From contig SCQP01000001.1 in assembly GCA_004299485.1 (NCBI GenBank), positions 434,001 to 498,000 on the forward strand: a stretch of 64,000 bases of DNA, in the 5' to 3' direction. Below are positions 1 through 64,000 of this stretch, in pieces (position 1 is the stretch's first letter; the number at the start of each line of letters is the position of its first letter). The notes below the pieces were generated by a model. It saw only the letters and a list, made by a program, of their open reading frames with translations. It was not told where the DNA came from and did not search any database. Origin of the DNA: Acidobacteriota bacterium (GTDB taxonomy: Bacteria > Acidobacteriota > Terriglobia > Terriglobales > SCQP01). A program made the translations under genes and the position numbers.

Positions 1-264
1 GCCGCGCTGGCGCGGCTGCCGGCGCTGCTCGAGGCGGGCGGCGCGCAGTTCGTTTTTCTCGATCCACCCTATGCCGACACCCGCGTGGCCGAGCAGACGC
101 TGCTGGGGCTGCAACAGTACCCGGAAGTGCTGGCACCCGGAGGCCGCGTGGTTTGGGAGACGGCAGCGCGCACCCGCCTCCCGGAAATCCCGGGCCGCTG
201 GCGCGTGCAGCGGCGGCACCGGCAGGGCGACAGTCAGCTCGTGTTTTTTGAAATGGCATATTGA
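1..264 (+). CDS. rsmD: 16S rRNA (guanine-N2)-methyltransferase RsmD, C-terminal part
   Basis: The open frame enters from the left window edge and stops at TGA 262-264, so only the last 87 residues are seen. It contains the DPPY catalytic motif of the N2-guanine methyltransferases at about residues 22-25 of the fragment, preceded by a hydrophobic strand (FVFL). An APGGRVVWE strand follows, as in the RsmD Rossmann fold. RsmD methylates G966 of 16S rRNA using S-adenosylmethionine. The N-terminal SAM-binding half lies outside the window. Another DPPY-type methyltransferase is possible, but the spacing and the short C-terminal tail fit RsmD best. Confidence 0.75.
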   Translation, partial: AALARLPALLEAGGAQFVFLDPPYADTRVAEQTLLGLQQYPEVLAPGGRVVWETAARTRLPEIPGRWRVQRRHRQGDSQLVFFEMAY

Positions 265-369
265 ACCCGACTTTGCCGGCGGCGTCAAGCGGCTCCGGCG
301 GGCAGCCCCGCTGCGCCCGAGCCGGCGCCTTGTTTTCGCGGCGGCGCGGGTGTAACAAAGAGCTTGGCC

Positions 370-660
370 ATGGAACCGTATCCGCAAACAAGCTCAACCG
401 CAGCGCCGGCGCCACGTCCGGGGAACCAGGAAGCGCCTGAACAGGAGGCGGCGTTTTTCTTCGGCCTTTTCCTGCGCGGCTACAGCTATCAGGAGTTGCG
501 GCAAGACATCGAAGTGCCGGCGGAAGTGCAGAATGAATGGCGCCGCACCTCGGCCCGCGATCCCAGCTTCGCCTCCGTGGCCGGGCAAATGCTCGCCTAT
601 CGGCGCCGCGTGCTCGCCATCTTTCAGTCTTTAATCGCCGCCGAGAGCCCGATTCAGTAG
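370..660 (+). CDS. Small conserved-looking hypothetical protein
   Basis: This 96-residue protein starts at ATG 370; a TTG two codons upstream is a less likely start. The first 30 residues are Pro/Ala/Gln-rich and probably disordered. A compact helical region follows, with FFFGLFLRGYSYQEL and then a helix containing EVPAEVQNEW, which could form a helix-turn-helix-like pair, and a terminal amphipathic helix. I do not recognise the family. The frame shows natural codon use. The gene is separated by 105 bp from rsmD and converges with the zinc-ribbon gene downstream. A small DNA- or RNA-binding role is only a guess. Confidence 0.5.
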   Translation: MEPYPQTSSTAAPAPRPGNQEAPEQEAAFFFGLFLRGYSYQELRQDIEVPAEVQNEWRRTSARDPSFASVAGQMLAYRRRVLAIFQSLIAAESPIQ

Positions 661-679
661 CGGCGCTGGGCCGCGGGCC

Positions 680-877
680 CTATTCCGTAGGAGCGGCGGC
701 CTTGCCCGACCCCTGGCCCCCGGCCTCTGTCCCCTGAATAAAATCCCAGCCGCCGCGGCCGCACTTGTTGCGGCACTCCGGCAGCACCTGCCCGGCGGAA
801 AACTGTCCCGGCAGCTTGCATACGCTGCACCAGTAAATGCCCGTCTGCGGGGCCACGACTCCAGGTTTCAAGGCCAT
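680..877 (-). CDS. Small zinc-ribbon protein
   Basis: This 65-residue protein starts at ATG 877 with a good AGGAG ribosome binding site about 8 bases upstream. That start is preferred over the longer open frame that begins at 967 inside gph. The core has a CSVC pair followed about 17 residues later by CRNKC, which would bind one zinc ion as a rubredoxin-like ribbon. The tail is Gly/Ala-rich. It lies 29 bp downstream of gph on the same strand and may be cotranscribed. Function is unknown; such ribbons often mediate protein or nucleic-acid contacts. Confidence 0.6.
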   Translation of the reverse strand: MALKPGVVAPQTGIYWCSVCKLPGQFSAGQVLPECRNKCGRGGWDFIQGTEAGGQGSGKAAAPTE

Positions 878-906
878 AGCGGTTTCTCCTGCGCTCCTCG
901 ACGCTT

Positions 907-1605
907 CTATTTTTTCATGGCTGCGAGCAGACCGGCGGTGAGTTCGGCAAAGGTATCCGCTTGCCAATCGGGCGGTTGCAGCCGTAAACTTTCGGGCGCG
1001 AAGCCATAGCTGACGCCGGCCGTCCAGGTGCCGGCGTTGCGGCCGGCGAGTACGTCCACCGCGGAATCACCGATCATCACCGTTTGCCGGGGTTCGGCGC
1101 GGCATTCCTGGAGCAGGGTGTGAATGCCGACGGGATCGGGCTTTTTCTGTTCGAAACTGTTGCCGCCATAGACGGCAGCCAGCAGGCCGGCGATGCCGAG
1201 GTGGGCTACGATTTCCTGGCTCGGCCGCACGGGTTTGTTGGTCAGCACGGCCAGGCGCGCGCCGGCGGCGGCGAGCGCCCGCAAGCCTGGCTCTACTCCC
1301 GGGTACAATACGGTGAAATCGAGCTTGTGCGCCGCGTAGTAAACCAGAAAGAGCTCAACCGCGCGAGCACTCAAGGCGGCATCGGCCTCGCTCAGGGCCG
1401 GCGCCGGCTGGGGCGGGCGGCTGCGATCCGGAGGCGGCGCCAGCCCGAGAGAGCGTTGCATCAGCAACGCCGCGCCATCGCCGACGTTGGCGCCCACGAT
1501 GGCTTCCGGCAGCGGCGCCCGGCCGAGTTCCTGCAGCGCGCCATTCACGCTCTGCACGAGATCGGCGCGCGAGTCGATCAGGGTGCCGTCGAGATCAAAA
1601 ATCAA
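907..1605 (-). CDS. gph: Phosphoglycolate phosphatase-like HAD hydrolase
   Basis: This is a HAD-superfamily phosphatase. Motif I is DLDGT at residues 4-8 (nucleophile Asp4), motif II is the LTNKP segment, the motif III lysine is in the EQKKPDP region, and motif IV is GDSAVDV. The helical cap between motif I and II matches subfamily IA enzymes such as phosphoglycolate phosphatase. The usual start would lie a few residues before IFDLDGT. Only TTG 1605 or rare CTG codons are available, and the frame stays open upstream towards tatA with no ATG or GTG, so the true start is uncertain. Exact substrate is inferred from family only. Confidence 0.75.
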   Translation of the reverse strand: MIFDLDGTLIDSRADLVQSVNGALQELGRAPLPEAIVGANVGDGAALLMQRSLGLAPPPDRSRPPQPAPALSEADAALSARAVELFLVYYAAHKLDFTVLYPGVEPGLRALAAAGARLAVLTNKPVRPSQEIVAHLGIAGLLAAVYGGNSFEQKKPDPVGIHTLLQECRAEPRQTVMIGDSAVDVLAGRNAGTWTAGVSYGFAPESLRLQPPDWQADTFAELTAGLLAAMKK

Positions 1606-1691
1606 CAGGGCTTGGCCCGCTTGCAGGCGCAGAGTCGCTGGAACTTGCGGCGGGCCGCTGAAACCGGCAGGGGAAGATGGCGCGCGGATAG

Positions 1692-1892
1692 CTATTTCTT
1701 TTCTTCCGCGGTGGCAGGCGCTTTTGCCGGCTCCTGGCCCTGCGCTTTCGCCTCAGACATGGACTTCTTAAACTCCCGAATGCTTTCGCCAATGCCGCGG
1801 CCCAGTTCCGGAAGCTTCTTGGGGCCAAAAATCAGCAAGCAGATCACCAGGATGATGATCAGGTGTTCGGGTCGGAAAATGCCGTCAAACAT
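1692..1892 (-). CDS. tatA: Sec-independent translocase subunit TatA/TatE
   Basis: This 66-residue protein has one N-terminal membrane helix (HLIIILVICLLIFGPKKLPEL). The FGPKKLPELGRGIG hinge and the following amphipathic helix are diagnostic of TatA/TatB, and the short acidic/lysine tail fits TatA. The start at ATG 1892 has GAGAGG upstream; the open frame extends to 1973 without support. TatA forms the pore-like part of the twin-arginine translocase in the inner membrane. No tatC is in the window. It is transcribed divergently from groESL. Confidence 0.88.
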   Translation of the reverse strand: MFDGIFRPEHLIIILVICLLIFGPKKLPELGRGIGESIREFKKSMSEAKAQGQEPAKAPATAEEKK

Positions 1893-1982
1893 GGGTACAC
1901 CTCTCACCACCCAGAGCCGGCGCGAGTGGCTGCATTGAGTATAGCTCATGCCGTCAGCCACGGCGGCACCCATCTGCGGGGA

Positions 1983-2012
1983 TTGACCGCCAAGCTACTT
2001 ACCGGATATCAT
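1983..2012 (+). promoter_or_regulatory. Sigma-70-type promoter of groESL
   Basis: TTGACC at 1983-1988 and TATCAT at 2007-2012, spaced 18 bases, lie directly upstream of the CIRCE operator. The placement lets bound HrcA block transcription start. This is a pattern call. Confidence 0.55.
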
Positions 2013-2038
2013 TAGCACTCGTGAGGGGAGAGTGCTAA
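2012..2038 (+). promoter_or_regulatory. CIRCE operator (HrcA binding site)
   Basis: TTAGCACTC-N9-GAGTGCTAA is a perfect match to the CIRCE inverted repeat, 68 bases before groES. In known systems the HrcA repressor binds it and is released on heat shock, when GroEL is titrated by unfolded protein. No hrcA gene lies in the window. Confidence 0.97.
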
Positions 2039-2106
2039 TCGCACCCTGCCCGGTGAACTTCGAACCAGGCAGGGTCCTTTCCCGCAAATTCTAAGGAGAA
2101 CTACTC

Positions 2107-2400
2107 ATGGCCAAAGTACGACCACTACACGACCGCTTGCTGGTCAAGCGGATCGAGGACAAAGAGACGATGCGTGGCGGAATTATTATTCCCGACACGG
2201 CCAAGGAAAAGCCGCAGGAGGGCGAGGTCATTGCCGTCGGCAAGGGCAAGGTCACCGAAGACGGCAAGGTGCTGCCGCTGGACGTGAAGGAAGGCGACCG
2301 CATTCTGTTTGGCAAGTACTCGGGCAGTGAAATCAAGCTGGACGGCGAAGAACTGCTCATTCTGCGCGAGGAAGAAGTGCTGGGCGTGCTCAGCAAGTAA
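2107..2400 (+). CDS. groES: Co-chaperonin GroES
   Basis: This 97-residue 10-kDa chaperonin starts [10 protein letters not shown] and ends with the conserved [11 protein letters not shown] strand. The mobile loop that binds GroEL is around residues 17-32 ([14 protein letters not shown]). Ribosome binding site AAGGAG lies 9 bases before ATG 2107. It caps the GroEL ring during ATP-driven folding in the cytoplasm. First gene of the CIRCE-controlled groESL operon, 30 bp before groEL. Confidence 0.98.
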
Positions 2401-4068
<1,668 letters not shown>

Positions 4069-4070
4069 CC

Positions 4071-4091
4071 AGCTAGTAGCTAGTAGCTAGT
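4071..4091 (+). repeat. Tandem 7-mer, three copies
   Basis: AGCTAGT is repeated three times head to tail between the groEL stop codon and its terminator. No function is evident. It adds in-frame TAG triplets downstream of the natural stop, which may be coincidental or a read-through safeguard. Confidence 0.7.
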
Positions 4092-4093
4092 AA

Positions 4094-4126
4094 GGCGGCG
4101 GCGCTTCGGCGCCGCCGCCTTTTTTA
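4094..4126 (+). terminator. Rho-independent terminator of groESL
   Basis: An 11-bp GC-only stem (GGCGGCGGCGC / GCGCCGCCGCC) is closed by a stable TTCG tetraloop and followed by six T residues. It lies 26 bases after the groEL stop. Confidence 0.93.
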
Positions 4127-4173
4127 TTCTGCGGCCCCAGATCGAGTTGGCAGCGCCGATACTATTAACCTAC

Positions 4174-4428
4174 GTGAAGACCAACCGCGCCGCCGAAATC
4201 GAACGTGCCCGCAAAGAGCAGATCCGCTCTGCAAGCGGCAAGCCACCACGTGATGCCGCGGCCATAGAGCGGCACCGCATGCTGGAACAGACGAGAGTAG
4301 ACTGGCTCGAAACCGCAACCGAACCCGAGGTCGTCCGGGAACTCACTCGCCACGGTTGGCCGCCCGGGACCGAGCGGCACGAGCGTATTTTGGAGCTTTT
4401 CCGTGAGCTACGAGCATCGCGTCGGTAG
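4174..4428 (+). CDS. Hypothetical small helical protein
   Basis: An open frame of 84 residues runs from GTG 4174 (TTG 4147 is also possible). It is charged and apparently all-helical, with RAAEIERARKEQIR early and HERILELFRELRASRR at the end. No known family is recognised and there is no clear ribosome binding site. Its last 86 bases overlap the 3' end of the opposite-strand gene ending at 4343, which also looks protein-like. One of the two may therefore be spurious. Confidence 0.35.
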   Translation: MKTNRAAEIERARKEQIRSASGKPPRDAAAIERHRMLEQTRVDWLETATEPEVVRELTRHGWPPGTERHERILELFRELRASRR

Positions 4429-4549
4429 CTTCCAAAAACCGGCGATGGTCTTCTGCCTTCTGCTCCTCGGTCCAGTTCGCCTGCGCCTCTTCGATCAGGC
4501 GGGCCCACTCCGCCGCCACTGCCTCTAGCTTCGGATTGCTACGCCTCAT
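4343..4549 (-). CDS. Hypothetical small charged protein
   Basis: This 68-residue frame starts MRRSNPKLEAVAAEWARL and is rich in Ala, Glu and Arg with regular amphipathic helix patterning. It ends in a basic segment (KYARAARSRAANRGE), as in small DNA- or RNA-associated proteins. ATG 4549 is an internal start of a longer open frame, chosen because the upstream residues look non-coding. It lies 16 bp downstream of the pgsA stop on the same strand. Function unknown. It overlaps the opposite-strand frame 4174-4428 tail to tail. Confidence 0.45.
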   Translation of the reverse strand: MRRSNPKLEAVAAEWARLIEEAQANWTEEQKAEDHRRFLEATDAMLVAHGKAPKYARAARSRAANRGE

Positions 4550-4565
4550 ACCGTCATAATACTGC

Positions 4566-5198
4566 CTATTCGGTGCGGGCGGGCTGGCGGCGCGCGACCG
4601 CGGCAGTACTCTCGCGGCGGCGCCGCTTGACACTGTCGTCGATCTGCCGCCAGAAGCGCCAGAAGTAGATGGAACCGGAAAGCAGCGCCACAATCACTAC
4701 TGCCCAGAGGGCAATTTTGCCGAGCAGGCGCACATCGACGCCCCAGCCGAACAGGTACAGCGTGCCGTATTTGACCGCGACGATGATGATGCAGACCGCC
4801 ACCACCTGGCTGACCATCTTCAGCTTGCCCCATTCGTTGGCCGCGATCGTAAAGCCTTGCGTGGCCGCCACGCTGCGCAGGCCGCTGACGGCAAACTCCC
4901 GGCCGATGATAATGACTACCATCCAGGCAGGCACCAGTGCCGAGTCGATCTGCACCAGGGAGATGAAGGCGGCGGCAATCAGGAGCTTGTCGGCAATAGG
5001 ATCAAGCAGCATACCCAGGGTGGTCACCTGGCCACGGCGGCGGGCAAGATAGCCATCCAACAGATCGGTAATGGCGGCGGCCAGAAAAATGGCCGTGGCA
5101 TAAATTTCGCGGTTGGGCAGGCGGGTACTGAACAGGGCCGCGATCAGCAGCGGGATCAAGAAGATGCGCAGCACCGTCAGAGCGTTGGGAAGATTCAC
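4566..5198 (-). CDS. pgsA: CDP-diacylglycerol-glycerol-3-phosphate 3-phosphatidyltransferase
   Basis: This 210-residue inner-membrane enzyme carries the CDP-alcohol phosphatidyltransferase signature DG-x2-AR-x8-G-x3-D-x3-D: DGYLARRRGQVTTLG followed by MLLDPIAD, at about residues 48-70. Several hydrophobic helices follow. It makes phosphatidylglycerophosphate, the first step to phosphatidylglycerol and cardiolipin. The start is GTG 5198 (VNLPNALTVLRIFLIPLL), with a GAGAAAGGTGG stretch just upstream. The ATG at 5264 adds 22 residues unlike the family. The C-terminal 20 residues are unusually Arg-rich. Confidence 0.9.
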   Translation of the reverse strand: MNLPNALTVLRIFLIPLLIAALFSTRLPNREIYATAIFLAAAITDLLDGYLARRRGQVTTLGMLLDPIADKLLIAAAFISLVQIDSALVPAWMVVIIIGREFAVSGLRSVAATQGFTIAANEWGKLKMVSQVVAVCIIIVAVKYGTLYLFGWGVDVRLLGKIALWAVVIVALLSGSIYFWRFWRQIDDSVKRRRRESTAAVARRQPARTE

Positions 5199-5262
5199 GT
5201 CACCACCTTTCTCATTTGAACCCAGCCGGGGCCGCAGGTCAAACCTCCGTTCGGGCAGTGTC

Positions 5263-6456
5263 ATGGCCGCCGTTGCGGCCGCGCTGGTGCTGGTCAGTCT
5301 GGCCGGGGCGACACCGCCCCGGCTGGGCTTCGCCTATTTCTATAAACCTCCGCTCGATCACACGCCGGCTGCGTTCGTCGCGCAGCACTTTCAGCTTATT
5401 CTGCTGACCCACGGCGATGAGGCCTACGCGGCCAGGCTGCGGCGCGACGGCTATGCCGGCCCGATTCTGCAAACCGTAGCCGCCAATGAAGCCGAAGGCC
5501 CCGGCCCCTATGCCAACGCCAAGGCCCACTGCGACGCGCACTACCAGCCCTACCGGCGCACGGTCGCCGACCGCCGGGACGTGTTTTGCCGTCAGATTCA
5601 TCCTCACGAAAGCTGGTTCCTGCACAACCGCAGAGGTCAGCGGCTGTATACGCGCTGGCGGTCTGGCGATGGCGTCTGGCGCACGGTGTATGCAATGAAT
5701 CCGGCGAGCCGCGGCTGGCGCCAGTTCCTGATCGCACGCCTGCGCCAGTACCGCCAGCAGCTCGATTTTGACGGTTTTTTCTTCGACAACGTGGATCTGA
5801 GCCGCACCCGGCTGTTGCGGCAGGTCGATGATCCGGATGGGCTCGAGGAGTTCTCCAGTGATGCGGCATTTCGCGCGGCCGTCGCCGGCTATCTGCAGGC
5901 CGTCCGCGCCGCACTGCCGGGCGTCCGGCTGTGGGCCAACCTGACCGAGGATCCCGAACAGCGCGGCGGGTGGGAGGGCTACTTGCCCGCGCTCGATGGC
6001 ATTATGGTCGAGGATTTTGCGCTGGGCTGGAAACGTACGGCGCTCTCGCCGCCTGCCCGCATGGCGCAGTTGGCCAACATCCAGGCAGCCCTGCAACTGG
6101 GCAAGCGCGTGCTGCTGGTCGTGCAAGGCGCACCCCAGGATGAGCAGCGCCGCCGCTTCACCCTGGCGCTGGCCTGGGCGTTGCTGCCGCCGCAAGGCGG
6201 CCTCTACTACCGCTACAATGACGGCGCCACCAATGCGTACCGCCAGGTCTGGTGGTCGCCGCTGTATGCGTTCACGCCCCCGGCCGCCATCGGCCCGCTG
6301 CGGTGTCAGGATACGCACTGCCGGCGGCCGTATCCCGGCGGCGTGCTGGAGCTGGATTTGGCGCAGGCCCGGCTGCACCTGCCGCCCCAGTGGTTTGCCG
6401 CGGTCACTCCAGCCCGTAACGGGCGACATACAGCGCGGCCTCCAGCCGGTCGCTGA
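5263..6456 (+). CDS. Secreted putative glycoside hydrolase (GHL15/GH114-like TIM barrel)
   Basis: This 397-residue protein starts with a short signal-like segment (MAAVAAALVLVSLAGA, start ATG 5263). The fold looks like a TIM barrel of the hypothetical glycosyl hydrolase family 15 type: RLGFAYFYKP at strand 1, a YAMNPASRGW segment, FDGFFFDNVDLS with paired Asp near residue 170, and GIMVEDFALGWKR near 250. Acidic residues at strand ends (D in DGFFFDN, E in VEDF) are candidate catalytic residues. It stands at the edge of the exopolysaccharide locus, so a role in trimming or modifying the polymer is a reasonable inference. Its 3' end overlaps the convergent LuxR gene by 53 bp. Confidence 0.6.
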   Translation: MAAVAAALVLVSLAGATPPRLGFAYFYKPPLDHTPAAFVAQHFQLILLTHGDEAYAARLRRDGYAGPILQTVAANEAEGPGPYANAKAHCDAHYQPYRRTVADRRDVFCRQIHPHESWFLHNRRGQRLYTRWRSGDGVWRTVYAMNPASRGWRQFLIARLRQYRQQLDFDGFFFDNVDLSRTRLLRQVDDPDGLEEFSSDAAFRAAVAGYLQAVRAALPGVRLWANLTEDPEQRGGWEGYLPALDGIMVEDFALGWKRTALSPPARMAQLANIQAALQLGKRVLLVVQGAPQDEQRRRFTLALAWALLPPQGGLYYRYNDGATNAYRQVWWSPLYAFTPPAAIGPLRCQDTHCRRPYPGGVLELDLAQARLHLPPQWFAAVTPARNGRHTARPPAGR

Positions 6457-7015
6457 CATGCAGCTTCTGGAATGCCCGGTTGAGGTGGGATTTCACTGTG
6501 GTCTCGCTGATCGCCAGTTGCGCGGCTATTTCCTTATTCCGCTTGCCCTGGGTGAGCGCCTCGAGCACGCTCAGCTCGCGCGGCGTCAGCTTGTTGGCCG
6601 TGCCCCCGCCCGCCGGGTGCATGACGGTCAGAGCCACTTTACGGTCAGCCCATAACTCTCCCGCATGCACGCTTCGGATGGCCTTGACCAGCAGCGGCAG
6701 CGGACTCTCCCAATCCAGATAGCCGCAGGCGCCGGCGCGCAAGGCCCGCGCCGCCAGCGCAGGGCGGTTTTCCCCGAGCACGAGCACGCGCGCCCCGGCG
6801 CGCTGGCACCACTGGCCCAGCCGTGTCCAGCCGCTGTAGTCCTGGGGAACGGCGGTCAATAGGACCTCGGCCGACGCCGGCACCCCGCCGGTGCCCGGCA
6901 CCACCTGCAGTCCCGGCGTGGCGCTGAGGGCGGCGGCCAGCAGTTGATTCCACAGTTCCGAAGGCAGGCACAGACGGATGCGGATGGGAGCATGCAGTTG
7001 CGTGGTGGGGGACAT
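6404..7015 (-). CDS. LuxR/NarL-type regulator with degenerate receiver domain
   Basis: The C-terminal third is a clear LuxR-type HTH (LTPRELSVLEALTQGKRNKEIA, then SETTVKSHLNRAFQKL). The N-terminal domain has the receiver outline (RVLVLGENRPALAARALRAGACGYLDWE), but the strand that should carry the phospho-acceptor Asp reads EVLLTAVPQ and the N-terminal acidic pair is absent, so phosphorylation is unlikely. Start ATG 7015 gives 203 residues; in-frame starts at 7072 (ATG) and 7078 (GTG, behind AGG) extend it. It is divergent from the exopolysaccharide operon that begins at 7176 and is its most likely regulator, by context only. Confidence 0.8.
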   Translation of the reverse strand: MSPTTQLHAPIRIRLCLPSELWNQLLAAALSATPGLQVVPGTGGVPASAEVLLTAVPQDYSGWTRLGQWCQRAGARVLVLGENRPALAARALRAGACGYLDWESPLPLLVKAIRSVHAGELWADRKVALTVMHPAGGGTANKLTPRELSVLEALTQGKRNKEIAAQLAISETTVKSHLNRAFQKLHVSDRLEAALYVARYGLE

Positions 7016-7058
7016 TGCCGATTCGATGCACCTTGGTGCGATCCGGCTCTCCTTCCAA

Positions 7059-7102
7059 GGTTGCAATTCCATCCCCACCTATTTTGTTGTGCGGTTGCAA
7101 CC
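7059..7102. promoter_or_regulatory. Two GGTTGCAA sites upstream of the exopolysaccharide operon
   Basis: GGTTGCAA occurs at 7059-7066 and again at 7093-7100, where it extends to the perfect palindrome GGTTGCAACC. The 34-base spacing is close to three helical turns. The sites lie between the LuxR gene and the OPX gene and are candidate operators for that regulator. If the LuxR gene starts at 7072 or 7078, the first copy is inside it. Confidence 0.35.
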
Positions 7103-7175
7103 TCCGGGGAATTGTTCTCTGACCAGCAGCTTTCTACGCTGGAGTTGTTGGTAAACCGGCTTTCTGGGAGGGCGC

Positions 7176-8198
7176 GTGCGACAGACGATTACAGCGGCAG
7201 TTTTCATCATCCTCGGAATGGCGGCGGCGAGTTTTGCCGGCGCGCAAGTGCTCACGGAACGGACGCTGGCCACGCCGTCGCCAAGCGAGGCTGCGCCTGA
7301 AGCCACTCCCACCACGTTGTGGGGCAGCGCGGCGACGGCGGATCCGGTCGGTGCGGGCGATCTGCTGGATGTGCGCGTTTTCGGGCAGCCGCAGTTGAGC
7401 GGCAGCCTGCGGGTGGCGGCGGATGGGGTGATCGCACCACCGTTTCTGAACAGCCTTCCGGTGGCGGGCAAAACCCCGTTGGCGATTCAAGCCGAGCTGG
7501 CGAACGCCTACAGCACGCTGCTGAAGCATCCACTGGTCAGCGTGCGGCTGCTGCAGAACAACAGCCGCAAAGTAAGCATCAACGGCGTAGTGCCGCGGCC
7601 GGGGGTATACGCCTTCAGCGGCGAACTCAGCCTGTTGCAGGCGCTGGCGATGGCGGGCGGGGTGGATCCCTCCAAGGCGAGCACCAGGATTCTGCTCTTT
7701 CACCAGCCGCCGGTGACGATGCGCAAGGGGGAGGGCGGCAAGCTGATCTACACCGCCAACAGCGTGCTGCAGACGATTGACATCGCCCGCATTGGCACCG
7801 ACCCGGCGCTGGACCAGCTCCTTGAGCCCGGCGACGTGATTGATGTGCAGCCGGTGCGGCAGGTGTACCTGTCGGGGGATGTGCTGCATCCGGGGGCGGC
7901 GCCGCTGGTGCCCGACATGACGCTCGCCCAGCTCATCAGCTCCGCCGGCGGCTTTCTGCCGCAGGCAGATCACACCGTGCGGGTATTGCGGCTGCAGCCC
8001 AACGGCCAGCGGCGCACGCTCGTCGTCAATGTCGACGGGGCGCAACGGACGCAACAGCCGGAGTTGAAAATGGCGGCGGATGACATCGTGCTGGTGTCGG
8101 GCTCGGTGGTCCGCATGGCCGGACTGGAACTGCTTGACTTTTTCACCGCTTCCGGACGCTGGCGCGTGCAGCAAACGGTAGCCAATCACGTCTGGTAA
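7176..8198 (+). CDS. Polysaccharide export protein (Wza/OPX family)
   Basis: This 340-residue protein has an N-terminal signal peptide ending near SFAGAQ. A Poly_export (PES) domain follows at about 50-130 (GAGDLLDVRVFGQPQLSG ... VAADG), then SLBB-type repeats (KVSINGVVPRPGVYAF; QVYLSGDVLHPGAAPL). It forms the periplasmic/outer-membrane exit for polysaccharide together with the Wzz/kinase next door. Unlike classical Wza there is no lipobox cysteine after the signal peptide. Start GTG 7176 has GGGAGG 7 bases upstream. First gene of the plus-strand exopolysaccharide operon. Confidence 0.9.
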   Translation: MRQTITAAVFIILGMAAASFAGAQVLTERTLATPSPSEAAPEATPTTLWGSAATADPVGAGDLLDVRVFGQPQLSGSLRVAADGVIAPPFLNSLPVAGKTPLAIQAELANAYSTLLKHPLVSVRLLQNNSRKVSINGVVPRPGVYAFSGELSLLQALAMAGGVDPSKASTRILLFHQPPVTMRKGEGGKLIYTANSVLQTIDIARIGTDPALDQLLEPGDVIDVQPVRQVYLSGDVLHPGAAPLVPDMTLAQLISSAGGFLPQADHTVRVLRLQPNGQRRTLVVNVDGAQRTQQPELKMAADDIVLVSGSVVRMAGLELLDFFTASGRWRVQQTVANHVW

Positions 8199-8220
8199 CC
8201 CCCTGTGCTGCGAGGCCCCC

Positions 8221-10386
8221 ATGGCATACATCTATCCGTCGCGTGATCCCCAAAACTCTTCTTCCCCGCTCTATGAGCTGGAGCCGGCCCCGGGCGCCGA
8301 GCCGCGCCGCGGCCGCTTCCCCGACGCCCTCTATCGCCAGCGCTGGCTGGTGGTCGCGGTGGTGCTCGCCTGTGTGGCCATCGCCGCCGTGCTCAGCTTC
8401 ACCATCCGGCCCTACTACCAGGCCACGGCGGCGATCATCATCCGCCATCCCAATCTGCATCCGGCGCAGATCACGCCGCAGGACTACCCGCCCCCGGCGG
8501 ACCCGGACCGGGAGATGCAGACCGAGCTGACCGTGCTCGGCAGCCGCGCCGTTGCCCTGCCGGTGATCCGGCAACTGGAGCTGGAGCAGCGGGACGTGAC
8601 CATCGCCACCGCCCTGGCCAAAACGCGCCAGCATCTGGCGCAGAAGGGCAAGACGCTCGCCCCAGCCGATGCGGACGCCATCGCCTACGATATCTTTCAG
8701 AGCAAGCTCAAGGCGGTGCCCGACAAGCTGAGCGCCACCGTGCACGTCAGCTTCGGAGGCCACAATCCCGCCCTGGTGGCGGACGTGGTCAACGTCACGG
8801 ATCAGTCCTTCCTGGCCGAAACCCTGGCGGCGCGCGGCATCCAGGGGCAGACCGCAGGCCACTGGATGCAGGCGCAGGTCGCGCAGGCGGAAGCGCAACT
8901 GCACGCCGACGATGAGGCGGTGGCGGCGTTCCAGCAGCAGCACGCCTACGTGCCGCTGCTGGGCGCGGTCGCCGGCGCCAGCGGAGCCCAGAGCGCGCTG
9001 CTGGCGCGCCTCGCCGACGCCAACCACGCCTTCGGCGCCGCCCAGGCGGAGCGGATTGCCGATGCCGCGGCCCTGGCCAGCTATTCCGGCGCCGATGTCA
9101 CCACACTGCCGGCCGGGCTCAGCAATCCGGAAATTGCGCGGGCGGTGGAAAATCTGGGGGCGGCGCAGCAGCAGTTGGCGACGCTGGAAACCACCTACCA
9201 GCCCGCATTTCCGCTGGTGGTCGAAGCCCAGCAGCAGTTGAACGCCGCGCAGGAGAAATTGACCGGCCTGAAGACGCAGGTGATGGCGGGGCTGCGGCAG
9301 AAGCTGGCCGACAGCCAGCAGCAAGCAGACCATCTGCAGGCGCTGGTGGCGGAGTTGAACCATCAGGCGGCGGCGACGAGCGGGCTGGAAATGCGCTTCG
9401 CCGTGCTGCAGTCGCGCGCCAACGCCCAGCGCGAGCTGGTGGCCACGCTCCAGCAGAAGCTGGACGAGGTCAAGCTGGAGGCCAGCCTGCCGCCGAGCAA
9501 CATCCAGGTGCTCGATCCCGCGCTGCCGCCCTCCGCGCCTCTTTACCCCAACCTGAGGCTGGATTTGGCGCTCGGCCTGGGCCTGGGGGTGGTGTTCGGT
9601 ATCGGCGCCGCGCTGGCGCGCGAGCATTGGACGGGCGCGCTCACCGCAGGCGCGGAAGTGCAGCGCTCGCTGGGGCCGGCGCTGGCGCCGCTGGGCATGG
9701 TGGCGGAAACCAGCAAGCGGCGGCTGCCGGGCGGGGCGCGCGCCCTGCTGGAGAGCGGCAGCAGCGGCAGCGATCCCCAGGGCTATCGCAAGATTGCCGC
9801 CAATCTGGTGGCACGCTGCGGCGTGCCGCCACGCGCCATCCTGATCACCAGCGCCCAGGCCGGCGACGGCAAGACCACCAGCGTGTGCCAGCTCGGCCAC
9901 GCGCTGGCGCAAGCCGGCTGGCGCACGCTGCTGGTCGACGCGGATCTGTTCCGTCCTGGCTGCCACACCTTCTTTGGGGTAACCAATCTGACCGGCCTGG
10001 CGGCGGCGCAGACCGGCCGCAAGACCGCGCCCCTCAATCTGGCGCCGCACCTGGATCTGATGCCGGTCGAAGATGATGCCCCGCCGCTGCAGGTGCGGGC
10101 CATGGCCACCCTGCTGGAGCAATGGCGTGAGCACTATGACTATGTGCTGGTGGACTCGCCGCCGGGCCAGGTGAGCGGCGAAGCGGTGTTGCTGTCATCG
10201 CTGGTGGATGGAGTGCTCGTGGTGTTGCGCTGGGGACGGACGAAACGCAGCGAGGCCCAGCAGTTGTGCGAGGAGTTGGCCCGCGCACATGCCCCGCTGC
10301 TGGGCACCATTTTCAATCGTGCCGATCCTTCGGCCCCTTCCTATAAACCCTACCGGCGGCAGCCGCGCCCGGTCACAACCAACTAA
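8221..10386 (+). CDS. Polysaccharide co-polymerase with fused BY-type tyrosine kinase (Wzc-like)
   Basis: This 721-residue protein has a first membrane helix near residues 40-60 (WLVVAVVLACVAIAAVLSF), a large periplasmic coiled coil, and a second helix near 445-465. A cytoplasmic P-loop kinase domain follows: Walker A SAQAGDGKTTS near 560, Walker A' LLVDADLFRPG, Walker B YVLVDSPPG. Wzz-type proteins set polymer length, and the kinase cycles to control assembly. The C-terminal tyrosine cluster is reduced to two Tyr (SYKPYRR), so autophosphorylation capacity may be low. It sits between the OPX gene and a degenerate GGDEF gene. No partner phosphatase was found in the window. Confidence 0.9.
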   Translation: MAYIYPSRDPQNSSSPLYELEPAPGAEPRRGRFPDALYRQRWLVVAVVLACVAIAAVLSFTIRPYYQATAAIIIRHPNLHPAQITPQDYPPPADPDREMQTELTVLGSRAVALPVIRQLELEQRDVTIATALAKTRQHLAQKGKTLAPADADAIAYDIFQSKLKAVPDKLSATVHVSFGGHNPALVADVVNVTDQSFLAETLAARGIQGQTAGHWMQAQVAQAEAQLHADDEAVAAFQQQHAYVPLLGAVAGASGAQSALLARLADANHAFGAAQAERIADAAALASYSGADVTTLPAGLSNPEIARAVENLGAAQQQLATLETTYQPAFPLVVEAQQQLNAAQEKLTGLKTQVMAGLRQKLADSQQQADHLQALVAELNHQAAATSGLEMRFAVLQSRANAQRELVATLQQKLDEVKLEASLPPSNIQVLDPALPPSAPLYPNLRLDLALGLGLGVVFGIGAALAREHWTGALTAGAEVQRSLGPALAPLGMVAETSKRRLPGGARALLESGSSGSDPQGYRKIAANLVARCGVPPRAILITSAQAGDGKTTSVCQLGHALAQAGWRTLLVDADLFRPGCHTFFGVTNLTGLAAAQTGRKTAPLNLAPHLDLMPVEDDAPPLQVRAMATLLEQWREHYDYVLVDSPPGQVSGEAVLLSSLVDGVLVVLRWGRTKRSEAQQLCEELARAHAPLLGTIFNRADPSAPSYKPYRRQPRPVTTN

Positions 10387-10389
10387 ATT

Positions 10390-10794
10390 ATGGCGCTCCT
10401 CCACCGTCCGATCGCGGCACTGGGGCTGCCGCGCGGCATCCTCCCCAATCGGCGCGCGGCCAACGCCGCCCTGCTGCGGGTCTTCAGCCGCGCCCGGCGC
10501 CACGGCCACGCGCTGCTGCTACTGCGCGTAGCCGGCGAAGGCGGCATGCCGCTGCCGGCGGCGTTTCTTGAAGCCGTAGCGGCGGAAATCCGCATCGGCG
10601 ATCTGGCCTGGTGCGAGCCCGGCGCTGAACTGCTGCTCTTGCTGGAGGACACCGAAGAGGGCGCGGCGGTAGCGGTACGGCTGCGCGAGCGCGCCGCCGT
10701 ACACGGCCTGGCACTGCGGCTGCATCAGGCGCAGTTTCCACGCCAGAGTCTGACGCTGGAGGCGCTGCTGACGGAGGCGGGATGGCGAGCCTAG
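10390..10794 (+). CDS. Degenerate GGDEF-like domain protein
   Basis: This 134-residue protein starts 3 bp after the kinase gene. Its order of segments follows a diguanylate cyclase domain: ALLRVFSRARRHGHALLLLRV (helix and strand 1), EIRIGDLAWCEPGAELLLLLEDT where a GGDEF domain has R-x2-D-x4-R-x-GGEEF-x-LLLP, AVAVRLRERA, then LRLHQAQFPRQSLTLEALLTEAG where active enzymes have the SIGVA-FP-DG-T-LL-A strand and helix. The GGDEF signature is replaced by CEPGAEL and metal-binding acids are missing, so it cannot be catalytic. It may bind nucleotide or a partner protein. The fold assignment is by eye. Confidence 0.5.
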   Translation: MALLHRPIAALGLPRGILPNRRAANAALLRVFSRARRHGHALLLLRVAGEGGMPLPAAFLEAVAAEIRIGDLAWCEPGAELLLLLEDTEEGAAVAVRLRERAAVHGLALRLHQAQFPRQSLTLEALLTEAGWRA

Positions 10795-10849
10795 AGCGGA
10801 ATCAGACCCGCTATAGCCCAGCCAGCCGTAGCGCCTGCGGCTTTGACAC
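10791..10849 (-). repeat. Partial copy of palindromic repeat family A
   Basis: This 59-base stretch aligns without gaps to the reverse complement of the 22270-22385 element at about 45 of 59 positions, including a shared block GCCTGCGGCTTTGACAC. It begins at the stop codon of the GGDEF-like gene. The second half of the element is missing here. Confidence 0.7.
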
Positions 10850-11000
10850 GCTCAGCGCACCGGCGGCGGGACGGCCACGGCTGCCCGCCCGGCCGGCGGC
10901 GATTTCCTTTCCCCGCTGGTGCCGGTGCGAACGCCTGCGCCGGCGGGCGCTGGGGCGGCGCTGCTGTGGCCTCAGCCGGGGAGAACGGCACGCCAAGCGC

Positions 11001-11576
11001 ATGCTGGACCTGCTGCTCTGCCTGCTGCTGGGCCTGCCGGCGGCGATCCTCGTCGGCCTGGCGGCGTGCGCAGTGCGCTGGGACTCGCCCGGAGCGGCAC
11101 TGTTTGCGCAGTGGCGGGTCGGCGCGCACGGGCGGCGCTTCCGCCTTTGGAAGCTGCGCACCATGGTGGCGAACGCTGGCGCGCTGAAAGGGCAACTGAC
11201 TCATCTCAACGAGTTGCCCTGGCCGGACTTTAAGATCACCAACGATCCGCGCATCACCGGCGTAGGCCGCTGGCTGCGCCGCAGCAGCCTCGACGAGTTG
11301 CCACAGTTGTGGAATGTCTGGCGCGGGGAGATGAGCTTCGTGGGGCCACGGCCGTCGAGTTTTGGCCTGGAACATTACCGGCTGTGGCACACCGAGCGGC
11401 TGGCGTTGCCGCCCGGCATCACCGGCCTGTGGCAGATCACCGCCCGCGCGCGCTGTGATTTCGACCAGCGCCTGCGGCTGGATCTCGCTTACCTGCGGTC
11501 GTGGCGGCTGCGACTGGATCTGGCGATTCTGGCGGCCACGCTGGCGGTGGTGTGCCGCGGCAAAGGAGCGCGATAA
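11001..11576 (+). CDS. Undecaprenyl-phosphate sugar transferase (bacterial sugar transferase family)
   Basis: The core has one membrane helix (LLLCLLLGLPAAILVGLAA), then DSPGAALFAQWRVGAHGRRF, KLRTM, NDPRITGVGRWLRRSSLDELPQLWNVWRGEMSFVGPRP and PPGITGLWQI. These are the hallmark motifs of phosphoglycosyl transferases (WcaJ/PglC type) that load the first sugar phosphate onto undecaprenyl phosphate at the inner membrane. I use ATG 11001 (191 residues). The frame is open back to ATG 10782, but that 73-residue extension runs through repeat A and is low in plausible structure. The AKR just before Met74 of the long form resembles family N-termini, so the start is uncertain. Confidence 0.85.
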   Translation: MLDLLLCLLLGLPAAILVGLAACAVRWDSPGAALFAQWRVGAHGRRFRLWKLRTMVANAGALKGQLTHLNELPWPDFKITNDPRITGVGRWLRRSSLDELPQLWNVWRGEMSFVGPRPSSFGLEHYRLWHTERLALPPGITGLWQITARARCDFDQRLRLDLAYLRSWRLRLDLAILAATLAVVCRGKGAR

Positions 11577-11580
11577 AGCG

Positions 11581-13110
11581 ATGAGTACCTGGACCGACAA
11601 TTGGACGGGGCTGCCGGCGGCGCCCCGGAGCGCCCGGCCCTTCTGGGGCGGATTGGGCTGGTGGCTGCTGGCGCTGGGGGCCCTGGTGCCGGTGCTGGCC
11701 GCCATGCAGCGCTATCCGCAGTACATGGTCTGGATGGCGTTGGCGGTGCCGGCGTTCGGGTTGGCGATGCTGGCGGTGCTGTACCGGCCGGCCTGGGGCG
11801 CGTGCGCGCTGATCCTTTTGGCGTACTGGAACGCCAGCGACGTAGTGACCACGACCTTCGGCTTCAGTTGGCTGCTGCGGCTGGCCATCGCCGGTGTGCT
11901 GGCGGCGGGGCTGCTCACGTGGCTGCTGGAGTCGCCGCCGCGGCGGCTGCGCTGGCCCCTGCTGGGTCCGCTTTTGCTCTGGGGCGGCGCGCAGGTGGTC
12001 TGCACCGCGACCGCGATCAGTCCGGGCATCGCAGCGGCGCAATTGCTGGAGTACGTCAAGGTGCTGCTGGTGTTTTATCTGGTGGTGAATCTGCTGCCTT
12101 CGCCGCGCTGGTGGCGCTGGGGCGTGGATGCGCTCCTGTCCGCCGTGGGCCTGCTGGCGCTGCCGGCCGTCTACCAGGGGCTGACGGGCAGCCGCTTCGT
12201 CTTCTGGGGCTTTGGCTCGATGGAGTTCTCAGCGACGGCGCCCGGGCAGTTTGGCTGGCGTCTGGGCGGGGCGATGGGAGATCCCAACTTCCTGGCAATG
12301 GTGCTGGTGGCGGCGCTGCCGCTGGCGGCGTACCAGGCGTTGGAGCCGCGCGCCCACTGGTTCCGCAGGCTTTGGGCGCTGGGAGTGGGCGGGCTGGCGC
12401 TGGCGGCGATGCTGTTTACCTACTCGCGCGGCGCCTTCCTGGGCCTGGGGCTGCTGGTGGTGGTGCTGCTGGTGGCACACCCCCAGCGCAAATGGGTGCT
12501 CACGGCCACGGTGGTGGGCGTGCTGCTGGCAAGCGCATTAGCGCCGCAGCAGCTTTGGGGCCGGCTGGCGACGCTGGTGAAAAACTCTCTCGGCGCCCAG
12601 GAGCAGCAGATGACCGACTCCAGCTTCCGCAGCCGGCGGCACGAGATGCTGACCGGCCTGGATATGTTTATTCACCATCCCCTGGTCGGCGTCGGGCCGG
12701 GGAACTTCGAAACCGCGTATTTGAAGTACTCGGCCATGGTCGGCCTGAGCGGGGACAACGCGGTCCGCGACCCCCATAGCCTCTACACCCAGTTACTGGC
12801 CGAAACCGGTCTGGTGGGCTTGGCGGCCTTTGTCTTTCTTCTCGTCTCCGCCTTCCGGCTGCTGGAGCGCGGCCGGCGGCGCGCGCGCCGCCTGGGGGCG
12901 GCAGCCTTTGCCCGCTTGCTGGCCGCCTGCGAGCTGGCGCTGGCGGTGTATCTGACGTGCAGTGTCTTTCTTCATGACGCCTACTTCCGCCACTTCTTCC
13001 TGTTGCTCGCGCTCGGCGTGCTTGGCGCCGCGCTCGCGCTCGACAGGCAGCCGCGGCGGCAGCCGGCGCCCGCAGCGAGCAACCCGGAACCGGTACAAGG
13101 AGGCATATAA
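11581..13110 (+). CDS. O-antigen ligase/polymerase family protein (Wzy-like)
   Basis: This 509-residue integral membrane protein has about ten or more hydrophobic helices. The Wzy_C features are present: GAMGDPNFLAM, LFTYSRGAFLG, then a large external loop with SRRHEMLTGLDMF, HPLVGVGPGNFE and DPHSLYTQLLAETGLVG. Such proteins polymerise or ligate lipid-linked repeat units on the periplasmic face. ATG 11581 follows the sugar transferase stop by 4 bp. Position between initiating transferase and glycosyltransferases supports the polymerase role. Confidence 0.85.
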   Translation: MSTWTDNWTGLPAAPRSARPFWGGLGWWLLALGALVPVLAAMQRYPQYMVWMALAVPAFGLAMLAVLYRPAWGACALILLAYWNASDVVTTTFGFSWLLRLAIAGVLAAGLLTWLLESPPRRLRWPLLGPLLLWGGAQVVCTATAISPGIAAAQLLEYVKVLLVFYLVVNLLPSPRWWRWGVDALLSAVGLLALPAVYQGLTGSRFVFWGFGSMEFSATAPGQFGWRLGGAMGDPNFLAMVLVAALPLAAYQALEPRAHWFRRLWALGVGGLALAAMLFTYSRGAFLGLGLLVVVLLVAHPQRKWVLTATVVGVLLASALAPQQLWGRLATLVKNSLGAQEQQMTDSSFRSRRHEMLTGLDMFIHHPLVGVGPGNFETAYLKYSAMVGLSGDNAVRDPHSLYTQLLAETGLVGLAAFVFLLVSAFRLLERGRRRARRLGAAAFARLLAACELALAVYLTCSVFLHDAYFRHFFLLLALGVLGAALALDRQPRRQPAPAASNPEPVQGGI

Positions 13111-13114
13111 ATCC

Positions 13115-13924
13115 ATGAAACACAGCATTGCCATCGTGGGCTTAGGGTGGGTAGGCCGCGCCATGCACCAGGAATTTCCTGACGCGGCCATCTACGACGA
13201 ACCGCTGCAGTTAGGCACGCGCGAGGCCGTCAACGCCTGCGATGTGGCCTTCGTCTGCGTGCCCACCCCCAACCCCGGGCGCGGGGCCCTCGACACCAGT
13301 ATTGTTGAGCGCGTCATCGCCTGGCTGGAGACGCCCCTGATCGTGCTGCGCTCGACGGTCAACCCCGGCTTCACCGACCTGATGCGGCAGCGCTATGGGC
13401 GGCGGATTGTGTTTCAGCCCGAGTATCTGGGCGAGAGCGTGGCGCATCCGCTGATGCATCTGCGGGAACGCACCTTTCTGATCCTCGGGGGCGAGCCCGC
13501 CGACCGGCGCGAAGCCATCGAAGTGTATCAGCAGGTCTTCAACGCCAGTGTCCGCATCCGGCAGACCGACGCCCTCACGGCCGAGCTAATCAAGCTGGCG
13601 GAAAACCGCGCCATTGCGCACCGTGTGGCCGAAGCGCAGGAGCTGTACGATCTGTGCGAAGCCGCCGGGGTGGACTACTACACCGTGCGCGAGGGGGTCT
13701 ATCAGGACGATCCCCGCATGTCCCCCTACTGGACCTTCGTGTACCCGCAGGAGCGCGGCTTCGACTCCAAGTGCATTCCCAAAGACGTCTACGCCCTCAC
13801 CGCCTATGCGCGGCAGCTGCACGCACCACTGGAAGTGACCGAGGCGCTGCTGGAGCGCAATGAGCGCTACCTGCGGCGGTTGACGGTAGCGGCTGCGCCG
13901 GCGCAGTCGGAGCTCGCAAGCTGA
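13115..13924 (+). CDS. Short UDP-glucose/GDP-mannose dehydrogenase-like protein
   Basis: This 269-residue protein starts with a Rossmann glycine motif (VGLGWVG) at residues 7-13. It has the central dehydrogenase helix around LIKLAENRAIAHRVAEAQEL and the catalytic-cysteine motif FDSKCIPKD near 230. These match UDP-sugar dehydrogenases that oxidise a nucleotide sugar to its uronic acid with NAD. The normal C-terminal UDP-binding domain (about 120 residues) is absent: a typical enzyme has 400 or more residues. The start at 13115 follows AAGGAGG. Either the truncated form works alone or the substrate is not a standard UDP-sugar. Confidence 0.75.
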   Translation: MKHSIAIVGLGWVGRAMHQEFPDAAIYDEPLQLGTREAVNACDVAFVCVPTPNPGRGALDTSIVERVIAWLETPLIVLRSTVNPGFTDLMRQRYGRRIVFQPEYLGESVAHPLMHLRERTFLILGGEPADRREAIEVYQQVFNASVRIRQTDALTAELIKLAENRAIAHRVAEAQELYDLCEAAGVDYYTVREGVYQDDPRMSPYWTFVYPQERGFDSKCIPKDVYALTAYARQLHAPLEVTEALLERNERYLRRLTVAAAPAQSELAS

Positions 13925-13935
13925 GCGGTGCGGCC

Positions 13936-15057
13936 ATGGCACCGCCGCGCATCGTCTGGATTCTGGACCAGTTAGGCCTGGGCGGCGCGGAACGTCTGGC
14001 GTTGCGCTTTGCCGCAGCGCCGCTGCCCTGGCGCATTGAGCTGGTGGCGTTGCAGGCGGCCGCGCCGGGCGCGCTGGAGCGGCTCTGGGGCGGGCAGATG
14101 GCGCCGCTCGCCGGACGAGTGCATCACGTGGCGATGCAGGGCCTGGGCGACGTAGGTGGCTGGTGGCGGCTGCGGCAGTTGCTGGCAGCCTGGCAGCCGC
14201 TGCTGGTGCACACCCACTTGCGCTATGCCACGGTGTGGGGCGGCGCGGCGGCGCGCTGGCTGGGGCGTCCCTACGTGGCCACGGTGCATCTGGGTCCGCG
14301 GCCGGACCGGAGCCGGCGGCAGCGGCTGGTGGCGGCCTGCGAGCGCTTCAGCCGGCGGCATGCGGCGCGGGTGATCTATGTCAGCGAGGCGCAAAGGCGG
14401 TCCTGGGGCGCGGTGGCCGCGCGCGAGCGGGCGGTGATTGTGGGCAACGGCGTTGGTCTGCCGCCGGCGGCGCCGCAGGCGCACCCCGGGCAGCGGCGCC
14501 GTCTGGGCCTGCCGCAGGCGGCGACGGTGTTTACCACCGTCGCCATGGTGCATGCCGCTAAGGGCTGGCGCACCTGGCTGGCGGCGGTCGAGCAGATCGC
14601 ACCCGCCCGGCCGGGCGCGCGCTTTGTGTGGGTGGGAGGCGGCGAGGAATGGGAGCTGCTGCGCGCCGCGGCGGCGGCATCCCCGGCCGCAAGCCAAATC
14701 CGGTTGCCGGGCGTGTCGAGTGAGGTCGCCGCCTGGCTCAGCGTCAGCGACGTGTTTCTGTTTCCCTCGCAGGAGGAAGCCCAGCCGACGGCCGTGATGG
14801 AAGCGATGGCAGCCGGTCTGCCTATCATCGCCACCCGTCTGCCGGCAATCGAGGAGGTCCTGGACGGCTGCGGCCTGCTGGTTCCGGTCGATGATGCAGA
14901 CGCCCTGGCGCAGGCAGCGCTGGCCTGGAGCGACTCCGGCAACCGCGTGGCCGCAGCAGCAGCCGCGGCGGCGCGGCAGCGGGCCGCCGGGCCGCTGAGC
15001 GAAACCCGTTGGTGTGAGCGCATGGTGCAGCTTTATGAAGAAGTCCTTGCCGCCTGA
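13936..15057 (+). CDS. Glycosyltransferase, GT4 family
   Basis: This 373-residue GT-B enzyme starts with a GLGGAERL segment near residue 16 (donor-side loop). A central linker has VIYVSEAQRRSWG and VIVGNGV. The C-terminal Rossmann domain carries PSQEEAQPTAVMEAMAAGLPII, the E-x7-E signature of GT4 retaining enzymes. It adds one sugar to the lipid-linked repeat unit on the cytoplasmic face. Specific donor unknown. It overlaps the next gene by 23 bp. Confidence 0.87.
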   Translation: MAPPRIVWILDQLGLGGAERLALRFAAAPLPWRIELVALQAAAPGALERLWGGQMAPLAGRVHHVAMQGLGDVGGWWRLRQLLAAWQPLLVHTHLRYATVWGGAAARWLGRPYVATVHLGPRPDRSRRQRLVAACERFSRRHAARVIYVSEAQRRSWGAVAARERAVIVGNGVGLPPAAPQAHPGQRRRLGLPQAATVFTTVAMVHAAKGWRTWLAAVEQIAPARPGARFVWVGGGEEWELLRAAAAASPAASQIRLPGVSSEVAAWLSVSDVFLFPSQEEAQPTAVMEAMAAGLPIIATRLPAIEEVLDGCGLLVPVDDADALAQAALAWSDSGNRVAAAAAAAARQRAAGPLSETRWCERMVQLYEEVLAA

Positions 15058-16372
15058 AGCCGGGCGGCGCACCGTGCTCCTGGTCGAGTTCTTCTCCCGC
15101 GGCGGGGTGATGCACTACAGCCTGCAGTTGGCGCGCGCGCTGGCAGGAGAAGCCGCGCCGGATGTCAGCATCACGCTGCTGACGGCCCGGCATGCGGAGG
15201 CGGCGGCGCCCGTGGGCGTGCGGCTGCTGCCGTGGCTGGCGACCTGGAACCCGCACCGCGCGCCGCGCTATTTGCCTCGCCGGCTGGTGCGGGCTGCGCG
15301 CGGCCTGCGCTACGTCTGGGTCTGGATGCAAGTGCTGGCCGCGGTACGGCGCGAGCAGCCAGCGTTCATCCTGATGACCGACCTGGAGCATCGCTGCGAC
15401 GGCTGGTTTGCCCGGAAGCTGCGGCGCTGGTGCCGGCGGCAGCAGCCGCCGGTCCCGCTCGCCGACATCTGGCACAACGTCGAAGCATTCGAGCGCCACC
15501 AAAAGGGAAAACTGCAGCGGCAGCTGCACTGGCGGATTCGGCTGGCGCAGGTGTTCGACACGGTCTTTGTTCATGGGACGACGCTGCAGGCGCAGTTTAC
15601 CGAGCTGACCGGACGGGGAGCCTGTGCCATTCCGCACGGCAATCTGGCCTGGATGGCGGAGCAAGCTGGCCCGGACCCCGGCTTGAACCAGCGGCTTCGG
15701 CTCGCGCCACAGCAGCCGCTGGCGCTACTCTTCGGCTCACTCAGCGCCTATAAAGGCGTTGAGGTCCTGCTGGCGGCCATGGCCGCGCTGACTGCCGCCA
15801 GCCGTCCTTTGCTGCTGATCGCCGGCATGCCCACGGCGGTCTCGCAGCTCCAGCGTTGGCACGACTATGTACGGCAGCAGGGGCTGGAGCCTTGGGTGCG
15901 CTGGGACACGCGCTACATTCCTTTGCCCGAGGTCGCCTGGTACTTTCGCCGCGCCGATTGGGTGGTGCTTCCCTACCGCGCCATCGCGCAAAGTGGCGTG
16001 GCCCATGCGGCGCTGACGTTTGGCCGCCCTCTACTGGTCACGGCGGTGGGCGGGCTGCCGGAGCTCATCGACGGCAATGGAATCCTCGTGCCGGCGAATG
16101 ATCCTGCGGCTTTGGCGCAGGCGATGGAGCGCATGGCCGCCGCACCGCAATTGCGCGAACAGTGGGGACGGCGATCGTTGGAACTGGCGTACTCGCGCCA
16201 TGCCTGGGGTCCGATTGCCCACACCGTGCTGGCGGCCGCAGCGCCGCAGTTGCTGCCGCATCCGCCAACGATCCCGGTCGAGACCAGGAATGATCCGGCG
16301 GGTGCGGCGGTTCACAGTTGCGCCTCAACTCCGGAGCGCGTGCGCGGGGATGCCCACGGACTATACCTATGA
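15035..16372 (+). CDS. Glycosyltransferase, GT4-like
   Basis: This 445-residue GT-B type enzyme begins FFSRGGVMHYSLQLARAL. Its C-terminal domain contains LFGSLSAYKGVEVLLAAM, a YIPLPEVAWYFRRADWVVLPYR segment and GRPLLVTAVGGLPELI, as in GT4 enzymes, although the E-x7-E motif is replaced by AIAQSGVAHAALTFG. ATG 15035 is used; GTG 15014 is possible. The gene overlaps its upstream neighbour and ends in ATGA with the next one, which indicates translational coupling. The last 30 residues are a non-conserved tail. Confidence 0.8.
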   Translation: MKKSLPPEAGRRTVLLVEFFSRGGVMHYSLQLARALAGEAAPDVSITLLTARHAEAAAPVGVRLLPWLATWNPHRAPRYLPRRLVRAARGLRYVWVWMQVLAAVRREQPAFILMTDLEHRCDGWFARKLRRWCRRQQPPVPLADIWHNVEAFERHQKGKLQRQLHWRIRLAQVFDTVFVHGTTLQAQFTELTGRGACAIPHGNLAWMAEQAGPDPGLNQRLRLAPQQPLALLFGSLSAYKGVEVLLAAMAALTAASRPLLLIAGMPTAVSQLQRWHDYVRQQGLEPWVRWDTRYIPLPEVAWYFRRADWVVLPYRAIAQSGVAHAALTFGRPLLVTAVGGLPELIDGNGILVPANDPAALAQAMERMAAAPQLREQWGRRSLELAYSRHAWGPIAHTVLAAAAPQLLPHPPTIPVETRNDPAGAAVHSCASTPERVRGDAHGLYL

Positions 16373-17589
16373 AGGTCGGCTACATTTTTTCGCGCTATCT
16401 CCATCTCAGCGAAACCTTCATCCTGCGCGAGATGTGGGAGTTGGAACAGCAGGGGCACGAAGTTGCCATTTATCCACTGCTGCGCCATGGCGGCAAGCGC
16501 CATCCGCGCGTGGCGCAGTTGCGCGCGCCTGTGCGCTGGACGCCCTGGGCGCCTCTCGCCAGTCACGCCTACTGGCTCCGGCGGCGGCCGCGCACCTACC
16601 TGCGCACGCTGGCCGAAGTGTTGTGGCGCAACCGCAGCGACGGCAATCTCTGGCGGGGTGCGGTGGCCTTTTGGGGCAAGGCGGTGGGGATCGCGGAAGC
16701 CATGCAAAAAGCGGGCATCGAGCAAGTGCATGCGCACTATGCCACCCATCCGGCGTTGGTCGCCTACATTGTGCACCGGCTGACGGGCCTGCCGTACAGC
16801 TTCACCGTGCATGCGCACGATATTTTCTGCCATCGCGCCATGCTGCCGGAAAAGATGCGCGCCGCCGAGTTCGTGATCGCCATCAGCGGCTATAACCGCA
16901 ACCTGCTGGAGCAGGCGGTAGCCCCGCCGCGCCCGCCCATCCACGTCGTCCATTGCGGCATCGAGTGGAGTGCGTATGCGGCGCTCGGAGCCGCACGGCC
17001 GGCAGCCGAGCCGGGCGGGTTGCGGCTGCTGAGCGTGGGCACACTGGAAGTCAGCAAAGGCCACCGCTATCTGGTCGAGGCCTGCGCGCAACTGCGGCAA
17101 CAGGAGATTCCCTTCCAGTGCCGGATTGCCGGCGGCGGAAAAGAATACACCCGCCTCCGCCGCCAGATTCAGGCGCTCGGCTTGGCGCCGCAGGTGGAGT
17201 TGAGCGGGGCGGCGACGGAAGAGGACGTGATGCAGGCGTTGAGCTGGGCGAACGTGTTCGTGCTGCCGAGCGTGCGGCTGCGGAACGGCAAGATGGAGGG
17301 TATTCCAGTGGCGCTGATGGAAGCGATGGCGTCGGCGCTGCCGGTGGTGGCCAGCCGCTTATCCGGCATCCCCGAGCTGGTGCTGCATGGCCGTACCGGC
17401 TTTCTGGTCGGCGAGCGCGACGTGGCGGCGCTGGCGGGAGCGCTGACTCGCCTGCAGGATGCGCGGTTGCGCAAGCGCATGGGCGCAGCGGCGAGCCGCA
17501 GCGTGCGTGCCGGCTTCGAACTGTCGGCTAACGTGGCGCGCCTGGCCGGGTTGTGGGCGGCGGCGCACACGCGGGAGGTGGCGGCATGA
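16369..17589 (+). CDS. Glycosyltransferase, GT4 family (WcaL/EpsF-like)
   Basis: This 406-residue protein begins GYIFSRYLHLSETFILREMWELE, typical of colanic acid-type transferases. It has HAHYATHPALVAYI and SFTVHAHDIF in the N-domain, SVGTLEVSKGHRYLVEA at the donor site, and PSVRLRNGKMEGIPVALMEAMA (E-x7-E). ATG 16369 overlaps the previous stop as ATGA. It is part of the operon that builds the exopolysaccharide repeat unit. Donor and acceptor cannot be read from sequence. Confidence 0.88.
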   Translation: MKVGYIFSRYLHLSETFILREMWELEQQGHEVAIYPLLRHGGKRHPRVAQLRAPVRWTPWAPLASHAYWLRRRPRTYLRTLAEVLWRNRSDGNLWRGAVAFWGKAVGIAEAMQKAGIEQVHAHYATHPALVAYIVHRLTGLPYSFTVHAHDIFCHRAMLPEKMRAAEFVIAISGYNRNLLEQAVAPPRPPIHVVHCGIEWSAYAALGAARPAAEPGGLRLLSVGTLEVSKGHRYLVEACAQLRQQEIPFQCRIAGGGKEYTRLRRQIQALGLAPQVELSGAATEEDVMQALSWANVFVLPSVRLRNGKMEGIPVALMEAMASALPVVASRLSGIPELVLHGRTGFLVGERDVAALAGALTRLQDARLRKRMGAAASRSVRAGFELSANVARLAGLWAAAHTREVAA

Positions 17590-20294
17590 CGGGCATGGGG
17601 TTGCTTGGAGCCACCCTACTGCTACTGGGACTGGCGGCGCTGGCCATGATCTGGCTCGGCTATCCGCTGCTGATTGCGGCAGGGGCGCGCTGGCGGCCGT
17701 GGCGCTGGCGCCTGACGCCGCTCGAGGCTCCGGCCGAGGCCTGGCCGCGGCTGAGCGTGATCATCGCCGCGCACAACGAAGCGGCGCAGATTCAGACCCG
17801 CATCCGGAACCTGATCGAACAGGACTACCCGGCGGCGAAGCTGGAAATCATTGTGAGCGAGGATGGCTCCAGCGATGACACCGCCGCGCAGGCCCGGGCG
17901 GCAGCCGATGGCTCTCCGGTGCCGGTGCGGGTACTGAGCGAACCGCAACGGGGAGGCAAGGCGGCGGCGCTGAACCGTGCCGCTGCCGTGGCCCACGGCG
18001 AGGTGCTGGTCTTCACCGACGCGAACAATATGTTTGCCCCGCAGGCGCTGCGGCACCTGGCAGCACCGTTTGCCGACAGCCGCGTCGGGGCGGTGACGGG
18101 CCCCAAAACGGTAGCTGAAAACTGCGGCGTGGGCGGCGGCGAGGGAGTGTACTGGCGCTACGAAGGCTGGCTCGTCCGCCAGGAATCGGCCAGCGGCGGG
18201 GCGGCGGCAGCCTATGGGGAAGGGCTGGCGCTGCGCCGGGAGCTGTTCCGGCCGGTTCCGACGAACCACTTGACCAATGACGATCTGTTCCTGGCGATGG
18301 CGGTGTTGGCGCAGAAGTGGCGCCTGGTGGCGGCGCCGGACGCGCGCTCCTGGGAATTGGGCGCGGCCGATGCCGGTTCGGAATGGGAACGGCGGCGGCG
18401 CATGGCGGGTGGTCACTGGGAGGCGCTGGTGGCGGCAAGGCGTGAAGTGGGACACATGCGGGCGGCCGACGCCTTCCGGGTCTGCTTTCACGAGGTGCTG
18501 CGGCAGGCGTCCGCGGTCTGGCTGGTGCTGGCGCTGGCCGGGGCCGTGCTGGTGTGGCTGGCGCCGCCGGCGGCTGGGAGCGTGCGGGCACTGGCCGGGT
18601 TGGTGCTGGCGGGCTGGGGCTGGGTAGCGGCGGTGGGGCTGCTGCGCCGCTGGGGCGTGCGGCTGGGGCGCGGCGAGGCGCCCTACTTTTTTTGCCTGGC
18701 GCTGGCGGCGGCCGCCGTAGGCGCCTGGCGCAACTGGCGGCATAGCGAGTCGAAATACTGGCGCAAAGCGGGGCGGGCGCAGGCTGGGGCGTCAGCCGCC
18801 GGGCGGCGGGCGCTGCCTGCCCAGGGTGGTATCCTCAACGGCCTGTTCTGGGCCTCGAGTTCATTCCTGCTGGGCAAGTTGTTTTCCTTTGGCTCCATCG
18901 TCGTGCTGGCACGACTGCTCGTGCCCAAGGCGTTCGGCGAAGTCGCGATTGCGATCTCGATTATCGGGGTACTAGAAGTTCTGGGCACACTCGGCCTGAC
19001 CAGTGCGCTGGTGTTTGAAGAGCAGGCTGTCGATGCCGCGGCCAATCTCTGCTTTTGGATCACGATTGGCACCTCATGCCTCACCATGGCCGCCGCCTGG
19101 TGGCTGGCCCCGCTGCTGGCGGCATTTTTCCATGAGCCGGTGCTGCGGCTGATGCTGCGTGCCCTGACGATCTATTTGCCCATCACGGCGCTGGGCAGTA
19201 CGCACGATTTTCTGTTACGCCGCCGGCTTTCGTTTCGCACCAAGCTGCTGCCGGATTTGGGGCAGTCTTCCGTCAAGGGCATAGCAGCGATTTCCATGGC
19301 GCTCGTGGGCTTCGGCGCCTGGAGCCTGATCTGGGGACAAGTGCTGGGCGCGGTTGCGGCCACGGCGATTCTGTGGATGGTGGTGCGCTGGCGGCCTCAC
19401 CGCGGCCTGGACCGCGTGGTGTTTTGGCGCATGGTGCACTTCGCCAAGCACATCTATTTCCTCGATGGTTCCAGCCTGCTGCTGCTCAATCTGGATACCT
19501 TCACCATTGGGCGCATGCTCACCGATACCCTGGTGGGCTATTACACGCTGGCCTTCCGGCTGCCGGACGTGGTATTGGTCAGCGTTCTGAACGTGATCGC
19601 GCGGGTGACGTTTCCCGGCTTCAGCCGCCTGCAGAACGATCTGCCGCGCCTGCGGCGCACGCTGCTCGACACGGCACGCTACACCGCGCTGCTCACCTTG
19701 CCGATGGCGGCAGGGATGGGGATGCTGGCGCCGGCGGTGGTGCTGGTCCTGTACGGCAGGCATTGGGGTCCCGCAGTGGCGGTGGTCGAAGTGCTGGCGT
19801 TATGGGGCGGGATCCGCTGCCTGATGCACCCGTTCGGCGACGGCTATAAGGCCATCGGGCGGCCGGATGTGCTTACCCGCACTACCGTCCTCTGGTGGAT
19901 CGTGCTGCCGCCGTCGCTCATCCTGGGCGCGCACTGGGGCGGCATCGTCGGGGTGGCGTGGGGACACGTGGTAACACGGACCGCCATGTCGCTGCTGCAC
20001 GTCTATCTGGTAGCCAAGTATCTGAAGATTTCGCCGGCGGCGCTGCTGCGCTGTTTTGCGCCGGCCTTTGAGAGCAGCGCCATCATGGCGGCGGCGCTGT
20101 GGGTCGCACGGCCGCTGGTGGGCGGCTGGGGACCGCGCCTGGAATTGGCCGCCATGGTGCCCTTCGGCGCCGTCGTCTATGGCGCCGCAGTGCTGCTGTT
20201 GCATCCGCAGATCGCGCGGGCCGCACTCGCGCGGGTCCGGCGCCGGAGTATCCCGGCCACGGCGGCAGCTTCGGCAACGGAGCTGACGGCGTGA
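17586..20294 (+). CDS. Fusion of GT2 glycosyltransferase and Wzx-type flippase
   Basis: This is a single 902-residue frame. Residues about 1-400 form a membrane-anchored GT2 enzyme: LSVIIAAHNEA, SEDGSSDDT (metal-binding), VFTDANNMF, NDDLF, and two C-terminal helices. After ESKYWRKAGRAQAG and a roughly 30-residue Ala/Gly linker comes a polysaccharide flippase (PST/Wzx, MATE-like) with about 12-14 helices: GLFWASSSFLLGKLFSFGSIVVLARLL, GFGAWSLIWGQVLG, LDTFTIGRMLT, YTLAFRLPD. One polypeptide would add a sugar and then help move the lipid-linked unit across the membrane. No good internal start exists near the linker. ATGA overlap upstream, GTGA downstream. Confidence 0.85.
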   Translation: MTGMGLLGATLLLLGLAALAMIWLGYPLLIAAGARWRPWRWRLTPLEAPAEAWPRLSVIIAAHNEAAQIQTRIRNLIEQDYPAAKLEIIVSEDGSSDDTAAQARAAADGSPVPVRVLSEPQRGGKAAALNRAAAVAHGEVLVFTDANNMFAPQALRHLAAPFADSRVGAVTGPKTVAENCGVGGGEGVYWRYEGWLVRQESASGGAAAAYGEGLALRRELFRPVPTNHLTNDDLFLAMAVLAQKWRLVAAPDARSWELGAADAGSEWERRRRMAGGHWEALVAARREVGHMRAADAFRVCFHEVLRQASAVWLVLALAGAVLVWLAPPAAGSVRALAGLVLAGWGWVAAVGLLRRWGVRLGRGEAPYFFCLALAAAAVGAWRNWRHSESKYWRKAGRAQAGASAAGRRALPAQGGILNGLFWASSSFLLGKLFSFGSIVVLARLLVPKAFGEVAIAISIIGVLEVLGTLGLTSALVFEEQAVDAAANLCFWITIGTSCLTMAAAWWLAPLLAAFFHEPVLRLMLRALTIYLPITALGSTHDFLLRRRLSFRTKLLPDLGQSSVKGIAAISMALVGFGAWSLIWGQVLGAVAATAILWMVVRWRPHRGLDRVVFWRMVHFAKHIYFLDGSSLLLLNLDTFTIGRMLTDTLVGYYTLAFRLPDVVLVSVLNVIARVTFPGFSRLQNDLPRLRRTLLDTARYTALLTLPMAAGMGMLAPAVVLVLYGRHWGPAVAVVEVLALWGGIRCLMHPFGDGYKAIGRPDVLTRTTVLWWIVLPPSLILGAHWGGIVGVAWGHVVTRTAMSLLHVYLVAKYLKISPAALLRCFAPAFESSAIMAAALWVARPLVGGWGPRLELAAMVPFGAVVYGAAVLLLHPQIARAALARVRRRSIPATAAASATELTA

Positions 20295-21370
20295 GCGCCC
20301 CCTCGCAGACGGGCCTCGCCTCCGCCATCATCAGCGGTACGCTGCCGGCAATGGAGCGCGGTTGGAAACAGTTGCAGCGCAGCACCGGCCCGGCGAATCC
20401 GTTTTTGAGCTGGGAATGGCAAAGTGCCTGGGCAGCCGCCATGGGGTATCCGGCCGTTGTCGTGGCGGCGCCGTTTGTCGATGGCCGCTTCGCCGGGTTG
20501 CTGGCCTTGCAGCGCCGGCAGCGCCGGGGGTTGGGGCAACTGGAGTTTCTGGGCCAGGACAGCGGCGCCGACGAGCTGGATTGCCTGCTACACCCAGAGG
20601 CGCCGCCGGAAACCGCAGCGCGTCTGTTACAGGCGGCGCTCAATCAGCGGCACTGGCGCCTATTGCGGCTGGAATCGGCCGATGCGGCCGGCGCGCTGGC
20701 CGGGCTCTTTCCCGGCGAGCGCCGGGAGCGTGCGGCGCTGCTGCCCACGCTGACCCTGCCCGGCAGTCTGGACGTGCTGCTCGCCGGACATAGCGCCAAC
20801 TTCCGTTCGGAGGTGCGGCGGCGGCGGCGGCGCTTCGCCGCCCACTGGCCTCAGGCGCTGGTCGAGTGCGCGGACACACCCAGAGCCATTCAGCGGGCTC
20901 TGGAGCACCTGTTTCGCCTCCACAACCTGCGCCGGGCCCAGAAGGACGGCACCGGCATTTTCGAATCCTCGCGCATTCGTACCTTCCATTTGCGCGCGGC
21001 GGGGGCGCTCGCGGCGGAGGGCGTGGCCCGAGTGTACCTGCTGCGCAGCGGCGACGCCGTTCTGGCAGCCCTCTACGGGTTCGAAGCCGGCACAGCCCCG
21101 GCACGGCGCTTCCTGTATTTCCAAAGCGGATTTGATCCTGCCGTTACCCCCCTCAGTCCGGGCACCGTGCTGCTCAGCGCGGTCATCGAAGACTGCATGG
21201 CGCGAGGCTTGCAGCGCTTTGATTTTCTGCGCGGCGAAGAGCCGTATAAGTTCCGCTGGACCTGCGAGGGGCATGCGAGTGTTCGCCTCCTGGGCAGCCG
21301 GGGCGCAGCCGGAGCCGTCTGGATGCGCCTGCGCCGGGAAAAACAGCGGCTGCAAAGGCTGGCGGCATGA
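20291..21370 (+). CDS. GNAT/FemAB-like acyltransferase (CelD/BcsL-like)
   Basis: This 359-residue protein matches the Acetyltransf_6 pattern: NPFLSWEWQSAW near the start, GQDSGADELDCLL, a basic stretch RSEVRRRRRRF, then LYGFEAG, YFQSGFDPAVTPLSPGTVLLSAVIEDC and GLQRFDFLRGEEPYKFRW. These proteins usually transfer acyl groups to polysaccharides or amino groups. GTG 20291 overlaps the previous stop (GTGA). In this operon it probably acylates or otherwise decorates the sugar repeat. Substrate unknown. Confidence 0.8.
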   Translation: MSAPSQTGLASAIISGTLPAMERGWKQLQRSTGPANPFLSWEWQSAWAAAMGYPAVVVAAPFVDGRFAGLLALQRRQRRGLGQLEFLGQDSGADELDCLLHPEAPPETAARLLQAALNQRHWRLLRLESADAAGALAGLFPGERRERAALLPTLTLPGSLDVLLAGHSANFRSEVRRRRRRFAAHWPQALVECADTPRAIQRALEHLFRLHNLRRAQKDGTGIFESSRIRTFHLRAAGALAAEGVARVYLLRSGDAVLAALYGFEAGTAPARRFLYFQSGFDPAVTPLSPGTVLLSAVIEDCMARGLQRFDFLRGEEPYKFRWTCEGHASVRLLGSRGAAGAVWMRLRREKQRLQRLAA

Positions 21371-22179
21371 TCGCCCAACTCAGTCATGCGGTTCCCGAAC
21401 CGGTATGGCGCACCGCCGGCGCCTGGCGCCGCGCCCGCTGGCCCTACTGCATCGTCGCCTTTCACCGCATCAGCGACGACGGTAAGGACCTTGCCTATCC
21501 GCCGGCTGCGTTCGCTGCGCTCTGCGGCTACTGGCGTGATCACTATGAGGTTCTGCCACTCGAGCGCCTGTTGGCACGGTTGACGCATGGGGACGCGCTG
21601 CGGCATCCGTCGGTGTGCATCACCTTTGATGATGGCTACGCCGATAACGCCGAAGTCGCCGCCGAAATCCTCGACCGCCTCGATCTGAGCGCCACCTTTT
21701 TCATCACCAGCGGCGCCATCGGCGAACCCAACCGCTTCCCCTGGGATCAGCACCTGGCGCCGCCGCCGCGACTGATGCGCTGGGAGCAGGTACACGCCCT
21801 GCGTGCCGCCGGCTTTGGCATCGGTTCGCACACCGTCACCCATCCGCGTTTGAGCGAACTGCGCCAGACCGAGTTGGTGGAACAGTTAACCGCCTCGCGC
21901 GCGCATCTGGAGAAGGAACTGGGCGAACCGGTGCTGGATTTTGCTTATCCCTTCGGCCGGCTCGGCGACTGCGATGCGGCGGCCCGGGCCGCGGTGCATG
22001 CGGCAGGCTACCGCTGCTGCCTGGCCTGCCACGGCGGACTGGTGAGCGCCCACGATTCGCCTTATCAGCTCAATCGCATCCCAGTGAGTCCGCGCTGGCA
22101 CGCGACCCCCCGCGCCTGGGCACGCGCCTACGCCAAACAGCTTTTCGCGTCTAAACGCGGCAGCGTGGAGACGCTCTGA
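21367..22179 (+). CDS. Polysaccharide deacetylase (CE4/NodB domain)
   Basis: This 270-residue enzyme has the NodB homology motifs TFDDGYADN near residue 95 (catalytic base and metal Asp), SHTVTHPRLSEL near 157 (metal His), and FAYPFGR. It removes acetyl groups from amino sugars; in exopolysaccharide operons this usually changes surface charge. No signal peptide is obvious, so it may act in the cytoplasm or be membrane-associated. ATG 21367 overlaps the previous stop (ATGA). Its stop codon lies inside a diverged copy of repeat B, so the operon appears to end here. Confidence 0.87.
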   Translation: MIAQLSHAVPEPVWRTAGAWRRARWPYCIVAFHRISDDGKDLAYPPAAFAALCGYWRDHYEVLPLERLLARLTHGDALRHPSVCITFDDGYADNAEVAAEILDRLDLSATFFITSGAIGEPNRFPWDQHLAPPPRLMRWEQVHALRAAGFGIGSHTVTHPRLSELRQTELVEQLTASRAHLEKELGEPVLDFAYPFGRLGDCDAAARAAVHAAGYRCCLACHGGLVSAHDSPYQLNRIPVSPRWHATPRAWARAYAKQLFASKRGSVETL

Positions 22180-22268
22180 GCGCCAGCGGGCGTCCGTTGC
22201 CGGGGAGCGACGCTCGGCCACAGCCCGACCACCGGGAGGGCGGTTCCAACAAGAGGTGGCCGTGCCAC
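22176..22268 (+). repeat. Diverged copy of repeat family B
   Basis: It shares CTGAGCGCCAGCGGGCG and the terminal GTGGC-N3-GCCAC hairpin with the 113-bp repeats at 33784 and 55631, with weaker matches between. It abuts repeat A at 22270. Confidence 0.6.
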
Positions 22269-22269
22269 T

Positions 22270-22385
22270 TAAAGCAAAATCAGCGTTAGTGTATCCCGCA
22301 TCGCGCTGGTGCGTGCGGCTTTTCCTGGTGTCAAAGCCGCAGGCGGTTCGGTCTGTCGGGCTACAGCGATGCTGATTTTGCTTTA
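22270..22385. repeat. 116-bp palindromic element, repeat family A
   Basis: Perfect 15-bp terminal inverted repeats (TAAAGCAAAATCAGC at 22270-22284 and its complement at 22371-22385) enclose an inner hairpin TGCGGCTTT/AAAGCCGCA. It is not protein-coding. Its right end supplies the TAA stop of the FkbM gene. Related sequence occurs at 10791 and possibly 36636. It resembles a small non-autonomous (MITE- or REPIN-like) element. Confidence 0.8.
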
Positions 22386-23231
22386 GGCGGCGGTGCGCTG
22401 GGCGGGCGCGAGCTGCGAGGCAAGCGCGGGCTGCCAGCAGATCAGGTGCTCGCCCCGCACCACAACATCGCCCCCGCGCGCCGTCAGCGCTGCCAGCAGC
22501 CCGTGCGAGAGCGACTGGTGCGGCAGCAGCCAATCGTGAGGCTCGACGATGAGCAGCGGCGTCCGCTCGAGCCAGGGGCAACCGGGGAAGAACAGATCGC
22601 GCTCGGCGCCTTCTACGTCCATTTTGACCAGCAGGGGTGTGCCGTAATCCGGGCGCAGCCCGGCGCGGCGCCAGAGCGTCTCGATGGAAGAGGCTGGGAT
22701 GGCGGCGCCGGGCTGGCTGGAGGCGGGAACCGTCCGGAAGTCCGAGCTCTTGCGGCCGGCATTGACAAGCTGCACCCAGCCATCGGCAGCGGCGACGGCT
22801 GCCTGCACAGGTACGATGGCCTCGATTCCGGCGACGTTCCGGCAGAGCTGCGCAAAATTATGCGGCTCCGGTTCCACCGCAAGAATGCGCGCACGCGGAA
22901 ATTGCCAGTGCAGCGCCAGCGCTGCAAAACCCACATTGGCGCCCAGATCGAGCAGCAGCGGTTGCGGAGCGGCGCGCGCGAGGGTTTCGATCTCGGGCCA
23001 GCGCGCTAGCGGGGTGAGATCGTAGGCGGCGTCAAAGAATACTTGCGCGAAAATCAGCGAATCGCCGGAGTTGGGACGGAGTTCGACCGTCGCCGCACCC
23101 TGGCGATCGCGTGGAGTTATGCGCACGCGCAGGCAGCCGCGGCGGTCCGGCAGCAGGCAGAAGCGATAGGGCCGGGGCCACGGCCGGCGGATCGCCATCT
23201 TGATCAGGAAGCGGAGCCGTTCGTAGCGCAT
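22383..23231 (-). CDS. FkbM-family methyltransferase
   Basis: This 282-residue protein has the SAM-binding motif LLDLGANVGFAALAL near residue 92, then AVEPEPHNFAQL, an LVKMDVEGAERDLF motif typical of FkbM enzymes near 205, and LLIVEPHDW. FkbM-type enzymes O-methylate sugars or natural products. It is transcribed towards the exopolysaccharide operon and may modify its product, but this is inference. Start ATG 23231. The stop codon is provided by repeat A, so the last residues may be altered by insertion. Confidence 0.85.
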   Translation of the reverse strand: MRYERLRFLIKMAIRRPWPRPYRFCLLPDRRGCLRVRITPRDRQGAATVELRPNSGDSLIFAQVFFDAAYDLTPLARWPEIETLARAAPQPLLLDLGANVGFAALALHWQFPRARILAVEPEPHNFAQLCRNVAGIEAIVPVQAAVAAADGWVQLVNAGRKSSDFRTVPASSQPGAAIPASSIETLWRRAGLRPDYGTPLLVKMDVEGAERDLFFPGCPWLERTPLLIVEPHDWLLPHQSLSHGLLAALTARGGDVVVRGEHLICWQPALASQLAPAQRTAA

Positions 23232-23333
23232 GGGCTGACCGCGCAGATGTGCACTCTTCAGAGATGCGGTTTAGTCGCCGGGAGAGGGCGGCGAAAGTGA
23301 TAAACTAACAGTTCCCGCCGGTTCTCATTCAGT

Positions 23334-25157
23334 TTGGCTTCGCTGCGCAATATCGCCATCATCGCCCACGTAGACCACGGCAAGACCACGCTGGTCGACG
23401 CCATGCTGCGTCAGAGCGGCATTTTCCGCGCCAATCAGGAAGTGGCGGAGCGCGTCATGGACTCCAACGAACTGGAGCGCGAGCGCGGCATCACCATTTT
23501 GGCCAAGACCACCGCCCTCGACTACCGCAGCACGCGCATTAATATCGTCGACACGCCCGGTCATAGTGATTTCGGCGGCGAAGTCGAGCGGGCGCTGAAT
23601 CTGGTTGACGGTGTGGTGCTGCTGGTGGACGCCAGCGAAGGCCCTCTGCCGCAGACCCGCTATGTGCTGCAAAAGGCCCTGCGGAAGCAGTTGGCCACCG
23701 TCGTCGTGCTCAATAAGATTGACCGGCAGGATGCGCGGCCCGAGGAGGTGTTGAACGAGATCTACGACCTCTTCATTGACCTCGACGCCACCGAAGAGCA
23801 ACTGGAATTTCCCGTGCTCTACACCAACGCCAAAGCAGGGACAGCGCAGCGCAAGGGTGGACCGGAATCGGAGAATCTCGAGCCGCTGTTCGACGCCATT
23901 CTGGAAGCGATTCCCGTGCCCAGCGGCGATCCGGCGGCGACGCTGCAATTGCAGGTGCTGAACCTCGACTACAGCGACTATCTGGGCCGCATCGCCATCG
24001 GGCGGGTGTTTCAGGGCACGCTGCGCACAGGCGACGAGGTGGGCATCGCCAAACTCGACGGGACGCTGGCGCGGACGAAGATCACGCGGCTGTTCACCTT
24101 CCGCGGGCTGAAGCGCGACGAAGCCGCAGTGGTTGCGGCCGGCGATATTGTGGCGCTGGCGGGGGTCGAAGGCATTCAGATTGGCGAGACCGTGACCGAT
24201 GCCGAGCATCCGGCGCCGCTGCCGCCGGTGCTGATCGATGAACCCACGCTGGCGATGCTGTTCACCATCAACAACTCGCCGCTGGCCGGACGCGAGGGCC
24301 AGTTTGTGACCTCGCGGCATCTGCGCGAGCGGCTGCAAAAGGAATTGCTCACCAACGTCTCGATCCGGGTCGAAGAAGAGGCCAAGACAGATTCATTCCG
24401 GGTGCTGGGGCGGGGCGAGCTGCAGTTGGCGATTCTGATCGAAACCATGCGGCGCGAAGGCTACGAACTGATGGCGGGCAAGCCGGAAATCGTGATCAAG
24501 ATCGAAAGCGGCCGGCGGCTGGAGCCGCAGGAGCTGGTGGTGGTGGACTGCCCGGAAGAATTCGTCGGGGTGGTGATCGAGAAGCTGGGCACGCGTAAGG
24601 GTGAAATGCAGCAAATGATCAACCACGGCAGCGGCCGGGTGCGGATGGAGTTTAAAATTCCCGCCCGCAGTCTGATCGGCCTGCGCAGCGCGCTGCTGAC
24701 CGACACGCGCGGCACGGCGCTGCTGCACTCGCTGTTTGCCGGCTGGGTGCCCTGGCAGGGGGAAATGGCGGCGCGGCCCACCGGATCGCTGGTGGCCGAC
24801 CGGGCGGGCGTGACCACCACGTATGCGCTGAATAATATTCAGGAACGGGGAACTTTGTTCCTGGGTCCGGGGACAGAAGTCTATGAAGGCATGATCGTGG
24901 GCGAAAACGCCCGCGAGGACGATATCGACGTGAACGCGACCAAAGAGAAGAAGCTGACGAATATGCGCGCCTCGGTGGCCGACGAGGCCATCCGGCTGGT
25001 GCCCTTCCGCGCGCCTACGCTGGAGCAGGCGCTGGAGTTCATCGCCGACGACGAGTGGGTGGAAGTTACGCCGAAATCGCTGCGGTTGCGGAAGAAGATT
25101 CTGGCGGCCAATCGCCGCCCCAAGCGCGTGCGCGAGGACGCGCCCGCGCACGTCTAG
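23334..25157 (+). CDS. typA: Ribosome-associated GTPase TypA/BipA
   Basis: This 607-residue translational GTPase has G1 AHVDHGKTT at residues 11-19, the switch I segment [10 protein letters not shown]3 DTPGHSDF and G4 NKID. EF-G-like domain II, domain III, and the BipA-specific C-terminal domain ([18 protein letters not shown]) follow. It binds the 70S ribosome under stress and helps large-subunit assembly. The start is TTG 23334: no ATG or GTG fits and the sequence from [11 protein letters not shown] matches the family N-terminus. Three bases separate it from ddl. Confidence 0.95.
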
Positions 25158-25160
25158 ACC

Positions 25161-26204
25161 ATGCCGGCAGGACGGAAGAAGCTGCGCGTAGGACTGATCT
25201 GCGGAGGCCGCAGCGGCGAACACGACGTTTCCCTGGTTTCGGCGCGCGCCGTGGCGGAAAACCTGGACCGGCACAAGTACCAGGTCACGCGCATGCGGAT
25301 CACGCGCCAGGGCCAGTGGCGGCAGGACGGCAAGCCGCTGCGCGAAGTCTGGGCGACGCTCGGCCGCCTCGATGTAGTGCTGCCGATCCTGCACGGCCCG
25401 TACGGCGAAGATGGCACGATCCAGGGATTGCTGGAGATGGTGGGGGTGCCGTATGCGGGCGCAGGCGTATTGGGTTCAGCCGTCGCCATGGACAAGGAAC
25501 TGACCAAGCGTGTCTGGCTGCAAGCCGGGCTTCCCGTGGGGCCTTATGTGCGCGTGGACAAAAGTGTGTGGCAGCACACCCCGCGGCACATCACCGCGGA
25601 CATTGAGAAGCATCTGCGCTACCCGCTGTTCGTCAAGCCCGCGAATATGGGATCGTCCGTAGGCATCAGCAAGGTTAAACGCCGGAGCCAACTCAGCGCC
25701 GCGATTGATCTGGCTGCCGCGTACGATACCAAAATGGTCGTGGAACAGGGACTGGACGCACGTGAACTGGAGTGCTCGGTGCTGGGCAACCATGAGCCCA
25801 CGGCGTCAGCGCCGGGAGAAGTGTTGCCGGGGCGGGAGTTTTACGACTATGCGGCCAAGTATGCCCAGGCCGGCTCGCGGACGCTCATCCCCGCGCCACT
25901 GCCGGCGAAGGTAACACGGCGGGTGAGCGACCTGGCGCTAGCCGCATTCCAGGCGGTGGAGTGCCAGGGACTGGCGCGGGTGGATTTCTTTCTGGAACGG
26001 CGCACCGGCCGCATTTATCTGAATGAAATCAATACGATGCCGGGGTTCACCTCGATCAGCATGTACCCCAAGCTGTGGGAAGCCGCAGGTTTGCCGTTCC
26101 CCAAGCTGCTCGACCGCATCATCGCGCTGGCGCTGGAGCGGGCGAACGAGCGCCGCGCACTGGGGCATCCTATAGGTGAAAAACGTGTTGCAATAAGCGT
26201 ATGA
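25161..26204 (+). CDS. ddl: D-alanine-D-alanine ligase
   Basis: This 347-residue ATP-grasp enzyme has the GGRSGEHDVSLVSA N-terminal motif, LHGPYGEDGTIQGLLE, the ATP-binding loop KPANMGSSVGISK, EFYDYAAKY, and the metal-binding EINTMPGFT near residue 296. It joins two D-Ala for the peptidoglycan stem peptide in the cytoplasm. The F/Y-type region (EFYDYAAKY) favours D-Ala over D-lactate as second substrate by family comparison. It overlaps the next small membrane protein by ATGA. Confidence 0.95.
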   Translation: MPAGRKKLRVGLICGGRSGEHDVSLVSARAVAENLDRHKYQVTRMRITRQGQWRQDGKPLREVWATLGRLDVVLPILHGPYGEDGTIQGLLEMVGVPYAGAGVLGSAVAMDKELTKRVWLQAGLPVGPYVRVDKSVWQHTPRHITADIEKHLRYPLFVKPANMGSSVGISKVKRRSQLSAAIDLAAAYDTKMVVEQGLDARELECSVLGNHEPTASAPGEVLPGREFYDYAAKYAQAGSRTLIPAPLPAKVTRRVSDLALAAFQAVECQGLARVDFFLERRTGRIYLNEINTMPGFTSISMYPKLWEAAGLPFPKLLDRIIALALERANERRALGHPIGEKRVAISV

Positions 26205-26623
26205 CGCTTCTCGACGCGCCCAAGTATAACGAGCGCCGCGCTCACCAACGGAAGACACTCGGCATTATTGTGGCCGTGATCGTCATTGTGGCGATTGTGG
26301 GCGTGCTCTATTGGCCGCGCTACCAGGCGCGCAAAACCGTGGATCAGTTCTTCCATGCCATCATGCAGAAGAACTTCCAGGAGGCTTACGCCATCTGGCA
26401 GCCTGATCCGCAGCACTATCCCATGGATGCGTTCATGAAAGACTGGGGGCCGAGCGGCCAATGGGGCGTCATCACCAGCTTCCACATCGATCAGCTTGGC
26501 CTGCCACCGGGCGGGCATGCCAACGGCTTAGTCGCCCTGGTGACGATCAATCACATCCAGTCCAATCAGGCGCGGATCTGGATTTCGGACAAGAACCACT
26601 CGCTGAGTTTTTATCAGTTCTGA
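26201..26623 (+). CDS. Single-pass membrane protein of unknown function
   Basis: This 140-residue protein has an N-terminal basic segment, one membrane helix (TLGIIVAVIVIVAIVGVLYW, residues 19-38) and an exported globular part of about 95 residues. Its FFHAIMQKNFQEAYAIW motif resembles NTF2/DUF4864-like domains. ATG 26201 overlaps the ddl stop (ATGA), so it is translationally coupled to ddl. A cell-envelope role is suggested only by this context. Confidence 0.65.
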   Translation: MTLLDAPKYNERRAHQRKTLGIIVAVIVIVAIVGVLYWPRYQARKTVDQFFHAIMQKNFQEAYAIWQPDPQHYPMDAFMKDWGPSGQWGVITSFHIDQLGLPPGGHANGLVALVTINHIQSNQARIWISDKNHSLSFYQF

Positions 26624-26697
26624 CGGTCTGTCGGTCTATCAGTCTAGCGGTCAGCCCGGGCAGGCGCCGTCGGCGGCCGCGTACGACCGACAGACCG
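26624..26697. terminator. Candidate bidirectional terminator (13-bp inverted repeat)
   Basis: CGGTCTGTCGGTC at 26624-26636 is perfectly complementary to 26685-26697, with a GC-rich 48-base loop. It lies between two convergent genes. There is no T-tract, so intrinsic termination is not certain. Confidence 0.4.
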
Positions 26698-26708
26698 AAC
26701 GACCTGCT

Positions 26709-27350
26709 TTAGCGCTGACCGCCGGGATTGGTGGAACCCGAAGTGGCCGCCGTGGGGTTGGCCTTGTCGTAGATGCGGACGATGTCGCCGGTGATCACCG
26801 CGCCGGGATTGTAGTACAGCACCGGGCTCTGCGGCCACTGGAAGCTGACGTCGACAATCGCGGTATAGCCATGGGCCTTCGCGTAGGTTTCCACGATGGG
26901 CATCATCTTATTGCCCACCTCATTCAGGATTTGCGTCTGGGCGTCCTGGAAGTCGGATTGATCATTTTGCAGTAGCTGCTGATAGTCCCGTTGCTTTTGC
27001 TGGATCTGCTGATTGAGATCCTGCTTGGCGGTGGCGCTCATGGTGTTGCCGCCGTTTTTGAGCTGGTTCTCTAGCCTCTGAATGGCATCCTGCTGCGTTT
27101 TGAGATCGGTGCGGCGGGGAGCGAAACGGGCCTGCAGGTTGTCGATCAGCTTCTTGCCTTCGGCCGTATCCACGATCGCGGAACGCAGGTCGATGATGCC
27201 GATCTTACTGGGGCCGGTGACGGTGGGCGCGGGCGCGAGCTTCGGCGCGGCAGGCGCTTTGGCAGCAGGTTTCGGGGTCTGCGCGAGCCCCACCAGCGAC
27301 ACGGTAACGGCGCACAGGCATGTGGCAAGGAATTTGGACATGGGCTTCAT
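26709..27350 (-). CDS. OmpH/Skp-like periplasmic chaperone (second of tandem pair)
   Basis: This 213-residue protein has a signal peptide (cleavage near LVGLAQ), an Ala/Pro linker, an OmpH-type strand (SKIGIIDLRSAI) and a long Gln-rich coiled coil. A terminal strand block follows (HGYTAIVDVSFQWPQSPVLYY). Skp holds outer-membrane proteins on the way to the Bam complex. It is distal in the bamA-ompH-ompH cluster. The last 20 residues are a Pro/Thr/Gly-rich tail. It is paralogous to the gene directly upstream. Confidence 0.85.
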   Translation of the reverse strand: MKPMSKFLATCLCAVTVSLVGLAQTPKPAAKAPAAPKLAPAPTVTGPSKIGIIDLRSAIVDTAEGKKLIDNLQARFAPRRTDLKTQQDAIQRLENQLKNGGNTMSATAKQDLNQQIQQKQRDYQQLLQNDQSDFQDAQTQILNEVGNKMMPIVETYAKAHGYTAIVDVSFQWPQSPVLYYNPGAVITGDIVRIYDKANPTAATSGSTNPGGQR

Positions 27351-27391
27351 GAATATTTCTCAGTGATTATAGTCAATGGCGGCGGTCGGGG

Positions 27392-28006
27392 CTAATGACC
27401 CGAACCGGTTGCGGGATGCTCCTGATCATAGAGCCGGACCACCACGCCGGTAATGTCGGTTCCCTGCTCCGCATAAACCACCGGCGACTGCGGCCAGCGC
27501 AGACCGCTATCCACCACCAGGGTATAGCCGTGCTGCCTGGCATAGCTGTCGATGATGGGCATGAGCTTGGTCCCCACCTGCTGCAGAACGCCTTCGACAT
27601 CCTGCTGGTAATCGGATTGCGCGTCCTGAGCCGATTGCTGCAGATTACGCTGCTGATCCTGAATCTTCTGACTAAGCTGTCGCTTGGCGTCGGCGCTCAT
27701 GGTGCTGGCGCCATCCGAGAGCTGCTTTTGCAGCGCCTGGATTTGGGCATTTTCCTGCGCAAACTGGGCCTGCTTGGGCTCGTATTTGGCCTTGAGCTGC
27801 CCGACCAGCTTGGCGCCCTCGTGGGTGTCAGAAATCGCCTGCTGAAAATTAATAAATGCCAGCTTACTGGGGCCGGTCACACTGGGCGCGGCTGGCAAGG
27901 CGGGAGGCGCCGCGTTTTTGTTGGGCGCCTGCGCCATAGCGGCCGCGCCTAACAGCTCCACGCTCAGGCATAGGCCGAGAACTGCTGCAAACAACCTGAA
28001 TTTCAT
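27392..28006 (-). CDS. OmpH/Skp-like periplasmic chaperone (first of tandem pair)
   Basis: This 204-residue protein has a signal peptide (MKFRLFAAVLGLCLSVELLG), the SKLAFINFQQAI strand, a Gln/Ala-rich coiled coil of about 90 residues, and the block HGYTLVVDSGLRWPQSPVVYA also found in its neighbour. It follows bamA by 48 bp and is probably cotranscribed. The function is inferred from the family: periplasmic chaperone for unfolded outer-membrane proteins. Confidence 0.87.
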   Translation of the reverse strand: MKFRLFAAVLGLCLSVELLGAAAMAQAPNKNAAPPALPAAPSVTGPSKLAFINFQQAISDTHEGAKLVGQLKAKYEPKQAQFAQENAQIQALQKQLSDGASTMSADAKRQLSQKIQDQQRNLQQSAQDAQSDYQQDVEGVLQQVGTKLMPIIDSYARQHGYTLVVDSGLRWPQSPVVYAEQGTDITGVVVRLYDQEHPATGSGH

Positions 28007-28054
28007 GATGTCCTCCGAAGTGGCCCGGTACAGCGCAACGTCTGCCCCATTGTA

Positions 28055-30907
28055 TTAAAAAGTACGCCCAATGGTGAAGCGCAGAACATGCGGCGCTTCG
28101 CGGAAGGGCGTGCCCGGCCTATTCATCAACTGCCCCATAGTAAAGGCGATGGAGCGCTGGACATCAGCGTCGTTCAGGAAGGCGCCGGGGATGCCGCGCT
28201 CGAAATCGGCCTTGGTGAACAATTGTGGCGGCCGGATGAGGGTATCCACACGGCCGGGATTGACGGCGTAGTACAACCGCACCGGAGCATGAATAATGGG
28301 CAGGGTGACCTCAAGCTCGACGCCGGCAGACATGCGGATTTGGGAGTTGGTGCCCTTGGCGATGGGGATGGCGCGCGAGAAGGGCCGGCCGAAACTGGTC
28401 TGCAGCGTATTCAGCACCTGCGAGCTAACCTGGAGCTGCTGGTGCTGGGTGATCATGTCGACGCCCGCGTCGGTGAAGAAGGCAACGGATACCGGGATCT
28501 GGCCCTGGGTAATCGGAATGCGGTACTCCAGATTGCCAATCGCCATCGTGTCGCCGCCAGGGGTGGCGAATTGGTAGGTAGGAATCTTGACGGTGAAGGT
28601 TTCCGGAATGGTGCCGTTGGGATTACCGGGCGTGGGATTGGGAACGTTTTTGGTCAGCGGCTGTCCCGGATTGAAGGGGTCCTGCAGCGTCACCGCGGTC
28701 TCGGTGGGAATCAGCGCAATGGGCGTAACCGCCAGAATGTCGAAACCACGAACGGTGTCCTCACCGCCCGTGAAGAAGCGATCGAAGTTGGGCGGTTCCA
28801 CGCCTCCGTAGCCGGTCACGAAGTTACCCAGGAAGCGCATGGCCAGAACGTTGTGCCAGCCGGCTGGGTGAAAATACTCCAATTGCAACTGCGGTTCGAG
28901 AATTTTGACGTTGCCGCCGAGACCGGAAACACCCAGCGAGAGAAAGATGTTCTTGCCGTGGGTGGGCCAGGTGGGATTATCCACGGTGTTGATGGTGAAT
29001 GAGGGGATCACCTCGCTGGTGACAATGCCGTTAAGGCTGTTGGGGCCGGAAATGCCGTTGAAGGCAACCGAGTTGAAGAGCAGGCTGGCCGCTGGAGTGA
29101 AGGGCACCACGGTGGAGTTGTCCCAGCGGTAGGCAATGCCGTAGCGCGTGAACGAACGCGGCTTGGGATAGCTGGCGCTGAAGGTGAAGCCGTGCGAGTT
29201 CTGGGCATAGTTCAATAGGTTGCTGGCGCCGAGAGCGGCGAAATAGTTCGACAGGTTCTGCCCGGACAGAATCGAGGCCTCGCGCGCCTGGTCGTAATGG
29301 AAATCATTGATGTAGGCGCTGAAACCCAGCTGCAGCGGGCGATCTTTCACGTAGGGCTCGGTGAACGAGAAGGTGACGTTGCGCTGCAACGAGCCGTAGT
29401 CGGTCGTGACGCCGAGAGTCTCGCCCAACCCCAGGAAATTGTTGGTAGAGTAGCCCAGGCCCAGGAAGCTGCCGGCGATGCCGCTCACACCGCCGTTGAG
29501 GGAAATACTGTTTTTGCCCTTTTCCTTGACGTGCAGGTTGACATCGACCTCGCCGACCGGACCACTGGTGTCCTGGGTGATGGTGGCATCTTCGGGTTTG
29601 ATGGCGTCGAAGTATCCCAACTGGTTCAACCGCAGGATGCTGTTCTGCCAGGCCACGCTATTGAAGCGGCTACCCTCATCAAGCAGCAACTCGCGCCGGA
29701 TGACACGATCGCGCGTGGTGGTGTTGCCGCTGAATTCGATGTGGCGCACATAGAAGGGCTTGCCCTCCTGCATGTCCATCACGATGTTGACGCTGTGGCT
29801 CTTCTCATCGGGCGCAGGCTCGGGATTGGCCACAAAGTTGATGTAGCCGTACTGGCCGTACGCCTTGGTCAGGTTCTTCAGACCCTTGCGCAGCTTCGAG
29901 ACGTCCATGACGTCGCCGGGCTTGAGACCCAGCAAGTTCATCAGGGTCGCATCATTGGTGATGAAGCGATTGTTGATGAAGCTGATCTTGCCCACCCGGT
30001 ACTTGTTGCCCTCGACGACGGGGATGGTGAGGTCGACGCGGCGGCCTTCGGATGCGCCAAAAAACAGGAGCTTGTGGCCATGGGTGGTGCGCAGCTTGAT
30101 GGTCGGATCTTCGACCAGGGCCTCGAAATAGCCGCGATCCTGATAGGCCTCGCGAATGCTCTCCATGTCGGCGGAGAGTTTGGCGGCATCGTAGGTGCGG
30201 CTGAACAGGTGCTCGAAGATCAGCGAGTGCGGAATTCCAATGGGATGCAGTTCCTTCATGGAACCGAGCAAGGTGCCGTGGCTTAGGACCTTATTGCCCT
30301 TGAAGGCAATCTTGCCGACCTTGACCTGGGGTCCTTCATCAATCTTGAAAATCAGATTCACGGAACTGGGCGGCAGGACGTTAAGCACCGGCGTAACGCT
30401 GGCAAACTGGCGGCCGTGTTCGGCCAGCAGTTCCTTGATCGCCACTACGGCATGCTTGACCGTGGTGGGATCGTAAGGAGCATCACGCTCCAGATGCACC
30501 CCCCGTGCCTGGTAGCGGTCGAGGATATCGGAGTCGGTGATCGACTTCAGACCTTCATACTTGATGTCGCGCACGAGCGGCTTCTCAGTCACGGTAACGT
30601 CGAGGATGATGCCCTTGGGTGTGCGCTGTATGGAGAAAGTGACATTGTCGAAGGCGCCCAGATTCCAAACCGAATTGAAGTCGCGGTTAATCTGGACGGG
30701 ATCGTAAACCGAGCCCGGCTTGGTGCCCATGCGCGCCTGGATGGTTTGACAAGGGATGCGATGGTTGCCGTGGCATTCAATGGAAAAAATCGTATTCGGG
30801 TACTGCGCGGTGATCTGCACCTGGCTGGCGGCCGGAGCCGGAGCGCCGGCTTGGGCAGCAGCCCCCAGGCTGCCCATCCCCACGATCACCAGCAGAGCCG
30901 TAAGCAC
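28055..30907 (-). CDS. bamA: Outer-membrane protein assembly factor BamA
   Basis: Five POTRA-like repeats occupy roughly residues 35-470 (for example VRDIKYEGLKSITDSDI, VKVGKIAFKGNKVLS, YVRHIEFSGNTTTRDRVIRRELLLDEG). A 16-strand barrel follows with the VRGF motif (GGEDTVRGFDI) and the C-terminal beta signal ending in Phe (LRFTIGRTF). It inserts beta-barrel proteins into the outer membrane. The open frame runs to 31303, but a TATAAT box at 31071-31076 places the start downstream. GTG 30907 gives a hydrophobic leader, while a CTG near 30979 would give a better signal peptide. The start is unresolved. Confidence 0.93.
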   Translation of the reverse strand: MLTALLVIVGMGSLGAAAQAGAPAPAASQVQITAQYPNTIFSIECHGNHRIPCQTIQARMGTKPGSVYDPVQINRDFNSVWNLGAFDNVTFSIQRTPKGIILDVTVTEKPLVRDIKYEGLKSITDSDILDRYQARGVHLERDAPYDPTTVKHAVVAIKELLAEHGRQFASVTPVLNVLPPSSVNLIFKIDEGPQVKVGKIAFKGNKVLSHGTLLGSMKELHPIGIPHSLIFEHLFSRTYDAAKLSADMESIREAYQDRGYFEALVEDPTIKLRTTHGHKLLFFGASEGRRVDLTIPVVEGNKYRVGKISFINNRFITNDATLMNLLGLKPGDVMDVSKLRKGLKNLTKAYGQYGYINFVANPEPAPDEKSHSVNIVMDMQEGKPFYVRHIEFSGNTTTRDRVIRRELLLDEGSRFNSVAWQNSILRLNQLGYFDAIKPEDATITQDTSGPVGEVDVNLHVKEKGKNSISLNGGVSGIAGSFLGLGYSTNNFLGLGETLGVTTDYGSLQRNVTFSFTEPYVKDRPLQLGFSAYINDFHYDQAREASILSGQNLSNYFAALGASNLLNYAQNSHGFTFSASYPKPRSFTRYGIAYRWDNSTVVPFTPAASLLFNSVAFNGISGPNSLNGIVTSEVIPSFTINTVDNPTWPTHGKNIFLSLGVSGLGGNVKILEPQLQLEYFHPAGWHNVLAMRFLGNFVTGYGGVEPPNFDRFFTGGEDTVRGFDILAVTPIALIPTETAVTLQDPFNPGQPLTKNVPNPTPGNPNGTIPETFTVKIPTYQFATPGGDTMAIGNLEYRIPITQGQIPVSVAFFTDAGVDMITQHQQLQVSSQVLNTLQTSFGRPFSRAIPIAKGTNSQIRMSAGVELEVTLPIIHAPVRLYYAVNPGRVDTLIRPPQLFTKADFERGIPGAFLNDADVQRSIAFTMGQLMNRPGTPFREAPHVLRFTIGRTF

Positions 30908-31070
30908 GCTTGGCCGCAGCCGCGCGGGGACAGGGCTGGAGCGAATGCGGGCGCGAAGCTGGGCCGAAAGTTTGAGCAGAGGGGTCTCGTCTCCCGCACC
31001 TGCGCGGGGCAGGCGAATTTGTTGAGGGACGACACCGTTGCCTGCGGGTGCGCCCGTTATTGTCTCCGCT

Positions 31071-31076
31071 ATTATA
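31071..31076 (-). promoter_or_regulatory. -10 box upstream of bamA
   Basis: A perfect TATAAT hexamer on the minus strand lies about 160 bases before the GTG start. No convincing -35 at normal spacing is visible, so an activator or an extended context may be needed. Confidence 0.45.
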
Positions 31077-31177
31077 GCTAGCCGCGCCCAAAATGGAGCC
31101 AGAAAACCGAATCGCCAGGCACAAGAGCGGACGGCGCAGGCCAGCCTGCGGCCCTCAAATGACATCCAATCCCAAGT

Positions 31178-31405
31178 ATGGGTACGTTCCGACAGGCTCG
31201 CTATCACGTGAAATGCGGGCGCTGCGGCGTAGTGTTCGCCGTCCAGGACTGCTGGAAGCTGGAACATTTCAGCATCTACCGCGCCGTTTGTCCGCATTGC
31301 CACTGGCCTGGACGCTATTTAGCCTCGGAACTGCACGCGGGCGAATCCGCAAAAGACTCTAGCCGGACCCACCGCCCCGCCAACCCCGCCAAACTGAACA
31401 CTTGA
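31178..31405 (+). CDS. Small zinc-ribbon protein
   Basis: This 75-residue protein has CGRCGVVF near residue 13 and CPHCHW near 38, two CxxC knuckles that would bind one zinc. Between them is a short helix (VQDCWKLEHFSIYRAV). The tail is polar and disordered. Start ATG 31178; another frame through the same DNA lacks this pattern. Function unknown. It points away from bamA and towards the acetyltransferase-like gene. Confidence 0.6.
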   Translation: MGTFRQARYHVKCGRCGVVFAVQDCWKLEHFSIYRAVCPHCHWPGRYLASELHAGESAKDSSRTHRPANPAKLNT

Positions 31406-31501
31406 GGGCGTGGCCCTGGCCGCGGTGGACCGGCCGGACGCTGCCCTACGCCCGCTTGCGGTACTCTAGTTCCTGGACGTCGGGGCAGAGGCTCAGTCAC
31501 G

Positions 31502-32101
31502 GTGCAACACATCATCCGGCAGTACAGTTTGGAATCCGGCAGTCTCGAAGTCGAGTACATGGAACAGTACTTCGAGGAATTCGCGGCCCGGAAAACCGCT
31601 CCCGAGCTGCAGCGCCGCCTGCAAGCGCGCGATCACCTGATCCTGATCTCCCTGGCGCCTTCCGAAGAAGACGAAAGCCACTGGGTTCCGGTTGCGTTTA
31701 AAGTGGGGCACGAATTGCGCGCCCCCGACCTGGAAACCGAACCCGACGTACAGGATTTGGCACAGCGATTGAGTGACTGCCTCCGCTTCGACCATCGGCG
31801 GGTGTTCTATAGCTGGCTGGGAGGCACACGCCGGCAGTGGCGGCACCAGGGCCACTACCGCGCCCTCACGGAGCAGCAGGAAGAGTGGGCGCACCGGCAT
31901 GGGTATCGGCAGTTTGTTGTCAAGACCAAGAACCGGTTCTATGGCATGCGGGCGGCACTCGACCATCTGCAATTCGACGTGCTCACGTTTGAGGCCGATC
32001 CCGGCGACAGTGGCAACTCCAAGGTGTACCTGAGCAAGCAGCTATCCAGCGACCTGCTGCATAGCCACTCCACTTCGCGGCTGGTCACGCACGCACTCTA
32101 G
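31502..32101 (+). CDS. GNAT-type acetyltransferase-like protein
   Basis: This 199-residue protein starts at GTG 31502. The order of elements fits a GNAT fold: N-terminal strand-helix, VPVAFKVGHEL strand, RVFYSWLGGTRRQWRHQGHYRALTEQQEEWAHRHGY (the R/Q-x-x-G-x-G/A-like acetyl-CoA loop and following helix), FVVKTKNRFYGMRAALDHLQFDVL. The acetyl-CoA loop is recognisable (RRQWRHQG) but not canonical. Substrate unknown. It converges with the response regulator gene 10 bp away. Confidence 0.6.
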   Translation: MQHIIRQYSLESGSLEVEYMEQYFEEFAARKTAPELQRRLQARDHLILISLAPSEEDESHWVPVAFKVGHELRAPDLETEPDVQDLAQRLSDCLRFDHRRVFYSWLGGTRRQWRHQGHYRALTEQQEEWAHRHGYRQFVVKTKNRFYGMRAALDHLQFDVLTFEADPGDSGNSKVYLSKQLSSDLLHSHSTSRLVTHAL

Positions 32102-32110
32102 CCGCGAAAG

Positions 32111-32815
32111 TTAAGGTTCGGGCAGGAAACGGTAGCCGACGCCGCGAACGGTGAGCAGATGGCGGGGCCGGGTGGGGTCGTCTTCGATGTATTTCCGCAG
32201 GCGGACCATAAAGTTATCGATGGCGCGGGTATCGGTGTCTTCGCTTAATCCCCAGACTTCCTCCAGCAGGGCCTTCCGTGAGACGGCGGCGCCCTGATGG
32301 CGGATCAGGAAGCGCAGCACATTGGCCTCCATTAAGGTCAAGGCCAGAACACGGCGGCCCACGCGCAGTTCCCGGCTGGAAAAATCCACGTGACGACCGG
32401 CAAAATCAAAGACATCGCTGGCGGCCGGGAGGGCGGCGTCCTGCCAGCCGCGGCGGCGGAGCAGGCCATGGAGGCGCGCCACCAGGATAGCCAACTCGAA
32501 CGGCTTGGGGAGATAGTCATCGGCACCGGCAGCGAAACCTGCCAGCACATCCTCGGCCCGGCCACGCGCGGTCAGCATGAGAATCGGCAGATAGCGGTGC
32601 TCGCGCCGCAAGGCGCCGGCCACCGCAAAGCCATCCATGCCGGGTAGCATGACATCCAGCACCAGCAAGTCGATCGTGGGATCCGCGCGGCGGAGACGTT
32701 CCAAGCCGGCTTCCCCGCTGGACGCAAGTTCAACCGCGTACCCCTCCGCCTCGAGATTGAAGCGCAGACCCTGGGCCAGGTGGCTCTCGTCCTCGATGAC
32801 GAGAATGCGGGTCAT
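32111..32815 (-). CDS. OmpR/PhoB-type response regulator
   Basis: This 234-residue protein has an N-terminal receiver with acidic pair EDE at 8-10, phospho-acceptor Asp in LLVLDVMLPGMDG near 54, and Lys in PKPFE. The C-terminal winged helix (trans_reg_C) includes LTLMEANVLRFLIRHQG and DNFMVRLRKYIEDD...LTVRGVGYRF. ATG 32815 overlaps the kinase stop (ATGA), so both come from one message. Target genes unknown. Confidence 0.93.
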   Translation of the reverse strand: MTRILVIEDESHLAQGLRFNLEAEGYAVELASSGEAGLERLRRADPTIDLLVLDVMLPGMDGFAVAGALRREHRYLPILMLTARGRAEDVLAGFAAGADDYLPKPFELAILVARLHGLLRRRGWQDAALPAASDVFDFAGRHVDFSSRELRVGRRVLALTLMEANVLRFLIRHQGAAVSRKALLEEVWGLSEDTDTRAIDNFMVRLRKYIEDDPTRPRHLLTVRGVGYRFLPEP

Positions 32816-33756
32816 ACGCGCGCGCGCCCGAAATCGCCCGCTTCCTGAGGCAGAGCGGCCGGAGCGGACGCCTGCGGCAGCGCCAGGACGAAGGTGCTGC
32901 CCCGGCCGGGACCGTCGCTTTCCGCATGCACCCGGCCGCCGTGCCGTCGCGCCACGGAGCGCACAATAAACAAACCGAGCCCGGTACCGCTGACTTGCGC
33001 CGCCGGATTGGATACGCGATAAAAGCGCTTGAAAATCGACTTCAGTTCCGCCCGCGGGATGCCGGCGCCGCGGTCGCTGACGCGCAAGGTCCAGAAGCCG
33101 GGGTCTTCCTGGCCCAGCGACCACGTCACCTGCGGCTTGCCGCCGGAGTATTTCACCGCGTTGTCAAACAGATTGGCGATGGCGGCGCGTAGCTCTTCCG
33201 CATCGCCCAGCGTAGTGGCAGTTTGGGAAGGAGGCCTTCCGCCCACCGCGCCTACCGGAAGGTCATAGCGGGCGCAGACCTGGGCAAGTGACTCCTGGAC
33301 CAGCATGGCCAAATCGAGCTGCTGGCGTATAGGTTTGCGGAAGGTGTGGGTGGCGCGCCCGGCGCGCAGAATCTGTTCGACGGTGGCCAGCAGGCGATCG
33401 GTATCGGCCAGCATGGTGCGGTAGAACTCCTGGCGCTGCGCCGGCTCCACCTGGCGCGCCTGCAGCGTCTCCAGATAAAGCCGGATGGAGGCCACCGGCG
33501 TTTTCAGCTCGTGCGTGACGGCGTTGATGAAGGCGTTGTGCTGTTCGTTGCGGCGGATTTCGCGCACCAGAAAAATCGTGTTCAGAACCAGTCCGGCGAC
33601 AATCAGCGGGAACAGCAGAATGCCGAGGATCAACAGCACACCTTCGCGGCTGTTGAGTACGATCCAGCCCACGTTGAAGGCGGCAGCCAGCGCTACCAGA
33701 CACGTGCCCAGCACGATAAAACCGGCCACGCGGCGGCGGCGGCCATTGATCCGCAT
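32812..33756 (-). CDS. Membrane sensor histidine kinase
   Basis: This 314-residue protein has two N-terminal membrane helices (VAGFIVLGTCLVALAAAF and LLILGILLFPLIVAGLVL) with a very short external loop, so it may sense within the membrane. The H-box is INAVTHELKTPVASI (phospho-His near 94). The ATPase has an N-box NLFDNAVKYS, G1 DRGAGIP and G2 GTGLGLFIV. It phosphorylates the response regulator encoded immediately downstream. Confidence 0.92.
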   Translation of the reverse strand: MRINGRRRRVAGFIVLGTCLVALAAAFNVGWIVLNSREGVLLILGILLFPLIVAGLVLNTIFLVREIRRNEQHNAFINAVTHELKTPVASIRLYLETLQARQVEPAQRQEFYRTMLADTDRLLATVEQILRAGRATHTFRKPIRQQLDLAMLVQESLAQVCARYDLPVGAVGGRPPSQTATTLGDAEELRAAIANLFDNAVKYSGGKPQVTWSLGQEDPGFWTLRVSDRGAGIPRAELKSIFKRFYRVSNPAAQVSGTGLGLFIVRSVARRHGGRVHAESDGPGRGSTFVLALPQASAPAALPQEAGDFGRARV

Positions 33757-33783
33757 GCATTACAGTTTACAGGTTACAGGCTA

Positions 33784-33896
33784 CTGGCGGCAGCTTGGAG
33801 GAGCCCTGAGCGCCAGCGGGCGGACCCTGCCGGGAATCGAAGCCCGCACTCCCAGCGACCAACGGGAGCGACCAGGGCAAATAGTGGCGAGCCACT
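33784..33896 (+). repeat. Repeat family B, 113 bp
   Basis: It is identical except for one base to the reverse complement of 55631-55743. It ends with the hairpin AGTGGCGAGCCACT. It fills most of the gap between the kinase and the desaturase. Its frame can be translated, but there is no start codon or gene context. Confidence 0.92.
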
Positions 33897-33919
33897 GGCA
33901 GGCTCGGGTGCTTGCCGCG

Positions 33920-34831
33920 TCACGATTCCAGCGGGTTGGGAGGTTGAGAGACCTTGGCCAGCTTCACGTTACGGGCGACGTGGAGGCACTCGAGCAACCG
34001 GATCTGCCAGTAGGTCAAGTCGGCCTCGTACCAGGCAAGGCCATGGCGCGCCGAGGTGGGGTGGGCATGATGGTTGTTGTGCCAGCCTTCGCCAAACGTC
34101 AGCAGTGCGACCCACCAGTTGTTGCGGGAATCATCCCGCGTGGCAAAGCGGCGCGGGCCCCACATGTGCGTCGCCGAGTTGACGAGCCAGGTCGCGTGTA
34201 ACCCCACCACCACCCGCACACACACCGCCCACAACACCATGCTCACGCCACCCCACCAGTACAGCAGGGGGACCGAAGCGGCCAGGAACACGTAATGGTA
34301 GCTGTTGAGCCAGAGGTAGAACTTATGCTTGCCGAGATCGGGGGCGTACTTGGCCATCTGGCGGGTGTCGTTATGGCAGCGGCGGCCAAGAATAATCCAG
34401 CCGACGTGCGCCCACCAGGCGCCATCGCGTGGCGAATGCGGATCGCCGTCCACGTCCGATTTCTGGTGATGCAGCCGGTGCGTGGCAACCCAGAAGATGG
34501 GCCCGCCCTGAAGCGTCAGCGCCCCGCACACCGCCAAGGCGTATTCGAGAAACAGAGGAACCTTGTAGGAACGATGCGTATGGAGACGGTGGTAGCCCAT
34601 GCCAATGCCGCCCCCGATGGCGATCCAGTAGAAAACGCACGCCACCAGGAAAGCCTTCCAGGTAAAGAAAAACAGCGCGGCGACGGCGCCCACGTGGAGG
34701 ACGACCAGGGCCAGAGCCGTGGGCCAATTCACTCCTTGCCGGCGGGCGACCCCGGCAAGATCGACTTCAAGTTCGGAAATAGCAGGCGAAGCAGCGGCAG
34801 CGGGCAATGATGGCATTCCTCCCATTCCCAC
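33920..34831 (-). CDS. Acyl-CoA/acyl-lipid fatty acid desaturase (delta-9 type)
   Basis: This 303-residue membrane protein has the three His boxes of di-iron desaturases: HRLHTH near residue 102, HRLHHQ near 139, and HNNHH near 271. Four hydrophobic helices are arranged in pairs. The enzyme places a cis double bond in a saturated acyl chain at the inner membrane using O2 and reduced electron carrier, and so tunes membrane fluidity. Start GTG/ATG choices lie between 34831 and 34816; I use 34831. Confidence 0.92.
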   Translation of the reverse strand: MGMGGMPSLPAAAASPAISELEVDLAGVARRQGVNWPTALALVVLHVGAVAALFFFTWKAFLVACVFYWIAIGGGIGMGYHRLHTHRSYKVPLFLEYALAVCGALTLQGGPIFWVATHRLHHQKSDVDGDPHSPRDGAWWAHVGWIILGRRCHNDTRQMAKYAPDLGKHKFYLWLNSYHYVFLAASVPLLYWWGGVSMVLWAVCVRVVVGLHATWLVNSATHMWGPRRFATRDDSRNNWWVALLTFGEGWHNNHHAHPTSARHGLAWYEADLTYWQIRLLECLHVARNVKLAKVSQPPNPLES

Positions 34832-34953
34832 CGTAACAGCCGCAGCCAGCCACCAATGTAAAAGTTTTGTAATCCTTTAGGCACGGCGCGGCTGGCGTTC
34901 CGCGCCGGTTCAGGGTACGTTATTACCAGAGCACCTTCGGAGGACGGCAGTTT

Positions 34954-35673
34954 ATGCGGAGCCTTTTGATCCCAGCCATCGGGCTGGCCCTCACCCTTGG
35001 CACGATAGCGCAGGGACCACCTAAGAACGCGGTTGATATTACGAACTCGCCCGCAATTGGGACACAGGCTCAAGCCGCACCGCGGGCAACGGCCGACGCG
35101 TCCTCGGGAGTCATCCGCGTCTACATCGGGACACTGAACGGGGCCGATGCTACCGCGATTCAGGGGCTGCTGACGCAGGCACTGTTTGAATCGAAAAAGG
35201 TCGTCATCACCGAGAACCAGGGCAATGCCAGTGTGATCCTGCAAGGGCGGGTACTGCGGCGGGCAATCCCCGTCTCTCCCGTCGGCAAAGCCGGCAAGAA
35301 GCGGCGCTCGCACAAGGCCGCAGCGCCCGACACGACTGCCCCCTCCGTGATTCAGGATCTGCAGGCGCTCAATCAGGGCGGCAGCATTCGAAATTTAGAT
35401 AACGGCACCCTGGGCGGCAGCAGCGCTCTGAATGCGCTCGGGATGCCCTCCCTCAACACGGATCTGAACGGTGGCGAAGAGGATCTGAGCCAGTATCAGT
35501 TCCGGCTCTATCTACAACTGGTCAATCCGGACGGCGATCTGGTATGGATGAGTGGCGAGGGTGGTCAGGCGCCGCCGTTCTCCTCGGCTGGCGAGGCGGT
35601 GAACGCGACCGTGCAGCCCATGCTCACGGCGATCGCCTCGCTGCCCAAGTCCAGCTTCAGCTCGCAGCCGTAG
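34954..35673 (+). CDS. Secreted hypothetical protein
   Basis: This 239-residue protein starts at ATG 34954 with a strong GGAGGA ribosome binding site. It has a signal peptide (LIPAIGLALTLGTIAQ). A strand-helix unit VIRVYIGTLNGADATAIQGLLTQALFESKKVVITENQGNASVILQGRV resembles the CsgG/LpoB-type fold in which a lipoprotein-like domain binds a partner. It continues with a basic Lys/Arg insert and a Ser/Gly-rich region, then QYQFRLYLQLVNPDGDLVWMS. No lipobox. Function unknown. Confidence 0.65.
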   Translation: MRSLLIPAIGLALTLGTIAQGPPKNAVDITNSPAIGTQAQAAPRATADASSGVIRVYIGTLNGADATAIQGLLTQALFESKKVVITENQGNASVILQGRVLRRAIPVSPVGKAGKKRRSHKAAAPDTTAPSVIQDLQALNQGGSIRNLDNGTLGGSSALNALGMPSLNTDLNGGEEDLSQYQFRLYLQLVNPDGDLVWMSGEGGQAPPFSSAGEAVNATVQPMLTAIASLPKSSFSSQP

Positions 35674-35704
35674 CCGGGCCGCCGCGCGGGCCGGGTCTCG
35701 CATA

Positions 35705-35732
35705 GAGCAGGTTGCACGCTGCTCATTTTATC
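35705..35732. terminator. Candidate terminator between convergent genes
   Basis: GAGCAG and CTGCTC pair across an 8-base loop, followed by ATTTTATC on the plus strand. It lies 31 bases after the secreted protein stop. The stem is short, so efficiency is doubtful. Confidence 0.4.
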
Positions 35733-35744
35733 CTGACCGAAGCG

Positions 35745-36479
35745 CTAGGCGGCTTGGGAGCCCGCTTGCGGGGCGGGAGCGGCGGCGACGGCGGCGAACT
35801 CGAGCGGCGCCGGGGCCGGGTCCAAGGCCCGTAGGACGTTCAGTATGGCGATGGGCAGCGAGCGCGAGGAGCTGATGCCCATTTTGCGGTAGGCGCTTTC
35901 GAGGTGACGCTTTACCGTGGAGATGCCGATGTGCAAGTCCTGCGCGATCTGGCGATTTTTCTTGCCCTGCAAACATTCGCCGACGATATCGATCTCGCGG
36001 GCGCTAAGGTGGAACTGGCGCGCCAAGGCCTGGCGGGTGTGCACATCAACCAGGTTCAGGCTATCGCCCACGGGCAGCTCGGTTTTCCGCTCCGAAGCCA
36101 CCAGCAGCAGCAGGGGTGCCGACGGGGGTGGGGCAGTTTCGCTACGCTCCTCGGCGAGTGGCAACAGAATGCAGTTCACCAACGTGCTGGCGCCGCCGTT
36201 GCGATGAAACCGGACGGCATCAACATGCACGGCCAGACCTGAACTCAGGCACTGGCGGACCGCTTCCTGTAAGCCGCTGACGGCGATTTCCGGCAGACAC
36301 TGCTCGAGCGGCGAGCCGAGCGTTTTCTTGGTCCGATACCGGCTATCCAACAAATCCAGAAAAGCGCCGTTGGCGTCCCGCAGCGTGCCCTGAGTGGGAT
36401 CATAGACCGCCAAGCCCACCAACGTGCTTTTCCAAAGGGTTTCTAGAATGGCACTACGCAATTTGGAGTTCTCCCGCAT
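35745..36479 (-). CDS. PAS-LuxR transcriptional regulator
   Basis: This 244-residue protein starts at ATG 36479, which has GGGAGG 6 bases upstream and is preferred over 36521. A PAS-like sensory domain occupies residues 10-120 (LVGLAVYDPTQGTLRDANGAFLDLL). A LuxR HTH is at 155-220 (LSAREIDIVGECLQGKKNRQIAQDL, STVKRHLESAYRKMG). The tail is Ala/Pro-rich. No kinase is adjacent, so it may bind a ligand directly. Target unknown. Confidence 0.85.
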   Translation of the reverse strand: MRENSKLRSAILETLWKSTLVGLAVYDPTQGTLRDANGAFLDLLDSRYRTKKTLGSPLEQCLPEIAVSGLQEAVRQCLSSGLAVHVDAVRFHRNGGASTLVNCILLPLAEERSETAPPPSAPLLLLVASERKTELPVGDSLNLVDVHTRQALARQFHLSAREIDIVGECLQGKKNRQIAQDLHIGISTVKRHLESAYRKMGISSSRSLPIAILNVLRALDPAPAPLEFAAVAAAPAPQAGSQAA

Positions 36480-36720
36480 GCTTCCTCCCGAAAGTTGCTC
36501 GGAGTGAGAAGGCCCCGGCACTTAGGATTGGACTCTGGGGGCGGGCAAAGTGCTGGAAGGCGATCGGATTCAAAATGCGATCGTCGGACCGAACTGGAAC
36601 GAGCCCAGCCGGGCAGCGGCGACTCCGAAATGGGTTAAAGCAAAACCTGACCAGCGATGGTCCGGGAGCCCGGGTCGTGTGCAGCTTCGACATCAGGTGA
36701 AACTGCCTACACCAAGTCTG
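36480..36720. other. 240-bp intergenic region
   Basis: No convincing gene. A minus-strand open frame across 36454-36693 has no ribosome binding site and low-complexity composition. The segment 36636-36696 shows weak ungapped similarity (about 34 of 59) to repeat A in reverse orientation. The rest shows no recognised signal. Confidence 0.4.
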
Positions 36721-37320
36721 TTAGTGGCCGGCTTCAACCGCCTGCGCCAGCCAAAGTTCGAGCTGCTGCGGGGTTTTGGCTTCCGTTCCGTTGAACAGGA
36801 TGGTCGGAGTGTGCTGCACGTTGTCGTGGCCGCCCCGGCGCTGATCGGCCTGCACCAAGGCGAACAGATCGGGGTTGGCGAAGGCATCCTCCAGTTGGGT
36901 GCGGGTGATGCCATAGGGGTGGGCAAAGCGCGCGGCGGTGTCCATCAGATTGGCGGGCGTGAGGTCGTTCTGGTGGGTGAAGCAGTAGTCGCGCCAGGCC
37001 ATGCCGATCTTCAGGCTATGGATGTCAAAGAAACGCGCCAGCACGGAGGCATTGAAGGACCACTGATGCTGCGGCAGGGGGTAGTCACGAAACTCGAAGC
37101 CGACTTGCTTGCCAAAGCGGGGAATAATCTGGCTCTTGAAAATCTGGTGCCACTGCGCGCAGTCGGGGCATTCTAAATCCTGATAAATGATGACGCGCAG
37201 TTTGGAATGCGCATCGCCGAGGATGGGATCCGTGCTGGTGGTGGATTTTGGTGCGGCGGTGAACGCAGTGAGCGCCAGAAGCGCCGCGCCCAGGAGTATG
37301 GAAAGCAGCGCAGGTTTCAT
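36721..37320 (-). CDS. DsbA-like thioredoxin-fold protein
   Basis: This 199-residue protein starts at ATG 37320, which gives a clean signal peptide (MKPALLSILLGAALLALTAF). It has the redox motif ECPDC near residue 49 in a thioredoxin_4-type domain, with a cis-Pro loop at HTPTILFNG near 178. It is probably a periplasmic thiol oxidase or reductase for exported proteins. The long open frame to 37413 has no signal-peptide logic. It is divergent from the FMN-binding protein. Confidence 0.85.
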   Translation of the reverse strand: MKPALLSILLGAALLALTAFTAAPKSTTSTDPILGDAHSKLRVIIYQDLECPDCAQWHQIFKSQIIPRFGKQVGFEFRDYPLPQHQWSFNASVLARFFDIHSLKIGMAWRDYCFTHQNDLTPANLMDTAARFAHPYGITRTQLEDAFANPDLFALVQADQRRGGHDNVQHTPTILFNGTEAKTPQQLELWLAQAVEAGH

Positions 37321-37366
37321 AGCTTCATTGTAGAGCAGGCGGCTCACGTGGAACTTTCGTGCGAAA

Positions 37367-38056
37367 ATGACGGCTATGATCGAACCGCAGGACCGCGCTC
37401 CAAGTTCCCGCACGCAGGTAAGGCGGCTTGCGGAGCGCGGACGCTACCATCCGGCGGAGATACGCGCCATCCTGGACGAAGGATTTTTATGCCACGTCGG
37501 CTTCGTGGCGCCGGAAGGTCATCCGGTTGTGATCCCGACGGCCTATGGGCGGCGCGGGGATTTTCTTTACCTTCATGGCTCGGCCGCTAGCCACATGCTG
37601 CGCACGCTGCGCGAGGGCGTGGAGCTATGCTGCACTATTACGCACCTTGACGGGCTGGTACTGGCACGTTCAGTTTTCAATCACTCGATGAACTATCGCT
37701 CGGTAATGATATTTGGGCGGGGACGGGTCTTGACCAGTGGAGCCGAGAAGCTCGCGGCGCTGGAGGCCATCAGTAATCAGATTGCGCCGGGGCGCTGGGA
37801 AGCGGCGCGGCGGCCTTCCGGCCAGGAGTTGAAGGCGACGCTGGTGCTGGAGCTGCCGCTGGCCGAAGCCAGCGCCAAGGTTCGTAACGGCCCGCCGATT
37901 GATGACGCTGAGGATTACGCCTTGCCGGTTTGGGCAGGCGTTGTACCGATTACCCTGCAGTACGGCAAGCCCGAAGCCGATCCCAGGCTAGCCGAGGGCA
38001 TCCGGCTGCCGGAGGAGATCCAGCGCGGCCGCGGGCGTTGTCCAGAAGACACTTGA
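37367..38056 (+). CDS. Pyridoxamine 5'-phosphate oxidase-like flavin-binding protein
   Basis: This 229-residue protein of the split-barrel FMN-binding family (NimA-like) has EIRAILDEGFLCHVGFV, HPVVIPTAYGRRGDFLYLHGSAASHM (FMN phosphate region), CCTITHLDGLVLARSVFNHSMNYRSVMIFG and a C-terminal PVWAGVVPI strand. Members bind FMN, F420 or haem. The enzymatic role cannot be named. It is followed 33 bp later by a single receiver protein. Confidence 0.85.
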   Translation: MTAMIEPQDRAPSSRTQVRRLAERGRYHPAEIRAILDEGFLCHVGFVAPEGHPVVIPTAYGRRGDFLYLHGSAASHMLRTLREGVELCCTITHLDGLVLARSVFNHSMNYRSVMIFGRGRVLTSGAEKLAALEAISNQIAPGRWEAARRPSGQELKATLVLELPLAEASAKVRNGPPIDDAEDYALPVWAGVVPITLQYGKPEADPRLAEGIRLPEEIQRGRGRCPEDT

Positions 38057-38089
38057 CGGGGGCCGCGAGGCCCGGCAAAATCAAGCCAA

Positions 38090-38485
38090 ATGAGAACCGA
38101 AACGGCAGCCGCGGCTAAGGAAACGGTTCTCCTCGCGGAGGATGAAGAGATCGTGCGGCGGCTGGTGGTGGAGTTGCTGCTGCGCGCGGGCTTTCAAGTG
38201 CTCGCGGCGGCAAATGGCGAACTGGCGCTGGAAACGGCGCGCACCTATGCCGGCCCGATTCACTTGCTGATCAGCGATGTCGCCATGCCCGCCATGACCG
38301 GACTGGAGCTGGCGCGACGGATTGGAAATTTGTACCCCCAGATCAAGATTCTTCTGGTTTCCGGCTATAGCGATCCGGCTGCCATTGACGACCTGAAACA
38401 GCAGGCCGGCTTTGCCTATCTGCGCAAGCCGTTCACGCCGCAGATGTTGCTGGAGCAGGCGCGGGCTCTACTCGAAGTGAGCTAG
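38090..38485 (+). CDS. Single-domain response regulator (CheY-like)
   Basis: This 131-residue protein is a receiver domain alone. The acidic pair is in LLAEDEEIV, phospho-acceptor Asp is in LLISDVAMPAM near 63, switch Thr/Ser is in LLVSGYS, and Lys is in LRKPFT. There is no output domain, so it acts by phosphotransfer or by partner binding. It was found in this form next to hybrid kinases in other genomes, but none is nearby. Its 3' end overlaps the BNR gene by 18 bp, convergently. Confidence 0.88.
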   Translation: MRTETAAAAKETVLLAEDEEIVRRLVVELLLRAGFQVLAAANGELALETARTYAGPIHLLISDVAMPAMTGLELARRIGNLYPQIKILLVSGYSDPAAIDDLKQQAGFAYLRKPFTPQMLLEQARALLEVS

Positions 38486-41400
38486 TTCCAGCGGTTTAAT
38501 ACGCGGCCACGCGCGACCGCCAGGAAGGACGCGGTAAACCGTGGGCATGTCTTTGAGAAGGAAGGCGTTAAATTTGCGAACCGCAGAGCTCGCCTGCTGG
38601 CCGGCTTCGGCCAGCTCGGCGGACTGAACCGGGGTGGGTAGACCTTCGTAGTCGTCCATGCCGCGTTCAACGGACGAGGCTGCGGAAAAGGCGCGGTCCA
38701 GCGCGTCCTGCAACGGCTTCAACGCCACCTCCGCCTTTTGGACAGCCGGTAACGCTGCCTTTCTGTTGGCTCCCAGCGCGGTGGCATAGGCATGCATAGC
38801 CGCAAGCTGTTGGTTAAGATCATGCGCGGTATTTTCGGCATCGGCAAGTTGCAGTTGCAGTTGGTACGCACGCATAACGATGGTGGCGCGCCGTTGGCGC
38901 TCGGCTGAGGATAGGGGGCTTTGCGGATCGGCGGTGAGCGTAAACGTGCCGGCCAGCTTGGCAGTGCCAGCCGCGACCGCAACTGAATAGGGGCCGGGCT
39001 GGGCCCAAGGTCCGCTGGGGCGGAAAAAGCGGTTGCGGCTGGGCTCGGGAGTGGTGGGCGCGGCCCATTGCAGGTCCCAATCCGCATAGTTGAGGCCGGC
39101 GGTGGCCGACGCCTGGAACTGGCGGACCAATGCTCCTTTGGCATCGCGCACGGTGACGGTGGCGCCGGATTTATCGGCGGCGGGCAGCCAGTAGGTGATT
39201 ACCGCACCCGCGGTGGGATTAGGGGCAAAGAACTCGCCCCAGCCAAACCAAGACTGGGGGTGGTAAATGGTCTCGCGGTGCGCGGGCGAAATAGCGAATA
39301 GATGTGGCGCGGCGGCAGCAACCGTAGTCGCCGCATGCAGCAGCGGCGTGGTGTGATCCAGAATCCAGATGCCGCGACCGTGGGTACCCAGCACAAGATT
39401 GTGGCCGCCATCGGCGTAAACCAGATCGTAGACGGGAACGGGCGGCAGATTGGTGTTCAGCGAAGTCCAGTGCGCGCCGCGGTCCCAGGAGGCGTAAGCG
39501 CCGGCCTCGGTACCGACGACCAGGAAATTGGGATCGACCGGGTTTTCGCGCAGGCGATGGACGGAGGTGGGCAGATCGGCATCAATTTCCTGCCAAGTTT
39601 GGCCGAAATTCTCGCTGACATAGACGTGGGACTTGTAGTCGTCGTTGAAGTGTCCGTCAAAAGTCGCATAGACGCGGCCTTTGACGTAGCGGGACGGCTC
39701 AATGCCGCTGACCTGCGTCATCGGTGGCAGGCCGGGGATGTTGGCGGTGAGGTTGGTCCAGTGGGCGCCACCATCGCGGGTGACTTCGAGCGTGCCGTCG
39801 TCGGCGCCGGTGTAGAGCAGCTTGCCGTCCCGCGGCGATTCGGCAATCACGGTGAGCGCGCTGAAGTTGCTCTGCCCGTCGTTGCGGGACATGGCATCGG
39901 CGGGAATGGGCCCGCCCATCATCGTCAGCTTGTGGCGATCGATGTGGGCGGTGAGGTCGGGGCTGACGACCTGCCAACTGCGGCCTTCATCGGTCGAGTG
40001 GAAGAGGCGATTGGCGCCAGTGTAGATGACCTTAGGGTTGAAATGCGAAACGATAAGCGGAGTGGTCCAGTTATAGCGGTACTTCTCCTTCGATCCCGGT
40101 AGAGGCCGGACCGGGCCGATGCTCTGGGCCTGCATGGTGCGCAGATCGACGCGGCGGGTGGAACCATTTTGCAAGCTGACCAGCAGGGTGTAGTTGTTGC
40201 CGTCAAACAGAGCTTGCATGCCGTCGCCACCGCCCACGTTAAAGGCGTCGCGGTTGGAAAGACCGTAACTCAGATTGGTGGCCGACGGCGTACACCAGTT
40301 GCCGTTGTCCTGCAGGCCGCCGCAGACCAGGTAGAGCGAAGCGTGATTGACGGAGATGTTGTAGAACTGGCCAATGGGCAGATTGTCGCGGAACAGCCAG
40401 GTGCGGCCGCCGGTGTAGGAAATGGAAATGCCGCCGTCGCCGCCGATGAGAAAGTGATCGGGATTGCGGGGATCGATCCATAGGACGTGATCCTCGCCAT
40501 GGACGCGACTGAAAACATCGCGGAAATGACGGCCGCCGTCGTCCGAGATATAGAAACCGCGCTCCGATCCCATGATGTAGACCCGATTGTAATTGTACGG
40601 ATCGATGTAGATGCGGCTGAAGTACATGGGACGAGGATCGAGGCCAGACATCTGCTCCCAGGACTGACCTTGATTCATGCTGCGGAAGACGCCGCCCTTG
40701 TGCGGCGCAGTGCGCGGCTGATTGGTGGGGTCGGCTTCGATGAGGGCGTAAACGATGCGGGGATCGGCGGGGAAAATGGTCAGGCCGATGCGGCCCATGA
40801 CGCCAGTGGGCAGGCCCTTGCTTAGCCGGGTCCAGGTGGCGCCGCCGTCGCTGCTGCGATAAATGCCGCTACCGGGCCCGCCGCCGTTGAAACCCCAACC
40901 CCGGCGCTGGCGCTGATACATGGCGGCAAAGAGCAGATGGGGATCGGAAGGACTCATGGCCAGGTCTGTCGCGCCGGTGTTGTCATCGACGTACAGGACT
41001 TTCTTCCAGGTCTTGCCGCCATCTTCGGTTTTGTAGACGCCGCGCTCGGGGTTGGATCCCCAGAGGTGGCCGAGCGCCGCCACGAAGACGACGTCGGCGT
41101 TGTCGGGATCGACGATGATTTTGGCGATGTGGCGGGTTTGGCGCAGGCCCATGAACTGCCAGGTCGCACCGCCATCGAGTGACTTGTAGATGCCGTTGCC
41201 CCAGGACGAGCTTTGGCGGTTATCGACCTCGCCGGTGCCGACCCAGACGGCGGAGGGGTTGGACGGCGCTACCGCAACTGCGCCAATCGACATCATGCCG
41301 CCAGAATGGTCGAAGATGGGCGTCCAGGAGACACCGTCGTTGGTGCTCTTGAAGACGCCGCCCGACGCCGTGCCAACGTAGACGACCTCCGGGTCCCCGG

Positions 41401-41560
41401 GGACTTCGGCAACGGCGATGTCGGCGATGCGGCCGCCGGTTGTGGCCGGACCGATCGAGCGCCAGTCGAGGCCGTGCAGCGCCGAGGTGGGAACTTGCTG
41501 GGCAACGGCAAGGGCGGCGAACAGCATAGAAACAGCAAGGAAGGCAAGGTAGCGTTTCAT
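38468..41560 (-). CDS. Secreted BNR/sortilin-like beta-propeller protein
   Basis: This 1030-residue protein has a signal peptide (MKRYLAFLAVSMLFAALAVA), then many Asp-box (BNR) repeats of the form S-x-D-G-G-x-T-W, for example STNDGVSW, SLDGGATW, TEDGGKTW, SSDGGATW and STDEGRSW, spread over residues 50-750. This points to two multi-bladed propellers as in VPS10/sortilin-like or oligoxyloglucan hydrolase-like proteins. The C-terminal third is a mixed region with a helical segment. Ligand or substrate unknown. ATG 41560 overlaps the nuclease stop by one base. Confidence 0.85.
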   Translation of the reverse strand: MKRYLAFLAVSMLFAALAVAQQVPTSALHGLDWRSIGPATTGGRIADIAVAEVPGDPEVVYVGTASGGVFKSTNDGVSWTPIFDHSGGMMSIGAVAVAPSNPSAVWVGTGEVDNRQSSSWGNGIYKSLDGGATWQFMGLRQTRHIAKIIVDPDNADVVFVAALGHLWGSNPERGVYKTEDGGKTWKKVLYVDDNTGATDLAMSPSDPHLLFAAMYQRQRRGWGFNGGGPGSGIYRSSDGGATWTRLSKGLPTGVMGRIGLTIFPADPRIVYALIEADPTNQPRTAPHKGGVFRSMNQGQSWEQMSGLDPRPMYFSRIYIDPYNYNRVYIMGSERGFYISDDGGRHFRDVFSRVHGEDHVLWIDPRNPDHFLIGGDGGISISYTGGRTWLFRDNLPIGQFYNISVNHASLYLVCGGLQDNGNWCTPSATNLSYGLSNRDAFNVGGGDGMQALFDGNNYTLLVSLQNGSTRRVDLRTMQAQSIGPVRPLPGSKEKYRYNWTTPLIVSHFNPKVIYTGANRLFHSTDEGRSWQVVSPDLTAHIDRHKLTMMGGPIPADAMSRNDGQSNFSALTVIAESPRDGKLLYTGADDGTLEVTRDGGAHWTNLTANIPGLPPMTQVSGIEPSRYVKGRVYATFDGHFNDDYKSHVYVSENFGQTWQEIDADLPTSVHRLRENPVDPNFLVVGTEAGAYASWDRGAHWTSLNTNLPPVPVYDLVYADGGHNLVLGTHGRGIWILDHTTPLLHAATTVAAAAPHLFAISPAHRETIYHPQSWFGWGEFFAPNPTAGAVITYWLPAADKSGATVTVRDAKGALVRQFQASATAGLNYADWDLQWAAPTTPEPSRNRFFRPSGPWAQPGPYSVAVAAGTAKLAGTFTLTADPQSPLSSAERQRRATIVMRAYQLQLQLADAENTAHDLNQQLAAMHAYATALGANRKAALPAVQKAEVALKPLQDALDRAFSAASSVERGMDDYEGLPTPVQSAELAEAGQQASSAVRKFNAFLLKDMPTVYRVLPGGRAWPRIKPLELAHFE

Positions 41561-42423
41561 CAGCGGGCGAGCTCCTGATTCAGGACCGCAGCCAGGCGCC
41601 AGCCGGCGCGGTCGAGTTGGACGGCAATGGCGGCCTCTGCGCCGCGGACATAGGCCGGACGCAAGCGCAGGGTACGGGCGTGACAGCCGGGCGCCAGATG
41701 CAGCGGACCGTAGGCGGTGCCGACGGCGACAGCATGGCTGGACCAAATCCAGTCGAGCGGGCGCAACGAACCGGCGGCGTAGCGGCGGCCGAAGCGCTGT
41801 TCGAGCCGGCGGGCATAGGCGGCCGGGCCCTGCGACCGCATCATACGGTTCAAAATTTGTGAGTCCCAATCGGCGTGCAGATCGCTGCGGCGGCGCACCC
41901 GCGGCAGACGGGTGCGGACGCAGTTGCCACCGCGGTCAGCGTTGTCGCTGACGTGCAGTGGCTGAAAAGCATCGCCAACCAGATGAATAACGTAGCGCAA
42001 TGCAACGGCGCGCTGGCGTGGGCTGGTCGCGGGAGCGCGGAGCTGTGCCAGATAACGATTGAGGACGGCGGAGATGCAATCGGACTGGCAGATAGCGGCA
42101 TAATCCACGTGGCCGCGGCGGGCATCCAGCGGCAGATTCACGAAATGAAAGGGATCGGTAGAGGCCGTGCGGACGGCATCGGCCCAGCCGGCGACACGCG
42201 CCAGGGGCGGCAAAGAGACCGAGCCGCGGCAAGGGCGCCGCGCCTCCGGGCTGGCCGGAATGGCCAGGATTTGGCGCACGCGCGCGGCCACGGCGGGTTG
42301 CAGGTGCGCGGCGGCGATCAGGGCGACGATCTGATGGCCGCGGCATCCCCAGGCCCAGGCGGGCGCACCGGTCAGCAGGAAAACCGTAACCGTGACGAGT
42401 TGGCTGGGTAAGCGACGCCGCAC
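41560..42423 (-). CDS. S1/P1-type zinc nuclease
   Basis: This 287-residue secreted enzyme has mature N-terminal Trp and His in AWGCRGHQIVALIAA, an Asp in ARVAGWADAVR, His in FHFVNLP, the HLVGDAFQPLHVSDNADRGGN block and LHADWDSQIL. Together these are the tri-zinc ligand set of P1 nuclease/phospholipase C. It degrades single-stranded nucleic acids outside the cytoplasm. I use GTG 42423, which leaves a short Arg-rich signal peptide; GTG 42453 would overlap the divergent gene start. It is coupled to the BNR gene by TGATG. Confidence 0.85.
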   Translation of the reverse strand: MRRRLPSQLVTVTVFLLTGAPAWAWGCRGHQIVALIAAAHLQPAVAARVRQILAIPASPEARRPCRGSVSLPPLARVAGWADAVRTASTDPFHFVNLPLDARRGHVDYAAICQSDCISAVLNRYLAQLRAPATSPRQRAVALRYVIHLVGDAFQPLHVSDNADRGGNCVRTRLPRVRRRSDLHADWDSQILNRMMRSQGPAAYARRLEQRFGRRYAAGSLRPLDWIWSSHAVAVGTAYGPLHLAPGCHARTLRLRPAYVRGAEAAIAVQLDRAGWRLAAVLNQELAR

Positions 42424-42443
42424 TGCTGGATAATAGAGCACAA

Positions 42444-43565
42444 ATGCCCGCACTCCTCAAGGATTTACCGACACCGTGCCTGTTGCTGGAGCGTCCGCGC
42501 CTCGAACGCAACCTCGAGCGGCTGCGCACGCGCATGGCGAAGCTGGGCGTCGAATTGCGTCCGCACCTGAAAACCTGCAAGAGCTGGGATGTCGCGCGCC
42601 TCATGCTGCCCACGCCGGTGGGACCGGCCACCGTTTCGACGCTGCGCGAAGCGGAAGAATTCGCCACGCATGGCGTACGCGACATGACCTATGCGGTTGG
42701 CATCGCGCCCCAAAAACTGGCGCGCGTGGCGGCGCTGCGGCGGCAGGGCGTGGATCTGGCGGTGATTCTCGATAGCGTGGAGCAAGCGCGCGCGGTAGCC
42801 GAATGCGGCGAAGCGATCCCGGTGTTGATGGAAATTGATGCCGACGGGCATCGCGCCGGCATCCGCCCGGAGCGGCGCGAGCAGTTGCTGGCGGTGGCGG
42901 CCGTGCTGCCCAGGGCGGCGCTGCGCGGAGTGCTGACGCACGCCGGTGGCTCCTACCATGCGCACGGCGTAACCGCGCTGGAGCGCGCCGCGGAGGGCGA
43001 ACGCGCGGCGGCGGTGGAAGCGGCCCGCCTGCTGCGCGAGGCCGGCTACGCCTGCCCGGTGATAAGCGTGGGCTCGACGCCGACGGCGCACTTGGCACGC
43101 GACCTGACCGGCGTGACGGAAGTGCGCGCGGGCGTGTACTGTTTTTTCGATCTGATGATGGCGGATCTGGGTGTGTGCAAGCTGGACGACATCGCCTGCA
43201 GCGTGCTGGCCACGGTCATCGGTCACCAATCAGGCAAAGGACCCTTGGGCGGCTGGACGCTGACCGACGCCGGCTGGATGGCGCTGTCGCGCGACACTGG
43301 ATTTGGCCAGCACGGCTACGGCATGGTGTGCAATGAGGCGGGACGTCCGTATGAGCAATGGATCGTGGCGGAAACCAGCCAGGAACACGGCGTGCTGGCC
43401 ATTCCACCGGGCAGCCTCAAAACACCGCCACAACTGGGTGTAGGAGCGCGCGTGCGCATTTTGCCCAACCACATTTGCGCCACCGCGGCGCAGTATGACC
43501 GCTACTACGTGTTGGACGGTGGCGTCGAAGTCGTAGCGGAATGGCCTAGATTCAGTGGCTGGTAG
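42444..43565 (+). CDS. DSD1-family PLP enzyme (D-threonine aldolase/D-serine dehydratase-like)
   Basis: This 373-residue fold-type III enzyme carries the alanine-racemase-like N-domain. The PLP lysine is in RPHLKTCKSWD near 44, and the tail has a zinc-type PNHICATAAQY motif. These features match eukaryotic-like D-serine dehydratase and D-threonine aldolase. The likely reaction is removal of D-hydroxy amino acids. It is next to a convergent threonine dehydratase-like gene, which supports a role in hydroxy-amino-acid turnover. Exact substrate open. Confidence 0.85.
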   Translation: MPALLKDLPTPCLLLERPRLERNLERLRTRMAKLGVELRPHLKTCKSWDVARLMLPTPVGPATVSTLREAEEFATHGVRDMTYAVGIAPQKLARVAALRRQGVDLAVILDSVEQARAVAECGEAIPVLMEIDADGHRAGIRPERREQLLAVAAVLPRAALRGVLTHAGGSYHAHGVTALERAAEGERAAAVEAARLLREAGYACPVISVGSTPTAHLARDLTGVTEVRAGVYCFFDLMMADLGVCKLDDIACSVLATVIGHQSGKGPLGGWTLTDAGWMALSRDTGFGQHGYGMVCNEAGRPYEQWIVAETSQEHGVLAIPPGSLKTPPQLGVGARVRILPNHICATAAQYDRYYVLDGGVEVVAEWPRFSGW

Positions 43566-44538
43566 CTGCGGCTGGCGAGAGGTAGCGAGCTAAGGCGGAA
43601 GCGTCGAGATTACCGCCGCTAATGATGACGCCGATGCGGGGATATGGCTGGGGAAGTGCACCGGAGATGACGGCGGCAGCGGCAGCGGCGCCGGAGGGTT
43701 CGGCTACGATCTTCATGCGCATCAGCATTAAGGTCAGCGCATCGATGAGCTGAGAGTCGGTTACGGTTACGACACCGGCCAGGTGCTGGCGCATGATGGC
43801 AAAGGTCAACTCACCCGGCTGTACGGTGCGCAGGCCATCGGCGATGGTGGAGTTGTTGGGAATCGGGGTAATCTGGCCACGCTCCAGCGAGAGCTTCACA
43901 TCGGCAGCGGTGGCGGGTTCGACACCGTAGACGGCGATTTTCGGGTTGAGGCCGTGAGCCGCGAGCGCGGAGCCGGAAACCAGGCCGCCGCCGCCGACCG
44001 GAACCACGAGCGCATCGAGATCAGGGACTTCTTCCAGCAGTTCCAAGGCGGCCGTGCCGGCGCCGGCGATGATGCGCGGATCGTCAAAGGGTGGCACCAG
44101 CACCCGGTTCTGCTTTTTGACCAGCTCGGCGGCAAAATCTTCGCGATTGACCTTGGCGCGATCGTAGAGATGGACCTCACCACCGAAGGCGCGGACAGCG
44201 GCCAATTTGGCTTCGGGAGCATCGGTGGGCATGACCAGAGCGGCACGGATGCCCAGGTCGCGGGCGGCGAGCGCCACCGCTTGCGCGTGATTGCCGCTCG
44301 AGAACGCGAGCACGCCGCGCTGGCGCTCTTCGGGTGTGAGTTGGAGCAGACAGTTGGTAGCGCCGCGGAACTTAAAGGCGCCGGCACGCTGGAAGTTTTC
44401 GCATTTAAAGAAAACCTCGGCGCCCGGAGCACGCTCGTCCAGCGAGTGGGAGTGCAGCACGGGGGTGCGGGCAATGCGGCCGGCAATACGCTCGCGGGCG
44501 GCGCGGACGTCGTCAAAAACGGGCAAGGCAGAGGACAT
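43552..44538 (-). CDS. Threonine/serine dehydratase (fold-type II PLP enzyme)
   Basis: This 328-residue protein has the PLP lysine in GAFKFRGATN near 56 and the SSGNHAQAVA motif. The phosphate-binding loop PVGGGGLVSG is near 183, and GVEPA lies near 206. No C-terminal ACT regulatory domain is present, so it resembles catabolic threonine dehydratase or serine racemase more than biosynthetic IlvA. Start ATG 44538. Its stop overlaps the DSD1 gene by 14 bp, tail to tail. Confidence 0.9.
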   Translation of the reverse strand: MSSALPVFDDVRAARERIAGRIARTPVLHSHSLDERAPGAEVFFKCENFQRAGAFKFRGATNCLLQLTPEERQRGVLAFSSGNHAQAVALAARDLGIRAALVMPTDAPEAKLAAVRAFGGEVHLYDRAKVNREDFAAELVKKQNRVLVPPFDDPRIIAGAGTAALELLEEVPDLDALVVPVGGGGLVSGSALAAHGLNPKIAVYGVEPATAADVKLSLERGQITPIPNNSTIADGLRTVQPGELTFAIMRQHLAGVVTVTDSQLIDALTLMLMRMKIVAEPSGAAAAAAVISGALPQPYPRIGVIISGGNLDASALARYLSPAAATSH

Positions 44539-44567
44539 GGTAGCGATTGTAGCTGTACTCTGGGGCC

Positions 44568-45362
44568 ATGGGCGGGCCAATACGGTTGCTGGGACATCGA
44601 GGACACCGCTGCGCCGGCTGGGCGGAGCGGGAAAATTCGCTGGCAGCATTCGACCGTGCGCTGGCCAGCGGCTGCGATGGGCTGGAACTGGACCTGCGTC
44701 ATACCGCCGACGGACGGGTTGCGATTGAGCACAATCCGGAACTGAACTTTAATGGCCACAGGTTGTCCGTGGCCGACAACACCCTGCGCAGCCTGCGGCG
44801 GCTGCAGCCGGAGCTGGCCACGCTGGAACAGGTACTGCGCCGCTACCGGACGCGCGCCTGGATGGATCTGGAATTGAAGACGATGGAAGCGGTGGCGCCG
44901 GCGGTCGAGTTGCTGCGGCGATACCCGCCACAGCGTGGATTCGTGGTGAGCTGTTTTGAGGCACCCGTGCTGCATCGGGTGGCGAGGCTGGCGCCGGAGC
45001 TGCCGCGTTGTTTGAATTTGAAGCGGCCGTGCAGCCTGCGCCGCATCCGGGAGGCCGAAGTGAGCTGGGTAGCGCCACATCAGGCATCCTGCACGGCCTG
45101 GTACGTACGCTGGCTGCAGCAACGTGGCTGGCGCGTGCTGGTGTGGACGGTGAACCATCCGGGGAAGATGCGTCTGCTGGCGCGCGCGGGGGCGGATGCT
45201 ATCTGCTCCGATTTGCCCGAACTGCTAGTGGAGACTCTAAGGGATGGGGTGGGCAGAGCCACCGATGCTGCTATGCCCGCATCTTCCCTCAGGAATGAAC
45301 AGCGCGATCACCGTCATCCGGCAGCAAGTGGAACAACTGGGCGAGTGGTTTCAGAACCTTGA
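44568..45362 (+). CDS. Glycerophosphodiester phosphodiesterase
   Basis: This 264-residue protein starts LLGHRGHRCAGWAERENSLAAFDRAL, the His-Arg motif of GDPDs. It contains GLELDLRHTADGRVAIEHN (metal Glu/Asp and catalytic His) and LDLELK, and it ends with VLVWTVNHPGKMRLLARAGADAICSD. It hydrolyses glycerophosphodiesters to glycerol-3-phosphate and alcohol. The last 40 residues are not conserved and run 68 bp into the methyltransferase gene, so coupling or a late frame extension is possible. Confidence 0.9.
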   Translation: MGGPIRLLGHRGHRCAGWAERENSLAAFDRALASGCDGLELDLRHTADGRVAIEHNPELNFNGHRLSVADNTLRSLRRLQPELATLEQVLRRYRTRAWMDLELKTMEAVAPAVELLRRYPPQRGFVVSCFEAPVLHRVARLAPELPRCLNLKRPCSLRRIREAEVSWVAPHQASCTAWYVRWLQQRGWRVLVWTVNHPGKMRLLARAGADAICSDLPELLVETLRDGVGRATDAAMPASSLRNEQRDHRHPAASGTTGRVVSEP

Positions 45363-46050
45363 CCTGAAAGGCGTAGCGACCGCGCCAAACCATTATTTAG
45401 GCGACTATCCGCGCAGCAAATGGCGGCAGATCAGCCCGGCGTTGCCGGACTCAATGGAAGGGCTGAGCGTGCTCGACGTCGGCTGCAATGCCGGTTTTTA
45501 CGCGCTCGAATGCAAGCGGCGGGGGGCGAGCTACGTGCTCGGCATTGATGCGGACGCGCGCTATTTGGCCCAGGCGCGGTTGGCCTCGGAGGTGCTGGGG
45601 TTGGGGGTCGAGTGGCGGCAAATGTCGGTGTACCGGGTGGGCGAACTGGCCCAGAAGTTCGACTACGTATTTTTCCTGGGTGTCTTCTACCACTTGCGCT
45701 ATCCCATGTACGCGCTGGATTTGGTGGTGTCGCTGGTGCGGCAGCGGCTGGTGTTTCAGACGATGTTGCGCGGCGACCAAGCCGTCGCCGAAGTTCAGTC
45801 CAATTACGACTTTTGGGATCACTCGCCGTTCGCGCAGCCTGGATTTCCGGCGATGCACTTTGTCGAACACAGCTACGCGGGCGACTGGACCAACTGGTGG
45901 ATCCCGAACCGCGCCGGTGCGGAAGCGATGTTGCGCTCGGCGCGGCTGGATATCGTCGCTCATCCGGAAGACGAAACCTGGATCTGCGCGCCGCACGCCG
46001 CCGATCCGCGCGGGCCGATTCACCAATTGGAGATGGAAGCCACGCTATGA
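45295..46050 (+). CDS. SAM-dependent methyltransferase (CmoB-like class)
   Basis: This 251-residue protein has motif I SVLDVGCNAGFYALE near 60, an acidic motif GIDADARYLAQA, YVFFLGVFYHLRYPMYALDLV and a long C-terminal part with HSYAGDWTNWWIPN. That C-terminal block is shared with a methyltransferase family known beside B12-binding radical SAM genes in rhizobial and proteobacterial clusters (recollection, unverified). ATG 45295 is preferred over 45244. It is coupled to the next gene by ATGA. Substrate unknown. Confidence 0.8.
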   Translation: MNSAITVIRQQVEQLGEWFQNLDLKGVATAPNHYLGDYPRSKWRQISPALPDSMEGLSVLDVGCNAGFYALECKRRGASYVLGIDADARYLAQARLASEVLGLGVEWRQMSVYRVGELAQKFDYVFFLGVFYHLRYPMYALDLVVSLVRQRLVFQTMLRGDQAVAEVQSNYDFWDHSPFAQPGFPAMHFVEHSYAGDWTNWWIPNRAGAEAMLRSARLDIVAHPEDETWICAPHAADPRGPIHQLEMEATL

Positions 46051-47303
46051 AATACGCGCTGGTACAACCGGACTGGACGTTTGGCGGGTCGACGTATTTC
46101 GGCTGCGCGGAAACGCACTTGCCGCTGGAGCTGTTGTACGCCAGGCAGCAAGTCGAAGCTGCCGGGCATGAGGCGCTGCTGGTGGACGGGCACCTGGAAG
46201 GCTTGCGCTGCGAAGCCGCCGCGCAACGGGTACGGGACTTTGACGCCGACTTCGTCGTGCTGACGACGGCGCCGACCTATCTGTTCTGGCGCTGTCCACA
46301 GCCGGAGCTGCGGGTTCCGGCACTCTGGATGCAGGCGCTCAAACAGGCGGCGCCGCGCGCGGTGACTGTAGCTATCGGACCGCACGGCTCGGCGACGCCG
46401 GGCGCGGCGCGGACCAAGCTCGGCTGCGATGTGGTGATTCAGGGCGAGGCGGAACAAGTCCTGGCCGAGCTGGCCAGCGCCGGACGCATTGCGCCCGGCT
46501 ATCACCAGGCGGACATGCGGCGGCTGTCCGCGCTCGATTACCGGGGCTACCCGCTGGAGCGGCGGCAACACCGGCATCATGTCTTCAGCGGCAGCGGACG
46601 CGGCGCCGAGGTGGAAGCCAGCCGCGGCTGCCCGTGGGCCTGTGTGTTCTGCAACAAGACGCTGTTCCGGAATCAATTTCGCGAACGGCCGGTGGCGGCG
46701 GTGCTGAGCGAAGTTGAAGCCCTGGCGCGGGCTGGATTCGACTACGTCTATTTCATTGACGAGACGTTCGGTTGCGGCAAGTCCACACCCTCACTGCTCG
46801 AGGGTTTGCGCAGTCTGCCGATGAGTTTCGGGATGCAGACACGGATTGATCTCTGGAATGAAGATGCGCTCGCTCAGTTGGGAGCGGCGGGCTGCGTGTC
46901 GCTCGAATGCGGGATTGAATCGATCACGCCGGAGGGGCGCAAGCGCTTTCATAAGGGCTGCAGGATCGGCACCGATCGCATGCAGCAACTGCTGCGCGCG
47001 GCACGACGGCATATTCCCTGGGTGCAGGCGAATCTGATAGCGAATGAGGACGATGATCTGGAGGCGATCGACGCCTGGCGCGAGGCGCTGATTACCGCAG
47101 GCGTTTGGGTGTCGAGGCCGGTGCCGATTTTTGCTTTCCCGGGATCGCCGTTGTACACGAAGTTGTTTGGCGCGCCGGATGATGAGGCCTGGGAACGGGC
47201 GCACCGGCATTATCTCGAACACAACCGCGCGCGGGGCTATTTCAGCGACGTGCAGGATCAGGCGCCGGAACCGCTGGAGGCGCTGGAAGCCTCAGGCCGC
47301 TAG
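46047..47303 (+). CDS. B12-binding domain radical SAM protein
   Basis: This 418-residue protein has an N-terminal Rossmann-type cobalamin-binding domain (about 1-150) without an obvious DxHxxG motif. The radical SAM cluster is CPWACVFC near 196 (CxxxCxxC), followed by YFIDETFGCG and the core barrel. ATG 46047 overlaps the methyltransferase stop. Enzymes of this class methylate or rearrange unreactive carbons. The pair may build a modified lipid or sugar head group, since a GDPD precedes it. The product cannot be predicted. Confidence 0.88.
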   Translation: MKYALVQPDWTFGGSTYFGCAETHLPLELLYARQQVEAAGHEALLVDGHLEGLRCEAAAQRVRDFDADFVVLTTAPTYLFWRCPQPELRVPALWMQALKQAAPRAVTVAIGPHGSATPGAARTKLGCDVVIQGEAEQVLAELASAGRIAPGYHQADMRRLSALDYRGYPLERRQHRHHVFSGSGRGAEVEASRGCPWACVFCNKTLFRNQFRERPVAAVLSEVEALARAGFDYVYFIDETFGCGKSTPSLLEGLRSLPMSFGMQTRIDLWNEDALAQLGAAGCVSLECGIESITPEGRKRFHKGCRIGTDRMQQLLRAARRHIPWVQANLIANEDDDLEAIDAWREALITAGVWVSRPVPIFAFPGSPLYTKLFGAPDDEAWERAHRHYLEHNRARGYFSDVQDQAPEPLEALEASGR

Positions 47304-47708
47304 CGCACGGCGGGTATGGGGCAGCAGTAACAACACGAGCTGGGCACAGAGGACCGGCGTGGCCAGACCGAGGCTCCAGGAGCTGACAACCACAAGAATC
47401 ACCATGGCTTTCCAGGTGCTGAGGCGGTTCTGGAACAGGTAGAGATTCGGCACCAGCATCCAGAGGACGCCGAAGAGGAAAACCAGGCCGCTCATGGCGG
47501 GTGTCCAGCCGAACAGGTGAGCGGGAACGCGGACATAAGTACCGGTAATCCAGCAATGGACGCTGTCGACGAGCATCCAGGTGCCGAGCAGAAAGCCGAG
47601 AATGATGGCGGCTTGGGCGGGGGCCGGAGGAAGACCGGGAGACAGCAAAGGGCGCGGGGAGGTCACTCCGCGCCCTTGCACAGTTTCAGAGCGTGGCATC
47701 AATGACAT
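47292..47708 (-). CDS. Multi-pass membrane protein, unknown
   Basis: This 138-residue protein has four hydrophobic helices (QAAIILGFLLGTWMLVDSV, MSGLVFLFGVLWMLVPNLYLF, WKAMVILVVVSSWSLGL, PVLCAQLVLLLLP). It resembles small uncharacterised membrane proteins of about 120-140 residues. It overlaps the radical SAM gene by 12 bp, tail to tail. Role unknown. Confidence 0.6.
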   Translation of the reverse strand: MSLMPRSETVQGRGVTSPRPLLSPGLPPAPAQAAIILGFLLGTWMLVDSVHCWITGTYVRVPAHLFGWTPAMSGLVFLFGVLWMLVPNLYLFQNRLSTWKAMVILVVVSSWSLGLATPVLCAQLVLLLLPHTRRALAA

Positions 47709-47769
47709 AGTGGTGGCGCGCTCCGTCTGCCCGAACTTAAACGAAGTATAGGCCGCTCAGGAGGCACTG

Positions 47770-48630
47770 TCAATCCGTGGCGGCCAGGCCGATAGCCGAG
47801 AGCATGCGGCCGGAATCACCGCGGCGATGCGAGTAAAACAGATCGGGCCGGCATCGGGTGCAGTAGGGCAGGACTTCGATCGCGGCGGGGGCGAGGCCGG
47901 CTTCCTCGAGTTGCGCGCGCAGCGCGGCTTGTAGATTGAGCCGGGCCGGAGAGGACGGATTCCAGCGGGGATCGCGGGGATGGCCAGGAGGCGCGCCGGT
48001 CATGAACAGCATAGGGTAGCGGTCGCGCACGGGGTCGGGTTCGGCGGCCTGAAACCAGGCCTCGGAGGAAGCGAAGCGGGCGGCGAAGGCCTGCTGAATT
48101 TCCGGACCGACCTCGTAGCAGCAGCCGCGGATGCAGGGACCGACGGCGGCAAGAACATCTTCAGGCTGCGTGCCGAATGCGGCCCGCATTTCGCCCACCG
48201 CGACGGCAGCGATGCGCGCCAGCGTGCCGCGCCAGCCGGCATGAACGGCGGCGATAGCGCGGTGGCGCGCATCGGCGAGCAGCACCGGGCAGCAATCGGC
48301 GGAGCGGATGGTCAGCAGCACGCCCCGGCGGCGGCTGAACATGCCATCGCCCGCCTGGCCGGGCTGCGGATCCTGCCAGACCAGATTGCTGTGAATCTGG
48401 CGGAGCATCAGCAGGAGTGGATGGTTGGGAATGCGATGCGGCTGCGGGTGCGATAAACCGCAGGCGCGCGTGCCAAAGGCGTGGCGGAGCCAGGGAAGCG
48501 CGCTTAGATTGCCGGCTCGCAGCAGGACATTGATTGGCGCGGGGCCCCGCTCGGCTACGCCGAGCGACCCGCTTGCGCGGGGCGGGCTGGGGCCCCATAG
48601 CCCTAGCCCGCCCCGCGTGTCTTCGTTCAT
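47770..48630 (-). CDS. pgeF: Peptidoglycan/purine nucleoside-type laccase-domain protein (YfiH/PgeF family)
   Basis: This 286-residue protein has LRQIHSNLVW (metal His), RSADCCPVLLAD, HAGWRGTLARIA (metal His) and GPCIRGCCYEVG (metal Cys), which are the copper/zinc site of the YfiH family. Members hydrolyse or phosphorolyse purine nucleosides and in some species edit peptidoglycan precursors. The N-terminal 30 residues include a palindromic GC element and are not conserved. ATG 48630 has no clear ribosome binding site, so translation could begin downstream. Confidence 0.8.
   Translation of the reverse strand: MNEDTRGGLGLWGPSPPRASGSLGVAERGPAPINVLLRAGNLSALPWLRHAFGTRACGLSHPQPHRIPNHPLLLMLRQIHSNLVWQDPQPGQAGDGMFSRRRGVLLTIRSADCCPVLLADARHRAIAAVHAGWRGTLARIAAVAVGEMRAAFGTQPEDVLAAVGPCIRGCCYEVGPEIQQAFAARFASSEAWFQAAEPDPVRDRYPMLFMTGAPPGHPRDPRWNPSSPARLNLQAALRAQLEEAGLAPAAIEVLPYCTRCRPDLFYSHRRGDSGRMLSAIGLAATD
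48541..48596. repeat. GC-rich palindromic element inside pgeF
   Basis: GGGGCCCC occurs at both ends (48541-48548 and 48589-48596). Between them lie the hairpins GCTCGGC-TAC-GCCGAGC and CCCGC-TTGC-GCGGG. It covers the non-conserved N-terminal codons of pgeF and resembles a small inserted hairpin element. Confidence 0.5.
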
Positions 48631-48652
48631 GCATCCATGGTAATCTGTGGCT

Positions 48653-48700
48653 ATGAAGTTCCTACCCATGTGCCTCTGTTGTTGCCGGCAACGGCGCTGA
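48653..48700 (+). CDS. Candidate cysteine-rich leader peptide
   Basis: This 15-codon frame reads M-K-F-L-P-M-C-L-C-C-C-R-Q-R-R then TGA. Four of the 15 residues are Cys, three of them consecutive. It sits in the leader of the peroxiredoxin gene, 47 bases before a terminator-like hairpin. The ribosome binding site is weak. The arrangement is that of an amino-acid-sensing attenuator leader. Chance cannot be excluded for so short a frame. Confidence 0.4.
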   Translation: MKFLPMCLCCCRQRR

Positions 48701-48747
48701 GGTGCGTGGGAACAGGTTTCGATCCAAATTTCGATCCCAACTGCTAT

Positions 48748-48771
48748 AGCCCACCGCCTGGTGGGCTTTTT
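48748..48771 (+). terminator. Terminator hairpin in the peroxiredoxin leader (attenuator candidate)
   Basis: AGCCCACC and GGTGGGCT form an 8-bp stem with loop GCCT, followed by a T-run. It lies only about 24 bases before the peroxiredoxin ATG, and the upstream gene is divergent. It therefore has nothing to terminate except a leader transcript. See the attenuation finding. Confidence 0.65.
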
Positions 48772-48794
48772 CACTTTTGAAAGGAATGTATCGC

Positions 48795-49472
48795 ATGAGC
48801 ACTGAAGTCGTCGAACGCACGCTGCCGCGCATCAATGAGCCGGCGCCGGAGTTTGAAGCCAAATCCACGCAAGGCCCGATCAAGCTGAGCGACTACAAAG
48901 GCAAGTGGGTGATGCTGTTTTCGCACCCGGCCGATTTCACGCCGGTGTGCAGCACGGAATTCATGGCGTTCGCCAAGCGCTACGCCGATTTCGAGAAGCT
49001 GGGGGTGCAGCCGATTGGGGTGAGCATCGACAGCGTCTTCAGCCACATCGCCTGGGCGCGGAGCATGGAGCAGCTTGGGGGAACAAAGATCCCCTTCCCT
49101 ATCCTGGCGGACCTGGACATGCGCGTGGCGCAAAGCTACGGGATGATTCATCCCGGCGCCAGCGACACGGCGCCCGTACGGGCGGTGTTTTTCATCGACC
49201 CGAAGCAGGTGATCCGCGCGATCCTGTACTACCCGCAATCGACCGGACGGAGCGTGGATGAACTTCTGCGCGTGTTCGAGGCGCTGCAGACCACCGACCG
49301 CTTCAGCGTCTCAACGCCGGCGGACTGGCATCCGGGCCAGCCGGTGGTGGTGGGCCCGCCGCAGAGTCAGGCGGAGGCGGAAAAGCGGGTCGCCGACAAA
49401 TCGCTCCACGTGCGCGACTGGTACTTATCGGAAAAGCAGCTCGAGCCAGGGGCGAAAGCCCAAAGCCGCTAA
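48795..49472 (+). CDS. 1-Cys peroxiredoxin (Prx6/AhpC-TSA type)
   Basis: This 225-residue protein has the peroxidatic motif HPADFTPVCSTEF (Cys near 51), the only cysteine in the protein. So it is a 1-Cys enzyme needing an external thiol for recycling. The C-terminal Prx6-like extension has ADWHPGQPVVVGPP. It reduces hydrogen peroxide and organic peroxides in the cytoplasm. Start ATG 48795 follows GAAAGGA. It lies behind a candidate cysteine leader and attenuator, which would tie expression to cysteine supply. Confidence 0.92.
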   Translation: MSTEVVERTLPRINEPAPEFEAKSTQGPIKLSDYKGKWVMLFSHPADFTPVCSTEFMAFAKRYADFEKLGVQPIGVSIDSVFSHIAWARSMEQLGGTKIPFPILADLDMRVAQSYGMIHPGASDTAPVRAVFFIDPKQVIRAILYYPQSTGRSVDELLRVFEALQTTDRFSVSTPADWHPGQPVVVGPPQSQAEAEKRVADKSLHVRDWYLSEKQLEPGAKAQSR

Positions 49473-49569
49473 GCGCGGCTGCGCCCCACGCGAGTGCCTC
49501 ACACGCTGTTCCATCTTTACTGGAGCAGCGGTGGGTCTCGTGCGCGGTGCTCCCCTTTTTTGGTCCAGT

Positions 49570-50150
49570 TCAGGTGAAACATTCAGCCGGTTGGGGGTCC
49601 TCATCGGACCGGTGGATACGGGAAGCGTCGGGCGGGCGGAGAGCCGAAGGCTCGGAGCCTGCCCGATGCTTCTGCGCTGCCTGGCTTGGGGTTAGGCCGT
49701 CCAGACCGCTGTGGGGGCGGACCTGGTTGTAGTCAGCACGCCAGGCAGTGACGACCGCGCGCAGGTGCGGGACAGTGGCGAACTCGTGAAGATTGAGACA
49801 CTCGTCCCGCATGCGCCCGTTGAAGCTCTCGATGAAACCGTTCTGCATCAGCCGGCCAGCGGCGCCAGACCCGCCTCGTGGCAGCCCGCCAGACCGCCTT
49901 GGCGCCCGTCGGGTGGCCCTCCCGCCGCAGTTGCCGCCACAGCCGGCGTAGCCGTAGCGCGGCCGTTCGCCCGCCAGCTCCCGCAGACCGAGCCCCCACG
50001 CCGGCGCCTGCCTCCGGCTCCGCCAGCGCACGCTGCTGCGGTTTGCTCCCAGCACTTGGCAGGCCCGACGCTCACTCACCTCGTACCGCTGCCGCAGATA
50101 CTGCGCTGCCGCACGCTGTGCGCCGAGCCCTACCATTTTTTTGCCAACAC
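49570..50150 (-). pseudogene. IS3-family transposase OrfB remnant
   Basis: The N-terminal HTH_21 part is present (QYLRQRYEVSERRACQVLG). The frame shifts near the RPRYGYAG / RRLWRQLRREG junction and then jumps to the C-terminal end (MQNGFIESFNGRMRDECLN ... ADYNQVRPHSGLDGLTP). The catalytic core with the first two acidic DDE residues is deleted. Only the last Glu-containing block remains, so the element cannot move by itself. Confidence 0.8.
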
Positions 50151-50396
50151 CGCCCGCAACATCTTGTTGTCCAGCGTTGCTTCTCCCAGCATCTGCCGTA
50201 ACTGCCGGTTCTCCAGCTCCAGCACCGCCACCCGCTGCTGCTCCTCCGGCTTCATCCCTCCATACCGCGCCAGCCACCGGTACAGCATCGACCGTCCTAG
50301 TCCCAGCCGGCGGCATAGCCCCACCACTTCCGCTCCGCCTTTCATCTCCCGCACGATGCAGATGCGCTGCTCCTCACTAAACTTTCTCTCCCTCAC
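50130..50396 (-). CDS. IS3-family transposase OrfA
   Basis: This 88-residue protein has an HTH (FSEEQRICIVREMKGGAEVVGLCRRLGLGRSMLYRWLARYGG) and a leucine-zipper tail (EEQQRVAVLELENRQLRQML). This half alone is intact. OrfA binds the terminal repeats and makes the fusion transposase by -1 frameshifting with OrfB. Since orfB is broken, no active transposase is expected. Confidence 0.85.
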   Translation of the reverse strand: MRERKFSEEQRICIVREMKGGAEVVGLCRRLGLGRSMLYRWLARYGGMKPEEQQRVAVLELENRQLRQMLGEATLDNKMLRAVLAKKW

Positions 50397-50539
50397 TCCT
50401 CGCTCCTATCGCCTCCTGTCTCATTATCCCTGGACTAGTTTTGGGGGAGCACGTCAGTGGCTGAACAAAATGGAACTGCGGGGTGCGTCAGGATTTTGTG
50501 ATAGAGGCGTCTGTAGCGACCAGTCGCGACGGGGGACTC

Positions 50540-51340
50540 TCAATGGCCGGGTGAAAATGCAATCTGCGGGAGGCGGGGGCGGCTGGCGGCCAACTGCGAC
50601 CGCCACGTGGTCATGGTCTGGGCGAGGACGCCGGCAGCAGCCTCCATGTCATGCTGACTGTAGGTAAGTGTCGCTACCACACTCAAAGCGATCCGCGCCG
50701 GCGGGCGGGGATGTCTGCCTTTGGGATCAAAGGTGCTCAGCACGCGGCGTTCCACCACGGATTGACGCTCGAAATAGCGAACCGCTGCGCCGCGATTGCC
50801 TCCCGAACCGCCGGCGATACTCTGCAGCCGGGCTATGGTGGAGGGGAGCTCGGCCAGGAACACGGCCCGCGCGCTCATGAAGTGGCCCACGAGGCTCAGA
50901 TTTCCCGCAACGGCCCCATCCGCATAGATCACGCAGCGATCTGTAACTGCCGGCACTCGGCCGGAATGCCAAGGAACGGTCAGCGGAACTTGAGCCCGTG
51001 GGGCCAGCGGTGGCATGAGGTGAATGCCGGGAATGGCATCGAACCAGCGCGATCCCTGCGAGCTGAAGCCGAATGGCAGGCGGGTAACGTAACTCACGGC
51101 GTAGGCGGTCGCCGGAGCGTGATAACGGTTGGTGATAAGCACCTTCCAAAAATGGATCTGCCTGCCATTGGGTCCGCGGATCGTCGTCGCGACGGGCGTA
51201 GAAATCTGGAGCAGCGGGACCGGTGCCCCAGCCGGGCTGGCGACCTGAGCGGCACCCGCTCCCGCGAGGCTGCACACGACAGCGAGAGCGGTCAAGATTG
51301 ACCGCGGCCTCACTGCAAAAGCCCTGACGGAGCGGAACAA
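50540..51340 (-). CDS. Secreted hypothetical protein
   Basis: This 266-residue protein has a signal peptide (ILTALAVVCSLAGAGAAQ). It is followed by an apparently beta-rich domain (LLQISTPVATTIRGPNG, HFWKVLITNRYHAPATAYAVSYV) and a helical C-terminal half. The latter has no family I recognise. The first part resembles a fibronectin-like or protein-interaction domain around residues 50-140. It is encoded downstream of, and overlapping by 31 bp with, another secreted protein, so the two are probably made together. Confidence 0.55.
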   Translation of the reverse strand: MFRSVRAFAVRPRSILTALAVVCSLAGAGAAQVASPAGAPVPLLQISTPVATTIRGPNGRQIHFWKVLITNRYHAPATAYAVSYVTRLPFGFSSQGSRWFDAIPGIHLMPPLAPRAQVPLTVPWHSGRVPAVTDRCVIYADGAVAGNLSLVGHFMSARAVFLAELPSTIARLQSIAGGSGGNRGAAVRYFERQSVVERRVLSTFDPKGRHPRPPARIALSVVATLTYSQHDMEAAAGVLAQTMTTWRSQLAASRPRLPQIAFSPGH

Positions 51341-51825
51341 CTGTAGCTTTGGTATCCCTCGCGCCCGATGTACAACTGCTCATTCACATCCAGGTAGCAA
51401 TTCTGCTTATCGGCGCCGCAGCCCTGGTCTGCCACCCCATGCTCGATGTCGTAGTTGTCCCAGTACACCTGGTCAGATGGCATGTCGACGCTGAATCGCG
51501 GCGGGGCCGCGTGGACCGTCTCTTGCGGGACATACTTGCAGGGGCCATTGCAGACCAGATGTCCTCCGCTGCAACCGGTCAGAATCATGTCGTTGGCGTC
51601 GACGATGTGATAGCCGGTGGCATCGGTAAACCCGACGACATAGACGTCATAGCCCCCACACCCGCCTTGAAAGCTGAGCGTTGTGCTGTTTCTCGGACAT
51701 GCGGCGGAAGGATCAGCCTGCGTTCCCGCATGGCGCACGTTCACGCCGCCCGCTGCACCTGCCACGAGGACAAATGCAATGAGGGCGCTCAGAGGCAGAG
51801 ACAGTACACGAAGCCTCCAGCTCAT
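51310..51825 (-). CDS. Cys-rich secreted hypothetical protein
   Basis: This 171-residue protein starts at ATG 51825 with AAGGGGG just upstream. It has a signal peptide (LPLSALIAFVLVAGAAG). The mature part has eight cysteines in pairs (GGCGGY, LTGCSGGHLVCNGPC, DQGCGADKQNC, SYSC), so it is probably held by disulfides in the periplasm or outside. Family unknown. It overlaps the next gene and lies between a broken IS3 and a TonB-dependent receptor. Confidence 0.6.
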   Translation of the reverse strand: MSWRLRVLSLPLSALIAFVLVAGAAGGVNVRHAGTQADPSAACPRNSTTLSFQGGCGGYDVYVVGFTDATGYHIVDANDMILTGCSGGHLVCNGPCKYVPQETVHAAPPRFSVDMPSDQVYWDNYDIEHGVADQGCGADKQNCYLDVNEQLYIGREGYQSYSCSAPSGLLQ

Positions 51826-51883
51826 ACAACCCCCCTTTCGGGAGTCATTCTTGCTCCGGACGGAAGCAGTTGTCAAGGGGTCA

Positions 51884-51900
51884 CGTACATAGTCAGTACG
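51884..51900. promoter_or_regulatory. Inverted repeat between divergent promoters
   Basis: CGTAC-N7-GTACG lies between the Cys-rich protein promoter (TTGACA complement at 51871-51876) and the receptor promoter at 51954. It is a candidate operator for coordinated control. Short, so tentative. Confidence 0.3.
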
Positions 51901-51953
51901 CGTTCAATGCCCGCCTCCCCGGAGCACGGGACCTCGGCAGTTGGAGGCTTGGC

Positions 51954-51982
51954 TTGACAAGCGTGCATGCCGACGCGATAGA
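51954..51982 (+). promoter_or_regulatory. Promoter of the TonB-dependent receptor gene
   Basis: A perfect TTGACA -35 is followed by 17 bases and GATAGA as a weak -10. It lies about 75 bases before the receptor start codon at 52057. Confidence 0.5.
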
Positions 51983-52056
51983 CTGGCGCTGGATACGGAA
52001 CCAGAATTTTTGTCCGGACGCGCGGAACCAAGCGTCAGCCGGGCGCGGGAGGTGCG

Positions 52057-55000
52057 ATGGGCAGGGTACTGCAGGCGCTGGTTTTTGCCAGTCTTTTAGG
52101 AGTTTTTTACGTACCGGCGGTGCGGGCGCAGTCGAACTCCACAGGAGCCATTGCGGGCACGATCACGGACGCTTCCGGGGCAGCCGTACCGGCCGCGCAA
52201 GTGACCGTCATCAATCTGCTAAGCGGGGAGCCGCTCGTGGTTGCGACTGGACGCTGGGGCCAATACGAGCTGCCCTTTCTGGCGCCCGGACTCTATCGAG
52301 TCATCGTGACCAAGGTTGGTTTCGCACACGCCAACATCGCCCCGGTTACTGTCGCGGTGACTCAGACAGCCACCACGAATATCCAGTTGCAGATCGGCCC
52401 GAAGGTGCAAACGATCGATGTGACATCGCCGGGACCAATGCTGCAGACGCACTCGGCCGAGACCGGGTCGGTGACCGCGGGATCCACGATCACCCGGCTG
52501 CCGCTGGTCAGCCGCAACTACCTGCAGATCGTGGGCTTGAACCCCGGCATTGCAACCACCCCCACCAATGCCGCCGACATCGGGCGGGGAGGCAGCGCCG
52601 AAGCACGGAATCTCTCGGTGAACGGGGGAATCAGCAACGACAACAACTTCGAAATGAACGGCATTGGCGTCAACGACGTGTTTGGCGCAGGTGTCTTCAC
52701 GGGCGGAGTCCCGACGCCCAGCCCGGACGCCATCGAGGAATTCAAGGTCGTGACCAGCCCCTACGACGCGTCGAACGGCCACAACGCCGCCGCCAGCGTG
52801 GACGTGATTACCAAAGCCGGCAGCAATCAAACTCACGGAACCGCGTTCGAGTTTTTACGCAACTCGGCGCTGAACGCCAATGATTTTTTTGCCAACCGCG
52901 TTCCAGCGCCGCCGGGGCAGAGAGCCCCGCGCGGCGTGCTCGATCAGAATCAGTTCGGGGCCGCAGTGGGCGGGCCAATCGTAAGAAACAAGTTGCAATA
53001 TTTCGGCTCTTACCAGGGAACGCGACAGCGCAACGGGCTAACGACCAACTGCGCCAGCGAGGTGGCGTTACCTCCTCTGAGCAACGACCGATCCGCCGCA
53101 GCCATCGCCAAACTCTTCAACGGACAGCGCGGCTACATCCAGACCGAACTCGGGGGCGTCGGGCCTGCGATCGATGAGAACTCGCCGCAAACCGGCTATA
53201 ACATCAATCCGATCGCACTCAAGCTGCTGCAGATGAAGGGACCGGATGGCGGCTATCTGATCCCCACGCCGCAAACCACCGACCCCACGGCCACAAGCTT
53301 CGACTCCCGAGGTCTGGCCGATTTCAGCCAGGCGTGCACCTTCACCGGCAATCAATACATTGCCAACTTCGATTGGTTGCGTACCGAGCACAGCCAATTG
53401 CGACTCCGTTTCTTTACCGCGACCGACCACACCACTTTCACCCTCCCTGGCTCTTCGTTAACCCGGACCGCCATACCTGGGTTTCCCTACCTGAACTCCA
53501 ACAACTTCTACACGCTGTCGCTGACCCACACACACACCTTCAGCGCTAAAGTGGTCAACCGGCTCGAGGGCGGATTCAATCGCAGCTTCAGCACCCTGCT
53601 CCAAGGCGAAGCATTCGGGTGGAGCGATCTTGGTTCCACCGTTCCCTTCGGCAATGCTGAGCCGGCAATTGGCATCGCCGGCGTGGGGCTGGGCGGAGGA
53701 GGCCAGGACACGATTTTTGCGCAAAACACATTCGATCTGAAGGACGATCTCGCGTGGGTCGACGGGCGGAGCGTGCTGCACCTGGGCGCTGAGGCGAGCC
53801 GCAGCCAGATCAACTCGCCTTATCTGCGATACGCCAGCTCGGCCCTCTTCCCCACCTTTGCCGATTTTCTGCTGGGCCTGAACGCACAGCAGAACGGCAC
53901 CGCAGCCGCGGGCGCGCCCTATAGCAACGAGCTGCTGGATGCAGGCCTGACGGGCGAGCTGGGCCGCTATTACCGCCTGAATGACGGGGACATCTACCTC
54001 GAAGATCAATGGCAGGCGAGCGCACAATTCACGGTTACGGCCGGCCTGCGCTGGGAGCACCTCGGCGACTTTTACGACACCCGGGGCCGGGCCGTCGAGC
54101 TGAATTTAGCGCGGGTCGATCCGCAACCGGGGGCAGGTTCGCTCGCCGGCTATGTCGTGCCCTCGAACTACCCCCTGGCCCTGCCCAGCGGGGTAGTTCG
54201 GAGCCCCAACCGCAGCGCCCTTAGGGGTGCCGGCACGAGCGTGCTGGAGCCGCGCATCGGCTTCGCCTGGCGCGTGCTGGGCAGCGAGCGCACCGTACTG
54301 CGCGGGGGTTACGGGACTTTTAGCAGCAGCACCGGCGGCCTGGGCCTTTACCAGGCGATCAGCTCGGCTCCTTTTGCCTACGTGTTGCTCAACGAGGGGC
54401 CGGCCAATGCAGCCGCGACGCTGGCTAACCCGCTGCCGCAGCCCGTGCCGCCACTTCCCCAATGGGTGCCCTATCAGGCGTCCAATCAACAGACCTTCCA
54501 GGGCATTGACGAGAACTGGCAACCAGCCACCTTCCAGCATTACGGCTTGGACATGCAGTGGCTGCTATCGCAGAACCTGATGCTGGAAGCCGGCTACGCC
54601 GGAAGCCGCGGCACTCATCTCGCTGCGGCCACCATGGTGGACCAGGCACAACTGGCAAGCCCCGCCCATCCGATTCGCGGGGTCACCGACAATACCGTCG
54701 CCAACGTCGCGGAACGCGAGCCCTACATGGGATTCTCGGTGCCCGGGCTCGTGCTGAGCGAACCCCGGGGGGCGTCTTGGTATAACGCGCTGGACCTGAG
54801 CCTGCAAAAGCGTTTCAGCAGCGGCCTGCAGTTTCTAGTCTCCTACACTTGGGCACGCGATTTGACGGACGTGCCCGGGGTGGTCACCGGCGCTGGCGAG
54901 GGCACGAGGATCTACGGCAACCAGTTGGATCTGCGGCAAAATTACGGTCCGGAAGGATTTATCCGGCCCCAGCGGCTGGTGGTCAGCTATCGGTACGACC

Positions 55001-55515
55001 TACCGGACCTGCCCAATTGGGCGCTGCTGCGCGGCTGGTCGGTCGCCGGAGTGACAACGATCCAATCCGGGGATTACCTCTCCGCCGCCCTGAGCAACGA
55101 CACCAGCAACATCTTTGGCGTCCCGAACAATAAACCCAACTTTACGCCCGGCTGCGTGGTTGCGAAAAGCGGATCCGTGGAAAGCCGGCTCAGCAGCTAT
55201 TTCAACACCCGTTGCTTCCGTGTGCCCGTTATTGCGGGCACGCACGACACGACCTTCGGCGACGCGCCCGTCGGCAACATAACCGGACCGCGCGAAGTCA
55301 TGTTTGACGCTTCGATTCAGAAAGATCTCGGCCTGCACTGGCTGGGGGAAGCGAGCAGCGCCAGATTCCGCACGGATTTCTTCAACCTGTTCAATCATCC
55401 GGTGTTCGGCGACCCCAGCACCGATTTCAACCCGCAGTCCAGCACCGGGGTAATTCTGGGCCCGACGGTGGTGAACCCGCGCGTGATCCAGTTCGGCTTG
55501 AAGCTGGAGTTCTGA
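52057..55515 (+). CDS. Oar-like TonB-dependent receptor
   Basis: This 1152-residue protein has a signal peptide (ALVFASLLGVFYVPAVRA), then a carboxypeptidase-regulatory domain (GTITDASGAAVPAAQVTVINLLSG ... LAPGLYRVIVTKVGF). A plug domain with LNPGI and GGISNDNNFEMNGIGVND follows, and a long outer-membrane barrel ends in an aromatic residue (QFGLKLEF). Such large receptors are abundant in acidobacteria and probably import or bind complex carbohydrates or peptides. It has its own promoter and no obvious substrate-binding partner. Its stop codon abuts a hemB scrap. Confidence 0.9.
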   Translation: MGRVLQALVFASLLGVFYVPAVRAQSNSTGAIAGTITDASGAAVPAAQVTVINLLSGEPLVVATGRWGQYELPFLAPGLYRVIVTKVGFAHANIAPVTVAVTQTATTNIQLQIGPKVQTIDVTSPGPMLQTHSAETGSVTAGSTITRLPLVSRNYLQIVGLNPGIATTPTNAADIGRGGSAEARNLSVNGGISNDNNFEMNGIGVNDVFGAGVFTGGVPTPSPDAIEEFKVVTSPYDASNGHNAAASVDVITKAGSNQTHGTAFEFLRNSALNANDFFANRVPAPPGQRAPRGVLDQNQFGAAVGGPIVRNKLQYFGSYQGTRQRNGLTTNCASEVALPPLSNDRSAAAIAKLFNGQRGYIQTELGGVGPAIDENSPQTGYNINPIALKLLQMKGPDGGYLIPTPQTTDPTATSFDSRGLADFSQACTFTGNQYIANFDWLRTEHSQLRLRFFTATDHTTFTLPGSSLTRTAIPGFPYLNSNNFYTLSLTHTHTFSAKVVNRLEGGFNRSFSTLLQGEAFGWSDLGSTVPFGNAEPAIGIAGVGLGGGGQDTIFAQNTFDLKDDLAWVDGRSVLHLGAEASRSQINSPYLRYASSALFPTFADFLLGLNAQQNGTAAAGAPYSNELLDAGLTGELGRYYRLNDGDIYLEDQWQASAQFTVTAGLRWEHLGDFYDTRGRAVELNLARVDPQPGAGSLAGYVVPSNYPLALPSGVVRSPNRSALRGAGTSVLEPRIGFAWRVLGSERTVLRGGYGTFSSSTGGLGLYQAISSAPFAYVLLNEGPANAAATLANPLPQPVPPLPQWVPYQASNQQTFQGIDENWQPATFQHYGLDMQWLLSQNLMLEAGYAGSRGTHLAAATMVDQAQLASPAHPIRGVTDNTVANVAEREPYMGFSVPGLVLSEPRGASWYNALDLSLQKRFSSGLQFLVSYTWARDLTDVPGVVTGAGEGTRIYGNQLDLRQNYGPEGFIRPQRLVVSYRYDLPDLPNWALLRGWSVAGVTTIQSGDYLSAALSNDTSNIFGVPNNKPNFTPGCVVAKSGSVESRLSSYFNTRCFRVPVIAGTHDTTFGDAPVGNITGPREVMFDASIQKDLGLHWLGEASSARFRTDFFNLFNHPVFGDPSTDFNPQSSTGVILGPTVVNPRVIQFGLKLEF

Positions 55516-55580
55516 TTCGCCGCGCCGGCACCGACGTGGTGATCACCTACTTCGCCCGCATCGCCGCCGCCAAGCTGTAA
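55515..55580 (+). pseudogene. hemB: 3' remnant of hemB (delta-aminolevulinate dehydratase)
   Basis: Twenty-one codons and a stop read IRRAGTDVVITYFARIAAAKL. This matches the conserved C-terminal end of HemB (I-R/K-R-A-G-A-D-x-I/V-x-TYFA-x-x-A-A). The rest of hemB is absent: the receptor gene sits directly before it. It is therefore a rearrangement scar, not a gene. Confidence 0.7.
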
Positions 55581-55630
55581 GGACGCGAAGCTACCCCGCC
55601 GGCAGCGCAAGATCTGCCAGGGGGTGCGCT

Positions 55631-55743
55631 AGTGGCTCGCCACTTTTTGCCCTGGTCGCTCCCGTTGGTCGCTGGGAGTGCGGGCTTCGATTCCCGGCAG
55701 GGTCCGCCCGCTGGCGCTCAGGGCTCCTCCAAGCTGCCGCCAG
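55631..55743 (-). repeat. Repeat family B, 113 bp (inverted copy)
   Basis: It matches 33784-33896 at 112 of 113 positions on the opposite strand. It lies in the 390-bp gap after the receptor gene, which otherwise holds only the hemB scrap and unassigned sequence. Confidence 0.92.
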
Positions 55744-55906
55744 CGGGAGCTGGGAAGCTGGTTGGTTGGACGACGCCCCGAGGAATAGTCACGTTCGCGG
55801 GAGCGCGGCAGAGCACAGCGTCGCGCAGGCGATGGTAGACCTGCTGGACAAAAGGCGACGAGCCACCCACGTGCCCTCTCCACCACGCCCCGCCCCGACC
55901 CGGCGT

Positions 55907-56425
55907 TTATAAACGGCGATATTCTTTCCGGACAGGGGGGGCAGCAGGCCGCGAGCCGGGCAGGCGGACGACGATATGCCGGTCGTGGCCAATGCCTTCG
56001 CTTTCACTCGACAGCCCGGCTTCCTCGCGCAGCGCCAGATGCACGGTGCGGCGGTCGCGGGAGTTCATGGGCGCAAACGCGTAGGGCAGGCCGGTCTTGC
56101 GCACGCGCTCCGCGGCCATTTTGGCGAGCGCACGCAGTTCCTCGACGCGCATCTGGCGGCGGCCCTGACAGTCGAACAGCACGCGATGATGTTCGTCGGG
56201 CAGGAAGCGTAGCGTCTCAAAGGCCAGATATTCGATCGAGCGCAGCAGCTCGCCATCGTCGGCCAGCAGTAGGCCCGCGTCCTGGCCGGAAAAGTCGACG
56301 ACGATCTCCGGACCTTCGCCGTCGGGCGCAGGCGGCGTCAGAAACTGAAATTGCAGCCGGAAGTGGCCTTCGCGCACCACCGTCTCCAGGAACTCACGCA
56401 GACGCTCTTGCTTTTCCGCTTCCAT
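55907..56425 (-). CDS. khpB: KhpB/Jag-type KH-R3H RNA-binding protein
   Basis: This 172-residue protein has a KH-II-like domain (PEIVVDFSGQDAGLLLADDGELLRSIEYLAFETL) and an R3H domain (APMNSRDRRTVHLALREEAGLSSESEGIGHDRHIVVRL). The KH loop, normally G-R/K-x-G, is replaced by A-D-D-G, so RNA binding by KH may be weakened. The Jag-N domain is missing. The position after yidC is the normal one for khpB. The role in RNA binding and cell-envelope control is inferred from the family. Confidence 0.85.
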   Translation of the reverse strand: MEAEKQERLREFLETVVREGHFRLQFQFLTPPAPDGEGPEIVVDFSGQDAGLLLADDGELLRSIEYLAFETLRFLPDEHHRVLFDCQGRRQMRVEELRALAKMAAERVRKTGLPYAFAPMNSRDRRTVHLALREEAGLSSESEGIGHDRHIVVRLPGSRPAAPPVRKEYRRL

Positions 56426-56437
56426 AGGCCTCCCGCC

Positions 56438-58270
56438 TTACCGCTTGGGGCTGACGACTTTGCCCTCGATCACTTTCTTTTTCCCCGTGCTTTTGCCGCT
56501 CGCAATCTGATCGCGCTCTTTCGCTTTATCGTGCGCGGCGACATCGGCTATCGCTTTGTCGTTATACGTCTTATTCGCCACCCATTGCTGGCCGGTGCTG
56601 ATGACGTTATAGCCGAGATAGTAGAGGTTCACGCCGCTCGGCAGATAGAAGAAGAACCAGCCCACGAAAATCGGCATCGCCCACTTCATCAACTTCGCCT
56701 GGCGCGGATCCTGGCCCGGCGTCATGGGCATGAGAGCGGTCATGAAGAACTGCGAAATCACCAGCAGAATCGGCAGGATGTAGTACGGATCCTTGGCCGA
56801 CAAATCGTGAATGTAGCCGATCCAGGGGGCATGGCGCAGCTCGAACGCCGTCTCCAGCATTTCCCAGAAGGCATAGATCAGCGGGAGCTGAATCAGCATC
56901 GGCAGACAACCGCCGAGCGGATTCACGCCATGCTCGCTGTAGACCTTCATGATCTCCTGCTGCACCTCCTGGCGGCGGGGATCACGCATGGGATAGCGCT
57001 TCATCTTGGCGTTGAGCGAGTTGATCTTGGGCTGCAGCGCCATCATCTTGGCCTGCGACTTCTGCGCCATCATCTTCAGCGGGAAGGTGGCCATGGTGAT
57101 GATGAAGGTGATGAACAAAATCGCCCAGCCGTAATTGGGAACCCAATGCACGTAGGTCCAGTTCATCCACAGAAACAGCGGCTCGGCGACAAAGCTGAAC
57201 CAGCCGAAATCGACCAGGCCACGCAGCGCCGGATCCGCCGCGCTCAGCAGCGAGAGTTTTTTGGGACCGACAAAGACGCGGGTGGAAATCGGCCCGCCGG
57301 TCGAGATCGCCAGCCCGACCGTATCCACCGGCTTATTCGTGGTGACGTTGCCGCTGGCATCGACCAGGCGCGGCTTGTACTGGTTCTTGAGCCGGGTGAC
57401 GGTAAGCGAAGGCTGCTGGTTGGGCAGGAAGGCCATGGCGAAGTAATGGTCTTCCACGCCCACGAACTGGAACACGCCCTGCTCGGTGGTGCCGGTGTTG
57501 ACGTCTTTGCCTTTGATGGTTGTGACACTGCTGCCGGACTGATGGAACAGCTTCTCGGTATCAAAATCTCCGGGCGCTGGCCGGTCGCCAAAGGCGCCTT
57601 GCCAGGCCAGCGATGCGCCTACAGGCTGGCCGTCGCGCGTCAGGCTGGCATCGACTTCGACTTCATAGCTGTTGCTGAAGGTAAACGTCTTTTTCGCGAG
57701 CAGCGAACCGTTCGACCAGGTGAAGGTCAGAATCTGATCGCCGTTCGCGGCGGTGCGTTCACGGAATTGATACAGCGCATTGTCAAGCTGCTGGCGCAGA
57801 GCTGCGTCCTTGCTCCAGAACGCCAGCGGGTAACCGAATTCTTTCGAAAAGCTCGGACCCACAACATCGAGCGGCTTGCCGGCGTCGTCTTTGTACTGCG
57901 TCAGAACCCAGGAATGTACGTCGGCGCCGCGGTTGCTGAAAACGACCTTGAACGCGGGCGTGTTGACGGTAATCGCTTGTTCGCCGTGCGCCGCAATCGG
58001 TGCGGCTTTGGGCGCGGCCTTGGCCGGCGCCGTCTTAGCCGCCTTGGCCCCTGCGGCCGGCGCCACGCTGACGCTCGGCGGCACGCCGCTTGGCTTCGCC
58101 GCCGGAGCCTGGGCGGTTATCGGCGCCTTCTTCTCCGCCTGTTGCGGCGTCGGCATCTTCGAGTCCTTGTTGAGGAACGGCATCACGACCAGAAACAGCG
58201 CAAACATCAGCCCCAGCGCCACAATGAGGCGGCGTTCAAAACCGGGATCGTCGTTGTTGTTTAAAGCCAT
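56438..58270 (-). CDS. yidC: Membrane protein insertase YidC
   Basis: This 610-residue Gram-negative-type YidC has an N-terminal helix, a large periplasmic domain (about 60-370) with an Ala/Pro-rich linker, and then the conserved 5-helix core. The core includes NYGWAILFITFIITMATFPLKM, SEHGVNPLGGCLPMLIQLPLIYAFWEML and FVGWFFFYLPSGVNLYYLGYN. It inserts proteins into the inner membrane alone or with Sec. It lies in the rpmH-rnpA-yidD-yidC-khpB order. Confidence 0.97.
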   Translation of the reverse strand: MALNNNDDPGFERRLIVALGLMFALFLVVMPFLNKDSKMPTPQQAEKKAPITAQAPAAKPSGVPPSVSVAPAAGAKAAKTAPAKAAPKAAPIAAHGEQAITVNTPAFKVVFSNRGADVHSWVLTQYKDDAGKPLDVVGPSFSKEFGYPLAFWSKDAALRQQLDNALYQFRERTAANGDQILTFTWSNGSLLAKKTFTFSNSYEVEVDASLTRDGQPVGASLAWQGAFGDRPAPGDFDTEKLFHQSGSSVTTIKGKDVNTGTTEQGVFQFVGVEDHYFAMAFLPNQQPSLTVTRLKNQYKPRLVDASGNVTTNKPVDTVGLAISTGGPISTRVFVGPKKLSLLSAADPALRGLVDFGWFSFVAEPLFLWMNWTYVHWVPNYGWAILFITFIITMATFPLKMMAQKSQAKMMALQPKINSLNAKMKRYPMRDPRRQEVQQEIMKVYSEHGVNPLGGCLPMLIQLPLIYAFWEMLETAFELRHAPWIGYIHDLSAKDPYYILPILLVISQFFMTALMPMTPGQDPRQAKLMKWAMPIFVGWFFFYLPSGVNLYYLGYNVISTGQQWVANKTYNDKAIADVAAHDKAKERDQIASGKSTGKKKVIEGKVVSPKR

Positions 58271-58276
58271 GTTGAG

Positions 58277-58516
58277 CTACGCGTGTTTATGTCTCTGCGG
58301 AACCGGATCAAACCCGCCCGGGTGAAAGGGATGGCAGCGCAACAGCCGCCACACCGCCATGCCCGTCCCGCGGATCACCCCAAACCGCTCGACCGCCTGC
58401 ACCGCGTACTCGCTGCAGGTGGGATAAAAGCGACAGGAAGGCGGCAGCGCGGGAGAAATCACGCGCTGGTAGCCGCGCAGGCAAAACCGAACTGCGGTTT
58501 TGGGCCAGTCCCTCAT
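58277..58516 (-). CDS. yidD: Membrane protein insertion efficiency factor YidD
   Basis: This 79-residue protein has the YidD signature [32 protein letters not shown] and [15 protein letters not shown] 58516 gives the usual family length. It supports YidC-mediated insertion; mechanism uncertain. It overlaps rnpA by 4 bp and precedes yidC by 6 bp. Confidence 0.95.
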
Positions 58517-58905
58517 GATTGTTTCGCGCCCAGAGTGGCGCACAACTTCTCGATCTGCACGCTCAGCTCCCGGGCCAATTCCTCAAAACTTGCCTCGGCC
58601 ACCGCGGGCCGGGGATTAATGACGAAGTCTCCCCGGCAGCCCGCCAGGTCGGGCAGACGGCGAAGCAGCTCGCGGGTGCGGCGGCGGATGCGATTGCGCA
58701 GCACCGCGTTCCCGAGTTTCTTCGAAGCCGTAATACCGAAGCGGGCGCCCGCGTGCGGGCGCGTCATCGCGAACACCGTGAAGTGGCGCGACGAGCGGCG
58801 CACGCCTTGCTCATACGTCGTCCGAAAATCGGCGCGACACAACAGCCGCCGCGATTTTCTCCAGCGGGCCGAGTCGTTAGTCGCGGTATCCGGCGCTGAC
58901 GGCAA
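58513..58905 (-). CDS. rnpA: Ribonuclease P protein component
   Basis: This 130-residue basic protein has the RnpA core: [26 protein letters not shown], then [30 protein letters not shown] (the RNR motif for RNA contact). It is the protein subunit that helps RNase P RNA process tRNA precursors. No ATG or GTG fits between rpmH and the core. TTG 58905, inside the rpmH 3' end, gives a normal family length. The open frame extends upstream to 59211 without support. Confidence 0.93.
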
Positions 58906-59032
58906 CGCGTTTACGCCCTTTCGCCCGCCGGCGGGAGAGCACGGCGCGCCCGTTCTTCGTGGCCATGCGGGCGCGGAAGCCATGGACCTTACTGCGGCGC
59001 CGCCGATTGGGTTGAAAAGTTCGCTTGGGCAT
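58877..59032 (-). CDS. rpmH: 50S ribosomal protein L34
   Basis: This 51-residue protein reads [20 protein letters not shown] followed by [20 protein letters not shown], the near-universal L34 sequence. It begins at ATG 59032 and ends TAA 58877-58879. It overlaps the rnpA start by 29 bp, a common arrangement. The promoter lies about 130 bp upstream. Confidence 0.97.
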
Positions 59033-59325
59033 AATCTTGACGCCAGTGCGTTCTCATGCGCACGCTTCGAGAGAAAAATTCGCTGCATGCAAGGGGCGCA
59101 CCCGCCACTCCCGCCTCGCCAAGGCCAACGGCAGGACACGAGCACACTGGACTTTAGGTAGTATAGCCGCCCTCCGAGATGGCGGCAAGCAGCAGCCAAA
59201 CGCGGCCGCAAAACCTACGAAGAAAAAATTTTCCATTCTGGGTGCTCCGGAGTACCAAGTTCGTGAGATGCTATCCACCGCTGCCCCCTTTCGGGCAGTC
59301 GAGGCAGTCGGCGAGTTCGGAACGC
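59033..59325. other. rpmH-dnaA intergenic region, candidate replication origin
   Basis: The 293-bp region between divergent rpmH and dnaA holds the rpmH promoter and an A/T-rich patch around 59219-59239 in otherwise GC-rich DNA (possible unwinding element). Only one weak DnaA-box-like site (CTATCCACC near 59268) is seen, far fewer than a typical origin. The real oriC may be elsewhere. Confidence 0.35.
59160..59188 (-). promoter_or_regulatory. Promoter of the rpmH-rnpA-yidD-yidC-khpB operon
   Basis: On the minus strand, TTGCCG (59188-59183), a 17-base spacer and TATACT (59165-59160) form a good sigma-70 promoter. A leader of about 120 bases follows before rpmH. Confidence 0.65.
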
Positions 59326-60696
59326 ATGGCGCAATCTTCGGCCAAAACACAAACCACTTGGGACAGCATCCTGGGCGAGATCCGCAAGAGCGTGAATCCG
59401 TACCGCTTCAATACCTGGCTGCGCCCCACCCGGCAGGAGGGACTAGCCGAGGGGACGCTGGTCATCTCGGTGCCCAACGCCGAGCTGCAGCAGGTGAATG
59501 AAAAATTCCGGCCGCAAATTGATCAGGCAATTCATCGTCTGCATCTGGACGGCACGGTGCAGCGGGTCGAGGTGGTGGTTGCCGCCGCCGCTGCGGCTAT
59601 CGCCGCGGTAGCGGCGCCAGTAACTCCGGAGCGGCCGGAGCAGCGCAAGCTCGAGTTCGACACCGGTACCTTGAAGCCTGAGTACACGTTTGAGACCTTC
59701 GTGGTGGGAGGCTCGAATCAGTTTGCCCATGCGGCCGCGCAAGCCTGCGCCGAACGCCCGGGGCGCGCCTACAACCCGCTGTTTTTGTATGGGGGAGTAG
59801 GAATGGGCAAGACCCACCTGATGCACGCCATCGGCCACCGCACTAAGGAACTGGGGCGTCCGGTGCGCATCGAGTACGTGACCGCCGAGGATTTCACCAA
59901 CGAAATGATCACCGCCCTGCGGCACGACAACATGGGCGGCTTCCGTGACCGCTACCGCTCGGTGGACGTGCTGCTGATCGACGATATCCAGTTCATCGCC
60001 AATAAGGAGCGCATTCAGGAAGAGTTCTTCCACACCTTCAATGCGCTGCATGGCGCCGGCAAACAGGTGGTGGTCTCCAGTGACCGGCCACCGCGCGAGC
60101 TGGTGCAACTGGAAGAGCGCATGCGCTCGCGCTTTGAATGGGGCTTGAGCGCTGATTTGCAGCCCCCCGATCTGGAGACGCGCACCGCCATCCTGATGGA
60201 GAAGGCGCAACTGGAACGGCGCAAGCACCCCGGCGCGCTCGAGCTGAGCGCGGACGTGGCCGGCTTTATCGCCTCCAAGATCAAGAGCAACGTGCGCGAG
60301 CTCGAAGGCGCGATGGTGCGGCTGCTGGCCTACTGCACCCTCAAGGGTCTGCCGGTGACCATCCCCACCGCGCAAGAAGCCCTGAAGAATTTGCTCGACC
60401 AGCAGCAGCGCAAGCTGGACATCGAGATCATCGCCAAGGCCGTGGCCGAAGCCTTCAACCTGCGCGTCCTCGACCTCAAGGCCCGCAACAACAGCCAGCA
60501 GATTGTGGTGCCCCGGCAGGTGGCGATGTACCTCACGCGGCAGTTGCTGGGCATCTCGCTCCCCGAAATTGCGCGCTACTTCGGCGGCAAGCACCACTCG
60601 ACGGTGATTCACTCCATCCGCAAAATCGAGCAGGAGCGCCTGACCAACCAGGCCCTGGCGCGCACCCTGGCGCACCTCACCGAGCAGTTGCAGTAG
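59326..60696 (+). CDS. dnaA: Chromosomal replication initiator DnaA
   Basis: This 456-residue protein has N-terminal domain I (WDSILGEIRKSVNPYRFNTWLRP), an Ala-rich linker, and an AAA+ domain. The latter has Walker A GGVGMGKTH near 160, Walker B VLLIDDIQFI, sensor I and SSDRPP. The C-terminal HTH has the DnaA signature GGKHHSTVIHSIRKIE. It binds DnaA boxes to open the origin. ATG 59326 is preferred over the long open frame from 59179. dnaN does not follow, unlike in many genomes; a hydrolase does. Confidence 0.98.
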   Translation: MAQSSAKTQTTWDSILGEIRKSVNPYRFNTWLRPTRQEGLAEGTLVISVPNAELQQVNEKFRPQIDQAIHRLHLDGTVQRVEVVVAAAAAAIAAVAAPVTPERPEQRKLEFDTGTLKPEYTFETFVVGGSNQFAHAAAQACAERPGRAYNPLFLYGGVGMGKTHLMHAIGHRTKELGRPVRIEYVTAEDFTNEMITALRHDNMGGFRDRYRSVDVLLIDDIQFIANKERIQEEFFHTFNALHGAGKQVVVSSDRPPRELVQLEERMRSRFEWGLSADLQPPDLETRTAILMEKAQLERRKHPGALELSADVAGFIASKIKSNVRELEGAMVRLLAYCTLKGLPVTIPTAQEALKNLLDQQQRKLDIEIIAKAVAEAFNLRVLDLKARNNSQQIVVPRQVAMYLTRQLLGISLPEIARYFGGKHHSTVIHSIRKIEQERLTNQALARTLAHLTEQLQ

Positions 60697-60739
60697 GAGC
60701 ACACCCACGATCTATCGCACCCGCTTCCGCCGCGAGATC

Positions 60740-61456
60740 GTGGCGGAGTTTGCCGTGCCGGCCGAGCGGCGCAGCGGCCGCATCATTATCCTGTTCGATG
60801 GCATGCCGTCGCTGCCGCGCAAGCAGCCGTTGCTGGTGTGGCTGGCGGCGCGCGGCTACTGGGTCATCTATCCGCGCTGGCGCGGAGCGTGGGAGAGCGA
60901 CGGCCAATTTCTGCAACAGTCACCGGAACGGGATCTGCACGACATTCTCGATGAGTTGCCACGCGGGTTGCGCGACCCGGCGTTCGGGCAGGAGTTCCGG
61001 CTGAAGCCGAAGCACATTTACGTGATCGGCGGCAGCTTTGGCGGCACCGCGGCGCTGCTGGCGGCGCTCGATCCGCGCGTTGAAAAAGTGGTTGCTAGCT
61101 GCCCCGTCGTGGACTGGAGCATTCTCGGACAAGAGCCAAGGAAAGAGACCTCGAATCCGAGCTACCCCGCCTTCATTCACGACGCTTTCGGCAACGGCTA
61201 TCGCTTGAGCGCGAAGAACTGGAACAAGCTGCGCGGCGGCAAGTTCTTCAATCCGGCGGCAAAGACGCGTGAACTGGACGGATCGAAAATCCTGATCTTC
61301 CACGCCAAGGACGATCCCTACATTCCCTGGCGCGGTGTCGAGCGCTTCGCGCATGCGACCGGCGCTCGGCTGCGCCTGCTCGACCGCGGCGGCCACGTCC
61401 GCACCGAACTCATCGTCCACCGCTACTGGCGCACCCTCGCCGCTTTTTTCGGATGA
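60740..61456 (+). CDS. Alpha/beta hydrolase-like protein
   Basis: This 238-residue protein has a nucleophile elbow GGSFGGTAA near 109. The acid lies in HAKDDPYIPW and His in RGGHVRTE, which is the usual alpha/beta hydrolase triad order. The first strands carry IIILFDGMPS. GTG 60740 is the only normal start; the frame is open a few codons upstream towards the dnaA stop with family-like sequence (IYRTRFRREIV), so the real start may be a rare codon. Substrate unknown. Confidence 0.75.
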   Translation: MAEFAVPAERRSGRIIILFDGMPSLPRKQPLLVWLAARGYWVIYPRWRGAWESDGQFLQQSPERDLHDILDELPRGLRDPAFGQEFRLKPKHIYVIGGSFGGTAALLAALDPRVEKVVASCPVVDWSILGQEPRKETSNPSYPAFIHDAFGNGYRLSAKNWNKLRGGKFFNPAAKTRELDGSKILIFHAKDDPYIPWRGVERFAHATGARLRLLDRGGHVRTELIVHRYWRTLAAFFG

Positions 61457-61474
61457 CAGTGCTACCTTGTGTGC

Positions 61475-61777
61475 ATGAAGAGAACCGCAACCAAGGCCGT
61501 TAGCGTGCGTCTGCGGCACGACATTCAGCAACGGCTGGAACGGCTCGCGCAGGCAAGCGGTCGCAGGACCAGTGTCGTTGTGGCTGACGCGGTCGAGAAA
61601 TTCCTCGACGAACAGGAGGATCTGGCGGCGGATTTGGATGCCATTGAAGCGGGCATGAAAGCAGGCCACTATATTCCTGACGATGCGATGCGCGCCTGGC
61701 TCTTGTCATGGGGAACCGGCCACGAACTTCCCCCGCCACAATGTGCCTGCGGCCGTGACCATGGCTCCGCCAACTAA
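61475..61777 (+). CDS. Ribbon-helix-helix antitoxin
   Basis: This 100-residue protein has an N-terminal RHH fold (ATKAVSVRLRHDIQQRLERLAQASGRRTSVVVADAVEKFLDEQ) that would bind the operon promoter as a dimer. The C-terminal segment (AGHYIPDDAMRAWLLSWGT) neutralises the toxin. Two bp separate its stop from the ParE-type toxin. Start ATG 61475. Confidence 0.85.
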   Translation: MKRTATKAVSVRLRHDIQQRLERLAQASGRRTSVVVADAVEKFLDEQEDLAADLDAIEAGMKAGHYIPDDAMRAWLLSWGTGHELPPPQCACGRDHGSAN

Positions 61778-61779
61778 CG

Positions 61780-62055
61780 GTGGCGAGGGTCGAGTGGTCA
61801 CGCCGTGCGCTGTCCGATTTGCAAGCCATTCACGACTACGTGGCAGCGGATCGACCGGATGCGGCAGACCGCCTGAGCCTGCGAACCGCCTTTGTGTCGC
61901 TGTGGCTTCGCAGCTTTCCCTTCGCTGGCCGCGCCACCCGCAAAACACGAGTCCGGGAGATCATTGTCGACGGTACGCCCTATCGGCTGGTCTATCGGGC
62001 GTCGAGGCAGTCGGTGCGGATTCTGCGAGTGCGGCACGGTCGAAGGGCGGACTAG
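61780..62055 (+). CDS. RelE/ParE-family toxin
   Basis: This 91-residue protein has VEWSRRALSDLQAIHDYVAADRPDAADRL, then REIIVDGTPYRLVYRASRQSVRILRVRHGRR, the ParE/RelE fold. ParE-type members poison gyrase; RelE-type members cleave ribosome-bound mRNA. The C-terminal basic strand favours ParE-like. It starts GTG 61780 and overlaps the yheT gene tail to tail by 95 bp. Confidence 0.85.
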   Translation: MARVEWSRRALSDLQAIHDYVAADRPDAADRLSLRTAFVSLWLRSFPFAGRATRKTRVREIIVDGTPYRLVYRASRQSVRILRVRHGRRAD

Positions 62056-63031
62056 CCTGGAGGGCGCCGGCGCAAAACTCGACCACGCGGTGTTCGGCCC
62101 AGTAGACCCCTTCGCCCGAGCGGCGGGAGTTGATGAAGCCGCAGTGGCCGCCGTGCAGTGTGCACCGGAAGTCGATGGCGGGGTTGGCCGCAAGCAGTGC
62201 GCGCGACCCGGGCGTGATGACGATGAAGGGATCGTCTTCGGCGTTGAGCACCAGCGTAGGGACGCGGATCGCCTCCAGCACGCGCGCGGCGCTGGCATGC
62301 TCGTAATAGTCGACGGCGTCGCGGTAGCCGGTGAACGGGCCGGTAAAAACGTCGTCAAAGGCGCGCACGGTGTCCAGGCCGTCGAGCTTTTCGACCGGAT
62401 AGCGGCCGGGAAAACGCGCGGCGTGGCGCCGGATACGCTGCTTCAGCTTCACCAGAAAACGCCGCTCATAGAAATAGTTCCTCTTGCGGTTCAGTGCCGT
62501 CGCACAGGCGTCGAGATCGAGACAGGGCGATACGGCAACGACGGCGCGCAGGCCATCGGGTGGGTGGTCCGCGCACTCGCCTGCATATTTGAGCACCAGG
62601 TTACCGCCCATCGAGTAACCGGCCAGAGCGACTTCGGTGACCAGCGGACGGCTCAGGAGCCACTCCAGCGCCAGCTTCACATCGCCGCTCATGCCCGAGT
62701 TGTAGAGCGAGGCGCAGCGCGTTTCGGCGTCGCCGCAGCCGCGCACGTTCATGCGGACGACGTGCAGGCCGCGCGCCAGCGCCAGCTCGGCCGTGGTGAG
62801 CATGTAGCCGGCCTCGCTCGATCCTTCGAGGCCATGGACGAGCAGCAGCGCCGGCGCGGCCTGCGGCTGCCAGTGACTCCGCAGCAGCAGGTCCACGCCT
62901 TGGGTGATGGGCAACCAGTCGGAATGCGCGGGGGGCAGATGGACGCGGCGCGGCCGCAGAAAGGAATAAACCGTGTTTGTGTGGCCGTTACGCAGCCACC
63001 AGGGCGGCCTGAAAACCGGAAAGTCGCTCAC
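61961..63031 (-). CDS. yheT: YheT-family alpha/beta hydrolase
   Basis: This 356-residue protein begins PPWWLRNGHTNTVYSFLRP as YheT does. It has LLLVHGLEGSS, RMNVRGCGDAE, the nucleophile GYSMGGNLVLKY near 182, an acid in LVLNAEDDPFI and His in GGHCGFI. Members are predicted esterases or lipases. GTG 63031 overlaps the argH stop (GTGA). The last 30 residues overlap the toxin gene on the other strand. Confidence 0.9.
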   Translation of the reverse strand: MSDFPVFRPPWWLRNGHTNTVYSFLRPRRVHLPPAHSDWLPITQGVDLLLRSHWQPQAAPALLLVHGLEGSSEAGYMLTTAELALARGLHVVRMNVRGCGDAETRCASLYNSGMSGDVKLALEWLLSRPLVTEVALAGYSMGGNLVLKYAGECADHPPDGLRAVVAVSPCLDLDACATALNRKRNYFYERRFLVKLKQRIRRHAARFPGRYPVEKLDGLDTVRAFDDVFTGPFTGYRDAVDYYEHASAARVLEAIRVPTLVLNAEDDPFIVITPGSRALLAANPAIDFRCTLHGGHCGFINSRRSGEGVYWAEHRVVEFCAGALQASPPFDRAALAESAPTASTPDRPADRAYRRQ

Positions 63032-64000
63032 TCTCCAGTATCACCGAAGATCTTTTGTGCGACGCGGGCGGCCTGATGGCGCACCTGCGCGGGCGCGGTG
63101 CCGCCGGTGAAGCTGCGGCGCGCGACGGAGGCTTGCGGCGTAAGGGCGTGAATGGCGGCTACATCGAAACGAATCCCCGGCGCGATGGCGGCCAGCTCGG
63201 CTTCAGAAAAATCACGGAAGTCGCGCTCCTGCTCCTGCGCCGCAGCGATAATGCGGCCGACGGCCTGATGCGCGCGGTGAAACGGCGTTCCCGCTGCCAC
63301 CAGCACATCCGCCAAATCCGTCGCCAGCAGCGCCGGATCCTGAACGGCGCTTTTGGCGGCGATCGGGTTGACCGTCGTGGTTTTCACCACGCCGGCAGCC
63401 ATGGTGAGCACGGCCAGAGAAGTTTCGACGGCGTCGAAGACCGGCTCTTTGTCCTCCTGCAAATCGCGGTTGTAGGCCAGCGGCAGGGATTTCAGCAGCA
63501 CCAGAAGCTGCTGCAGGTGCGCCAGCGAGCGGGCGCTTTTGCCGCGAATGAGCTCGAGCGCATCGGGATTTTTCTTTTGCGGCATGAGGCTGCTGCCCGT
63601 GCTGTAGGCGTCGCCCAGTCGCAGCCAGCCGAATTCGGCGCTGGAGTACAGAATCCAATCCTCCGCCCAGCGCGACAAATGCACCCCCAGCAAAGCCAGT
63701 GCGAAAACGATCTCGACCGCAAAGTCGCGGTCCGCGACCGCATCGAGGCTGTTCTGGCTGACGCCGGCGAAACCGAGTTCGCGCGCCTGCGCCTCGCGCT
63801 CGCAGGCATAGGGCGTGCCGGCCAGCGCGCCGCTGCCTAGCGGGCAGGCCGCATCCAGGCGGGTAAAGGCATCGGCAAGCCGCCCATGATCGCGCAGCAG
63901 CATTTCCGCGTAGGCGAGCGTGTGGTGCCCCAGCGAAACCGGCTGCGCCCGCTGGAGGTGGGTGTAACCGGGAATCACGATGTCGGCGTGCTCGCCGGCG
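63028..64000 (-). CDS. argH: Argininosuccinate lyase, C-terminal part
   Basis: The frame enters from the right window edge, so the N-terminal part is missing. It contains IPGYTHLQRAQPVSLGHHTLAY and the catalytic-serine loop GSSLMPQKKNPD, with the helical core of the fumarase/aspartase superfamily. It splits argininosuccinate into arginine and fumarate in arginine synthesis. It is coupled to yheT by a GTGA overlap. There is no other arg gene in view. Confidence 0.95.
   Translation of the reverse strand, partial: AGEHADIVIPGYTHLQRAQPVSLGHHTLAYAEMLLRDHGRLADAFTRLDAACPLGSGALAGTPYACEREAQARELGFAGVSQNSLDAVADRDFAVEIVFALALLGVHLSRWAEDWILYSSAEFGWLRLGDAYSTGSSLMPQKKNPDALELIRGKSARSLAHLQQLLVLLKSLPLAYNRDLQEDKEPVFDAVETSLAVLTMAAGVVKTTTVNPIAAKSAVQDPALLATDLADVLVAAGTPFHRAHQAVGRIIAAAQEQERDFRDFSEAELAAIAPGIRFDVAAIHALTPQASVARRSFTGGTAPAQVRHQAARVAQKIFGDTGE

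Follow-up and report, generated by a model that had tools for sequence, protein, structure and literature searches.

A membrane GT2 glycosyltransferase and a Wzx-type flippase encoded as a single protein suggest coupled sugar synthesis and export in a family of Acidobacteria

We found that an exopolysaccharide cluster of an Acidobacteriota bacterium encodes a membrane GT2 glycosyltransferase and a complete Wzx-type flippase as a single protein, which suggests that the making and the exporting of exopolysaccharide sugars are physically coupled in this family of Acidobacteria. The fused gene lies in the window, as we call the whole stretch of 64,000 nucleotides that was analysed. Judged by sequence, its surroundings are a Wzx/Wzy exopolysaccharide cluster: it is encoded alongside a priming transferase, Wzy, Wzz, an export protein and three GT4 glycosyltransferases. 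The GT4 gene immediately upstream shares 4 bases with the fused gene at its ATG, and the upstream neighbour is the same in those family loci that extend far enough; the gene order around the fusion is kept in the family loci. The fusion is a new combination of known parts; among the open-licence papers listed by our literature searches, no title or abstract opening describes such a fusion, and automated domain-architecture listings of it may exist. The features, all on the forward (+) strand, are as follows.

7176..8198, +, Wza-like polysaccharide export protein (PF02563, SLBB; domain search)
8221..10386, +, Wzz/tyrosine-kinase-like chain length protein (Pfam)
10782..11576, +, priming bacterial sugar transferase (PF02397; Pfam)
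11575..13110, +, Wzy-like polymerase/ligase (PF04932; Pfam)
13936..16372, +, two further GT4 glycosyltransferases (Pfam)
16363..17589, +, GT4 glycosyltransferase directly upstream of the fused gene (Pfam)
17586..20294, +, fused GT2-Wzx gene, 902 residues (uninterrupted translation, both domains in Pfam, fused frame in 10 of 14 family genomes)
17586..18740, +, GT2 half, about residues 1-385: N-terminal membrane helix, GT-A catalytic domain, C-terminal membrane/interface helices (Pfam, PcManGT fold)
17862..18404, +, span of conserved GT2 motifs: D93-G-S, D145-A-N/S-N, D232-D233, R269-R270-x-R272-M/I (alignment)
18741..18830, +, linker, about residues 386-415, variable in sequence and length (pLDDT, alignment)
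18831..20258, +, Wzx/MurJ-type flippase half, about residues 416-891 (PF13440 E 2.9e-67; MurJ and WzxE folds)
20285..21370, +, GNAT/FemAB-like protein (PF13480) directly downstream, start picked inside a longer frame (Pfam)
21367..22179, +, polysaccharide deacetylase (PF01522; Pfam)

Translation of 17586-20294 (+) gave 902 residues and a stop, with no internal stops. The ATG at 17586 is immediately preceded by the purine-rich GGGAGGTGG, and a GTG 33 bases upstream is an alternative start that would yield 913 residues. Because long open frames are common in DNA of 65% GC such as the window, where a 373-residue antisense frame spans the GT half, the length of the frame alone is little proof, and it is the profile scores and the conservation in relatives that argue for a real fused frame. 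The fused proteins of relatives are 42-59% identical to that of the window, and in each of the five pairs compared both halves diverge more at codon position 3 than at positions 1 and 2. The earlier note had raised a sequencing error that removed a stop codon between the halves, and the assemblies are indeed drafts (22 contigs for the genome itself; the named relatives are MAGs). However, 11 frames from 10 genomes read through the junction, and their linkers differ in length and sequence. Since 10 further frames cross the junction, a lost stop is ruled out for practical purposes, and we regard a sequencing or assembly error between two genes as having a negligible probability. Orthologues that are always two genes, also raised there, were not found: those of the family are fused wherever the junction is readable.

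In the flippase half, PF13440 matched residues 440-731 (E 2.9e-67, 227.4 bits vs a cut-off of 23) and PF01943 matched residues 417-683 (91.9 bits vs 28.2). Modelled residues 417-883 aligned with MurJ (6nc6) at Z 33.8 over 443 residues, by which the flippase is complete, and WzxE (9g9p) matched at Z 32.7 over 392 residues. By Pfam and by the predicted fold of the whole half, this is a Wzx-type member of the MOP superfamily, and flipping is its predicted activity. The scores for the WzxC equivalog NF007773 (195.6) and the NCBIfam equivalog TuaB (159.1) lie under their cut-offs of 273 and 580. In its own genome, which is 98.8% complete, the fused gene is the only PF13440 match besides MurJ.

The GT2 half was matched by PF00535 at residues 57-174 (E 6.5e-24, 85.2 bits vs a cut-off of 23.3) and by PF13641 at residues 54-263 (73 bits vs 27). 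Modelled residues 6-387 aligned with PcManGT (6yv7) at Z 37.1 over 339 residues with 26% identity, membrane helices included, and PcManGT was also matched by sequence (E 2.9e-48 with the profile of A2). We presume that the usual GT2 motif names, and the usual meaning of the Asp motifs, apply to the fused protein; D93, D145, D232, D233 and the motif arginines R269, R270 and R272 are invariant in all ten aligned fused proteins. Thus the predicted GT half is a membrane GT2 of PcManGT-like type, and the claim of the earlier note that a membrane GT2 and a complete Wzx-type flippase share a single frame is borne out by Pfam, fold matches and conservation in the family. Alternatively, this half could be read as a processive synthase resembling cellulose or hyaluronan synthase, and the flippase half as serving polymer export. 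Cellulose and hyaluronan synthases are among its fold matches (Z 22-26), PgaC is among its NCBIfam matches (86.9 bits, under the cut-off of 422.3), and fusions of a related flippase with BcsB occur in Chloroflexota L065 and L072. This reading is nevertheless highly improbable, since the small PcManGT is the best match by far and M or I replaces, in 10 of 10 fused proteins, the W of QxxRW, which with its W we take to be the processive-synthase motif. In addition, the cluster has a priming transferase, Wzy and Wzz, as in unit-wise assembly, and BcsB is absent among the cluster proteins scanned.

The two conserved halves are joined by a linker rich in Ala, Gly and Arg, which varies yet stays open in the family; measured over residues 382-417, it is 32-103 residues long in ten proteins. 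Residues 401-411 have a pLDDT below 50 in the model, which, with a pTM of 0.69 and a disordered linker, offers no indication that the halves are held in a fixed contact. Alternatively, translation from an internal start within the linker, or cleavage there, might yield a free flippase, either next to the fused protein or in its place. In some relatives in-frame starts do stand where the start of a free flippase would be expected, counted in codons from the Gly of GLFW (residue 419): ATG at -8 in G002, where GGGAG lies just 5' of it, and in G004b, GTG at -8 in G005, ATG at -10 in G008 and GTG at -10 in G009. Such a start is not conserved, however. The window has no in-frame ATG, GTG or TTG from -60 to +12: its nearest are a GTG at -61 and, within the first flippase helix, a TTG at +13, and a CTG lies at -9; hence the earlier note's remark that no good internal start exists near the linker holds for the window. 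G003 has none before +1, the nearest starts are at -4/-3 in G010 and at -3 in G012, and those of G004a and G007 are located elsewhere in the linker. We therefore consider a free flippase improbable; the start codons in the linkers of some relatives may be relics of an old flippase start.

Loop 353-362 carries a net positive charge in all ten fused proteins, and the linker does so in nine of them. PcManGT is described in a passage of one source as having three membrane helices (PMC10569066), and both ends of WzxE are described in a passage of another as cytoplasmic (PMC11706664). Taken together, these points fit a cytoplasmic linker. Should helix 361-384, which is of moderate hydrophobicity, span the membrane, the linker would lie in the periplasm and this topology argument would fail.

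On balance, we think it probable, though far from assured, that the fused gene encodes a bifunctional inner-membrane protein that both glycosylates a lipid-linked unit and flips it. The GT2 half would add one sugar to the lipid-linked repeat unit at the cytoplasmic face, and the cognate flippase half would turn the unit over, presenting it to the Wzy polymerase on the periplasmic side. A flexible cytoplasmic linker would tether the halves, set a 1:1 ratio and keep the enzyme beside the flippase, so that, as we propose, extended units are flipped promptly and the lipid carrier is not tied up. A direct handover of substrate between the halves is plausible. The earlier note took the GT2 step to be the one that completes the lipid-linked unit; in the three Chloroflexota loci L061-L063, however, the separate GT2 gene lies immediately after the priming transferase gene, an arrangement that suits an early step as well as a last one, and the step may therefore be early.

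Since relatives elsewhere are separate proteins, the chemistry does not require the fusion, and the halves might be independent enzymes that merely share a chain, fixed once in the family ancestor and of no effect on substrate flow, either as a near-neutral fusion of neighbouring genes or as one that only equalised amounts and membrane insertion. Separate neighbouring genes in the order of the fusion exist, the linker conserves neither sequence nor length, and the model predicts no fixed domain contact, all of which favours such independence. In contrast, wherever the junction is readable in a family genome the frame has remained fused, despite the divergence between the proteins, and fusions of opposite order arose elsewhere in the window's order; we thus rate independent enzymes as somewhat unlikely. 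Beyond the bifunctional reading, the GT2 domain could gate its own flippase, with the unit kept inside the protein on its way between the active site and the entrance of the flippase. We hold this to be unlikely; if true, the enzyme and not the flippase pocket would decide which lipid-linked sugars are exported, and the two orders of fusion would have arisen convergently as solutions to premature flipping or to a locked-up carrier.

To our knowledge, known Wzx proteins are separate chains. Flippases of the Wzx/MurJ group (WzxE, MurJ, WzxC, TuaB) resemble the fused protein in Pfam family, fold and cluster type, whereas in the fused protein a glycosyltransferase precedes the flippase and the scores fall below the WzxC and TuaB cut-offs. 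PcManGT, a GT2 of Pyrobaculum calidifontis with which the whole GT half aligns, is stand-alone and archaeal, while the fused GT half is bacterial and in a chain with a flippase; the mannosyltransferase function proposed for PcManGT was, according to a passage of one source, not confirmed experimentally (PMC8993221). BcsA-BcsB fusions, as mentioned in an excerpt of PMC4443731, also join a polysaccharide enzyme to its export partner, but cellulose synthesis is synthase-dependent and has no lipid-linked repeat unit, unlike the window's cluster. Substrate selection by MOP flippases is called enigmatic, and many are said to be broadly specific, in part of one source (PMC11759038), and the possible lethality of losing flippase activity is ascribed to the sequestering of undecaprenyl phosphate by units left unflipped (passage in PMC11706664). 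In Rhizobium, two-hybrid assays pointed to contacts between a terminal glycosyltransferase and Wzx/Wzy proteins, which the authors call ambiguous (PMC7589315). The covalent tie between transferase and flippase adds a gene-fusion argument that both act together, and the fused protein offers a single-chain object for testing the coupling of synthesis and flipping.

Within the window's family, 10 of 14 genomes have a fused frame that spans the junction; in one more the halves lie at two contig ends, and the three from which the fusion is absent all belong to one genus. Full-length fused proteins comprise that of the window and nine others, and one more frame crosses the junction before its contig ends. 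A scan of the genome contigs with alignment A1 gave matches, whereas a single-sequence scan gave none; the matches listed with A1 are a lower bound, and more distant fusions may be missed. Among the matches listed (399 genomes of the class and 298 Chloroflexota-class genomes sampled), same-order fusions occur only in the window's family and the nearest relatives are encoded separately. In both the flippase tree (37 rows) and the GT tree (33 rows, L015 left out because the coordinates taken for it held a stop), the fused proteins group as a single clade; the rows were hand-chosen and the trees built by a quick method, and on these sequences the fusion likely arose once. A full-length match in G076 with three stops was rejected, as inspection showed only a GT gene there. 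A protein search of a plasmid collection returned 261 records, none covering 80%, and a DNA search three matches covering 5% of the query. L140 (690 residues) and L141 (754) were candidates for carrying an N-terminal partner, but they have no Pfam domain ahead of the flippase and are perhaps overlong frames. In Chloroflexota L061, L062, L063 and L091 the same two families stand in the same order as neighbouring GT2 and wzx genes, but as two genes, separated by gaps of 21, 21 or 27 bases or overlapping by 4. The L091 flippase falls within the wider clade of the fused flippases and its GT2 elsewhere in the GT tree, so that these two genes may have become neighbours independently. G374 (L142), of the window's class, also has separate neighbours in this order, distant in both trees. 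Finally, three of 298 genomes of the window's order (G057, G072, G832) likewise hold a PF13440 flippase and a GT2 in one frame, but with the flippase first, another type of GT2 and, in the two tested, a flippase from a distant branch.

Translation of the forward-strand frame at 17586-20294 of the window yielded 902 residues with no internal stop, and both domain types scored above the Pfam cut-offs, which bears out the earlier note's claim that a GT2 glycosyltransferase and a flippase occupy one uninterrupted frame. The matches above cut-off, in residues of the fusion, were:

57-174, GT2 domain, PF00535
54-263, GT2 domain, PF13641
440-731, polysaccharide flippase, PF13440
417-683, polysaccharide flippase, PF01943

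The ATG of the fused gene is preceded by GGGAGGTGG and shares 4 bases with the 3' end of the upstream GT4 gene. Counting codons from the Gly of GLFW (residue 419), near the start of the flippase half, we found no in-frame ATG, GTG or TTG between -60 and +12 in the window. Hence the note's remark that no good internal start lies near the linker holds for the usual start codons.

A frame crossing the junction was present in 10 of the 14 family genomes. With the junction open in so many genomes, a stop codon lost by sequencing error is excluded for practical purposes as the cause of the fusion, and the note's other objection, that orthologs are always two genes, fails as well. Ten full-length fusions came from nine family genomes, two of them from G004; the frame of G012 passed the junction and then stopped at the contig end, and in G001 the halves sat at two separate contig ends, where the junction is unreadable. 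No fused match was found in genus g3 (0 of 3 genomes; G006, G011 and G013). Across the alignment of the ten full-length proteins (A1), identity to the window protein was 42-59%, and the GT2 aspartates were invariant. The linker, measured over residues 382-417, varied from 32 to 103 residues. In the five pairs compared, its identity was 20-44% versus 52-75% for the halves, and codon position 3 was more divergent than positions 1 and 2 in both halves. In the draft genome G004 the fused gene occurs in two distinct versions (L036 2325-5081 and L037 7737-10829), reflecting either a paralogue or a mixed bin.

An AlphaFold model of the fusion, based on a 53-row alignment (A2), had a mean pLDDT of 92.8 and a pTM of 0.69, with pLDDT below 50 at residues 401-411 and 891-902 and low confidence in the mutual placement of the two halves. 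Model residues 6-387 matched PcManGT, the Pyrobaculum calidifontis GT2 (PDB 6yv7), over 339 aligned residues (Z 37.1); residues 417-883 matched MurJ over 443 (Z 33.8), and residues 419-814 matched WzxE over 392 (Z 32.7). The loop preceding helix 361-384 carried a net positive charge in 10 of 10 proteins, and so did the linker following it in 9 of 10. From this we infer that helix 361-384 stays on one side of the membrane, which would give three membrane-crossing helices and a cytoplasmic linker. Three crossing helices in the GT half agree with the topology described for PcManGT (PMC10569066), and a cytoplasmic linker agrees with the cytoplasmic ends of WzxE (PMC11706664).

When A1 was searched against a sample of 399 genomes of the class, only four (G000, G005, G007 and G009, all of the window's family, f1) gave unbroken matches spanning both halves. 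The fifth f1 genome in this sample, G006, gave no such match, and the both-halves match of G374 consisted of two genes with 117 bases between them. Among the matches listed for a sample of 298 genomes of one Chloroflexota class, the sole both-halves match (G408, locus L061) contained an internal stop. Among the 80 loci kept from a GTDB scan, a both-domain frame occurred in at least nine, all Acidobacteria records. At least four had a separate GT2 gene immediately before a wzx gene, matching the order of the halves in the fusion: L061, L062 and L063, where 21, 21 and 27 bases separate the two genes, and L091, where they overlap by 4 bases. In L061-L063, a priming transferase gene is followed by the separate GT2 gene.

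Quick trees were prepared from 37 rows for the flippase half and from 33 rows for the GT half. In both, the ten fused proteins formed a single clade (SH-aLRT 100) nested in a wider group of mostly Chloroflexota rows, including L061-L063; this wider group had support of 99 for the flippase half and 92 for the GT half. The simplest reading is that two adjacent genes fused once in an ancestor of the family, and that lateral exchange with Chloroflexota, in either direction, may have taken place. Chloroflexota rows lay nearer to both halves than most other Acidobacteriota rows in both trees, a hint that lateral exchange may have occurred. In five relatives, the codon at -8 or -10, counted from the flippase half, is a start codon, perhaps a relic of a free flippase gene.

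Besides the fusion, the cluster encodes a Wza-like protein, a Wzz/kinase, a priming transferase and a Wzy-like protein, together with three GT4 enzymes, a short nucleotide-sugar dehydrogenase, a FemAB-like GNAT and a deacetylase. Family loci repeat the arrangement GT4, fusion, FemAB, deacetylase as far as their contigs extend. The fusion was the only strong PF13440 match in its own genome, the other, weak one being MurJ (317.8 bits to PF03023), and therefore the fused flippase is very probably the repeat-unit flippase of its cluster. Most likely, the protein puts a sugar on a lipid-linked unit and flips that unit. The gene order of L061-L063, with GT2 after the priming transferase, fits an early sugar of the unit as well as the last one. 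The tether would set the ratio and place of the two halves, and could limit how far unflipped units tie up the lipid carrier, a risk described in PMC11706664. A bolder reading is direct handover of the unit between the halves, and the main rival is a fusion without consequence for substrate flow. The short dehydrogenase gene (13112-13924; 270 residues, UDP-glucose/GDP-mannose dehydrogenase-like) matched a partial N-terminal and a central domain in Pfam, with no C-terminal domain match, and the fused family loci inspected listed no relative of this gene.

Of 298 genomes examined from the order, 3 carry a flippase fused to another GT2 type, flippase first and in one frame:

L047 8634-11270, flippase-first Wzx-GT2 fusion of G072, 878 residues
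L048 8217-10940, flippase-first Wzx-GT2 fusion of G057, 907 residues
L174 1960-4644, flippase-first Wzx-GT2 fusion of G832, 894 residues

Unlike the window fusion, these have the reversed order and a different GT2 type. Two Chloroflexota frames, L065 1552-5379 and L072 7935-11801 (1275 and 1288 residues), join a PF13440 flippase to a domain of the cellulose synthase partner BcsB. Together with the flippase-first GT2 fusions, they show that this flippase family has been fused to polysaccharide-assembly partners more than once. The GT2 and flippase parts are already known; among the titles and abstract openings listed by literature searches, none described the conserved same-order fusion. A 967-residue frame (L074 2098-5001) has its flippase at 487-956, with no Pfam match in the preceding ~480 residues, and in a 1133-residue frame (L173 1807-5208) a weak match of pectate-lyase/epimerase type (PF12708, 28.7 bits) comes after the flippase. 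Elsewhere in the order, flippase and GT2 are neighbouring genes, as in L176, with 58 bases between them. Polysaccharide deacetylase-GT2 fusions adjoin wzx at L172 1772-3676 and L175 2606-4597, and in L175 the two neighbouring genes overlap.

Follow-up and report, generated by a model that had tools for sequence, protein, structure and literature searches.

A conserved poly-Cys leader upstream of peroxiredoxin, sulfur assimilation and tRNA-Cys genes in an Acidobacteria order: very likely a transcription attenuator sensing charged tRNA-Cys

In the enterobacterial trp, his and leu attenuators, a leader peptide is combined with RNA segments that pair alternatively as 1:2, 2:3 and 3:4, the stop codon lying beside segment 2. 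Cysteine attenuators are known from two other settings. Poly-Cys leaders were predicted for mycobacterial cys operons, in which no conserved terminator was found (PMC1262725), and their mechanism has been described as translational (Canestrari 2020, as cited in PMC9031893 and PMC13236596). In Rhodobacterales, the uORFC-8-2 motif, placed before cysS, combines tandem Cys codons with an intrinsic terminator, and readthrough at low Cys-tRNA was proposed (PMC8632094). As for Acidobacteria, almost no functions had been assigned to the attenuators predicted in them (PMC2965389). In the open-licence literature searched, we found no prior report concerning Acidobacteria, a peroxiredoxin target or a tRNA target; the phylum, the peroxiredoxin target and the control of a tRNA gene are what is new here.

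We examined a leader located upstream of a 1-Cys peroxiredoxin gene, in a 64,000 nucleotide stretch of acidobacterial DNA (hereafter, the window). Our best explanation is that this element works as a ribosome-mediated transcription attenuator of the classical type, which senses charged tRNA-Cys and often lies on a leaderless mRNA. We consider this very likely (probability about 0.87), on evidence that is comparative and computational only, without expression or ribosome data. If true, a function is assigned to an Acidobacteria attenuator family. The element shares with the mycobacterial poly-Cys short ORFs the run of Cys codons and the inferred control of sulfur and cysteine genes; a leaderless start, as in mycobacteria, is only suggested here, by -10-like hexamers. 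It differs from them by its conserved intrinsic terminator, its phylum, and its peroxiredoxin and tRNA-Cys targets. With uORFC-8-2 it has in common a Cys-codon uORF followed by an intrinsic terminator, whereas the Rhodobacterales motif belongs to Alphaproteobacteria, precedes cysS only, and has two Cys codons and its own two-stem structure (PMC8632094); cysS was not met among the leader targets of the relatives examined. Like the trp, his and leu attenuators, it has a leader peptide, alternative 1:2, 2:3 and 3:4 pairings and a stop codon next to segment 2; unlike them, it would sense cysteine, is probably leaderless, and would control non-biosynthetic genes and a tRNA gene. It would thus work like the mycobacterial and Rhodobacterales elements, homology to either being not shown.

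All leader features of the window lie on the + strand, as does the regulated gene (48795-49472). The latter encodes a peroxiredoxin of 225 aa with one cysteine, matching NF009668 (275.9 bits, above cut-off) and containing the PF00578 and 1-cysPrx_C (PF10417) domains. The leader ORF, MKFLPMCLCCCRQRR (48653-48700), has a Cys run that is kept in relatives; it starts with the ATG at 48653 and counts 15 codons before a TGA stop at 48698-48700. Its Cys codons are codons 7, 9, 10 and 11, so that the regulatory codons span 48671-48685 (Cys7 at 48671-48673, Leu8, then Cys9-Cys10-Cys11 at 48677-48685). Segment 1, CCCATGTGCCTC (48665-48676), is the partner, in untranslated RNA, of segment 2, GAGGTGCGTGGG (48699-48710), which overlaps the stop codon and runs past it, and which can alternatively pair with the terminator 5' arm. 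Between CCCATGTGCC (48665-48674) and GGTGCGTGGG (48701-48710), ten positions pair, three of them as G-U, and in the minimum free energy fold this pairing grows to 12 bp (48665-48676 with 48699-48710). Moreover, GTGGG at 48706-48710 is able to pair with CCCAC at 48750-48754, in the terminator arm. A small hairpin (TTCGATCC...TTCGATC, 48718-48736) separates segments 2 and 3. The intrinsic terminator (48749-48771), G48749-CCCACC-GCCT-GGTGGGC48766 followed by T5, is composed of a 5' arm, which is segment 3 (48749-48755), a loop (48756-48759), a 3' arm (48760-48766) and the T-run (48767-48771). Folded alone it reaches -14.7 kcal/mol, and it ends 23 nt upstream of the peroxiredoxin start. The full leader region of 161 nt has a folding z of -4.7 relative to dinucleotide shuffles, and an Rfam scan of the window matched no family.

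These results bear on an initial annotation of the locus. Its 15-codon ORF with Cys at positions 7, 9, 10 and 11 and a terminator just before the peroxiredoxin held exactly, as did its divergent upstream neighbour, which is pgeF (TIGR00726), and the assignment of the downstream gene as a 1-Cys peroxiredoxin. The two pairings it had proposed, over ten positions with GU wobbles and between GTGGG and CCCAC of the terminator arm, held as well, the first being extended in the fold. It had missed two aspects, both described below: that the transcript probably starts leaderless, and that the regulon extends beyond the peroxiredoxin.

A single Cys-rich small ORF is weak evidence, and the simplest rival is a chance Cys-rich ORF beside an unrelated terminator; indeed, a comparable clustering of Cys is seen in 3 of the 385 window ORFs that start with ATG and span 8-35 codons. 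Conservation of the ORF jointly with the terminator is not weak evidence. We searched about 100 related genomes, whose titles read Acidobacteria, Acidobacteriales or Terriglobia, for the peroxiredoxin and then read the upstream regions. Leaders were found at the equivalent place in the same genus (MFAMRRRLGCCRWMRKPA, MLAMRLCACCCRWMR, MHSRANVSQATGCCCCRLVR and MTRVTRLDCCCSHQHSG) and in other genera (for example MSTLIRLLCCCCCCCSPSRRCD and MEHLAPTCMCLCCCCCCRTVRVYCWS), each having downstream a hairpin of the CCCACC...GGTGGG type and then a T-run. A first covariance model, built from 15 peroxiredoxin leaders and run on the whole genomes, gave a match at most 500 nt upstream of 57 of the 90 peroxiredoxin genes of these genomes (median distance, 66 nt), and 4 further genes are the second of a peroxiredoxin tandem behind a leader-bearing gene. 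The terminator with its T-run is kept in every leader used, and compensatory changes are seen in its stem (67 leaders). TGT represents 47% of the leader Cys codons, against 16% (17/108) in the long ORFs of the window. Checked in relatives against its own refuting condition, an absence of conserved Cys codons or pairing segments, the reading of the initial annotation was not refuted. The chance explanation is refuted by this conservation, in tens of species and before functionally linked genes, and is all but excluded. Hits L160, L165, L166, L199 and L306, together with reverse-strand palindromic hits such as L125 (+), were rejected as false.

Another possibility is that the Cys-rich peptide itself is functional, by metal or redox binding, and is merely followed by an ordinary partial terminator. 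Densely clustered Cys residues, as in CCCC, are able in principle to bind metals. However, Cys alone is common to all the leader peptides compared, and both the length (about 13-30 aa) and all the non-Cys residues vary even within a genus. In addition, the switch in arm pairing presented below rests on the RNA sequence around the stop codon, and the leader also sits before tRNA genes. We consider this rival very unlikely.

A -10-like hexamer, TAATCT, is present at 48641-48646, six bases 5' of the ATG of the small ORF. Among 70 leaders, the window one included, 30 have a TANNNT hexamer 3-12 nt before an in-frame ATG, as compared to 3.8% of control ATGs, and only 1 of these 30 has a Shine-Dalgarno-like tetramer. 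Such hexamers and the rarity of Shine-Dalgarno sequences suggest that the small ORF is often translated from a leaderless mRNA, the start sites being inferred and not mapped.

In the attenuator that we favour, transcription would begin at or just 5' of the ATG, and a ribosome would translate the 15-codon ORF while RNA polymerase moves ahead. With ample Cys-tRNA, the ribosome would reach the stop codon and cover segment 2 (48699-48710), the terminator at 48749-48771 would form, and transcription would end before the peroxiredoxin gene. When Cys-tRNA is scarce, the ribosome would stall at codons 7-11, 48700-48710 would pair with 48750-48759, and the polymerase would read through. Without translation, segments 1 and 2 would pair and the terminator would form. 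Two hallmarks of the attenuator class, a run of Cys codons in a short ORF and an intrinsic terminator between this ORF and the gene, are met directly; a third, an antiterminator whose formation requires stalling on the control codons, is supported by modelled folds only. For this modelling, the window leader RNA was folded as grown to 48760, in three ribosome states, on the assumption that the ribosome covers 12 nt, counted from the first nucleotide of the A-site codon. In the untranslated leader, segments 1 and 2 paired and the terminator 5' arm was free; with the ribosome at the Cys codons, 48700-48710 paired with 48750-48759; a ribosome that had reached the stop codon left the 5' arm free. 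A switch between the stalled and the stop-codon state was modelled in 59 of the 70 leaders, and mean pairing of the 5' arm was 0.72 for a ribosome stalled at the Cys codons versus 0.15 for one at the stop codon, the values being 0.48 and 0.38 respectively after dinucleotide shuffling of the spacer. The 11 others lacked the switch, notably the peroxiredoxin leaders L203 and L204 and, in genera g9 and g13, some of the sulfite reductase leaders.

Since leaders are related, p-values computed over 70 sequences are nominal and overstate independence. When leaders are grouped by genus and target, 22 of the 24 groups have a segment close to the stop codon that pairs with the 5' arm better than shuffled sequences do (sign test, p = 3.6e-5). 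The antiterminator duplexes are more stable than their shuffled counterparts (mean z = -1.5), and comparison of arm energies between matched and swapped partners gives weak support (p = 0.03), because the arms themselves are conserved. Once the window transcript is complete, the terminator fold (-26.5 kcal/mol) is more stable than the antiterminator (about -21.6 kcal/mol); readthrough must therefore be kinetic, the choice being made while the RNA is still growing, as for classical attenuators. The proposal of the initial annotation that stalling at the Cys codons blocks the first pairing and could favour antitermination is supported by the modelled folds, stalling and readthrough under cysteine limitation remaining inferred. 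Alternatively, the position of the ribosome might gate the downstream ribosome-binding site or Rho, by translational attenuation or Rho-dependent termination, a mode proposed for the poly-Cys leaders of mycobacteria, the hairpin having a minor role. Translational attenuation has indeed been reported for the leaderless mycobacterial small ORFs (Canestrari 2020, cited in PMC9031893 and PMC13236596). Against this stand the strong intrinsic terminator and T-run, with compensatory changes, in every leader used, and the presence of the leader before tRNA-Cys genes, which are not translated. This makes the rival very unlikely.

Used blind, the 15-leader model gave matches mainly just 5' of peroxiredoxins, and the remainder were followed up. 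They precede sulfite reductase, cysD/cysN, cysK (TIGR01139) and SsuA-family sulfonate transporter genes, as well as tRNA-Cys. The reductases are of the NIR/SIR type (sulfite- or nitrite-reductase-like), and siroheme-synthesis-like genes follow in several cases, the exact substrate being not proven. A second covariance model, built from 67 leaders, extended the set with further leaders of reductase and cysD genes and with genes for beta-barrel outer-membrane proteins. An APS/PAPS reductase gene (L280) likewise has a leader, and in G004, a genome of the same genus, a Cys-rich ORF and a terminator precede a cysD-like gene (L269). A further hallmark of the class, targets linked to the amino acid, is thus seen in relatives, whose targets include sulfite reductase, cysD/cysN, cysK, ssuA and tRNA-Cys, and the presence of the leader before sulfur assimilation genes and tRNA-Cys fits cysteine sensing. 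The link drawn in the initial annotation between antioxidant expression and low charged tRNA-Cys is thus supported by conservation and gene set, in the absence of expression data. If true, peroxiredoxin is tied to cysteine supply via the ribosome and not via a redox-sensing protein. As to the large beta-barrel outer-membrane proteins behind poly-Cys leaders (L288, on both strands, L303, L292 and L294), the genes of L288 and L303 are divergent from cysD/cysN, and these proteins might be sulfur-compound receptors.

The physiological signal itself is inferred; a plausible one is the loss of reduced cysteine, via sulfur limitation or oxidation. The same stall might instead report the oxidation or metal poisoning of cysteine, of cysteinyl-tRNA synthetase or of nascent Cys, and not sulfur supply, in which case the element would in effect be a peroxide or metal sensor. 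Two observations favour this rival. Peroxiredoxin is the commonest target, and no PF01507 (CysD/CysH) gene was found in the genome of the window (G000, 98.8% complete), so that a role restricted to sulfate assimilation does not hold in that organism. Most family members do have such a gene, and the organism may possibly depend on reduced sulfur. However, in relatives the leader precedes sulfate assimilation, cysteine synthase and tRNA-Cys genes, which is a signature of control by cysteine supply, and we hold the redox or metal signal to be unlikely. As both signals act through the same stall, it is a variant of the attenuation reading.

The tRNA-Cys genes were found by sequence (n=54), and 44 of them directly follow a peroxiredoxin gene, within 400 nt. 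Four of the 54 come directly after a strong leader match, with no protein gene between leader and tRNA-Cys (GCA) (L149, L151, L152 and L156), and one further gene (L231) has a clear leader, giving 5-6 of 54 in total. The sixth, L238 (G051), is degenerate: about 210 nt upstream of the tRNA-Cys, the terminator is retained and the Cys run is down to one Cys codon, which may represent a decaying attenuator. In some genera, a gene called tRNA-SeC (UCA) follows the peroxiredoxin where others have tRNA-Cys (L021, 1324-1422, -; L037, 2284-2381, +; L134, 2518-2615, +; L019, 149-247, -). In the family of the window, no tRNA follows the peroxiredoxin, which is therefore a target in its own right. A bolder reading is that the attenuator acts on the gene for the same tRNA whose charging it senses, directly or via a leader-peroxiredoxin-tRNA-Cys operon, so that one cysteine-starvation regulon would join sulfur assimilation, antioxidant defence and the level of tRNA-Cys in this Acidobacteria order. 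We lean slightly towards this reading; if true, it provides a clear example in which the charging of a tRNA regulates the gene encoding it.

In a survey of 297 genomes of the phylum, 24 had matches, 21 of them in this order, the genome of the window included. The 3 matching genomes outside the order had no poly-Cys small ORF, and the distant hits L260, L261 and L263 were rejected on this ground, two of them being near tRNA-Val and tRNA-Asp. In the window's own genome, the peroxiredoxin copy is the only significant model match. IS3-like transposase fragments, read from ORF translations only, follow the peroxiredoxin gene at 49570-50396 (-). Just upstream of the leader, at 48525-48620, lies a GC-rich palindromic repeat of ~90 bp, REP/BIME-like, of which about 43 more partial copies (75-95% identity) are scattered in the genome.
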